DNA of 40,924 nt from an uncultured Verrucomicrobia subdivision 3 bacterium (lineage in GTDB: Bacteria; Verrucomicrobiota; Verrucomicrobiia; Limisphaerales; UBA11358), in contig CAIWFB010000156.1 of assembly GCA_903911825.1 (NCBI GenBank), positions 1 to 40,924 of the forward strand, read 5' to 3'. Under the pieces are notes generated by a model, which was given only the letters and a program-made list of their open reading frames with translations, did not search any database and was not told the DNA's origin. How positions within the stretch are numbered: the stretch's first letter is position 1; the number at the start of each line of letters is the position of its first letter. The position numbers and the translations under genes were made by a program. Shown here one piece after another: positions 1 to 40,924 of the stretch.

Positions 1-73
1 CGCTGCGTTCCCCACCATCCGCTTCCCGCAGGATGCGAATCTTGTCTTCCGTTGTATACCGTTTGCCTTTCAT
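1..73 (-). mobile_element. N-terminus of IS3-family-like transposase OrfA (partial, runs off left edge)
   Basis: Reverse complement of 1..73 translates as MKGKRYTTEDKIRILREADGGERS, typical of the N-terminal HTH of IS3-type OrfA proteins. Truncated by the window edge. Confidence 0.75.
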
Positions 74-137
74 GGTCTGGTCCTTTCTTGGTCGACCCAG
101 ACTAACAAATTACCTGGCCTGAAAAAGCGAAGTCACC

Positions 138-386
138 TCAGAGCCGCAAGCCCCAGAAACCCACCGGCAACCCCACCAGCAAACCGCCGCCCAAGCCCAG
201 CCACAGACGCGGTTGCTCGAGCGATAGCCCCAGCAGCAGCAGGCTGATGCCCGTGATGATGACGAGGGAAAAGACGTGGCGAACCGGCCGCAGTTTTTGC
301 TGGCCGATGTTGCGCCGCACGCGCCGGTAGATGCTCCAGGCAAATAGACCTCCGAACAAGATGGGCACAACGGGTGCAGGCGACAT
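138..386 (-). pseudogene. Truncated small membrane protein (DUF1453/CcdC-like N-terminal part)
   Basis: Minus-strand reading MSPAPVVPILFGGLFAWSIYRRVRRNIGQQKLRPVRHVFSLVIITGISLLLLGLSLEQPRLWLGLGGGLLVGLPVGFWGLRL* has TM-like segments and ends abruptly next to the IS-like sequence. Confidence 0.5.
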
Positions 387-471
387 GCCGCGGAGGCTAA
401 GTGGTGCTGCCGACTTGTCCAGCGGAAAGCCGATCATCCGCGCGCCGCGTAGGGACGGACCGCCGGGCGAA

Positions 472-744
472 AAACCGGTGCGGCTAAACGAAAAACCGGC
501 ACCGATAACTGCGCCAGCCACACGGCTGGAGCAAATACCGGTGCCCATAACCGCGCCACCGGCGTGGCTGGCTCAGTTATCGGCACCCATAAACCTGTTA
601 CCGGCACGGCTGAACCAGTTACCGGCACCGATATTTCAAATACCGGCACCCATGAGCCATTTACTGGCACCAATAACTCCGTCAGCCACACCGGTAAATG
701 GTTTATTGGCACCAATAAATCATTTAGGAACACCCGATTTGGGC
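472..744. repeat. Degenerate tandem repeat, 21-bp period, about 13 units
   Basis: Units read off at 21-nt steps: 472 aaaccggtgcggctaaacgaa, 493 aaaccggcaccgataactgcg, 535 ataccggtgcccataaccgcg, 577 ttatcggcacccataaacctg, 598 ttaccggcacggctgaaccag, 619 ttaccggcaccgatatttcaa, 661 ttactggcaccaataactccg, 703 ttattggcaccaataaatcat. Confidence 0.85.
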
Positions 745-843
745 AAAAAGGGGCTAAAAACGTCAAAAACCGCCCTTTTTGCCCGAACCACCGCCGCCGC
801 TGGTCAAAAAACGACAGTGAGGGTAACCGTGGCCGGTAGGGCG

Positions 844-1491
844 TTACCGCAAGCGCCGCCCGCTGCGCCACCGGTTTTGGCCGATCCAAAAACCGAAACC
901 CGCCAAACCGAGCAGGCTTAAACTGGTGGGCTCGGGGACTGGCTGAATGATGGTCTGTGTCCCAGCGTATATGCCATTTCCGCCGTAAACCAACGCGCTA
1001 TCCAGTAGTTGAACAACACCCTGATTGTTCACCAGTTTTGCCCAACCAAAAACCGGGGTGCTATAAATACCATTCACGGGAATATAACCAGTGTAAAGCC
1101 CCACATAAAACGCCGCCCCATTTCCAAAAACGTAGTTGGGTGCACCACCAAGTTCAGTCCAAGTATGTGAGAGAATGGGCTGCAAACTGATTTGATCGTT
1201 TGATGATACCAAGAAAACTCGAACGCCCTCGTCGATGATTACACCAAATGAAAATGTGTTTGTATAAACTGTAGGTGGAGTTTTCCCGGTTGGGTTCAGA
1301 AAGAAGCCGGTGTAGTCCGTAGCAGTTGAATTCTGTGCGACATCAATTTCATAACCCGCGAAGGTCGGTCCAACATTTATCACTCCATTTGGCACAATGA
1401 AGCCCTGTGAAAAAAGTTGAAGCTTGGTTGTAAAAAACAAACCAATTAGAACCAAATGTTTGAGCAGTGTTTTAATCGTTTTGATTTTCAT
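844..1491 (-). CDS. PEP-CTERM sorting domain-containing protein
   Basis: 215 aa; N-terminal hydrophobic signal; C-terminus VPEPTSLSLLGLAGFGFWIGQNRWRSGRRLR matches PEP motif + TM + basic tail. Confidence 0.85.
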   Translation of the reverse strand: MKIKTIKTLLKHLVLIGLFFTTKLQLFSQGFIVPNGVINVGPTFAGYEIDVAQNSTATDYTGFFLNPTGKTPPTVYTNTFSFGVIIDEGVRVFLVSSNDQISLQPILSHTWTELGGAPNYVFGNGAAFYVGLYTGYIPVNGIYSTPVFGWAKLVNNQGVVQLLDSALVYGGNGIYAGTQTIIQPVPEPTSLSLLGLAGFGFWIGQNRWRSGRRLR

Positions 1492-1517
1492 AAGATTGAA
1501 TTCCGTTTAACACCGTG

Positions 1518-2525
1518 TCATTTCCCCGCCACGCCTTTGAGATACGCCAGAATCAATTCCGGGAGGTCGCGGCTGTAACCGCCTTCCAACAGACTGAACA
1601 GCGGCACGTTCAGCTTCCGCAGCGCTTGGCCGAGCCAGTAAAAATCTTCGGCGAGCAAGGGGCCTTCCGCCAGCGGGTCGCGCGCGTAGGCATCAAACCC
1701 GGCCGACACGGCAATGAGCTCCGGCCGGAAACTGCGCAAGTCGTCCACTGCGTGCGTGAGTTGGCGGCGGTAGCCTTCGCGCGGCGCGTGCGGCGCCACG
1801 GGATAATTAAAACAGTTCCGCCCCACGCTGTTGGCGCCCGTGCCCGGATACGCCGGATGCTGGTGCACGGAGAAAAATTCCACGCCGCTTTGGTTCAGCA
1901 AAATATCTTCGGTGCCGTTGCCGTGGTGCACGTCAAAATCAAACACGGCCACGCGCTTAAATCCGGCTCCCTCGCCCCGCCCAAGCGGGGAGAGGGTGGG
2001 GGTGAGGGGATTGATAATCGAGCTGACTGAATCTGCTGCCTTCTCTGTTGCGATGCTTGGACCCCTCACCCCGGCCCTCTCCCCTAGGAGGGGCGAGGGA
2101 GAAGCAAGCGGAGCCACGGCCGCGAGCGCGGCGATGGCGATGTTGTTCAGGTAGCAGAAGCCCATGGATTTCGCGCGCGTGGCGTGGTGGCCGGGCGGGC
2201 GCATGAGGCTGAAAACATTCTGGCCAGCACGGGCGAGTTGCAGGGCATCCAGCGCGGCGGCCACGGAAGCGCGGGCGTGGTCGCCGATGCCGTCGAAGAA
2301 GGGCGTGTCGCCGTCAAAATCTTCGGGCACGTTCAGCCGGGCGAGGACTTCGGGCGTGTGCGCGCGGAGAATCGGTTCGTCGGTCACGGATGTGGGCGTC
2401 ACCCAAGTGAGCGGGAGGTCCGTCTGGCTTTTCAGCAATTCCACGGTGCTGGTGATGCGCTGAGGGCGTTCGGGATGACCGGCGCGCGAGTAGCCGGTGC
2501 ATTGGTCATCGGTGATGATGGTCAC
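1518..2525 (-). CDS. Histone deacetylase family protein (interrupted in-frame by repeat-derived sequence)
   Basis: Motifs RPPGHHA, FDFDVHHGNGTEDI, SAGFDAYARDPL, LEGGY. The ORF opens at 2669, but its first ~48 codons lie in an intergenic repeat; GTG at 2525 (VTIITDDQCTGYSRAGHPERPQR) is the more plausible start. Confidence 0.88.
   Translation of the reverse strand: MTIITDDQCTGYSRAGHPERPQRITSTVELLKSQTDLPLTWVTPTSVTDEPILRAHTPEVLARLNVPEDFDGDTPFFDGIGDHARASVAAALDALQLARAGQNVFSLMRPPGHHATRAKSMGFCYLNNIAIAALAAVAPLASPSPLLGERAGVRGPSIATEKAADSVSSIINPLTPTLSPLGRGEGAGFKRVAVFDFDVHHGNGTEDILLNQSGVEFFSVHQHPAYPGTGANSVGRNCFNYPVAPHAPREGYRRQLTHAVDDLRSFRPELIAVSAGFDAYARDPLAEGPLLAEDFYWLGQALRKLNVPLFSLLEGGYSRDLPELILAYLKGVAGK
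1968..2103. repeat. Family A repeat: two inverted ~40-bp copies inside the histone-deacetylase gene
   Basis: 1968-2008 tccctcgccccgcccaagcggggagagggtgggggtgaggg and 2062-2103 cccctcaccccggccctctcccctaggaggggcgagggagaa are near reverse complements. Confidence 0.9.
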
Positions 2526-2581
2526 GGAAAAAGTTAACCACGAACGGGCGCGAAGGACGAAACGAATTTTGCCAAGTTTTG

Positions 2582-2656
2582 AACCGCGAAATACCCGAAA
2601 TACGCGAACCAGGAATTTTTTCTTTCCGTTCGCGTCTTTCGCGTGGTTCGCGGTTA
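2582..2656. repeat. Imperfect inverted repeat (AACCGCGAA...ACGCGAAC family) in intergenic region
   Basis: Left arm aaccgcgaaatacccgaaatacgcgaac (2582-2609); right arm gttcgcgtctttcgcgtggttcgcggtta (2628-2656) is its near reverse complement. Confidence 0.8.
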
Positions 2657-2712
2657 AATGTTTTGGCAATCTCGCGGCGCTGCTTTAAGCTGCGGGCATT
2701 AAGGAATTATTT

Positions 2713-3786
2713 ATGAAATCAAAGTTGTTCACGGTAGTTGCCGCCCTCGGTGCGTTCGTTTTCAATGCGGCCGCTTGGGATTACGAAGGTCACAGCACGG
2801 TCAATCAACTGGCGCTGGCCTCGTTGCCGCCGAATTTCCCCGCGTTTGTGCTCACGCCGGACGCCAAGACGCGCATCGCGTTTCTCGCGGGCGAAGCCGA
2901 CCGCTGGCGCAACATCACCGACGCCAAGAATGAGCGCGGACTGGAACTTGGCCACTGCAGCGGGCCGGATCATTATCTTGATCTGGAAGAGCTGAAGGAA
3001 TACGACCTAACGCCCACGAATCTCTCGCCGTTCCGTTTTGTGTTCACGGCGCAAATCGCCAAGGCGCGGTTGGAGCATCCGGAGCGTTTTCCGGCGATTG
3101 ATCCGGCGAAAAATTCCGATCATTCCCGCGAGCTATCCGGTTTTCTGCCGTGGGCGATCAACGAAAATTTCCAGAAGTTGCAATCCGGTTTCAGCACGTT
3201 GGCCGCGTTTGAAAAAGCGGGTGGCACGCCGGCAGAAATTTCCAATGCCAAGCAGGACATCATCTATGTCATGGGCGTGATGGGGCATTTCGTGGGCGAC
3301 GCCAGCCAGCCGCTGCACGCGACGAAGCATCATCACGGTTGGGTGACGAACGAGGTGGACGGCAACCCGAATCACTACACGACGTCGTTCAAATTTCATT
3401 CGTGGATTGACGGCGGATTCTTCAACAAGACCGGCGGCATTGATGTGAAGAAACTGACGGCGCAAGTGAAGCCCGCCAAAGAAATTGATCGCGCACTGGA
3501 CGCGGACGGCATTTTTGCTGAAGCCGTGGATTTCGTGGTGCAAGCCAACAAACTCGTCGAACCGCTCTACGCCTTGGATCGCGATGGCAAACTTTCGAAC
3601 AAAGGCAACGCGGGTGCGGAAGGCCGAGCGTTTCTGGAAGGTCAAATGCTCAAGTCCGGTCAATTGCTGGGCGATATCTGGCTGACCGCGTGGCGCACGG
3701 CTCCGGAAGATACGTTCCTCGAAAAAGTATTGCGTGATCGCGCGGCCGCAGCGGCGACTAATACTCCCGCAGCCACGGCCAAATGA
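2713..3786 (+). CDS. S1/P1 nuclease family protein (secreted)
   Basis: Signal peptide followed by AAWDYEGHSTVNQLAL; conserved DYLHA-type motifs (YVMGVMGHFVGDASQPLHATKHHHG, GNPNHYTTSFKFHSWID). Confidence 0.85.
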   Translation: MKSKLFTVVAALGAFVFNAAAWDYEGHSTVNQLALASLPPNFPAFVLTPDAKTRIAFLAGEADRWRNITDAKNERGLELGHCSGPDHYLDLEELKEYDLTPTNLSPFRFVFTAQIAKARLEHPERFPAIDPAKNSDHSRELSGFLPWAINENFQKLQSGFSTLAAFEKAGGTPAEISNAKQDIIYVMGVMGHFVGDASQPLHATKHHHGWVTNEVDGNPNHYTTSFKFHSWIDGGFFNKTGGIDVKKLTAQVKPAKEIDRALDADGIFAEAVDFVVQANKLVEPLYALDRDGKLSNKGNAGAEGRAFLEGQMLKSGQLLGDIWLTAWRTAPEDTFLEKVLRDRAAAAATNTPAATAK

Positions 3787-4133
3787 AGCACGCCTCGCGC
3801 ATTGCCGCTGCACTCGGATTACTAGCTGTGGTGCTCGGCGCGTTTGGCGCGCATGGTTTGAAAGATATCCTCGGCCAGAACGGCACGACGGGGATTTGGG
3901 AGAAGGCGGTCTTTTACCACTTCATCCACGCAGTGATGCTATTCATTATGGCGGAACGAACGAGCCTTCCCAAGGTGGCGTGGTTCGGTTTTCTCGTGGG
4001 AATTTTAATCTTCTCCGGCTCGCTCTATTTGCTGGCAGTGACCAATGTGAAATGGCTGGGAGCCATCACGCCGATCGGCGGCGTAAGCTTCATCGTGGGC
4101 TGGGCGTGTTTGATTTTGCGACCCAAACGATAG
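3783..4133 (+). CDS. DUF423 family small membrane protein
   Basis: 116 aa, LGAFGAHGLKDIL and WEKAVFYHFIHAVML motifs, four hydrophobic segments; 4-bp overlap with the upstream CDS. Confidence 0.85.
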   Translation: MKHASRIAAALGLLAVVLGAFGAHGLKDILGQNGTTGIWEKAVFYHFIHAVMLFIMAERTSLPKVAWFGFLVGILIFSGSLYLLAVTNVKWLGAITPIGGVSFIVGWACLILRPKR

Positions 4134-4160
4134 TTGGTAAGTTAATCCGCTTGAACCTAC

Positions 4161-4245
4161 GAACGATTCCACCGCAACGACTTCGCTTTGCCCTGCAGTC
4201 CAAAACGTGGTTCTAAATTTTTGCCCTTGCGCGGTGGAATGGTTC
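4161..4245. repeat. Intergenic inverted repeat
   Basis: gaacgattccaccgcaa (4161-4177) versus ttgcgcggtggaatggttc (4227-4245), near reverse complements. Confidence 0.75.
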
Positions 4246-4410
4246 TAGAAAAACTCGGTCATAGCTGAAGCGAAGGCATAAACTATTTGCGAGCTCGGGC
4301 CGGGCACGGCCTTGAGCGACTTCATGAAGCGCATTGATAAAACGGCGATGATGCTGAACGTTGCCGACCTAGCGAGCTTGGAAGCGATGGTGAAGGCGCT
4401 AGCTTGAATC

Positions 4411-4470
4411 AACCACAAAGGCACAGAGACACAGAGTCCGAAACATTTGGCTCAGTGACTCCGTGGTTAA
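4411..4470. repeat. Inverted repeat of the AACCACAAAGGCACAGAGACACAGAG type upstream of fabG
   Basis: aaccacaaaggcacagagacacagag (4411-4436) with ctcagtgactccgtggtt (4451-4468) as an imperfect reverse complement. Confidence 0.7.
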
Positions 4471-4516
4471 AAAATTCTGTCCATTTTGTTAATTCTATCT
4501 GAAAATCCTTAAAACT

Positions 4517-5260
4517 ATGAGCCAACTTGCCAATCAAATTGCTGTTGTCACCGGAGCGGGTCGCGGAATCGGTCGCGCCATCGCATTGAAATTTGCCAAT
4601 GAAGGAGCGGATGTCGTCGTCGTCTCGCGCACGCAGGAAAATTCCGAGAAGGTCGCGGCGGAAATCCGCGCGCTCGGTCGCAAGGCTTGGGCGTTTGCCG
4701 TAGATGTGGCGGATGCCGCCGCCGTCAACGCCGCCGCCGAGAAGATTTTGGCCGAGACGACCAAAGTGGACATTCTCGTGAACAACGCTGGCGTGACGCG
4801 CGATGGTTTGCTTATGCGCATGAGCGATGCGGATTGGGACACGGTGCTCGACACGAATCTCAAGGGCGCGTTCCTCGTCACCAAAGCGTTCAGCCGGGCG
4901 ATGATCAAGGCGCGCAGCGGTCGCATCATCAACATTTCGTCGGTCATCGGCCTCATCGGCAACGCGGGCCAGTGCAATTACGCGGCGAGCAAGGCGGGCT
5001 TGATCGGCTTCACGCAATCGTGCGCCAAGGAACTCGCGGGTCGCGGCATCACGGTGAACGCCATCGCGCCGGGCTTCATCCAGACAGACATGACGTCGGA
5101 GTTAAAGGAAGAGATGAAGACGGCGTTGCTCAAGCAGATTCCGCTCGGCAGCTTCGGCGAGGCGGAAGATATTGCGAGCGCAGCGCTTTATCTTGGCAGC
5201 CCCGCAGCGCGTTACGTTACCGGTCAAGTATTGACCGTGGATGGCGGAATGGTGATGTAA
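4517..5260 (+). CDS. fabG: 3-oxoacyl-[acyl-carrier-protein] reductase
   Basis: SDR motifs VTGAGRGIGRAIALKFA, NNAGVTRDGLLMRM, ISSVIGLIGNAGQCNYAASKAG, and PGFIQTDMT; followed by acpP and fabF. Confidence 0.96.
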   Translation: MSQLANQIAVVTGAGRGIGRAIALKFANEGADVVVVSRTQENSEKVAAEIRALGRKAWAFAVDVADAAAVNAAAEKILAETTKVDILVNNAGVTRDGLLMRMSDADWDTVLDTNLKGAFLVTKAFSRAMIKARSGRIINISSVIGLIGNAGQCNYAASKAGLIGFTQSCAKELAGRGITVNAIAPGFIQTDMTSELKEEMKTALLKQIPLGSFGEAEDIASAALYLGSPAARYVTGQVLTVDGGMVM

Positions 5261-5381
5261 TTGAGGGTTTTAACCGGTTTTTAACTGTTACTTGGTCCGA
5301 AAACTGAAGCGTTGGCCGGAAGAAAAATCAGATTCTGGCTTGACCCTAGCGCCAATAATCGGCATTTGAAGAGACAAATTT

Positions 5382-5627
5382 ATGTCAGACAAACCTATTG
5401 AACAGCGTGTAAACGAAATCATCTGCGAACAACTCGGCGTGAAGCCGGATCAGGTGACTCCCGGTGCCAAATTCATCGAAGACCTCGGGGCGGATTCGCT
5501 CGATACCGTCGAGCTCGTCATGGCCTTGGAAGAAGAATTCGGCATCGAAGTGCCGGATGAACAAGCCGAAAAACTCCAAAGCGTCGGCGACGTGATCAAA
5601 TACGTCGAAGAAGCCTCCGCGAAATAA
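5382..5627 (+). CDS. acpP: Acyl carrier protein
   Basis: 81 aa with the phosphopantetheine site [28 protein letters not shown]. Confidence 0.98.
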
Positions 5628-5643
5628 GCGAAATTTGAAATGG

Positions 5644-5690
5644 CGGGGCAGTTTTGGCTGGACACAGCTTGAACTGCCCCGTTTGATTTT
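5644..5690 (+). terminator. Stem-loop between acpP and fabF (intrinsic terminator/attenuator-like)
   Basis: Perfect 10-bp arms cggggcagtt (5644-5653) / aactgccccg (5672-5681), followed by tttgatttt. Confidence 0.7.
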
Positions 5691-5693
5691 GTC

Positions 5694-6953
5694 ATGGCAA
5701 ACAATTACTCCGACCGCCGCGTCGTCGTTACTGGGCTAGGCGTCGTCACCCCGTTGGGTCACGACGTGACTACGTTCTGGCAAAACCTCATCGCCGGCCA
5801 ATGCGGCATTGATAAAATCACCGCGTTCGACGCGACCCCGTTTGCCACGCAAATCGCCGGTGAAGTCAAAGCGTTTGACTTGTCGCCCGCTTTTCCCTCC
5901 CCCAAGGAAATCCGCCGCACCGATCGCTATTCCCAATTTGGCATCTACGCCGCGTGGAGCGCGCTGAAAGATTCCGGCCTCGAACTCGACAAGGAAAACC
6001 TCGATGAAATCGGTGTGTTCCTCGGTTCCGGCATCGGCGGTTTGGCCACCACCACCGAGCAGCACAAGACCTTGCTCGAACGCGGCCCGAGCCGCATGTC
6101 GCCCTTCACGATTCCGATGCTCATCAGCAACATGGCTTCCGGTCTCGTCTCGATGTATTTCAATCTGCGCGGGCCGAACTTTGCGACCTGCTCCGCGTGT
6201 GCCACGGCGAACCATGCCATCGGCGAAGCCTGGCGCACCATCAAGGCTGGCGACGCTCAAGTGATGTTCGCGGGCGGCTCCGAAGCGGCCGTCATCCCCA
6301 TCGGCATCGGCGGCTTCTGCGCGATGAAAGCCATGAGCACGCGCAATGACGATCCGAAAACCTCTTCTCGTCCGTTCGACAAAGACCGCGATGGTTTCGT
6401 CATGGGCGAAGGCGCGGGTGTGCTGGTGCTGGAAGAATTGGAACACGCCAAGAAACGCGGCGCGCGAATTTATTGCGAAATCACCGGTTACGGCAACACT
6501 GCCGACGCTCATCACCTGACCGCACCCTCACCCGGCGGCGAAGGCGCGGCGCGCAGCATGAAAATGGCGTTGCGCACCGGCGGGCTAAATCCATCCGACA
6601 TCACTTACATCAACGCCCACGGCACTTCCACCCCGCAGGGTGACATCGCAGAAACGCAGGCCATCAAGTCGGTCTTCGGCGACCACGCCCGCAAGTTGGT
6701 GGTCAGTTCCACCAAAGGCGCGACCGGCCACATGCTCGGCGCAGCGGGTGCGGTGGAAACTGCCGTGTGCGTGTTGGCCATCAAGCACGGCATCGTGCCC
6801 CCGACCATCAATCTTCAAAATCCCGATCCCGAGTGCGATTTGGATTACGTGCCGAACACCGCCCGCGAAATGCAGGTCAACGCCATCGTGAACAACTCGT
6901 TCGGCTTCGGCGGCCACAACTCGACGATCTCGGCGAAGAAGTTCAACGGGTAA
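5694..6953 (+). CDS. fabF: 3-oxoacyl-ACP synthase II
   Basis: Catalytic motifs CSACATANHAIGEA, NAHGTSTPQGD, STKGATGHMLGAAG. Confidence 0.97.
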   Translation: MANNYSDRRVVVTGLGVVTPLGHDVTTFWQNLIAGQCGIDKITAFDATPFATQIAGEVKAFDLSPAFPSPKEIRRTDRYSQFGIYAAWSALKDSGLELDKENLDEIGVFLGSGIGGLATTTEQHKTLLERGPSRMSPFTIPMLISNMASGLVSMYFNLRGPNFATCSACATANHAIGEAWRTIKAGDAQVMFAGGSEAAVIPIGIGGFCAMKAMSTRNDDPKTSSRPFDKDRDGFVMGEGAGVLVLEELEHAKKRGARIYCEITGYGNTADAHHLTAPSPGGEGAARSMKMALRTGGLNPSDITYINAHGTSTPQGDIAETQAIKSVFGDHARKLVVSSTKGATGHMLGAAGAVETAVCVLAIKHGIVPPTINLQNPDPECDLDYVPNTAREMQVNAIVNNSFGFGGHNSTISAKKFNG

Positions 6954-6975
6954 AAACTCATCGCGTGCTTGGAAA

Positions 6976-7455
6976 ATGACCCAAGCGACACAAAACATTT
7001 CTAGGCCCAAAAAGAAAATCTTTTGGGCCGCCTTACTTGTGGTGTCGTCAGTTGTTTGCGTCCTGCCTGTCTGGTTAATTCTACATCAGATTGGTCGAGG
7101 AATCAGAGAGTCGGTCGCTGAAGCAGACTCCGGCTTCAAGAAAGCCACAAACTCTATCAACCCAGAAGATTTGAGGTCATGGGCATTAGAAAATGTCAGG
7201 CAGAAAGCCACTCGCACTGAGCTCTACCGCTCAATGCCCGAAAATATCCGAACCCTTTACAGCGAGCCTCCAGACGCTCGGGTAGATGGTGACATTTTGA
7301 TCCTAATGTGGGGTGGGGGCTTTTTTCATTGGGAAATTGATGTCGGGCCAGCTAGCTTTTCGGAAACAACGGGGGTCGATAATCATTTCACAACTTTGGA
7401 ATGGATTCCCGGAATCTACTACAGCCGCGAAGATAAAAAACATCCATTCCAATGA
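6976..7455 (+). CDS. Hypothetical protein with N-terminal TM segment
   Basis: 159 aa; hydrophobic stretch IFWAALLVVSSVVCVLPVWLIL; 4-bp overlap with the downstream CDS; no family recognised. Confidence 0.7.
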   Translation: MTQATQNISRPKKKIFWAALLVVSSVVCVLPVWLILHQIGRGIRESVAEADSGFKKATNSINPEDLRSWALENVRQKATRTELYRSMPENIRTLYSEPPDARVDGDILILMWGGGFFHWEIDVGPASFSETTGVDNHFTTLEWIPGIYYSREDKKHPFQ

Positions 7456-8807
7456 ACTTTCTCCCCCTCATCGAAGCCAAACGCGAAGGAAAAATTCTCG
7501 CGCCGAAAGAGATCCAAGAATTCATCCGCGAATTCACTGCCGGACGCATTCCCGATTACCAGATGGCCTCCATGCTCATGGCTATCTATTTTCGCGGTTT
7601 GAACTCGGCAGAAACCACCGCGCTCACGCTCGCCATGCGCGATTCCGGCGACGTATTGACGTTTCCCAAAGACAAACGTCCGCTCGTGGACAAACATTCC
7701 ACCGGCGGCATCGGCGACAAAGTTTCGCTCCCGCTCGCGCCGTTGCTCGCTTGCCTTGGTTTTCGCGTGCCGATGATTTCCGGTCGCGGTCTCGGCATCA
7801 CCGGTGGCACTTTGGATAAGTTAGATTCCATTCCCGGCTACCGATCATTGCTACCGGCCGACCTGATCACCAAGTTGGTTCAAAAAGTCGGCTGCGTCAT
7901 CTGCGGCCAGACCGACACGATGGTGCCGGCGGATAAAAAGATTTACGCTCTGCGCGATGCCAGCGGCACCGTGCCTAGCATCCAACTCATCACCGCTTCG
8001 ATCCTTTCCAAGAAGCTCGCTGAAAGTCTGGACGCGCTTATTCTCGATGTGAAATTCGGTTGCGCCGCCTTCATGGAAACCAAAGCCGATGCCCGCAAGC
8101 TCGCCACCGCGATGGTCACGCTAGGCAAGCAATGCGGCACCAACACGCGCGCGATTTTGACGGATATGAACACGCCGCTCGGACGCGCCGCTGGCAATTG
8201 GCTGGAGGTGAAGGAGAGCGTCATGTGTTTGGAAAGTAGCGCAGCCGTCTCGGCTGCCGCCCCTACTGCAGGCGAGACGCCTGCGCTACCTTGCGACGAC
8301 CTTCGCACGCTGGTCATTGATTCCGCCGCGCATTTGCTGGTTCAAACTAAGAAAGCAAAATCACTCGTTGCCGCGCGTAAGCTGGCGGAAGACTGCTTGA
8401 ACTCCGGCGCGCCGCGCGCGAAGTGGGATGAGATGATCGTGGCACAGGGCGCGGATCTGAAAGCGTTCAACCGCAAACTTGCTTTGGATTCCACCGCTAA
8501 AATCGTAGTAGAAGTGAAGTCGCCAAAAGCTGGCTTTCTAGCGAAGTGCGACGCGCGGATCATTGGCGAAGTCATCCGCGACATCGGCGGCGGTCGCTTG
8601 ACGAAAGAATCGCTCATCAACTACGACGTGGGCATTGATCGTCTCGCCAAGCCCGGCGAACGCGTGGAAAAATCCGGCGTGTTGTGCCGCCTTCACGCTG
8701 CGGATTCAGCCCAAGCCAAGGCTGTCACGGCACGACTTCAAGCGGCGTTTGAGATTTCCCCCCGCCAGTCCAAGGTCGCGCCGCTAGTTCAAGAAATCAT
8801 CGGCTGA
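7452..8807 (+). CDS. deoA: Thymidine/pyrimidine-nucleoside phosphorylase
   Basis: KHSTGGIGDKVSLPLAPLLACLG, MISGRGLGITGGTLDKLDSIPGY, ALRDASGTVPSIQLITASILSKK motifs. Confidence 0.94.
   Translation: MNFLPLIEAKREGKILAPKEIQEFIREFTAGRIPDYQMASMLMAIYFRGLNSAETTALTLAMRDSGDVLTFPKDKRPLVDKHSTGGIGDKVSLPLAPLLACLGFRVPMISGRGLGITGGTLDKLDSIPGYRSLLPADLITKLVQKVGCVICGQTDTMVPADKKIYALRDASGTVPSIQLITASILSKKLAESLDALILDVKFGCAAFMETKADARKLATAMVTLGKQCGTNTRAILTDMNTPLGRAAGNWLEVKESVMCLESSAAVSAAAPTAGETPALPCDDLRTLVIDSAAHLLVQTKKAKSLVAARKLAEDCLNSGAPRAKWDEMIVAQGADLKAFNRKLALDSTAKIVVEVKSPKAGFLAKCDARIIGEVIRDIGGGRLTKESLINYDVGIDRLAKPGERVEKSGVLCRLHAADSAQAKAVTARLQAAFEISPRQSKVAPLVQEIIG
8236..8289. repeat. Family B palindromic element inside thymidine phosphorylase (54 bp)
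   Basis: Left arm GTAGCGCAGCCGTCTCGGCTGC (8236-8257); right arm GCAGGCGAGACGCCTGCGCTAC (8268-8289); arms complementary except at two positions. Confidence 0.9.
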
Positions 8808-8864
8808 CATTTGGTCGGAATTTACCGAAGGAAAAATTCCATTCGGAAAATTCTGTCATTCTGT

Positions 8865-9164
8865 CTAAGCAATCTGTTCCCAGATCTTGATCTCGGGAAA
8901 AGCCACGCACAATTCTTCCACGCGCGGCAACAGGTTTTGAATGTGTGGCGATTGCAAATGCGCATCGAGGTGCGCCTGGCTTGTCCAGTTTTCGTGGAAC
9001 AGAAATTTCCCCACATCTTCCGGCAAAATATGGAGGTCGTAATTAACGCAGCCCGCTTCCTTGCGCGTGGGCGCAACGAGCCCGATCAAAACTTGTTTCA
9101 ATTCCGCTTCCTTGCCCGGCCGGGCTTGAAAGGTGGCGATGACCGTGGTGTTTTTTGCGCTCAT
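8865..9164 (-). CDS. Antibiotic biosynthesis monooxygenase (ABM)-domain / putative quinol monooxygenase
   Basis: 99 aa, TVIATFQARPGKEAELKQVL...EAGCVNYDLH...FHENWTSQAHLDAHLQSPH. Confidence 0.88.
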   Translation of the reverse strand: MSAKNTTVIATFQARPGKEAELKQVLIGLVAPTRKEAGCVNYDLHILPEDVGKFLFHENWTSQAHLDAHLQSPHIQNLLPRVEELCVAFPEIKIWEQIA

Positions 9165-9174
9165 ATTTCAGTTA

Positions 9175-9897
9175 TTAAGAAATGGATTCTAAAATTTTCT
9201 CCGCTGCCGCGCGGGGATTTTCCGCCGCGTAAATCGGACGGCCCACCACCAGCCAGCTTGCGCCCGCCTGCATGGCTTCGCGCGGTGTCAACGTGCGCTT
9301 CTGGTCATCGGCTTTTTCTGCGCCGGTGCGGATGCCTGGCGTGACCAATTGGATGTGCGGGGGAAGGATTTTCCGCAGCGCCACAATTTCCAGCGGCGAA
9401 CAAACCAAACCGCGCAATCCGGATTTAACCGCCAATTCCGCCAGCCGGGAAACTTGTCGCTCCGTGTCGGCTTCGCAGCCGATTTCCGACAGCGTAGCGT
9501 TGGTGGAACTCGTCAGCACCGTCACGCCCAAAACCAGCGGCGCGGTCAGCCCAAGAGCTTTAGCGGTATCCTGCGCGGCCTTTTCTGCGGCGCTCATCAT
9601 CTCGCTGCCGCCGCTGGTATGAATGGTGAGCATCTGCACATCCAAGCGAGTGGCTGCGGCTACCGCTTTGGCAACGGTGTTGGGGATGTCATGAAATTTC
9701 AGATCCAGAAACACGCTGGCACCGGTCGCGCGCACGCGCTTCACGATGTCCGGCCCGGCACTCACAAACAGTTCTTTGCCGATTTTGAACGCGCCCACCG
9801 CCGGCGCGATGAGTTCCGCCAGTTTCAAAGCTTGTTCCGCCGACGGCACGTCGAGCGCGGCGATGATGGGATTCTTAATATGAGCCACAGTGGACAC
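9175..9897 (-). CDS. pyrF: Orotidine 5'-phosphate decarboxylase (GTG start)
   Basis: IIAALDVPSAEQAL, VFLDLKFHDIPNTV, LVTPGIRTGAEKADDQKRTLTPREAMQAGASWLVVGRPI. Confidence 0.95.
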   Translation of the reverse strand: MSTVAHIKNPIIAALDVPSAEQALKLAELIAPAVGAFKIGKELFVSAGPDIVKRVRATGASVFLDLKFHDIPNTVAKAVAAATRLDVQMLTIHTSGGSEMMSAAEKAAQDTAKALGLTAPLVLGVTVLTSSTNATLSEIGCEADTERQVSRLAELAVKSGLRGLVCSPLEIVALRKILPPHIQLVTPGIRTGAEKADDQKRTLTPREAMQAGASWLVVGRPIYAAENPRAAAEKILESIS

Positions 9898-9940
9898 AGA
9901 TAAACACGGATGCCGTCAGAAAACAATTTTCAAACTGCGA

Positions 9941-11392
9941 CTACGGCGCAGCGGTGACGCGGAAGAAGCGCTTTGGAAAATTCGTGGTTTGATTATCGCT
10001 AAAATTAAAAGCGCTATTGGTCGTGGTCGTGTTGGTGAAGACCGGCGTCCAAGCGATAAAATCAGTCGTCGCTTCGACCGTGACCGTGCGACTTAAGCCG
10101 CCAGCGACGCGCATTTGGAACGGTGTGTTCGTGGTTCCAGCAAGCGCGGCAACTTGGATGGTGCGGAGGGCTTTCCGAAGATTTAGGCGACCGCCGGTGC
10201 GGCACTTTCCCGCGAGCGACGGTAGCGCATCCGTCGAGCTTAGCAGCCGCGCGATGGTTTCCTGATATGTGTCGCTCGGATATTGCGCCATCAGCAAAGC
10301 GCATGCGCCACTGACGTAGGGTGCAGCAAAAGAGGTTCCCGATTGTGCCAGATAAAAACTGGGGCTCGCGGCGAAGGTTGAATAAATTGACTCGCCCGGC
10401 GCAGCTAAAGCGACGTTCGTCACGCCATAATTCGAGCTCGCCGATAAGACATCGCTTGCGGAAGTGGAGGCCACTGTAACCACATTATCAAAAGGATAAC
10501 TGGCCGGATAAGTGGGGGCGACGTCGATGTTTGCCGTGCTGTTCCCGCAAGCAGCCACCACGATGATGTTTGAAGCTCTCAAACTATAAACAGCATTGGA
10601 GAGCGCCAGCGAAGCGGGAAATCCCCAGCTGGCATTGAGGATCCGCGCCCCGTTAGTCTTAGCAAATTCCAATCCCGCGATGGCTTGGGAAACCGAACCC
10701 AAGCCAAAATTATTGAAGGCTTTGTAGGCCAAGATCTGCGTGCGCCAGCACACGCCCACCACGCCTTTGCCGTTATTGCCCACAGCGCCCAGAATTCCCG
10801 CCACGCCGGTGCCGTGACCGGAATCGTCATTGGGATCATTGTTGCCAGCAACGACGTTCCAACCGTGGCTCCCGTCGGAAATTTTAGTCCACATATTCGA
10901 CGCTAGGTCTTCATGACCGTAAAGCACGCCCGTATCAATCACGGCCACGATGATGTTGGTGGCACTGGTGACAATATCCCACGCGGCCGGTGCGCTGATG
11001 GTGTTCAATCCCCAGAGTGTGCCGTTGGTGAAAGCGACTTCGTTGGGTTTGGTGTCGAAGACGTGACCGACATAATCCGGCTCGGCAAATTCCACCAGAC
11101 CGCTGCGCTGATATTGAGCGATGAGATTGGTGACCGTTTCACCGGCGGGAACCTCAATGACTTGTAACCCGCGAATACTGGCAAAGCTGGAGAGAATTTC
11201 ACTTTGGCGCAGCGCTTGAAATTGCCTCAAGTCCGCAGCACTAGCGCCTGCCTTGGATTGAATCAATATGCGATCAGCGCGAAACGCGGGTTGAACTGAT
11301 TGAACCGCTGCCGCAGCGCCAAAGCAGACGCCAATCAGCAGGATGATCCCTGTCGATTTGAGCCAGCGGCGGCAGCGGGTTTTCCAACTCAT
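9941..11392 (-). CDS. S8 family (subtilisin-like) serine peptidase
   Basis: Signal-like N-terminus, inhibitor-like propeptide, catalytic triad VIDTGVLYGHEDL / SGHGTGVAGILG / SGTSFAAPYVSGACALL. Confidence 0.93.
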   Translation of the reverse strand: MSWKTRCRRWLKSTGIILLIGVCFGAAAAVQSVQPAFRADRILIQSKAGASAADLRQFQALRQSEILSSFASIRGLQVIEVPAGETVTNLIAQYQRSGLVEFAEPDYVGHVFDTKPNEVAFTNGTLWGLNTISAPAAWDIVTSATNIIVAVIDTGVLYGHEDLASNMWTKISDGSHGWNVVAGNNDPNDDSGHGTGVAGILGAVGNNGKGVVGVCWRTQILAYKAFNNFGLGSVSQAIAGLEFAKTNGARILNASWGFPASLALSNAVYSLRASNIIVVAACGNSTANIDVAPTYPASYPFDNVVTVASTSASDVLSASSNYGVTNVALAAPGESIYSTFAASPSFYLAQSGTSFAAPYVSGACALLMAQYPSDTYQETIARLLSSTDALPSLAGKCRTGGRLNLRKALRTIQVAALAGTTNTPFQMRVAGGLSRTVTVEATTDFIAWTPVFTNTTTTNSAFNFSDNQTTNFPKRFFRVTAAP

Positions 11393-11489
11393 GAGTTAGT
11401 AACCATTCCACAAACTGATTATCTTTGAAAGCTGTTTTGCGGACCGAGGGTTTTTTGACTTCGCCTGCCGATTGCTTTAGCCTGCCGCC

Positions 11490-12782
11490 ATGAAAATTGT
11501 CCGCTCCACCGACAAGAATTTTGCCGCCAAACTTCGCGAAGTCGCCGCCGACTCCAGCCTTTTTGATGCCGAGATCGAAGCGCGCACCAAGGCGATTCTG
11601 CACGGCGTCTTCGTGCGCGGTGATGATGCGGTGTTAGAGTTAACGGAAAAATTTGACGGTGCCAAGCTCACCGCCGAGCAACTCGCGGTGACGCAGGCGG
11701 AACTTTTTAACGCCTCGCTTAATGCCGACGCTGCGCTGCGCTCAGCGGTGGCCGAAGCGGAAGGTAACATCGCTAGCTTTGCCAAAAAATCTAAACGTAA
11801 AGCGTGGGCGGGTAAAAACTCTCACGGCGCGAGCGTTGGTGAAAAATTTGACGCCTTCCAGCGCGTCGGCGTTTACATTCCCGGCGGCACGGCGCCGCTC
11901 GTCTCGACGGCGCTGATGACCATCACGCTCGCCAAAGTTGCAGGCTGCAAAGAAATCGTCGTCACCACGCCCTGCGGCAAAGACGGTTCTATCAATCCCG
12001 CGATTCTCTTCGCCGCGCGCGCGGCGGGCGCTACCGAGATTTATCGCATCGGCGGTGCGCAGGCGATTGCGGCAATGGCTTACGGCACGAAGACCATTCG
12101 CCGCGTGCAAAAAATTTACGGCCCCGGCAACGCCTACGTCAGCATGGCCAAGCGCTTGCTCGTCGGTCGGGTGGCGATTGATCTACTCGCCGGCCCGAGT
12201 GATTTGCTGGTGCTGGCGGACGATACGGCGAATCCTAAATTTGCCGCCGCCGATATGCTGGCGCAGGCGGAACACGGCTCAGGCCACGAACGCGTCTGGC
12301 TGGTGACGACCTCGGCAAAAATTCTCAAGGCGGTGCAATCCGAAATCGCGAAGCAATTGCCTAAGCTGGCGCGGCGCGATTTCATCAAGCGCGTGCTGGA
12401 GCGCAATACCTGGCTTATCCAAGTTGCTTCCGTGAGTGACGGCGTGGCGCTGGCAAATCAACTTGCGCCGGAACATTGCGAAGTCATCACGCGCGACGCT
12501 CGGAAAGTCAGCGACGGCATCATCACGGCGGGCGCTATCTTCCTCGGCAACTATTCGCCCACGGTGCTCGGCGATTACATCGCTGGTCCTAGCCACGTTT
12601 TGCCGACGGATGGCGCGGGCGCGTCTTTCGCCGGTCTGACGGTGGATCAATTTCAGCGCCGCACGAGCGTGGTGGAATACAACAAGCCTGCGCTGAAGAA
12701 GGCGTTGAAATCCGTGCAGAAATTTGCCGAACTCGAAGGCTTAGGCGCACATGGAAAATCGGCGGAAGTGCGGGTGAAATAA
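11490..12782 (+). CDS. hisD: Histidinol dehydrogenase
   Basis: YIPGGTAPLVSTALMTITLAKVAGCKEIVVTTP, YGPGNAYVSMAKRLLVGRVAIDLLAGPSDLLVLADD, LAPEHCEV, VLPTDGAGASFAGLTVDQFQRRTS. Confidence 0.96.
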   Translation: MKIVRSTDKNFAAKLREVAADSSLFDAEIEARTKAILHGVFVRGDDAVLELTEKFDGAKLTAEQLAVTQAELFNASLNADAALRSAVAEAEGNIASFAKKSKRKAWAGKNSHGASVGEKFDAFQRVGVYIPGGTAPLVSTALMTITLAKVAGCKEIVVTTPCGKDGSINPAILFAARAAGATEIYRIGGAQAIAAMAYGTKTIRRVQKIYGPGNAYVSMAKRLLVGRVAIDLLAGPSDLLVLADDTANPKFAAADMLAQAEHGSGHERVWLVTTSAKILKAVQSEIAKQLPKLARRDFIKRVLERNTWLIQVASVSDGVALANQLAPEHCEVITRDARKVSDGIITAGAIFLGNYSPTVLGDYIAGPSHVLPTDGAGASFAGLTVDQFQRRTSVVEYNKPALKKALKSVQKFAELEGLGAHGKSAEVRVK

Positions 12783-12806
12783 TCTGCTCGTAACACCGCG
12801 CTGCGT

Positions 12807-14495
12807 TCAGCGCTTCAACGCCTCAGCTTTGCGCTCATGAATCGCGGCGCGAACGGGATTGTTTTCCGCTTGGAAATGCGCGGCGAGTTTGGTTTGCAAA
12901 TCAAACTCCACGGATTTGCGGGTGATGGCGCTGCGCGACCAGACAAAACCCAAAGCGGTCAACGCGACGAGCAAAGCCAAGATGCCTGACAAATTATCGC
13001 GGGGAAAGCCAAGCGCCCCGCGTGCCAAACCAAACCCGCCAAGCACCAAGAACAGCCCCAATCCGGCAGCTAAAATCAGCGGAGCTTGGCGGAGTAAAAC
13101 TGCAGCCACAGCCGCCAAAAAACCGGGCGCCGGTTGTTGCGCGGGCGCAAAGCAAGCGGTGGGCATGATGGGTTTTAATTTTTCATTCTGCAAAACGCCG
13201 AGGATGACTTTGGGATCAGGCCGCACGGTCGGTTTTTCAAAAAGCTCTTTCTCGTCGCCAGTGGTCAGGAAAGTTTCCACCCGCTCTTCAGCAACGAGGT
13301 TCATCAAGCGACTAGGAATCAGGAGTTGATCCACGACGATTTGGGAAATAAATCCGAGCTGATAAAACAAGACGCCTGCCAATAGCAATGGCGCGAGCGG
13401 CGCTAATTGCTGCGCCGCTTTCCCCTTCGCCCACTGGCGCAACAGTAAGAGCACGGCGAAAAATCCCGCGATTACGAAGATGTTCAGCACGTCCATGTAG
13501 CGGCTAGCGGGGAAACCATCGCCGTAATTAGCGCGGCCAAAAGCGATGGCGGCGGCTTGCAAGGCGCTCCATAAACCGAGGGTCAGGAGAAATTCTGCCG
13601 CGCGGGTGTCGGGAAAATATTTGCGGGCATAGAAAATGAGCAGCGCAACCAACGGTAGTAGCATAGCCAAACACAATAGCCCGGGATGCTCGATAAAGGG
13701 CCACGCGAAATTGCGCGTCAGAGCGGCGAGAAATTCCCGCAGCGTGTGTGCCCGCAGTGGTAGGTCGTCAGGCATGGAAACTTTCATCGCTAAGCCCGCA
13801 ACCACGATGACCACACAGAGTGCGAAGGTGAGCATACTTCCTTTCTCCAGACGCCGATTCGTTAGTGCGCGCAAAACGATTAACCCGCCGACGGCCAACG
13901 CAGCCAGAAAGCCCGAAGCCATCGTGCCTAATCCGGCAACAGCTGCCGCCACGCCCAACCACCAGCGCCAGCTACCGACCTGGCCGAAACCCAGTCCCAA
14001 CACGGTGCCGAGCGCGGCGAGGCTCATGAAATATTGCTGGGAATTGATGGCCCAGATGGTGTTTTCAGCGGCGTAAGGCAGCGCGTAAAATGGGGCCAAT
14101 AGAAAACAGATGAGCCAGCCGCTCCGCCGTCCGAGAAATTCCCAGAGAGCAAATGCCAGCGCAACGACGAAAGTCGCGTGGATCAATACGTTCACTGTCA
14201 TTTGTAACAGCGGTTCCCAGCGACCGTTCAGCGAAATGATGCCCAAGTCCAGCAGCCGCGTGAACACGATCCGATGTTCGTTGGAGGGAACGAATAGATC
14301 GCGCCAGCCAAGCCGACCTTCCACCCACGGGCGGAGCGTGGCTTCCGCTTCATACCACTGATCCCAGAGCGGCAGCGGCGAACCATAGAGTTGCACGACC
14401 CACAGTTTCGCCCCGACCACGACGAGAAACAGCGCTGCCAGCCAGAGGGCAAATTGTCGGGGCGATTCGGTTTTGGCCTGGTCGGACATAATCAA
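12807..14495 (-). CDS. Polytopic membrane protein, unknown function
   Basis: 562 aa with many hydrophobic segments; overlaps dus by 4 bp (14492-14495). Confidence 0.75.
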   Translation of the reverse strand: MIMSDQAKTESPRQFALWLAALFLVVVGAKLWVVQLYGSPLPLWDQWYEAEATLRPWVEGRLGWRDLFVPSNEHRIVFTRLLDLGIISLNGRWEPLLQMTVNVLIHATFVVALAFALWEFLGRRSGWLICFLLAPFYALPYAAENTIWAINSQQYFMSLAALGTVLGLGFGQVGSWRWWLGVAAAVAGLGTMASGFLAALAVGGLIVLRALTNRRLEKGSMLTFALCVVIVVAGLAMKVSMPDDLPLRAHTLREFLAALTRNFAWPFIEHPGLLCLAMLLPLVALLIFYARKYFPDTRAAEFLLTLGLWSALQAAAIAFGRANYGDGFPASRYMDVLNIFVIAGFFAVLLLLRQWAKGKAAQQLAPLAPLLLAGVLFYQLGFISQIVVDQLLIPSRLMNLVAEERVETFLTTGDEKELFEKPTVRPDPKVILGVLQNEKLKPIMPTACFAPAQQPAPGFLAAVAAVLLRQAPLILAAGLGLFLVLGGFGLARGALGFPRDNLSGILALLVALTALGFVWSRSAITRKSVEFDLQTKLAAHFQAENNPVRAAIHERKAEALKR

Positions 14496-15496
14496 TTTTC
14501 CACCGGCACGAGCGTCATCGGTTCAGCGTGGTCAAGGAACGCATTACACACGTCCCAAAAATTAGCGGTGTTTTCCACGCGGCGAATGTCGTGCAGAAAT
14601 TTCTCACCGAGCGCTTCGCCGATGAAGTTCATGAATTTTTTCATGCGCTGCACTTGCGATGATTCTTTGACGCCGGGCGTGATTTCGTTGTCCCACAGTT
14701 CGTGGAGGTAAGCCAGCACGTCGCGACCGAGCGGCAACTTCACCGGCTCACCGCGCAGTTGTTGGCGGATCTGGTCGAAGAGCCACGGATTGCGAATCGC
14801 GCCGCGCCCGACCATCAAGCCGCGCACGCCGGTGTCGGCGACTAACGCTTGCGCTTGCGTGGGACTAAAAATATTTCCGTTCGCGAGCACGTGACATTTT
14901 AATTCGCGGACCGCTTGCGCCATCAAATCATAGCGCACGCCAGGACGATACATCTGCAACACGGTGCGCGCGTGAACGGTGAGCAAGTCAATGGAGTGCT
15001 TGGCGAAAATGGGGAGCAATGTGTCGAACTCCGCAGGCGACTCGAAGCCGAGCCGCGTTTTCACGGTGAAAGGAATTGTCACTGCGTCGCGCAGCGCACC
15101 CAGAATGGCATCAATCCGCTGCGGTTCGCGCAGCAGACCGCCGCCAGCACATTTGCGATACACGATCGGCGCGGGGCAGCCGAGATTGAGATCAATCGCG
15201 GCGACGGGAAAATTTTGTAATTCTTTCGCTGTGCGAACGAGCGCGGGAATGTCGTTGCCGATCAGTTGCGCGATGATGGGGCGACCGGTGGGATTTTTGG
15301 TGATGGAATCGAGAATCCACGTTTCTAGATTCGAGACGGAATGAACGCGAAAATATTCTGTCCAATAAATATCCGGCCCGCCGTAGCGCATGACCACGCG
15401 CATGAATTCCAGCGTGGTCACGTCCTGCATGGGCGCGAGCGCGAGCAGCGGCGCGGGCGCACGGAGCAATTGGCGAAATGTTTCGGACGGAGTCAC
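14492..15496 (-). CDS. dus: tRNA-dihydrouridine synthase family protein
   Basis: LAPMQDVTTLEFMRVV, AAIDLNLGCPAPIVYRKCAGGGLLREP, PFTVKTRLGFE, LTVHARTVLQMYRPGVRYD, LANGNIFSPTQA. Confidence 0.93.
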   Translation of the reverse strand: MTPSETFRQLLRAPAPLLALAPMQDVTTLEFMRVVMRYGGPDIYWTEYFRVHSVSNLETWILDSITKNPTGRPIIAQLIGNDIPALVRTAKELQNFPVAAIDLNLGCPAPIVYRKCAGGGLLREPQRIDAILGALRDAVTIPFTVKTRLGFESPAEFDTLLPIFAKHSIDLLTVHARTVLQMYRPGVRYDLMAQAVRELKCHVLANGNIFSPTQAQALVADTGVRGLMVGRGAIRNPWLFDQIRQQLRGEPVKLPLGRDVLAYLHELWDNEITPGVKESSQVQRMKKFMNFIGEALGEKFLHDIRRVENTANFWDVCNAFLDHAEPMTLVPVEN

Positions 15497-15580
15497 GCGG
15501 CGACAAGTTAAACGAGTTAAACAAGGAAACGCGAATAATTCTTGCGTTGGCAGGGGTTGTCGGAAATTTTACACGCACAC

Positions 15581-16624
15581 ATGAGCTCCAATCAGAAAGT
15601 TTTTATCGGCACCGACAGCGGCGCGACCACCACGAAACTCTGCGCGGTTTGGGAATCCGGCGAACCCGTCTCTAACAAAGTTTTGCAACGTTCCACCAGT
15701 TCGGAAAATGGCCGAGGCGCGGTCATCGCGTCATGGATCACGGGCGTCAGCGATTTTCTCGCGCAGAATAATCTGCAATGGTCACAAGTCGCGGGCGTGG
15801 GGCTCGCGATTCCTGGGCCATATGAACGCTACGGAGTTTTTAGTCGCACGCCGAATCTGCCCGCGAGTTTTTCGGGCTGGGATGTTTACACCGATTACAA
15901 GACGGCTTTGGAAAAACAGGCGGGGCGTCCACTGCCGCTCGTCGTGGGTAATGACGGCAACTACGGTGGCGTAGCCGAGGCGCGATTGGCGCGAGGCGAC
16001 GCCAAGGCATCCGTGATGATGCTCATGCCGGGTTCTGGACTCGGCGCGGCGTTCGTCGGTAAGGATGGGCTTTGTTTGGATGGCGACACGCTCGCGGGCA
16101 TGGAAGCGGGTCACATGCCGGCGACCTTGCAACTGCTCGGACTCACGGGCAAGCCTTTCACCTGCGGCTGCGGCCGCGACTGGGGTTGCGTGGAAGCATA
16201 CACGACCATCTCCGGTCTGCCGCAATTGCTCGCCGAAAAAATCAAAAATCATCCGACGCACGAACTGGCGACATCCACCGCGCCGATCAAAGAAAAAGTT
16301 CTCTCGCTCCGCACGCGCGCGCAAAAGGGCGATGTGTTGGCGTTGGAAATTTTTGATTTTCAAGCGCGCGTCATGGGTTTGCACGTCGCGAATTTATCCA
16401 TGGCTTTTGACGCTGGTATCGTGGTCATCGGCGGCGGCTTGATGGATCACGAGGCGACCACGCCGGAATTCCGCGAGCGCTACATGAACATCATCCGCGA
16501 GACCGCCGTTCCGTATCTCTGGGCTCCGCAACGCGGCACGATCAAGATTGTTCCAGCGGCTCTGGGTGAACTCTCGCAAGCGATTGGCGCGGCGCTCGTG
16601 GCACTTTACCAAAGTCGCGCCTGA
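15581..16624 (+). CDS. ROK-family sugar kinase / BadF-type
   Basis: Start MSSNQKVFIGTDSGATTTKLCAV; VGLAIPGPYERYGVF; VVGNDGNYGGVAEARLARG; MLMPGSGLGAAFV; CGCGRDWGCVEAY; IVVIGGGLMD. Confidence 0.85.
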   Translation: MSSNQKVFIGTDSGATTTKLCAVWESGEPVSNKVLQRSTSSENGRGAVIASWITGVSDFLAQNNLQWSQVAGVGLAIPGPYERYGVFSRTPNLPASFSGWDVYTDYKTALEKQAGRPLPLVVGNDGNYGGVAEARLARGDAKASVMMLMPGSGLGAAFVGKDGLCLDGDTLAGMEAGHMPATLQLLGLTGKPFTCGCGRDWGCVEAYTTISGLPQLLAEKIKNHPTHELATSTAPIKEKVLSLRTRAQKGDVLALEIFDFQARVMGLHVANLSMAFDAGIVVIGGGLMDHEATTPEFRERYMNIIRETAVPYLWAPQRGTIKIVPAALGELSQAIGAALVALYQSRA

Positions 16625-16642
16625 GGCTTCGGCGATGGCGTC

Positions 16643-19315
16643 TTATTTGCCCTTTGCTGGGGCATTGGTCGCAGGGGAAGCGGTGAAAATTTCTTCCATG
16701 CTGCGGATGGGATGCAACGGCACGAGCAGCAGTTTGGGAACGTAAATCGGGGTTGGCTTGGGCTGGCCCAAAGTGCCCGTCACGCGACATTCAAAGATTT
16801 TACTGACTGGCCAGAGCAGCGTGCTGACGAGCGAACCGAACACTGGCATGGTCCGGAGCAATTGCGCCGTCACTCGCGCCTCCACCCGCTGCTCCAAATC
16901 CACTGTGCCGACATATTTCATCAGCATCGTCAGTGAACGGATTTCTAACGTATCCGAAAAAACCACGCCATTCGTCATGGTGAAGCTACCCGCCGCTTCG
17001 GTTGCTCGCGCATTGCCTAAGCCCGGCGAAAAGGTGTTCAACGCCGGTGAAACCAAGCCGATCACCGGGACATCCCACAACACCCCGTCGCGTAATTTCG
17101 CTGCGCCAAAACCGTCCCACGTCCGCCAGTCGCTGGAATTTGCCCGCGTCACCGTCACCGTGCCCGACAAGGCACCTTCCAAATTATTGGTGGGCGACCA
17201 AAGCGCCGTGCCCATCCGGTGAAAATCCACGTTCGTGCCCGTGATAAAAAAATTGAAATCCGTGCCGTCGCCCGGCGTTTTCACATTAAAATTACCCCAG
17301 CCTTGCGCCGTGCCGCCGTAGCATTCCGAAGTCGCATTGGTGATGATGACGTAGTTCTGCCACCAGCGCACAGTGCCGATGATGCGAGGCGTGGCAAACT
17401 TGCGCCAGCGGAACGGCGTGGCCTCCGTGATATCCACGCGCAGATTCGCGTCGTCATTCACCAGTTCGCCGTCCTGATGTTTGAGCGGCACTATGCCGTT
17501 CACCCGCGTCTTGGGAATTTCGGAAAACTGATAGGATTCCATGACCTTGGCGGTTTTGGGGCCGATGGCCCAGGCCACCACCATCGGCTCCACAAACGCA
17601 GTGCCATTGGTAAAAACTAATTTCTGTCCCGCGAGATCCAAAGTGACTTGCTCGGCGGAAAAATGTTGTTCGCCACCGGCGCGAGCGAGGTGCGGCTGTA
17701 AAAATTCCGCCGTCAAATTGGTATAGCTCACACCCGTCGCCAGCCAATCAACGGTCTGGCCACGAATGGCAAAATTCGTGAGCGCCAGAGTGCCGGTGGC
17801 CGAGAGTCGCTCGATTTCGCGAATGTTGCCCCGCACATCCAGATTCAGCGCAAGCGGCGTGTTGAACGTCAGGTGGCCGAAACCACGCAGCGCGTTGCTC
17901 GTCGTCAAAAAGGGTCGCACGCTATTCGCATCGAACTGACCACTGAGCCGCGCATGGAAATTTTTGGTCGCTTCACTTTCCTGCCCGCTCACGTGCAACT
18001 TCGTGCCGCCCTCGATGATCTCTAAATCCGGCAACGTCCACAGTAGATTGGCATAATCAAACGCAGTCCGCACCACGTCCAACTTCACCCCGCCGACTTG
18101 CGCGTTGGTAAACGCCATCCCGCCCGTGAGCCAGACCGTCGGCTCAATATCATCGCGCCAATCCGCCGCGCCATTCGTCCAAGGCGGCAGTTGCAGCGAA
18201 CCGCTTGCTTGAATGTGTGGCGGCGTGAACCAAACAATTTCCGCGAGCCGTAAACGGGTTTTAGGCGTGAGCACAGCCGCGACCGCATGGAGATCAAAAC
18301 TAGAATCGTTCGTGAACGTGACGAGGCGGGTCGCGACGTTGAGCGTCGCCGCCGCCTTGAGCAAACCGCCACCCAGCTGCGCGGACAATTTTGTGACCGC
18401 CATTTCCGGAGCTTCCCATAAGCCAATCACGTCGGTTGAATCGGCTTGAATTTTTTCGGTCTGAACTTTTTTGGTGCGCACCGTCCACGCCAGCCGGAAT
18501 GGTTCCAGATTCGTCCAGAAACCCCACGCCTCTGGGTTGGCTGCAGGCGCGTTGGTGGGCACGGTCAGATACGCGGCTCCTTGGAGACCTTGGGCGGCAA
18601 ACCATGGGGTTTGCACCTCGGGCGCGGTGGCGTTCAGCCGCACCACGAACGAGTGAAAATCCCGACCATCGCCCGTCACCCGCAAATTGATCTGAGGTGC
18701 GCGGGAGAATTTAATCTGGGCGAGGGTATCGGATAATTGTTGAAAGGAGTAACCTTGGCCGGCGGCAGATTTTTTACCGGTCAGGAAAGGCCAATGCTGA
18801 ATTTCGCGCGCATGAGAGATCTCACCAGTCAGCAATATTTTAGCACCGGCAAAATCCGCGCTGAAATTATCCAATAGCCAAGTGTCGTTCGCACGAAAGC
18901 GTAATTCCGTTTGGAGATTGAACACGGCCAGAGCATTCGTCGGCGTGATAGGGATAGTCAATTTGCCGTTCAAAACCACGAGCCCGTCCAGCAACAGCTT
19001 CTGATGGCGCAGCGCGTTGTAATCCAGCTGCAATTGCACTTCGCTCGCGGTGAGCCGCGGCCGCGCCGGATTTTTTGCATCACCGATGCTGACATTTTCC
19101 GCCACGAGACCGTGAATGAGCCGCAAACGCATCCGGGAAAATTCTAATTCCACGCCCCGGCTGCGCAGCGTGGCAGTAAGTTGCGTTTTGAGAAAATCCG
19201 GCAGGCCGATCAGATTGAGCCAAGCAAAGGCGCAGAGCAACGCGAGGAGCAACGCCCACACGGTAAAACGCAGGTAGCGCAGCGCGAGCCGACATTGACG
19301 CCAAAAGCGTGGCAT
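16643..19315 (-). CDS. AsmA-like C-terminal domain / envelope protein
   Basis: 890 aa; single N-terminal TM, TLRSRGVELEFSRMRLRLIHGLVAENVSIGD, long beta-rich body, C-terminal AsmA-like region. Confidence 0.7.
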   Translation of the reverse strand: MPRFWRQCRLALRYLRFTVWALLLALLCAFAWLNLIGLPDFLKTQLTATLRSRGVELEFSRMRLRLIHGLVAENVSIGDAKNPARPRLTASEVQLQLDYNALRHQKLLLDGLVVLNGKLTIPITPTNALAVFNLQTELRFRANDTWLLDNFSADFAGAKILLTGEISHAREIQHWPFLTGKKSAAGQGYSFQQLSDTLAQIKFSRAPQINLRVTGDGRDFHSFVVRLNATAPEVQTPWFAAQGLQGAAYLTVPTNAPAANPEAWGFWTNLEPFRLAWTVRTKKVQTEKIQADSTDVIGLWEAPEMAVTKLSAQLGGGLLKAAATLNVATRLVTFTNDSSFDLHAVAAVLTPKTRLRLAEIVWFTPPHIQASGSLQLPPWTNGAADWRDDIEPTVWLTGGMAFTNAQVGGVKLDVVRTAFDYANLLWTLPDLEIIEGGTKLHVSGQESEATKNFHARLSGQFDANSVRPFLTTSNALRGFGHLTFNTPLALNLDVRGNIREIERLSATGTLALTNFAIRGQTVDWLATGVSYTNLTAEFLQPHLARAGGEQHFSAEQVTLDLAGQKLVFTNGTAFVEPMVVAWAIGPKTAKVMESYQFSEIPKTRVNGIVPLKHQDGELVNDDANLRVDITEATPFRWRKFATPRIIGTVRWWQNYVIITNATSECYGGTAQGWGNFNVKTPGDGTDFNFFITGTNVDFHRMGTALWSPTNNLEGALSGTVTVTRANSSDWRTWDGFGAAKLRDGVLWDVPVIGLVSPALNTFSPGLGNARATEAAGSFTMTNGVVFSDTLEIRSLTMLMKYVGTVDLEQRVEARVTAQLLRTMPVFGSLVSTLLWPVSKIFECRVTGTLGQPKPTPIYVPKLLLVPLHPIRSMEEIFTASPATNAPAKGK

Positions 19316-19316
19316 A

Positions 19317-21098
19317 TCACGGAGTCGCGGGTGGAATCAGATACGCCGCCACAAATTGGGCCAGCGCGGGTGGTAGCACAAAAATCCAGCGCTCGCCTTC
19401 CAGCATGGTGGCGGCAAACACCGTCGGCGTATTCGGCACCAAGCCACCAAAATCCACGGTGGATTTTTCGCCGGTCTTCAGCTCGATGACGATTTGTTTT
19501 AAATTATTCGTCTCGAAGCCAAAATTTTCGGGCGCAGGAAAGTTACGCGCCACCCAGCCTTCGGCCGCTAAATCACCCAATCGTCGCACGGTTTCCTCCA
19601 CTTCCCGAGGATTGATGATGCCTTGACCAGCGACCAGCGACCACGCATTCGTGCCCGTGCGTTGCAACTGCCGCGTCAGACCGCCCTGATGCACCGTTAC
19701 ATTAGCAACGTTCGTTACGGAAAAATTCCAGATCTGGCGTTGCCGGAATTCCAAACCGTAATCAGGGAGGCGTTTCAAATCGCCCGCTGCCAGCGTGTAG
19801 ATAAAGTTTTCATCCGCGCGCTTCACAAAAATATGATTGGTCTCCATCGCCCCGAAGACCAGGGAAGCAAACGTGCTGTTGGTATCGCCCGCCACACTGC
19901 GGAGGGTGATTTGCCGGCTCGGATTAGCCAGCCCGAAACTTTGTAAGTCGGCGGGCGTGGCGGTGTCTTTCGCAAAATCTTCAGCGCGTAAATTGGCGAG
20001 CAGTTTGACGAAAGCCAAAACGCTCTCGGTGTCGGCCGGAAATTTTTCGCCCACGACCGCCCAGCCTTTTTCGCCCTGCGATTGCAACGTGAAATGGTTT
20101 TCGCCGGACACTTCGATTTCTGCGATCGGCGCGGTCAATTCGAGCAGATGGGAATCACGGAAATCATTCACCGAGCCTTGCCAAGCAGCCAGCGCTGCTT
20201 GGGGAATGGTGAGCACCGAATTCCAACCTTCTCGCCGCGCGAAAACTTGGCTGGCGTCGTCCGCCGATTTTTTCCCGGCGTGAACGGCGGCAAAATAATT
20301 GGTGCCGTAACCGAGCCACAAATCGGTTTCCGCCGGCTGCAAACCGAACGTCGTCAGATCGGCCTTGGCGTCATCCGTCACAAAGCGGGTGGCGGACACC
20401 GCGCGCAGTTGCTGTAACGCCGCCGTGATGCGCGGGCCGGCAGCGCGAGCCTGCAAAGGCCGCAAGATGCGCCAGACATGATTCGTGGGGTTCTGCTGAA
20501 GTTCGAGGACTTTGGTGCCGTTGGTGATGACAATCCAGTCGCAGACTTCCGTCGGGCCAACTACCGACGTATCACGCCATTCGTTCGCGGTGCGCGGCAA
20601 CTGCGCCAGCCACGCGGAGTCGGTGACGAACGCGCCTTCCACACCGACGAGGCGGATGAAGACTTGATCGCCGGGCGCAGTGCGATTGCCGATGAGGAAA
20701 TGCCATTGTTGGTTACCCACGCTGATGTCCACGGAGTATTGCGGATTTTCAAAACCAAACCCGGCGTCCGTAGTCTTTTTACCATTGAGTTCACTGGCAG
20801 AAATCCGGGTGGCGAAGGTGAGTTTTTCCAACGTCGCCAATAGCCGACCAATACCACCAGCTTGGGCGGGATACGCAAACGGCTTGGTCATGAACCAGGA
20901 ATTATTAGTGCGCAGCAGGCCAATTTCGCGTGCGCCAGCGGGGCTGAGGTGAAATTCCGTCGCCGCGTCCGCCCGCAACCCGAACAACAAGCTGGCGCTC
21001 GGCACGGCCACTTCCGAAAAGTGATGTTCGTAAATCCAGATGAAAGCGAACAGCGCCGCCGCCAGCACGAACCAGAGAATGGTGGTTTTGGATTTCAT
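19317..21098 (-). CDS. DUF4340 domain-containing protein
   Basis: MKSKTTILWFVLAAALFAFIWIYEHHF N-terminus with long repeated DUF4340-like body; downstream of a GldG-like gene. Confidence 0.8.
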   Translation of the reverse strand: MKSKTTILWFVLAAALFAFIWIYEHHFSEVAVPSASLLFGLRADAATEFHLSPAGAREIGLLRTNNSWFMTKPFAYPAQAGGIGRLLATLEKLTFATRISASELNGKKTTDAGFGFENPQYSVDISVGNQQWHFLIGNRTAPGDQVFIRLVGVEGAFVTDSAWLAQLPRTANEWRDTSVVGPTEVCDWIVITNGTKVLELQQNPTNHVWRILRPLQARAAGPRITAALQQLRAVSATRFVTDDAKADLTTFGLQPAETDLWLGYGTNYFAAVHAGKKSADDASQVFARREGWNSVLTIPQAALAAWQGSVNDFRDSHLLELTAPIAEIEVSGENHFTLQSQGEKGWAVVGEKFPADTESVLAFVKLLANLRAEDFAKDTATPADLQSFGLANPSRQITLRSVAGDTNSTFASLVFGAMETNHIFVKRADENFIYTLAAGDLKRLPDYGLEFRQRQIWNFSVTNVANVTVHQGGLTRQLQRTGTNAWSLVAGQGIINPREVEETVRRLGDLAAEGWVARNFPAPENFGFETNNLKQIVIELKTGEKSTVDFGGLVPNTPTVFAATMLEGERWIFVLPPALAQFVAAYLIPPATP

Positions 21099-22564
21099 TT
21101 ACGACGCACCAGCCAAACGAGCCAGCCGAGAAACAGCACGCCCCCCGGCAGAGCGCCCAGCAGCAGCCAGCGCAGCTGGTATTGTTGTTGCCGCGTGAGT
21201 TGCAGGCGAAATTCCGTGATCGGACGCGGGCCGACGCCTTCGAGCAACTGCGGGCGATCAATCAGCCAATTCACCGCCGAGTTCAGAAAATCGCGGTTGC
21301 CGCCGCCTTCGATGTAGTGGTTGCCCAGAAAAATTGAATCGCCCACCACCACGAGCCGCGCCGTGCCGCGCAGATTGGCGATACCCGCCACGGGTTTCTG
21401 TTCTACGGCACAGGCCAGCGGATAACTGCGCGGGGCCGCCGTGCGATCCGCCATAAGCGTGGACACGTCGCTGGAAAACATCAATTCATCGACCTGCGGC
21501 GCACCAGCGGTTCCGGTGGGCAAGTTCAATTTGGCGATCGGACGCGGCAAAATCATTTGCAACGTGGACTGCGCTAAACCCGCCATGATGGGATGTTTGC
21601 CAAACTTGGTAGTGGCCACGTCTTGGCCCGTGTAAGTCTGGCCCTCCGTGTGTTCCTGCACGGTATCGGCCACCACGTTCAGGCCCCAGCGTTGTAAGAT
21701 GATTTCCAAGCCGGTGGCGCGTTCGAGCGAATGAACATTGAGCAGCAGCAACAACCGTCCACCTTCGCGCAGGTATTGGTCAATTTTTTGTAGCGCACTT
21801 TCCTCGAACGGATCTTGCGGGCCGGCGATGACGAGCAGATTACAATCGGCCGGAATCGGCGCGTCCCCAGTCAGGCTTAGATTCGTCACGGCGAGATAAT
21901 TTTGTTCCAGCAACTGCGCGACTTTTTGGAAATCGAAGCTGCCATCCGCCGTGAACGAAGGTTCGCGGTGGCCTTGCGTGTAATAAGCGACCAACGGCTG
22001 CGAACTTTCCAGCGCGAGGAGCATGGCGGTGAAGGCTTTTTCGCCGTTGAATTTGACCGGAGCGATGTCGAGTTTTTTGTCCTCTGTCATCCCGCGCGCG
22101 CCGTATTCCACTAATGCCGCGCCGGGAAATATTTTCACCCGCCCGCCGCAATCGAAGATGATGAGGTCTTTATCGGTCGCCGCGTTGAGCTTGTATTTTG
22201 CCTTCGTCAACTCCGCCGCGCCCGCGTCGCGAACATAATCCACGGTGCGGATGGAAATTTTCTTGTTCGCCGCCCGATATTCGTCCAACAGCGCCACGAC
22301 GTCGGCATACAAATCCGCTTTCCGGTCAAAATACAGCGTCACTTCCACCTGATTCGTTAGACTATGCAACACCGCTTGCGTGCGCGACGACAACACCACG
22401 CGCGTCTGCGAACTCCAGAAATACCGCTGCGAAAATTTGGCACCGAGATAATTCACCATCACCACTACCGCGATGACCAACACCGTGCGCAGCACCGCAT
22501 CGAAGCCATTGCCCCAGCGACTGGCGCGGGAGAAGCTGGGTTGATTTTTGGGTGCGGTGCTCAT
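21095..22564 (-). CDS. GldG-family ABC transport auxiliary protein (DUF7088/Gldg)
   Basis: N-terminal TM, NYLGAKFSQRYFWSSQTRVVLSSRTQAVL, TQGHREPSF, C-terminal TM; adjacent to ABC permease and ATPase. Confidence 0.85.
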   Translation of the reverse strand: MSTAPKNQPSFSRASRWGNGFDAVLRTVLVIAVVVMVNYLGAKFSQRYFWSSQTRVVLSSRTQAVLHSLTNQVEVTLYFDRKADLYADVVALLDEYRAANKKISIRTVDYVRDAGAAELTKAKYKLNAATDKDLIIFDCGGRVKIFPGAALVEYGARGMTEDKKLDIAPVKFNGEKAFTAMLLALESSQPLVAYYTQGHREPSFTADGSFDFQKVAQLLEQNYLAVTNLSLTGDAPIPADCNLLVIAGPQDPFEESALQKIDQYLREGGRLLLLLNVHSLERATGLEIILQRWGLNVVADTVQEHTEGQTYTGQDVATTKFGKHPIMAGLAQSTLQMILPRPIAKLNLPTGTAGAPQVDELMFSSDVSTLMADRTAAPRSYPLACAVEQKPVAGIANLRGTARLVVVGDSIFLGNHYIEGGGNRDFLNSAVNWLIDRPQLLEGVGPRPITEFRLQLTRQQQYQLRWLLLGALPGGVLFLGWLVWLVRRK

Positions 22565-23314
22565 TTATTTCCAGCGGCGGCTATCCAGCACGCGCAAGGT
22601 CAGGAACAAAAACAGAAACGTGGCGGTGACGTAAAAAATGACCGCGCGCAAATCCACGACGCCACGCGTGAAATTTTCCATCTGCTTGAACAGGTTGAAA
22701 TAGAACAGCACATCCATTTGCGATGAGGAAGAAGCCGGAATCACCTGCGCCATGAAACCAAGGATGAACAGGATCACGCCCACAGCCAGACTCACCACTG
22801 CCGCGACCATCTGGCTGCGCGTCATCGCCGAGGCGAGGCAGCCGATGGAAAGAAACAACGAGCCGCTCAGAAAAATGCCGAGATACATGCCGCCTACCAT
22901 ACCCAAGTCTAGTCGCGGCTGGTTGGTATAGCGTTGGACGATGATCAGGCTCAACAGCGTCGGCAGCCACGCGATCATGTAGAACGTGATGGCCGCCGTG
23001 AATTTCGCGGCCAACACTTGAAAATCTCCTACCGGCGTCGTCATCAGCGTCTCAAACGTGCCCGTCGCTTTTTCCAGCGCGAACAGGCGCATCGTGATGA
23101 CCGGCGCGAGCAGGATGACTAGTAGCCAATACATCAAGCTGTTGAAAAATAATTGCGTCACCGGCATCGAAAACGGATCCGTGCCCAGATTGCGGATGAG
23201 CATCACGAACGTCGAACCAATCACCAGCGTCACCGCCGTGATGATGACATAACCCGTCAGGGAAAAGAAAAAGGCCGAAAGCTCCCGGCGTAGCAGCGCG
23301 AAGAAAATACTCAT
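22565..23314 (-). CDS. ABC-2 type transporter permease (GldF-like)
   Basis: MSIFFALLRRELSAFFFSLTGYVIITAVTLV..., MRLFALEKATGTFETLMTTPVGDFQVLAAKF. ATG at 23314, 4-bp overlap with the ATPase gene. Confidence 0.88.
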   Translation of the reverse strand: MSIFFALLRRELSAFFFSLTGYVIITAVTLVIGSTFVMLIRNLGTDPFSMPVTQLFFNSLMYWLLVILLAPVITMRLFALEKATGTFETLMTTPVGDFQVLAAKFTAAITFYMIAWLPTLLSLIIVQRYTNQPRLDLGMVGGMYLGIFLSGSLFLSIGCLASAMTRSQMVAAVVSLAVGVILFILGFMAQVIPASSSSQMDVLFYFNLFKQMENFTRGVVDLRAVIFYVTATFLFLFLTLRVLDSRRWK

Positions 23315-24261
23315 TCGCGTTCCTCCTGATTCGGCTTGGTCACCTGCACATACACGTCTTCCAGCGAATGGCGGCTGCGTGTCAATTCGCGCAGTTCCCA
23401 ACCGTTCTCGCGCACGAGATTAAAGATCGCCGGCCGCAAATCGGTTCCTTCCAGCGGCGTCAACGCGCAGCGGAAGAACGCGCCGTCACTGGCGGAAACG
23501 TCGTATTGCTCCACTTCCGCCAGATTTTCCCACGCGGCGCGCAACGCCTCGACTGGCGCGGCGATTTCCGCGATGACCTGACTGCCGCCCGCCATGCGAC
23601 GCTGCAAATTCTCCGGCGTGTCCGAAGCCAGCACGCGGCCGCCCAGCATGATCAGCACTCGGCCACACATCATCTCCACTTCCGGCAAAATGTGCGTAGA
23701 AATCAAAACCGTATGCTTACCCGCCAAACTCTTAATTAGCGCCCGCACCGCACGGATCTGATGCGGATCGAGGCCGATGGTCGGTTCATCCAAAATGATC
23801 AACTCCGGCTCATGCACCAACGCATCCGCGAGACCCACGCGTTGCTTGTAGCCTTTGGAAAGCTGCCCGATGACGCGCCGGCTCACGTCCGTGAGACTGC
23901 ATTGCTGCATCACCGTGTCCACTCGTTCGCGGGATTTGCGCCAGCCGAGCCCTTTGAGGCGCGCACGAAATTTCAGATATTCGCGGACGCGCATCTCCGG
24001 ATAGAGCGGATTGTTTTCCGGCATGTAACCGATGCGGCGCCGCGCTTCGTCCGCGTCGTGAAAGACATCGAAGCCCGCCACCTTGACCGTGCCGCTGCTG
24101 GCGGGCATGAACCCGGAGAGCACGCGCATGGTGGTGCTTTTGCCCGCGCCATTCGGCCCGAGCAAGCCCACGATCTCGCCGCGCGCCACGGTGAACGAAA
24201 TATCGTCCACCGCCGTGCGTCCGGCGTAGCGCTTGGTCAAATTGGAAACTTCAATCATCAC
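23311..24261 (-). CDS. ABC transporter ATP-binding protein (GldA/NatA-like)
   Basis: Walker A GPNGAGKST, signature LSKGYKQRVGLADAL, Walker B LIILDEPTIGLDPHQI. Confidence 0.95.
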   Translation of the reverse strand: MMIEVSNLTKRYAGRTAVDDISFTVARGEIVGLLGPNGAGKSTTMRVLSGFMPASSGTVKVAGFDVFHDADEARRRIGYMPENNPLYPEMRVREYLKFRARLKGLGWRKSRERVDTVMQQCSLTDVSRRVIGQLSKGYKQRVGLADALVHEPELIILDEPTIGLDPHQIRAVRALIKSLAGKHTVLISTHILPEVEMMCGRVLIMLGGRVLASDTPENLQRRMAGGSQVIAEIAAPVEALRAAWENLAEVEQYDVSASDGAFFRCALTPLEGTDLRPAIFNLVRENGWELRELTRSRHSLEDVYVQVTKPNQEERE

Positions 24262-24473
24262 GTGGCAAACCGTAAAGAATCTTTACCAACCTAGCTGAAA
24301 ATCACCCGTTGCGGCGATGAAAAACTTTGGCGAGCCAATGTTAAACAGACAGGAATCCAATTGGTTGCGTTCGGATAAAAAATAAAAATCCCCCGCCGGG
24401 TGGAAGGAGATGGGAGGAAAGGGCAAGGCGGTTTATTCAACAACTCCAACGCTGGTAAGGCTAGGTAGTCGGT

Positions 24474-25205
24474 TCATTTCTGCCAGCGACGAAAACCAAG
24501 GAGCAAGCTGCTAATTATGCCCAAAGCCAGTGTGCTAGGTTCGGGCACGGCTGTGGAGGAGAACTGAATGTTGTCAATGTAAGCCCACTGTCCTGGCAAA
24601 TAACCATTCGGATAAGTGTGATTGTAGGTTATTCCGTTTAAGGCGGTGAATAGTAATTCTCCTGTTTGACCGGCAAAACCGGATATGTCCGCTCCCCAAA
24701 TGCCATAGCCGTTTGTGCTGCCGAGGGAGGTGAGTGAGAGTAGTTGAGAATTGAAAGTGACTTCCGGAGCGCTTCCCCAAAAAATCAGCGACTGTGCATT
24801 GGCGGGAATAGTCCCAGTCTGACCGATGCTGGCCGCGCTACCGTAAGTCCAATCGGCACCCTGAAGAAGAATAAAGTATTTGCCATGAATGGGAGAAAAG
24901 CCTCCGTTTGTTCCAATCAAATTAATAACCGTCCCACCAAGACCAATGTTGTTGTAGTTCAGATTGGTTGTTGAACCGCCTGCTACTGAAGATAAGTAAG
25001 CCGTCCACCCAGAAGCGACCGCAGAACCATAGACCATCCCGGTTGAGGAATTGGTGGTCAAATTACTGAGACGGGCTTGTTCAAAATCTAGATTGATAAA
25101 CCCCTGTGCGAACCCCTGGAGATAAAAGCTGAGCAACAAGGCAGCTGTCCAGACGATGGGAGTGCAGGGTCTCATTTTTGGGGAAACCCTATTCTGGGCA
25201 TCCAT
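24474..25205 (-). CDS. PEP-CTERM sorting domain-containing protein
   Basis: N-terminal signal; C-terminal VPEPSTLALGIISSLLLGFRRWQK. Confidence 0.85.
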   Translation of the reverse strand: MDAQNRVSPKMRPCTPIVWTAALLLSFYLQGFAQGFINLDFEQARLSNLTTNSSTGMVYGSAVASGWTAYLSSVAGGSTTNLNYNNIGLGGTVINLIGTNGGFSPIHGKYFILLQGADWTYGSAASIGQTGTIPANAQSLIFWGSAPEVTFNSQLLSLTSLGSTNGYGIWGADISGFAGQTGELLFTALNGITYNHTYPNGYLPGQWAYIDNIQFSSTAVPEPSTLALGIISSLLLGFRRWQK

Positions 25206-25502
25206 AACTGTCTAGCTGTTATTCGTTGAAAACATTGCAACAGGGACACCGAGCGCGCCGAGAGAAGAATCCAATTTAGCTCTGTGCGCCTCTAAAAGGA
25301 GTCAGTCCCAGTTTTGTTAGAGCTTAAATTTACCCGCTTTCGGGCATTCGCAGCCGGTTTGGTCGTGAACCAAAATGTGTTGCCATCAAACCGCAATCTG
25401 TTGCCAGCCAATAAATCCCCCTTTACACGCGACGGTAAAAGCTATCGTTTTTTTCTTTTCCACGCTCTTGACTTACCCCACGCCGCGCAAAAAACTGCCC
25501 GC

Positions 25503-26972
25503 GTGAATCTCCGGGCCGAAAACTTCTACGCCGTCTGGCGCGAACGCTGCCGCGCCGTGAATGTCTTGCACGACGCGCAGGGCGGGCCGCCGGAGAAGTT
25601 GCTCCAAGCCATCTGGCAGCATCAGCGACTGCAACGCGACCAGCTCCGGACCGCCGATGGCCGCGTGGTGCGCGTGTTTCATCCCGGCTTCATCAGCGTG
25701 GCGGGCGGGCCGGACTTTCGCGGTGCGTTGCTGCAAATCGGCGATGCCCCGGCGACGTCTGGCGATGTGGAGATTGATCTGGTTTCCAGCGGCTGGCGCG
25801 CTCACGGTCACGACCGGAATCCGGCGTTCAAAAACGTCATCCTGCACGTCGTCTGGGAAAACGCGCGGCCAAACGCGGAAGTTCCCGCCGTGCTGGCGCT
25901 CAAATCAGTTTTGGACGCACCGTTGGCCGACCTCGCGGCCGCGTTGGAAAATGAATCTGGCTTGCCCGAAGCGTTGCGCGGGAAATGTTCCGCGCCGTTG
26001 CGGGAATTGAACGAAGTGCAGCTTACCGAACTTTTGCAAGCCGCAGCCAAGGTGCGCTTCGAGAACAAAGCCAGCGCCATCCGCGCCCGCGCAAAAAATT
26101 CCGGCTGGGAACAGGCGCTCTGGGAACAGCTCTTTCGCGCGCTCGGCTACCGCAACAATGTCTGGCCGATGTTGCATCTGGCGGAAACGAAAGCCCGCTG
26201 GTCGCGCGACACGCATTCGGCGTTTGAACTTCAGGCGCGGTTGCTCGGTGTCAGCGGGTTGTTGCCTGAGGAATTGACGCGCGCCCAGAAAAGTTCCGAC
26301 ACGTTTCTCCGGCACGCGTGGGATAGCTGGTGGCGCGACCGCGATGCGCTGGAAGCCTGCATTCTACCGCGCGCGGCGTGGAAGTTTCACGGTCTGCGAC
26401 CGGCGAATCATCCGCAACGGCGACTCGCGCTGGCCGCGCACTGGTTGGCGGCGGAGAAGTTGGTTGCCCGGTTGGAACAGTGGGGGGCAGCTGAAATAGT
26501 GGCTGGACCCCTCACCCCAACCCTCTCCCCTCAGAGGGGCGAGGGAGAAAAGCTCCTGCGATCACTCCACGACATTTTTCAAGTGGAACGCGATGATTTC
26601 TGGTCCTGGCATTGGACTTTCAAATCCGCACGGCTCACCAAACCGCAGCCGCTGCTGGGCGAAGGGCGCGTGACGGATCTGGCCATCAACGTGGTGCTGC
26701 CGTGGTTGTGGATTCGCGCGAAGGAAGGCGGTAACGCAGTGTTTCAGGCGGAAATCGAACGCCGCTTTTTCGCATGGCCGGCAGCGGAAGATAACGCCGT
26801 GCTGAAACTGGCGCGTCAGCGTTTGCTCGGCACCAACAGCGCCCGCGTGCTCAAAACATCCGCTGCGCAACAAGGCTTGATGCAGGTGGTGCGCGATTTT
26901 TGCGAGCATTCCAACGCCGTCTGCACCGATTGTCGCTTTCCTGATTTGGTGCACAGTTGGACAGCCAAATAA
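25503..26972 (+). CDS. DUF2851 family protein
   Basis: ORF opens at 25314; GTG at 25503 (VNLRAENFYAVWRERCRA) is a likelier start. Motifs LLQAIWQHQRLQRDQLRTADGRVVRVFHPGFISVAGGPDFRGALLQIG; FYLVW-type DUF2851 features. Confidence 0.75.
   Translation: MNLRAENFYAVWRERCRAVNVLHDAQGGPPEKLLQAIWQHQRLQRDQLRTADGRVVRVFHPGFISVAGGPDFRGALLQIGDAPATSGDVEIDLVSSGWRAHGHDRNPAFKNVILHVVWENARPNAEVPAVLALKSVLDAPLADLAAALENESGLPEALRGKCSAPLRELNEVQLTELLQAAAKVRFENKASAIRARAKNSGWEQALWEQLFRALGYRNNVWPMLHLAETKARWSRDTHSAFELQARLLGVSGLLPEELTRAQKSSDTFLRHAWDSWWRDRDALEACILPRAAWKFHGLRPANHPQRRLALAAHWLAAEKLVARLEQWGAAEIVAGPLTPTLSPQRGEGEKLLRSLHDIFQVERDDFWSWHWTFKSARLTKPQPLLGEGRVTDLAINVVLPWLWIRAKEGGNAVFQAEIERRFFAWPAAEDNAVLKLARQRLLGTNSARVLKTSAAQQGLMQVVRDFCEHSNAVCTDCRFPDLVHSWTAK
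26508..26550. repeat. Family A repeat copy inside the DUF2851-like gene
   Basis: ccctcaccccaaccctctcccctcagaggggcgagggagaa, matching the 2062-2103 copy; translates as PLTPTLSPQRGEGEK. Confidence 0.88.
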
Positions 26973-26998
26973 AAAACCTCACGCCGGAGCGCGAGGTT
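26969..26998 (-). terminator. Rho-independent terminator for infC
   Basis: Minus strand AACCTCGCGCTCCGGCGTGAGGTTTTTTATTT: GC stem followed by a T run; overlaps the stop codon of the convergent DUF2851 gene. Confidence 0.8.
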
Positions 26999-27019
26999 GG
27001 AGATTGGATGCAGGACGCG

Positions 27020-27754
27020 TTATTTGATTTCGATGTTCTCGAAGGGATTGCTCAAGCCAGTCGTCGTCGGAGCTTCCGCGATGGGGACTTTGGCTTTCTG
27101 CGGCGCCTGGACAGGCTTTTTCGGCGCTGGGTCAGCGTCGTCTTCTTCATCGGGTTCGTCCGGCTGGTGCAGTTCCGCATCCGCCGTGCGCGGATTCTTG
27201 GCGCGTTTGTTACGCGGCAGCGGACTGATCATCAGATTGATAGCGCGACCTACGAGCTTGGGCGTGAAATCGGGATGGCCGAACGGCGCGATCTGTTCGA
27301 TGAACTTCTTGATGACCTCAAAGCCGACTTCGGTGTGCGCCATTTCGCGACCACGAAATTTCAAGGCGACTTTCACCTTCATGTCTTCGCACAAGAAATT
27401 GATGGCGTGCTGCACTTTGATGCCGAGATCATGCGGGTCAATGCGCGGGCTTAACTGCACTTCCTTGACGATGGAAGCGTGCTGATATTTGCGCGATTCC
27501 TTTTCCTTCTTGGCGAGTTCGTAGCGGAATTTGCCGATCTCGATGATGCGGCAAACCGGCGGCACGGCACTCGCGGATATTTCCACTAGATCCACGCCGT
27601 GCTGACGCGCGAGGTTCAGCGCTTCGTTCAGCGGCAGGACGCCGATCTGGTTGCCATCGGGTCCGATGACGCGCACTTCGCGGGCACGGATTTTCCCATT
27701 CACGCGCATTTGCGAGATCGGGGAGGCGTTGCGGGGGGTAAAAGGGCGGCTCAA
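27020..27754 (-). CDS. infC: Translation initiation factor IF-3 with C-terminal extension (probable TTG start)
   Basis: MRVNGKIRAREVRVIGPDGNQIGVLPLNEALNLA...DLVEISASAVPPVCRIIEIGKFRYE. TTG at 27754 preceded by AGTGAGGGTCGC (SD-like). Confidence 0.92.
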   Translation of the reverse strand: MSRPFTPRNASPISQMRVNGKIRAREVRVIGPDGNQIGVLPLNEALNLARQHGVDLVEISASAVPPVCRIIEIGKFRYELAKKEKESRKYQHASIVKEVQLSPRIDPHDLGIKVQHAINFLCEDMKVKVALKFRGREMAHTEVGFEVIKKFIEQIAPFGHPDFTPKLVGRAINLMISPLPRNKRAKNPRTADAELHQPDEPDEEDDADPAPKKPVQAPQKAKVPIAEAPTTTGLSNPFENIEIK

Positions 27755-27878
27755 GCGACCCTCACTGGTTGGGACTGAACGGTGATGTTGTGCATCAAGG
27801 CTGTCGTCTGGCTGGTTCTTTCGATGCGCTTTTTTAAGCAATGCCCGCCCAAGCAGCAAGCAAATAATGGTAACAAAT

Positions 27879-28769
27879 TCATGCGGTTTGGCGAAAAGCT
27901 TGCACGCTGGCGACGAAATCATCCGGCACACCGAAGTCAAAACGCTGCGCGCCGGTCATTTCCAAGGCCAGATAACCGTGGCGTTGCCGCTGGATTTCCT
28001 GTGCACGGGTGAGCTGAAATTCGCCGTTGTCACGGGTGTTATCGCGGATCATTTCGCCGAGGATGTCGTAAATGCTCGGCGCCAGCAGGTGCATGCCGAA
28101 CCAGCCGAGCCACGTCTCCGGCGGCAAATCGTCCACGTGCAATTTCTCCTGCGCGACCGCCACGGCGGGCTTCTCGATGATGAGCGAAATATCAATCAAC
28201 CGCTGATTCTCGGCGCGGCGTTTGCCCGCGATGGTTCCGTAGCCTTTCAATTCGCCTGCCGAAATGCGGTTCACGGCGGAAACACTTTTGCCGCCGGAAA
28301 CTTTGGCCATGTCCGCCAGCTCGCGGTAAGGAGAAACCGGCGAGCCGCGAAACAGATGATCGCCCAGACCGAGCAAGACCATTTCGCCGCTGGCAAAATT
28401 TTTCGTCTGATACACCGCGTGGCCGTAGCCTTCCTGCTGGTGCTGCACGGCGAAGGTCACACGCTCGGCGAATTTCCGCATCTGCTCCGCCTCGCGCAGC
28501 AGCGCGGGATATTTTTCCAGCCGCTTGAGATAGCCGGCGTCCGGCCCGCTCAGATAATGTTTCACCGTGGCATCCTCGCCGGGCTGCACGATGATGCAGA
28601 TCTCCTCGATGCCCGCCGCGTCGAGTTCCAGCAGGTGATAATGGAATAGCGCCCGCGCTATGCCGTCCTGACCGACGACGGGAAACATCTCCTTCTTCAC
28701 CGCGTGCGACGCAGGAAAATGCCGCGTGCCGAGGCCAGCAATGGGGATGACGGCTTTGCGAATGATCAT
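27879..28769 (-). CDS. galU: UTP--glucose-1-phosphate uridylyltransferase-like nucleotidyltransferase
   Basis: AVIPIAGLGTRHFPASHAVKKEMFPVV, EGYGHAVYQTKNF, VLLGLGDHLF. Confidence 0.85.
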   Translation of the reverse strand: MIIRKAVIPIAGLGTRHFPASHAVKKEMFPVVGQDGIARALFHYHLLELDAAGIEEICIIVQPGEDATVKHYLSGPDAGYLKRLEKYPALLREAEQMRKFAERVTFAVQHQQEGYGHAVYQTKNFASGEMVLLGLGDHLFRGSPVSPYRELADMAKVSGGKSVSAVNRISAGELKGYGTIAGKRRAENQRLIDISLIIEKPAVAVAQEKLHVDDLPPETWLGWFGMHLLAPSIYDILGEMIRDNTRDNGEFQLTRAQEIQRQRHGYLALEMTGAQRFDFGVPDDFVASVQAFRQTA

Positions 28770-28781
28770 AGAATCAAAAAG

Positions 28782-29435
28782 TTATTTGCTCGGTGCGGTT
28801 GGATACCCAATTTCAAGTGCATCGGCGTATGCATTCGAAAAAGGAATGTCTGGATTCAGATTTGCAATCAATTGCTCGCTCAATGGCTGGTGTGCGTAGA
28901 TTGCTTCCACACTAACTAGTGGAACCTCGCGTTCATAATAATCAGTCGCCCAATTTTTATATGACTCTGGATTGCCATCAAAAATGCCAATCAAGTCCGC
29001 CGAACCATCCAGTTCTGGTAAAATGCCTCCGCATAGTGGTGAGACGACACTCCATTTTTGATCGGCGTAACGCCGCCAAATACAGAAGCTAGCCTTGTTC
29101 ATACTGAATGCAGGTTCCTGTAAGAACGAAGCGAACAATGACGGGACATTCTGTTGAATATGCTTGGGAAATGAATCGTCTTTCGCAAGCGAGCTTTCGT
29201 GCGCAAATCCTTTTAGCGCGGCTCCGTTTTTATCAAACAGAAGAAACCAATCGTCGCCACAGCCATCTCGCATAGAAGCCATTTCTTCATTGTCCCCCCA
29301 TTTCGAATTGTAGCTGTAATAACGATACTCCCATTCGGGGCAGACGATTGCATCAAGCATCGCAAGAGATTTGGTGAGCCGCCGTAACGTCTCAATGTCC
29401 GGTAGTCTTTCTGGGGTGGCAGTTGATAAAGACAT
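28782..29435 (-). CDS. Hypothetical protein
   Basis: 217 aa complete ORF, lower GC than neighbours, acidic/aromatic soluble protein; no family recognised. Confidence 0.7.
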   Translation of the reverse strand: MSLSTATPERLPDIETLRRLTKSLAMLDAIVCPEWEYRYYSYNSKWGDNEEMASMRDGCGDDWFLLFDKNGAALKGFAHESSLAKDDSFPKHIQQNVPSLFASFLQEPAFSMNKASFCIWRRYADQKWSVVSPLCGGILPELDGSADLIGIFDGNPESYKNWATDYYEREVPLVSVEAIYAHQPLSEQLIANLNPDIPFSNAYADALEIGYPTAPSK

Positions 29436-29454
29436 TTGAACAAAATTTTACCAC

Positions 29455-30900
29455 TCAAACATCAAACCGCTTCCACCCTTGCGCGCCGAAGGCGTAGCGT
29501 TTCGCGCCGAACTCGCTCGCGCCGGGGGAGGTGCCGGTAAAGATGTCCGGCATCTCGCCCAAACGGCGGGAATATTCCGTCGCGATCTGCGGGATGTGTT
29601 CTTTGAGTGCAGAAATTTTTCCGAACACGGCCACGGTTCCGCCCGTGCCGCCGCCGGTGATTTTTGCGCCGTAAAGTCCGGCCTTCGCGCCGCGTTTCTG
29701 CACGGCGTCCACGAGGAAATTGACTTCGGGCACGGAGAGTTTGCAGTTGTCGCGGTAGCTGGCGTGGGCGCCATACATCAGTTCGCCTGCCGTCACGAGC
29801 GCGGCTTCGTCACCGGACTTGGCGGCTTGGAGCGCAGCGATGAATTTCAGCACACGCTCATTTTCACCCACAGGATGTCGCGCGGGGCCGACGACGCGAT
29901 AGGTCGCATCCGGCTGGATAGTCGTCACCGGATCATCGTGCGTTTTGTAGCGCGCGAGAAAGTCGGAGCCGAGAATGGTTTCGGGAATTTCTTTTTCGTA
30001 TTCCGCCGCAAATTCGGCTGGCGAAATTTCAGAGAGATAATTCAACGGAGCGCGGCCCGTCTTTGCGCGAATTTCGTTGATGATTTTTTTGCCCATGAAC
30101 GCGCCGATGCGGACGTTGCCGTAAGCATTGCCTGCGACCGAATGGCGCACCATGGAGTTGATGCCCACAAAACCGGTGCTCGGCGGAATCTCGACTTCAC
30201 CCACCACCGCGCCGGGGCGACAGAGAATGTGCGTCAGCTTGCTTTCGCGGCCGCTGGCGCAGGCGATCTGATCCATGATGCCGCAGGGCGCGCCGACGAC
30301 GTGATTCTCCGCCATCTGCGCAAGGCGAGCGATGCGCGCGCCGTCGAGCTTGAGGCCGAGGTAAGCATTGAGGCAGCTCAACGTGCCGATTTCCACCGCC
30401 GCCGAACTACCGATGCCGACGTTCATCGGCACCGCGCTCAACAGGAGAAAACTAAAGCCGTAGGGCAGTTCCACATTTTCCTCTTTCAGCAACGTGAAAA
30501 TGCTCCCGCCAATGTAAGCGGCCCACGCGGCGATGGGATTCGCGTGACACAATTCACGGACTTGCGCGTAGCTGCCCACGGCATCGCCCGACGTAAAAAA
30601 ATCGAGCGGAATCCGCGTTTCTACCGGCAGACTGCGCGGGCCGACTTGCGCAGAACGAATCCGCAGCGTGCGGTCGGTGCGCGCCTGAATGGCCATCAAC
30701 ATGCCGTGACCGAGGACGGCTTCACAGACGTTCGCGCCGGAGTAATCAGCGATTCCCCCCATCACATCTAACCGCGCCGGCACGCGGGCGACCCACACTT
30801 CGCCGCTGTTAAAAAAGCCCGCGAACCCCGTCGGATCGCTGTTGGGCTTGCGCAGAAGATTTTCAAATTCGGAAACTTCAAACGGCAGCGCGGCGGTCAT
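29455..30900 (-). CDS. GHMP kinase family protein (galactokinase / L-arabinokinase-like)
   Basis: VARVPARLDVMGGIADYSGANVCEAVLG, NVGIGSSAAVEIGTL, GAKITGGGTGGTVAVFG motifs. Confidence 0.85.
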   Translation of the reverse strand: MTAALPFEVSEFENLLRKPNSDPTGFAGFFNSGEVWVARVPARLDVMGGIADYSGANVCEAVLGHGMLMAIQARTDRTLRIRSAQVGPRSLPVETRIPLDFFTSGDAVGSYAQVRELCHANPIAAWAAYIGGSIFTLLKEENVELPYGFSFLLLSAVPMNVGIGSSAAVEIGTLSCLNAYLGLKLDGARIARLAQMAENHVVGAPCGIMDQIACASGRESKLTHILCRPGAVVGEVEIPPSTGFVGINSMVRHSVAGNAYGNVRIGAFMGKKIINEIRAKTGRAPLNYLSEISPAEFAAEYEKEIPETILGSDFLARYKTHDDPVTTIQPDATYRVVGPARHPVGENERVLKFIAALQAAKSGDEAALVTAGELMYGAHASYRDNCKLSVPEVNFLVDAVQKRGAKAGLYGAKITGGGTGGTVAVFGKISALKEHIPQIATEYSRRLGEMPDIFTGTSPGASEFGAKRYAFGAQGWKRFDV

Positions 30901-30903
30901 AAT

Positions 30904-31395
30904 TTAGTGGTGGTGTTTGATGAGCCGGGAACGATTGGCAAAAAGATACCAGACGATGAACGCATTCACGGTCAGGATGGAAAGCGTGATCCACGACGGG
31001 CGATGCACGAGTTCGAATACTTCGATGGGAATAAAAAAAGCGGATTCACCGATGACGAGCCACACGACCCAACTGACGCGGAAAATCAAACCCACCGCCT
31101 GCATCAGCATGAATAAAGCATAGAGAATCGAACCCGCGACCACCCAGCGCAGATTCGCCGGCGTGATTTCCGCTACGCGATCCGCGAGGTCCGCGAAGAA
31201 TTTTTTTTCGGGATCAAGATGCAAAAACTGGAGCAGCTTCTGGAACTGTTCCGGCAGGTCGGCGTTCATCAGCGCGCGAACTTTCAGTCCCAACAGCAAG
31301 GCCACCACGCCTTTCAGCAGCTTGAAGCCGATGATGAAATACAGCGTCGGCGCCCGCTTGGGCTTCGCTTCCGGAGTTTTCGCGTTCTCCACCAT
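30904..31395 (-). CDS. DUF2127 domain-containing membrane protein
   Basis: 163 aa, GFKLLKGVVALLLGLKVRAL..., several TM segments; 1-bp contact with glyQS. Confidence 0.75.
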   Translation of the reverse strand: MVENAKTPEAKPKRAPTLYFIIGFKLLKGVVALLLGLKVRALMNADLPEQFQKLLQFLHLDPEKKFFADLADRVAEITPANLRWVVAGSILYALFMLMQAVGLIFRVSWVVWLVIGESAFFIPIEVFELVHRPSWITLSILTVNAFIVWYLFANRSRLIKHHH

Positions 31396-33098
31396 CAGCG
31401 AATCCTCGACAGCAACCAGTCGCGCAATTCGGAAATTTTCACCCGCTCCTGTTTGCCGTCATCGCGATAACGCAGCGTCACCGTGTCGAGCAATTCCGGT
31501 TTTTCGCCAAGCGTATCAAAATCAATTGTCACGCAGAACGGCGTGCCGGCTTCGTCTTGACGCGCGTAACGTTTGCCGATGGAACCAGCCTCGTCGTAAT
31601 AGACATTCATCCACGGGCGCAACAAATCGCGCACTTCCTGCGCCTTCTTGAGCAGCTCCGGTTTGTTCTTGAGCAACGGAAAAATCCCCGCCTTGATCGG
31701 CGCGACGCGCGGATGAAATTTCATCACATACGTCGTCTCGGTTTTACCTTTCGCATCAGTCTCGGTGGTTTCGGAATACGCATTCGCGATCAGTGCGAGA
31801 ATCAAACGATCCACGCCCGCGCTCGGTTCGATGACGTGCGGAATATATTGGCCCTTCGCCAAACCATTCGCGTCTTCCGTCGCCTGCTGCGAAATCTGTT
31901 CCGGCGTCTCGTCCGGCTTGGCGGATTTCGTCAGATAATTTTTGCGGTTGTCGTAATAACGCTTCCACAGATCATCCTGCTTTTCCTTCGGCAACTTGCC
32001 CCACGCCGCGCGCAATTCCTCATCAAACACGCCCATCGGCTTGCCGGAAAAGCGTTGGTGCTGGCTCAAATCAAAATCGCTGCGCGCCGCGATGCCTTCC
32101 AACTCGTCGCCCACGACATTGCCTTGCTCGTCCTTTTTGCTGAACGGAAACTTGAACAAAATATCCACGCACGCGCGGGCGTAATGCGCCAGTTCCGCCG
32201 GCGTCTGCCGATGAAAACCCAGCGTCGAACGATCCAGCCCGATGCCTTCGTAGAACCGCACGCGTTCCTCGACCCAGTATTGATGCCACGCCTGCCAACC
32301 CCAATTCGCTTGCGGCTCGCCCGGATGCCCCGTTTCCGGCACCGTCACCACGCTCCCGGAAATCGCCTCGACGACTTCATCCGGCTTGATAAAAAATTCC
32401 AATTCCATCTGTTCAAACTCGCGCGAACGGAAAATAAAATTACGCGGCGTGACTTCGTTGCGGAACGCCTTGCCAATTTGTCCAATGCCAAACGGCACTT
32501 TCTGGCGCGAGGTTTCCAACACGTTCTTGAATTGTGCGAAGATGGCCTGCGCGGTTTCCGGGCGGAGATAAGCGATGTTATCTTCGCTCTCCACCGGGCC
32601 GACGTAGGTCTTGAACATCAGGTTAAACGGGCGCGGCTCGGTCAATTCCTTGGAATCGCAGCTCATGCATTTTGTGCCGGCAGGGAGTTCAAACTTTCCC
32701 GCTGCGTTCTTGATGAGCGTCAGTCCTTGATCTTCGCAAAGCTGATCGGCGCGAAAGCGTTTCTTGCACTTTTTGCAATCGCACATTGGGTCACTGAACG
32801 TATCCACGTGGCCGGACGCCTTCCAGATGGCGGGTGACATAATGATGGTCGCTTCCAGCCCAGCCACATCTTCGCGCTGGCGGGTCATGGCGTTCCACCA
32901 CAGTTCCTTGACGTTGCGCTTGAGTTCTGCGCCGAGCGGGCCGTAATCCCAAAAGCCGTTGATGCCGCCATAGATTTCCGACGATTGAAACACAAAGCCG
33001 CGGCGCTTGCACAGCGACACGATCTTTTCCATTTGTAAATTTTCTTTAGGCTCGGCCATAGGGTCGAACAGTTTTCGCCAATCGCGCAACGGTGTCAA
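31395..33098 (-). CDS. glyQS: Glycine--tRNA ligase (homodimeric type)
   Basis: VSLCKRRGFVFQSSEIYGGINGFWDYGPLGAELKRNVKELWW, RPETAQAIFAQFKNV, FGIGQIGKAFRNEVTPRNFIFRSREFEQMELEFF. Confidence 0.96.
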   Translation of the reverse strand: MTPLRDWRKLFDPMAEPKENLQMEKIVSLCKRRGFVFQSSEIYGGINGFWDYGPLGAELKRNVKELWWNAMTRQREDVAGLEATIIMSPAIWKASGHVDTFSDPMCDCKKCKKRFRADQLCEDQGLTLIKNAAGKFELPAGTKCMSCDSKELTEPRPFNLMFKTYVGPVESEDNIAYLRPETAQAIFAQFKNVLETSRQKVPFGIGQIGKAFRNEVTPRNFIFRSREFEQMELEFFIKPDEVVEAISGSVVTVPETGHPGEPQANWGWQAWHQYWVEERVRFYEGIGLDRSTLGFHRQTPAELAHYARACVDILFKFPFSKKDEQGNVVGDELEGIAARSDFDLSQHQRFSGKPMGVFDEELRAAWGKLPKEKQDDLWKRYYDNRKNYLTKSAKPDETPEQISQQATEDANGLAKGQYIPHVIEPSAGVDRLILALIANAYSETTETDAKGKTETTYVMKFHPRVAPIKAGIFPLLKNKPELLKKAQEVRDLLRPWMNVYYDEAGSIGKRYARQDEAGTPFCVTIDFDTLGEKPELLDTVTLRYRDDGKQERVKISELRDWLLSRIR

Positions 33099-33184
33099 TC
33101 GCCGTTCACAGCGTTTGCCTTAGTGCCCAAGAGCGGGTGGAAAACCCAGCGACCAGAGTTAAAAAGAAAATTAGCCCGCCCGCA

Positions 33185-34681
33185 TCAAGCCGCCACGGCG
33201 GCCAAGGCTAACGCGGTGATTTCCCGGGCGCGCGCGTCGCTCCCAGCCTCGGCGTAGCAACGGAATTCCGGCGCGTTCCCCGACGGCCGCAAGTGGATGA
33301 CTTCCTCGTTCGCAAACGTGATGCGTAAACCATCGGTGCGATTCAAGGCAGCGACCTGGCCGCAAATGGAACCAAACATAGCTTCGATGGCCGCCGCGTC
33401 GTTGGCGGCAGAACCGGAATTGAACTTCGTCAGAATAGCCGCGCTTTTCTCCGTCGCAAAATTTTTCAAACGGTCGCTGGCCGTGAAACGCGCGGGTAAC
33501 GTTGCCACCAATTCTGAAACGGTTTGGCCCTGCGCTTTCGCCAGCAATAAAATACCCAGCATCACGATCACCGCGTCACGCGTCGGCAAGGCGCGGAGAA
33601 ATCTTCCGCCTGCTTCAATATCCGAGTTGAGCAAAAATCCGCCGTTCGCTTCGTAGCCCACCACGCGTTTTGCCCCGCCAGCACTGGCTTGCATCATCGA
33701 AGCCACCACGAACGGCGAGCCGATGCGCGTGCGACGAATGTCAGAAAACCAACCGCATTTTTCCACCGCCGTATTGCAACTCACCGGCGTGCTGATGGAA
33801 TCGGCCTCCAAAGATTTTGCGCATAAAATCCCCGCCACATCGCCGCGCAACCAGTTGCCATGTTCATCGCTGACCAATGGACGATCGCTGTCGCCATCGG
33901 CGGAAACGAGCGCGTCATATTTGCCCGTCGCCGCCCAGTTGTGCGCCAGTTGCACGTCTTCCGGGCGGATCGCTTCCGTATCCACGGGAATAAATGTATC
34001 CGACCAGCCGAGCGCCGTGACTTCCGCGCCCAGATGAGAAAAAATTTTCACCAACACTTCGCGACCCACCGCCGAGTGTTGATAGACGCCGACACGCAAT
34101 CCCTGCAACGCATCGTGCGGCAAGAAATTTAAATAGCGCATCACGTAGTTCTCACCGGCAACCGGTGAAATTTCGTGGGCTGGCAATGGCTTGGCAAAAT
34201 TTCCATCCGCGCCAAATAACGCATCGTCTACTTCAACGAACTGGCTGCTCATGCCTTGTTCGTCCGCCTTCAAAACTTCGCCCGTTGGCTTGTTAAATTT
34301 GATGCCATTGCGGTCGTCGGGAATGTGGCTCCCCGTGACCATGATGGATGGAATTTTATTTTCAAAACCAAACAGCGCGACGGCGGGCGACGGCACGCGC
34401 CCGCAATTCACCGCGCGATAACCCAAATCCTCCGCCGCGCGACAAACCGCTTCGATCACGCGCCCGGTGCTGGGGCGAAAATCGCCGCCCACGGCCACAC
34501 GTTCGCCCGCGCGCTGGAGCTCTCCGGTGCTTTCGAGGTATTGCAGAAACCCTTTCGTGTAAGCGTAGCAAACGGAATCCGTCATCGCCGTGGCCAACCC
34601 GCGCGCACCGCTAGTGCCAAACGCCACGCCACTGTGCCCCATGAGTTCTAGGATGGAAATTTTCATTTTAAAAGCTGGCAC
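33185..34681 (-). CDS. Phosphoglucomutase/phosphomannomutase family protein
   Basis: FGTSGARGLA, MVTGSHIPDDRNGIKF (active-site Ser), SADGDSDRPLVSDEHG (metal loop), RPSGNAPEFRCYAEA (phosphate loop). Confidence 0.93.
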   Translation of the reverse strand: MPAFKMKISILELMGHSGVAFGTSGARGLATAMTDSVCYAYTKGFLQYLESTGELQRAGERVAVGGDFRPSTGRVIEAVCRAAEDLGYRAVNCGRVPSPAVALFGFENKIPSIMVTGSHIPDDRNGIKFNKPTGEVLKADEQGMSSQFVEVDDALFGADGNFAKPLPAHEISPVAGENYVMRYLNFLPHDALQGLRVGVYQHSAVGREVLVKIFSHLGAEVTALGWSDTFIPVDTEAIRPEDVQLAHNWAATGKYDALVSADGDSDRPLVSDEHGNWLRGDVAGILCAKSLEADSISTPVSCNTAVEKCGWFSDIRRTRIGSPFVVASMMQASAGGAKRVVGYEANGGFLLNSDIEAGGRFLRALPTRDAVIVMLGILLLAKAQGQTVSELVATLPARFTASDRLKNFATEKSAAILTKFNSGSAANDAAAIEAMFGSICGQVAALNRTDGLRITFANEEVIHLRPSGNAPEFRCYAEAGSDARAREITALALAAVAA

Positions 34682-34755
34682 GCAGCCTAACGCAACGGGC
34701 GCAATGGAGAAATAAATTTCCCCGCGCCAATTAAATCCTTTGCGCCTCGGCTTCT

Positions 34756-37700
34756 TTGCGTGAAAACTTCTCCGTGCAAGCGCGCTTTCTCCTCGGCCCC
34801 GCTGGCAGCGGAAAAACTTTTCGCTGCCTCGCCGAAGTGCGCGCCGCGCTCATGGAAGCGCCCGATGGCCCACCGTTGATTTTGCTCGCGCCCAAACAAG
34901 CCACGTTTCAACTCGAACGCCAATTACTCGCGAATGAAAAACTCGCTGGCTTCACGCGGCTGCAAATCTTTTCCTTCGACCGGCTCGCCAAATTCATTTT
35001 TGAAAAATTTAATGTCGCGCCGCCGAAATTATTGTCCGCCGAAGGCCGCCTCATGGTGCTGCGCGCTTTGCTACTCCGGCACGCGGACGAACTGAAACTC
35101 TTTCGCGGCAGCGCCCGCCGCGCCGGTTTTGCGCAGGAACTCGGCGGGTTGCTCGCTGAATTGCAGCAGCATCAATTCACGCCCGCCAAACTCCGCGCGC
35201 TGGCCGTAGACGAAAAATTGCGCCGTGAATTGCGCGATAAACTCCACGACCTAGCGCTGCTCTCCGAAAAATATGCCGACTGGTTGCGCGAACATGAATT
35301 ACAGGACGCCAATAATTTATTGGATTTTGCCACCGAAACCCTGCGCGGAAAAACCTTCAACCTTCAACCTTCAACCTTCAGCTTCAGCGCCCTCTGGCTC
35401 GACGGTTTTGCGGAAATGACGCCGCAAGAACTCGCCTTGCTCACTGCCGTCGTTCCGCTGTGCGAAAACGCCACGCTCGCTTTTTGCTTGGAGACCGAAC
35501 CCACGCCCACGCCGTCGTGGCTCTCCATCTGGTCGTCTATCGGTAAAACCTTTCAACGTTGCCGCGACCAATTAAAAAACCTGCCGAGCTGCGAAATAAC
35601 AGTCGAAGTTCTGCAACGTGAGCCAGGTAAAAATCGCTTCGCACCTGATTCGGAATTGGCGTTGCTTGAAGCCGCTTGGACGTTACCCATCGGCCAACCC
35701 GCAACCCGCAGCCAGCAGCCAGCAACCGTAACTCTCACCGCTTGCGGCAATCCCGAAGCCGAAGCCATTCATGCCGCCCGCGAAGTTTTGAAATTCGTGC
35801 GCGCCGGCAATCGCTTCCGCGATTGCGCCGTGCTCGTGCGTCAACTCGATGGCTATCACAAACCGCTCGCCCGGATTTTTCGGCGCTATGGCATTCCGTT
35901 TTTTCTCGACCGCCGCGAGAGCGTGGCGCATCACCCGCTCGCGGAACTCACGCGCAATGCCCTCCGCACCGTCGCCTTCGACTGGCAGAACGACGATTGG
36001 TTCGCTGCGCTCAAAACCGGCTTTAGTTCTGTGCGCGACGAGTTTATTGATGACTTAGAAAATCGCGCGCTTGAATTCGGCTGGCGCGGCAAAAAATGGC
36101 GTGAGCCGTTGCCTGACGAAAGCTGTGAACGCGTGCGGGAAATTGTCATCCCGCCCCTTGAACAATTTCACAAGCGTCTTGGACAGAAAAGTTTTCAGCC
36201 CACCGGTGCCGAACTGGCCGAAGCGCTGCGCCAGTTGTGGAGCGACTTAAAAGTTGAGGCCATACTGGAACGCTGGACGCGCGACGCTGGAAATTCGTCA
36301 CTCATCACTGACCGCGTCTCACCGCACCAAACGGTTTGGGAGCAAATGAATTCGTGGCTGGAAAATCTGGAGCTCGCTTTTCCGCGCGAGCCGCTGCCAC
36401 TGCGCGATTGGTTGCCGATTGTGGAAGTCGGCCTCGGCAATCTCACTGTCGGCGTGATCCCGCCAGCCTTGGATGAAGTGCTGATCGGCGCGATTGATCG
36501 GGCACGGAATCCGAGCCTGAAATTTGCGCTGTTACTGGGCGTGAATGAATCCGTTTTTCCCGCCACGCCCGCCACGCCGGTAATCCTGACCAACTCGGAC
36601 CGCGACGAACTGGAGCAACAGAATGTGACATTCAGTGCGAATCTGTTCGACCAGATTTCCCGCGAACGCTACCTCGGTTACATCGCTTGCACCCGTGCGA
36701 ATGAGCGACTGAACCTTTCTTTCTCGCGCCAGACCGCTGATGGCAAAACGCTCAACCCATCGCCCTTCATCGCGCAGGTGCAAAAAATCTTGAGGCAAGT
36801 ATCCGTGGAAGAATTTTCTCTCGGCGATGATTGGCAAACTGCCGAGCACGAAAGCGAACTGATCAAGCTGCTCATGGCCATCAATACTCAGCGTAGCGCA
36901 GCCGTCTCGGCTGCAGATTCTCCACGCCCAGCCAGCCCTGCAGGCGCGGACGCCTGCGCTACATTGTTGAAAATACCCGCGCTAAAGTTACTCGCGGAAA
37001 AACTGGAGGCTTTGCGTGAGCCGGATGAAACAGAAAACCTCGCGCCCGCGCTCGCAGAAAAAATTTACGGGCCAGTCTTGCGCTCGTCGGTCAGTCGGCT
37101 GGAAGAATTTGCGCAGTGTCCGTTCAAGTTTTTCATCCGCTCCGGCTTACGCGCGAACGAGCGAAAAGTGTTTGAACTAGATGCCCGCGAACGCGGTAAT
37201 TTTCAGCACGATGTTTTAAAAATCTTTCACGAGCAGTTGCAAGCGGCGGACCAGCGTTGGCGCGACCTCACGCCCGGCGAGGCACGGGAACGCATTGGCC
37301 AGATTGCGGCGGCGCAGATGCTGGGGTTTCGCGATGGACTGTTTCAGGATTCGGCAGAAACGGTTTTTGCCGCGCAATCCATGGCGACGGCGTTGCAAGA
37401 TTTTGTGGAAGTCATCGTGACGTGGATGCGCGGGCAATATGAGTTTGATCCCGTCGCGGCGGAAATCGGGTTTGGTGGCAAGGATGATGCCACGCCCGCC
37501 TGGGAAATTGACTTGGGTCACGGCCATAAGCTCGCGCTGCAAGGTCGGATTGACCGCGTGGATCTTTGGCGCGACCCGAATAGTGACGCCGCGTTTGCCG
37601 TAGTGACAGATTACAAATCGGGCGGCAAGAAATTGGAGTCGCTGCTGGTGGAAAATGGTGTGCAGTTGCAATTGCTCGCGTATCTCGGCGCGTTGCGTGG

Positions 37701-38190
37701 CTGGAAAAATCCGAGCGATGCCTTCCGCGCGGGGAAAATTCTACCAGCGGGCGCTTTCTACGTCAGTCTGCGCGGCGATTTCAAAAGCGGCGATACGCGC
37801 GATGAAATTCTGGGCGATGACGCGGCCAAAAAAATGGCGTATCGCCACAACGGACGGTTTGACGCCGGCCTGCTGCGAACATTTGACCGGCGCACGGACG
37901 CAAGCAAGGGTGATCAATTCAATTTCCGATTGAACAAGGATGGTAGTTTGCCGTCCAATTCTTCGGAAGCGTTGCCGCGCGAAAATTTTATCGCGCTAGT
38001 AGATGGTGTAGAAAATCAGTTAAGAGCATTGGGCCAAAAGATTTTTTCCGGCCAAGCGGCCGTTGATCCGTATCGGCTGGGCAAAAAAACGCCGTGCGAA
38101 TACTGCGACTACCGCGCCGCCTGTCGCTTGGACGAGTGGACGCATGAATGGCGAATGCTGCGCGCGGGCGAAACGAAGAAAGTAACATGA
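34756..38190 (+). CDS. AddB/RexB-like PD-(D/E)XK nuclease-helicase subunit
   Basis: 1144 aa; Walker A LLGPAGSGKT; C-terminal nuclease AVVTDYKSGGKKLE...QLQLLAYLGAL; Fe-S-type cysteines EEFAQCPFKFFIRSGL and CEYCDYRAAC. Start is TTG 34756 or GTG 34774. Confidence 0.85.
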   Translation: MRENFSVQARFLLGPAGSGKTFRCLAEVRAALMEAPDGPPLILLAPKQATFQLERQLLANEKLAGFTRLQIFSFDRLAKFIFEKFNVAPPKLLSAEGRLMVLRALLLRHADELKLFRGSARRAGFAQELGGLLAELQQHQFTPAKLRALAVDEKLRRELRDKLHDLALLSEKYADWLREHELQDANNLLDFATETLRGKTFNLQPSTFSFSALWLDGFAEMTPQELALLTAVVPLCENATLAFCLETEPTPTPSWLSIWSSIGKTFQRCRDQLKNLPSCEITVEVLQREPGKNRFAPDSELALLEAAWTLPIGQPATRSQQPATVTLTACGNPEAEAIHAAREVLKFVRAGNRFRDCAVLVRQLDGYHKPLARIFRRYGIPFFLDRRESVAHHPLAELTRNALRTVAFDWQNDDWFAALKTGFSSVRDEFIDDLENRALEFGWRGKKWREPLPDESCERVREIVIPPLEQFHKRLGQKSFQPTGAELAEALRQLWSDLKVEAILERWTRDAGNSSLITDRVSPHQTVWEQMNSWLENLELAFPREPLPLRDWLPIVEVGLGNLTVGVIPPALDEVLIGAIDRARNPSLKFALLLGVNESVFPATPATPVILTNSDRDELEQQNVTFSANLFDQISRERYLGYIACTRANERLNLSFSRQTADGKTLNPSPFIAQVQKILRQVSVEEFSLGDDWQTAEHESELIKLLMAINTQRSAAVSAADSPRPASPAGADACATLLKIPALKLLAEKLEALREPDETENLAPALAEKIYGPVLRSSVSRLEEFAQCPFKFFIRSGLRANERKVFELDARERGNFQHDVLKIFHEQLQAADQRWRDLTPGEARERIGQIAAAQMLGFRDGLFQDSAETVFAAQSMATALQDFVEVIVTWMRGQYEFDPVAAEIGFGGKDDATPAWEIDLGHGHKLALQGRIDRVDLWRDPNSDAAFAVVTDYKSGGKKLESLLVENGVQLQLLAYLGALRGWKNPSDAFRAGKILPAGAFYVSLRGDFKSGDTRDEILGDDAAKKMAYRHNGRFDAGLLRTFDRRTDASKGDQFNFRLNKDGSLPSNSSEALPRENFIALVDGVENQLRALGQKIFSGQAAVDPYRLGKKTPCEYCDYRAACRLDEWTHEWRMLRAGETKKVT
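36893..36962. repeat. Family B palindromic element inside the AddB-like gene
   Basis: Left arm GTAGCGCAGCCGTCTCGGCTGC (36893-36914), identical to 8236-8257; right arm GCAGGCGCGGACGCCTGCGCTAC (36940-36962). Confidence 0.9.
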
Positions 38191-38726
38191 AACATTTAAT
38201 AATTATCCTGACTTTGAGCGCGGCGATCTTTGCCTCCGGCTGTAATGCCGCGTCGACCAATGGCCCGGTGGCCACCAACCCTTCGACCAACTCTATTATG
38301 AAATTCCCTGTGCAAAAAACGGAAGCCGAATGGCGCAAACTGCTGACGCCCGAACAGTATCACGTGCTCCGCGAAGCCGGCACGGAACGCGCCTTCACCG
38401 GCAAATACTGGGATAGCAAAACGCCCGGCGAGTATCATTGCGCCGCCTGTGGTGAACTGCTGTTCAAGTCGGATGATAAATTCGATTCGCACTGTGGCTG
38501 GCCCAGCTTTTCGGAAGTCGCCGCGCAAGGTAAGGTCATCGAGCGCGTGGATAACAGCTACGGCATGAAGCGCACGGAAGTTTTATGCGCGAATTGCGGG
38601 AGTCATCTCGGCCATGTGTTTGACGATGGCCCCGGCCCGAAAGGTTTGCGCTACTGCATCAACTCCGCGTCGATTGATCAGGGCGATACGAACTTGCCGT
38701 CGTTCAAAACACCGGAGAAGAAATAG
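38187..38726 (+). CDS. msrB: Peptide-methionine (R)-S-oxide reductase, lipoprotein-type
   Basis: CAAC and CANC zinc pairs, HCGWPSF, GLRYCINSAS catalytic Cys; N-terminal LSAAIFASGC lipobox. Confidence 0.94.
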   Translation: MKHLIIILTLSAAIFASGCNAASTNGPVATNPSTNSIMKFPVQKTEAEWRKLLTPEQYHVLREAGTERAFTGKYWDSKTPGEYHCAACGELLFKSDDKFDSHCGWPSFSEVAAQGKVIERVDNSYGMKRTEVLCANCGSHLGHVFDDGPGPKGLRYCINSASIDQGDTNLPSFKTPEKK

Positions 38727-38730
38727 TTCG

Positions 38731-38805
38731 TTGGTCGGGCAGAGCTGCTGCTCTACCTTTTTCTTACCTTTAGACAATTAAGGCGGCGCGGCAGCGCCGC
38801 CCTAC
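38731..38805. terminator. Two hairpins between convergent msrB and recQ
   Basis: agagc-tgct-gctct (38741-38754) followed by a T-rich run; ggcggcgc-ggca-gcgccgcc (38782-38801) perfect 8-bp stem. Confidence 0.65.
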
Positions 38806-38810
38806 CGTGC

Positions 38811-40924
38811 TTACTTCTTCACGTTCGCCGCTGCACGGAAGATACGGAGCAAGCCGTAATCATATTTCTCGCCGAGCGATTCTTTCACGCCCACGAGATT
38901 GCCCCAGCCTTTGCTGGCGAAGGCGGCGGCGATTTCCGTCTGTGCTTCGGCGGCGAGCAATTGCGAAAGGTCAATCGCTTCACCCGCTTCAATCGCCGTG
39001 CCCAAGTGGCCGTAAATCGTGCCAAGCGTCAGACCGCGACTGCCAGCGACTTCGGCGGGTGTTTTGCCTTCCCGAAAACGGCGCAACGTCTCCCGCGCGG
39101 TCTCACCCAACTGCGAGCGCTGTGTGATGGGCGCGACGAATGTATCTTCGGCAAAAACTTGGCGTGGATGGGTCTGTAAATGCGCCGCAATCTGTTCGCG
39201 GAAGGCCGCACCGAACTCGCGCAACTTTTTCTCGCCCACGCCGCTGATGCGGGCGAAGTCGTTTTCGGTCTGCGGATAATTCCGCGCCATCTGCCGCAAC
39301 GCGACGTCAGAGAAGATAATGTAGGCGGGGACATCGCGCTTATCGGCGAGCTGTTTGCGCACCAGGCGCAGCTGCTCGAACAACAGTTCGTCGCATGCGA
39401 TCTCCCCGACGTGGCGGGTTTTGGTTTCGGCCGCAACCGTTGGTTTGGTGAGCGTGATTTTGCGCCGTTCCTTGAGGATCGCGCACCCTTCGGCGGTGAG
39501 TTCCAGCGTGCTGAATTGCTCGGCCGTTTGTCGCAACAAGCCTAGGCGAACAAGTTCGCGGCCAATCGCCGCCCATTCGGGGCGACTGTGTTCCTTGCCG
39601 ATGCCGTAGGTGGAAAGTTCGGTGTGATTCCAGTTACGGATTTTCTCCGTCGCCGCGCCGGTGAGCACTTCCACCACGTGATTTAACCCCACGCCAAAGC
39701 CGCCTTTCTCGCGGATGCGATAGACGCACGACAGAAATTTCTGCGCGGCGAGGGTGCCATCGAACGTGGCGCGCGGGGAAAGGCAATTGTCACACGCGCC
39801 GCAGTTGTCGGCGGAAAATTCTTCACCAAAATACGCGAGCAATTCCACGCGGCGACAATTCGCGCCCTCGGCGTAGTGCATCATCTGCTGCAATTGCTTG
39901 CGGGCGATCTCGCGTTCCTGTGGATTGGGCTTTTCGTCGATGAACGTCATCTGTTTGACCGCATCGCCCGCACTGAACAGCAGCACGCATTCCCCGGGCA
40001 GACCATCGCGACCCGCGCGGCCGGTTTCCTGATAGTAGCCTTCGATATTTTTTGGGAGATCGTAGTGAACCACGAAGCGGACGTTCGGTTTGTTGATGCC
40101 CATGCCGAAAGCAATCGTGGCGCAGATCACTTTCACCTCATCCCGCAGAAATAATTCCTGATGCTCGGCGCGTTCTTTGGGCGCGAGACCGGCGTGATAC
40201 GGACGGGCGCGGATACCATCGCGACTTAATTTCTCGGCGACGCTCTCCGCGCCTTTGCGCGAGAGGCAATAGACGATGCCGCTTTCCTTGCGCCGCCCCC
40301 GGAGAAATTCCACGAGCTGATCGTAAGGCCCGGCTTTGGGCATGACGCGGTAAGTCAGGTTTGGGCGATTGAAGCTGGCGACATAAGTTTTTGGCGCGCG
40401 CAGTTGCAGATGCGCGACGATGTCTTCGCGCACGCGGCCCGTGGCAGTGGCGGTGAGCGCCATGAAGGGGACGTTCGGAAAATGTTTTCGTAGTTCAGCG
40501 ATCTGGCGGTATTCAGGACGAAAATCGTGACCCCACTCACTGATGCAGTGGGCTTCATCAATGGCGACGAGTTGCACGTTCCACTTTTGCAGGTCGGATA
40601 AAAAGCCCGAGAGCATCAGCCGCTCGGGCGCAACATAGAGCAGACGAAATTCGCCATTATGCAAGCCGCGCAGGCGTTCGCGAGATTCCCCGGCGTTGAG
40701 TGAAGAATTTAAGAACGTGGCCGCGATACCGCTGGCTTGTAGGGCATCCACTTGATCCTTCATCAAGGCGATCAACGGCGAGACAACGACCGTGAGGCCG
40801 TCTTTGGCCAGTGCAGGAAGCTGAAAGCAAAGCGATTTGCCGCCTCCGGTCGGGAGCAGGGCGAAGACATCTTTGCCTGCGAGCGCATCGCGGATGATCT
40901 CCTCCTGCAACGGACGGAACGACG
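38811..40924 (-). CDS. recQ: ATP-dependent DNA helicase RecQ (5' end truncated by window)
   Basis: FRPLQEEIIRDALAGKDVFALLPTGGGKSLCFQLPAL, DEAHCISEWGHDFRPEY, GRAGRDG, zinc cysteines CRRVELLAYFGEEFSADNCGACDNC, HRDC and C-terminal HTH. Reading frame stays open to 40924 (SFRPLQ). Confidence 0.96.
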   Translation of the reverse strand, partial: SFRPLQEEIIRDALAGKDVFALLPTGGGKSLCFQLPALAKDGLTVVVSPLIALMKDQVDALQASGIAATFLNSSLNAGESRERLRGLHNGEFRLLYVAPERLMLSGFLSDLQKWNVQLVAIDEAHCISEWGHDFRPEYRQIAELRKHFPNVPFMALTATATGRVREDIVAHLQLRAPKTYVASFNRPNLTYRVMPKAGPYDQLVEFLRGRRKESGIVYCLSRKGAESVAEKLSRDGIRARPYHAGLAPKERAEHQELFLRDEVKVICATIAFGMGINKPNVRFVVHYDLPKNIEGYYQETGRAGRDGLPGECVLLFSAGDAVKQMTFIDEKPNPQEREIARKQLQQMMHYAEGANCRRVELLAYFGEEFSADNCGACDNCLSPRATFDGTLAAQKFLSCVYRIREKGGFGVGLNHVVEVLTGAATEKIRNWNHTELSTYGIGKEHSRPEWAAIGRELVRLGLLRQTAEQFSTLELTAEGCAILKERRKITLTKPTVAAETKTRHVGEIACDELLFEQLRLVRKQLADKRDVPAYIIFSDVALRQMARNYPQTENDFARISGVGEKKLREFGAAFREQIAAHLQTHPRQVFAEDTFVAPITQRSQLGETARETLRRFREGKTPAEVAGSRGLTLGTIYGHLGTAIEAGEAIDLSQLLAAEAQTEIAAAFASKGWGNLVGVKESLGEKYDYGLLRIFRAAANVKK

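Follow-up and report, generated by a model that had tools for sequence, protein, structure and literature searches.

The Rickettsia palindromic elements (RPEs) are palindromic insertions that lie in frame within genes and lengthen unrelated proteins by tens of residues (PMC10969869, PMC3733652), and intragenic REP elements of the GTAG/CGTC type have been described by Di Nocera et al. (2013, PMC3733652), including elements of the verrucomicrobium Opitutus terrae. Since RPEs and intragenic REPs are both in-frame insertions of palindromes, the phenomenon as such is already known. The window analyzed here is a stretch of 40,924 nucleotides from an uncultured Verrucomicrobia subdivision 3 bacterium that carries an insert in a histone-deacetylase (HDAC)-like gene. 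With a probability of about 0.9, this insert represents a doublet formed by a mobile repeat that is short, palindromic and non-autonomous (REP/REPIN-like), is common in the Limisphaerales and persists where reading frame and fold tolerate it. The host gene, the parts of the insert and a second in-frame unit in the window are located as follows.

1521–2525, minus strand: HDAC-family (lysine deacylase-like) gene, from the probable GTG start (Pfam, motifs, structure matches and model)
1968–2111, minus strand: in-frame insert of 144 nt (48 codons) encoding PLASPSPLLGERAGVRGPSIATEKAADSVSSIINPLTPTLSPLGRGEG (alignment with insert-free homologues)
2058–2103, plus strand: palindromic unit 1, whose gene strand encodes SPSPLLGERAGVRG (91% identity to 26504–26549 over 46 nt)
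2010–2057, no strand: spacer separating the two units (read from the sequence)
1970–2009, minus strand: palindromic unit 2, in opposite orientation, encoding NPLTPTLSPLGRGEG (core match; loop CCCCGCTTGGGCGGGG)
25314–26972, plus strand: conserved gene, presumably with a DUF2851-like product, that harbors the second in-frame unit (gene present in 39 of the 40 genomes searched)
26504–26549, plus strand: single in-frame unit inside this gene, encoding GPLTPTLSPQRGEGEK (approximately 14 net residues compared with insert-free relatives)

The open reading frame 1518–2669 on the minus strand runs without a stop codon straight through both palindromic copies, and its product matches the Pfam family Hist_deacetyl (E = 2e-58) in two separate stretches. 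The GTG at 2525 is the likely start codon and the initial 48 residues of the open reading frame are probably not translated. The catalytic motifs (RPPGHHA, FDFDVHHGNGT, SAGFDAY, and EGGY) are all retained, the closest solved structures are the lysine deacylase 5zmp and further deacetylases, and the Hist_deacetyl domain, the catalytic motifs and the predicted fold together place the protein in the HDAC superfamily.

The matches of relatives to the HDAC-like gene are interrupted exactly at the insert (residues 187–234 of the protein P0001). The affected segment is 79 residues long here compared with 31 in insert-free homologues, a net gain of 48 residues or exactly 144 nt. The first-pass annotation had proposed that an inverted palindromic pair at 1968–2103 forms an in-frame insert, that it adds about 50 residues while keeping the frame, and that homologues have only a short link at this site. 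The inverted pair is confirmed by the stop-free reading frame, the alignment and the absence of matches in shuffled sequence, and the added length and the short link of the homologues were likewise borne out. The proposed site holds; its extent was revised because the alignment to insert-free homologues places the ends at 2111 and 1968, making the insert slightly longer.

The insert consists of two inverted palindromic units of ~45 nt around a spacer of ~50 nt, and its predicted translation includes the peptide AADSVSSIINPLTPTLSPLGR. The core CCCTCACCCYNRCCCTCTCCC is found at 1988–2008 (minus) and 2063–2083 (plus) in opposite orientation and a third time at 26509–26529 (plus), compared with zero such matches in the shuffled window. 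As single-stranded DNA the insert folds into one long hairpin of −42.1 kcal/mol (shuffle z = −5.4). The two units are arranged heads inward with 75 nt between the core starts and a spacer that is longer than in doublets of this orientation in the related genome G001 (~20 nt). The loop CCCCGCTTGGGCGGGG of unit 2 is the loop of the heads-inward doublet family of G001, and the insert can be described as a mixed doublet in which the second arm is G001-like with the GCTTGGGC loop and the first arm resembles single units. Separately, positions 474–654 of the window hold several copies of imperfect repeats with the motif ACCGGCACCGATA.

An AlphaFold2 model built on 45 sequences assigns pLDDT values <50 to insert residues 142–145 and 147–182 and high values to most other residues, and locates the insert between a helix (residues 128–137) and the strand that bears the catalytic D-x-H (all in model numbering), in agreement with the original placement of the insert just ahead of the catalytic strand. 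The insert is thus predicted to form a disordered loop while the HDAC core fold remains intact, which answers the earlier suggestion to model it as a possible surface loop. An assembly artefact or a decaying pseudogene might be suspected in a draft metagenome-assembled genome of 354 contigs; since the frame and the catalytic motifs are intact and in-frame inserts also occur at this position in independent assemblies (G001/L154 and L155), this explanation is hardly credible.

The distribution of the insert was examined in 110 homologous loci from related genomes (MAGs of Verrucomicrobia subdivision 3, Limisphaerales, and Pedosphaera) and named genome contigs, which correspond to 93 distinct proteins after removal of 17 exact duplicates. 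Only three of the 93 carry an insert, all at the same linker, with net lengths of 48 residues in the genome of the window (G000), 38 residues in G001 (the L154 sequence is identical), and 12 residues in L155, which contains a single unit. An ancestral segment shared among distant homologues had been named as the finding that would overturn an insertion, and the homologues compared across the order lack the residues, apart from these three of the 93 proteins. The scattering of the three carriers over the HDAC tree could be read as the remains of an ancestral segment lost in most lineages; that reading is very improbable given that the segment is built from a multicopy interspersed repeat and differs in make-up between the carriers. 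As a separate observation, the HDAC-like gene looks mosaic, with an N-terminal part nearest to L155 (identity up to 0.90) and insert surroundings nearest to G001 (window 1521–2525 compared with L155 and L055).

G000 and G001 have almost the same unit 2 in the insert, including the peptide NPLTPTLSPLGRGEGxGFKRV. Together with the occupation of one linker in three species, this resemblance is what would be expected if the loop, or a hairpin in the mRNA, had become useful (as an interaction surface or in translational pausing) and were kept by selection. However, unit 2 also matches the multicopy doublet family of G001 so that its likeness in the two genomes does not need selection, unit 1 and the spacer have diverged with a shorter spacer in G001, L155 retains only one unit, most relatives have no insert, and the loop is predicted to be disordered. 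Such a domestication is therefore considered improbable.

The insert carriers do not form one clade in the HDAC tree, and in the tree of the second gene (25314–26972) G000 and G001 are rejected as sisters (p = 0.0001) and insert-free species fall between them. Both results would fit repeated, independent targeting of the same linker through an insertion-site preference that goes beyond mere tolerance, as would the recurrence of the unit at one linker of PabB (in G001, G009, G020, G021, and G026) and at one linker of PheS (in G001 and G021). Against this, an approximately unbiased (AU) test of the HDAC tree does not reject a clade of G000 and G001 (p = 0.28) and is borderline for the trio (p = 0.052), and around the insert G000 and G001 are mutually closest and have in common the rare residues GFK after it. 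No target motif was found, and a site preference of this kind is regarded as rather unlikely. The closeness of G000 and G001 around the insert and their common GFK residues make it possible, as judged from sequence comparison, that a single insertion was spread by recombination or lost elsewhere. Overall, the HDAC insert may have several origins, or it may have a single one followed by transfer through recombination or by loss.

The consensus of the unit, derived from 51 exact units of G001, consists of CCCTCACCCYRR, followed by a hairpin of CCCTCTCCC, a loop and GGGAGAGGG (the stem end and the loop are variable) and by a short A/G-rich tail. It is present in 36 out of 40 related genomes searched, with 0 to >100 matches per genome and a reversed-pattern control near zero. 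Absence of the unit from the rest of the genome would have spoken against a repeat; pattern searches identified 17 matches at ≤3 mismatches in the draft genome of the window (control: 1) and dozens in relatives. Doublets occur in two orientations, heads outward with mostly ~110–145 nt between the core starts and a variable spacer, and heads inward with ~45–49 nt between the core starts and a partly conserved spacer. Two further observations concern single positions. Locus L012 (contig C228 of G000) carries roughly half of a unit, in frame (TTSPQPSPPEAAYWLA), at ~1501–1521 in a gene for a probable membrane protein, and at the position of the 26504–26549 unit extra residues of different, unrelated sequence are present in several relatives.

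The frequency of intragenic in-frame copies, which the first-pass annotation had suggested tabulating, was determined in G001 by scoring the flanks of the places listed for the unit with a hexamer coding model. Of the 75 elements at these places, 21 are flanked on both sides by sequence coding in one common open frame, three lie in one frame with a stop codon, three have flanks on one strand in different frames and the others are intergenic or unassigned. The in-frame class is in excess (21 out of 24 compared with an expected one third, p = 6e-8), where the assignments are coding statistics. In 18 of the 21 cases Pfam domains span the element or lie on both sides of it, with hosts KsgA, RsmH, an oligopeptide ABC ATPase, a pseudouridine synthase, a phospholipase D-type protein, a UvrD-type helicase, primase, urease gamma-beta, a type ISP restriction enzyme, MnmE, a CCA-adding-type enzyme, LigA, UvrA, an amine oxidase, PabB/TrpE, PheS, a CysJ-type reductase, and HDAC; some of these names were partly assigned by reading the sequences and are presumptive. 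Direct alignment to solved structures identified a 19-residue insert in PheS and an insert of ~55 residues in the zinc-finger region of LigA. In the genome of the window 3 of 12 elements are in frame. In G026 the count of same-frame elements is at most 8 of 18, an upper bound because some of them look like gene starts and are likely intergenic false positives.

The peptides encoded by the unit come from several reading frames. The unit has 4.39 stop-free frames compared with 4.43 in random 43-mers of the genome, and an adaptation of the unit to coding was ruled out on this basis. Because random DNA offers just as many open frames, in-frame survival indicates selection acting on the host gene rather than an element adapted for coding, and the in-frame excess most simply reflects the selective removal of gene-breaking insertions. 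Under the preferred reading of the HDAC insert as a mobile-repeat doublet, a transposase acting in trans would have mobilized copies of the unit as hairpins, and these would have landed in sites of all kinds. Inside essential or selected genes, only copies that kept the frame and fell into a tolerant linker would have survived. The P/S/G/E/R-rich peptide would then be carried as a near-neutral loop that drifts in sequence or shrinks by multiples of three nucleotides, and no peptide function would be required to account for it.

The linkers of PabB and PheS were compared with equally long control segments nearby. At E ≤ 1e-3, 10 of 20 PabB linkers match unrelated loci compared with 4 of 78 controls, and 7 of 15 PheS linkers compared with 3 of 60, a comparison that favors linkers holding the unit because loci with the unit are over-represented in the set, and in which each linker with another repeat has just a few matches. 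Further species carry different sequences at these linkers, and some of those with matches elsewhere (ADTAPLQ..., AGKMPAL..., GAPASGPAR...) are not the unit. These other apparent repeat families (ADTAPLQ...AVAAVCDRR, AGKMPAL, and GAPASGPAR...) were seen in the PheS linkers L379, L384, L389, and L382 and the PabB linkers L367 and L368. The balance leans slightly towards a scenario, suggested by these sequence matches, in which a small number of linkers in conserved enzymes (the HDAC-like deacetylase, PabB/TrpE, and PheS) would have been colonized in frame repeatedly by several unrelated palindromic repeat families within the Limisphaerales, in which case mobile repeats would be a main source of the differences between linkers throughout the order.

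A search for the transposase identified no Y1_Tnp gene in the draft genome of the window, and among the Y1_Tnp places listed for G001 none is near a unit, all being far away. Eight Y1_Tnp loci of relatives have at best degenerate units nearby, and the copy number of the unit correlates weakly with the Y1_Tnp count (rho = 0.32, p = 0.04). A cognate RAYT was accordingly not found in the genome of the window or beside units. One Y1 (IS200/RAYT-type) transposase gene of G001 (L088, contig C9) is adjoined by its own, different short palindromes, for example CCCGCAGTTTCAACTGCGGG.

The HDAC insert adds a clear further example to those from Rickettsia and a few other bacteria. With it, the insertion of palindromes in frame is now seen in an order of environmental Verrucomicrobia, for a repeat family that apparently has no tag, and in core proteins of translation and repair. 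The same linkers sampled in many species provide a natural series in which the entry of insertions into proteins, the tolerance of individual sites and the later erosion can be measured, a question already raised for Rickettsia. The unit also accounts for the LTPTLSP/GEGRGEG peptides that recur among predicted proteins of the genomes studied; a literature search for the peptide LTPTLSP found no paper.

Among known systems, MITEs resemble the unit as non-autonomous, interspersed inverted repeats but differ in that, for the unit, neither a parent transposon with matching ends nor a target duplication was established. In the REPIN/RAYT system (Nunvar 2010, PMC2817692; Bertels and Rainey 2011, PMC3116915), two inverted short palindromes form one long hairpin, occur in many copies and carry no gene of their own, and the two inverted units of the HDAC insert likewise fold as one hairpin and belong to a multicopy repeat that has no gene of its own; here, by contrast, no cognate RAYT was found adjoining the units and a sizeable share of the copies is intragenic. 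Literature searches on REPIN/RAYT in protein-coding genes and on palindromic insertions within the Verrucomicrobia or the Planctomycetes returned nothing relevant beyond PMC3733652. The parallel to RPEs drawn at the outset is supported as a functional likeness (palindromic, in frame, predicted disordered loop), judged by description and not by RPE sequence: the unit is likewise inserted in frame in unrelated genes and adds tens of residues, but RPEs belong to another phylum and the unit is shorter and read in several frames. With GTAG/CGTC REPs it shares a multicopy short palindromic stem-loop and inverted dimers of two orientations, whereas the 51 exact G001 units have no GTAG or CGTC tag at either end and instead a constant part CCCTCACCCYRR beside the hairpin. 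Since this tag is missing and no cognate transposase was found, the unit is classed with REP/REPIN-like repeats and kept apart from the GTAG/CGTC REP and RPE families. The intragenic REPs (PMC3733652) differ from it in host and host genes; here the host is of the Limisphaerales type and the genes include PheS, MnmE, RsmH, KsgA, and the HDAC-like gene. Nevertheless, they are short palindromes, single or in inverted dimers, within known genes of O. terrae, they occupy similar hosts (uvrA and DNA ligase, and pseudouridine synthases in other species), and one of their dimer orientations has conserved spacers and the other variable ones, so that intragenic REP dimers are a closer organizational match to the unit than RPEs.
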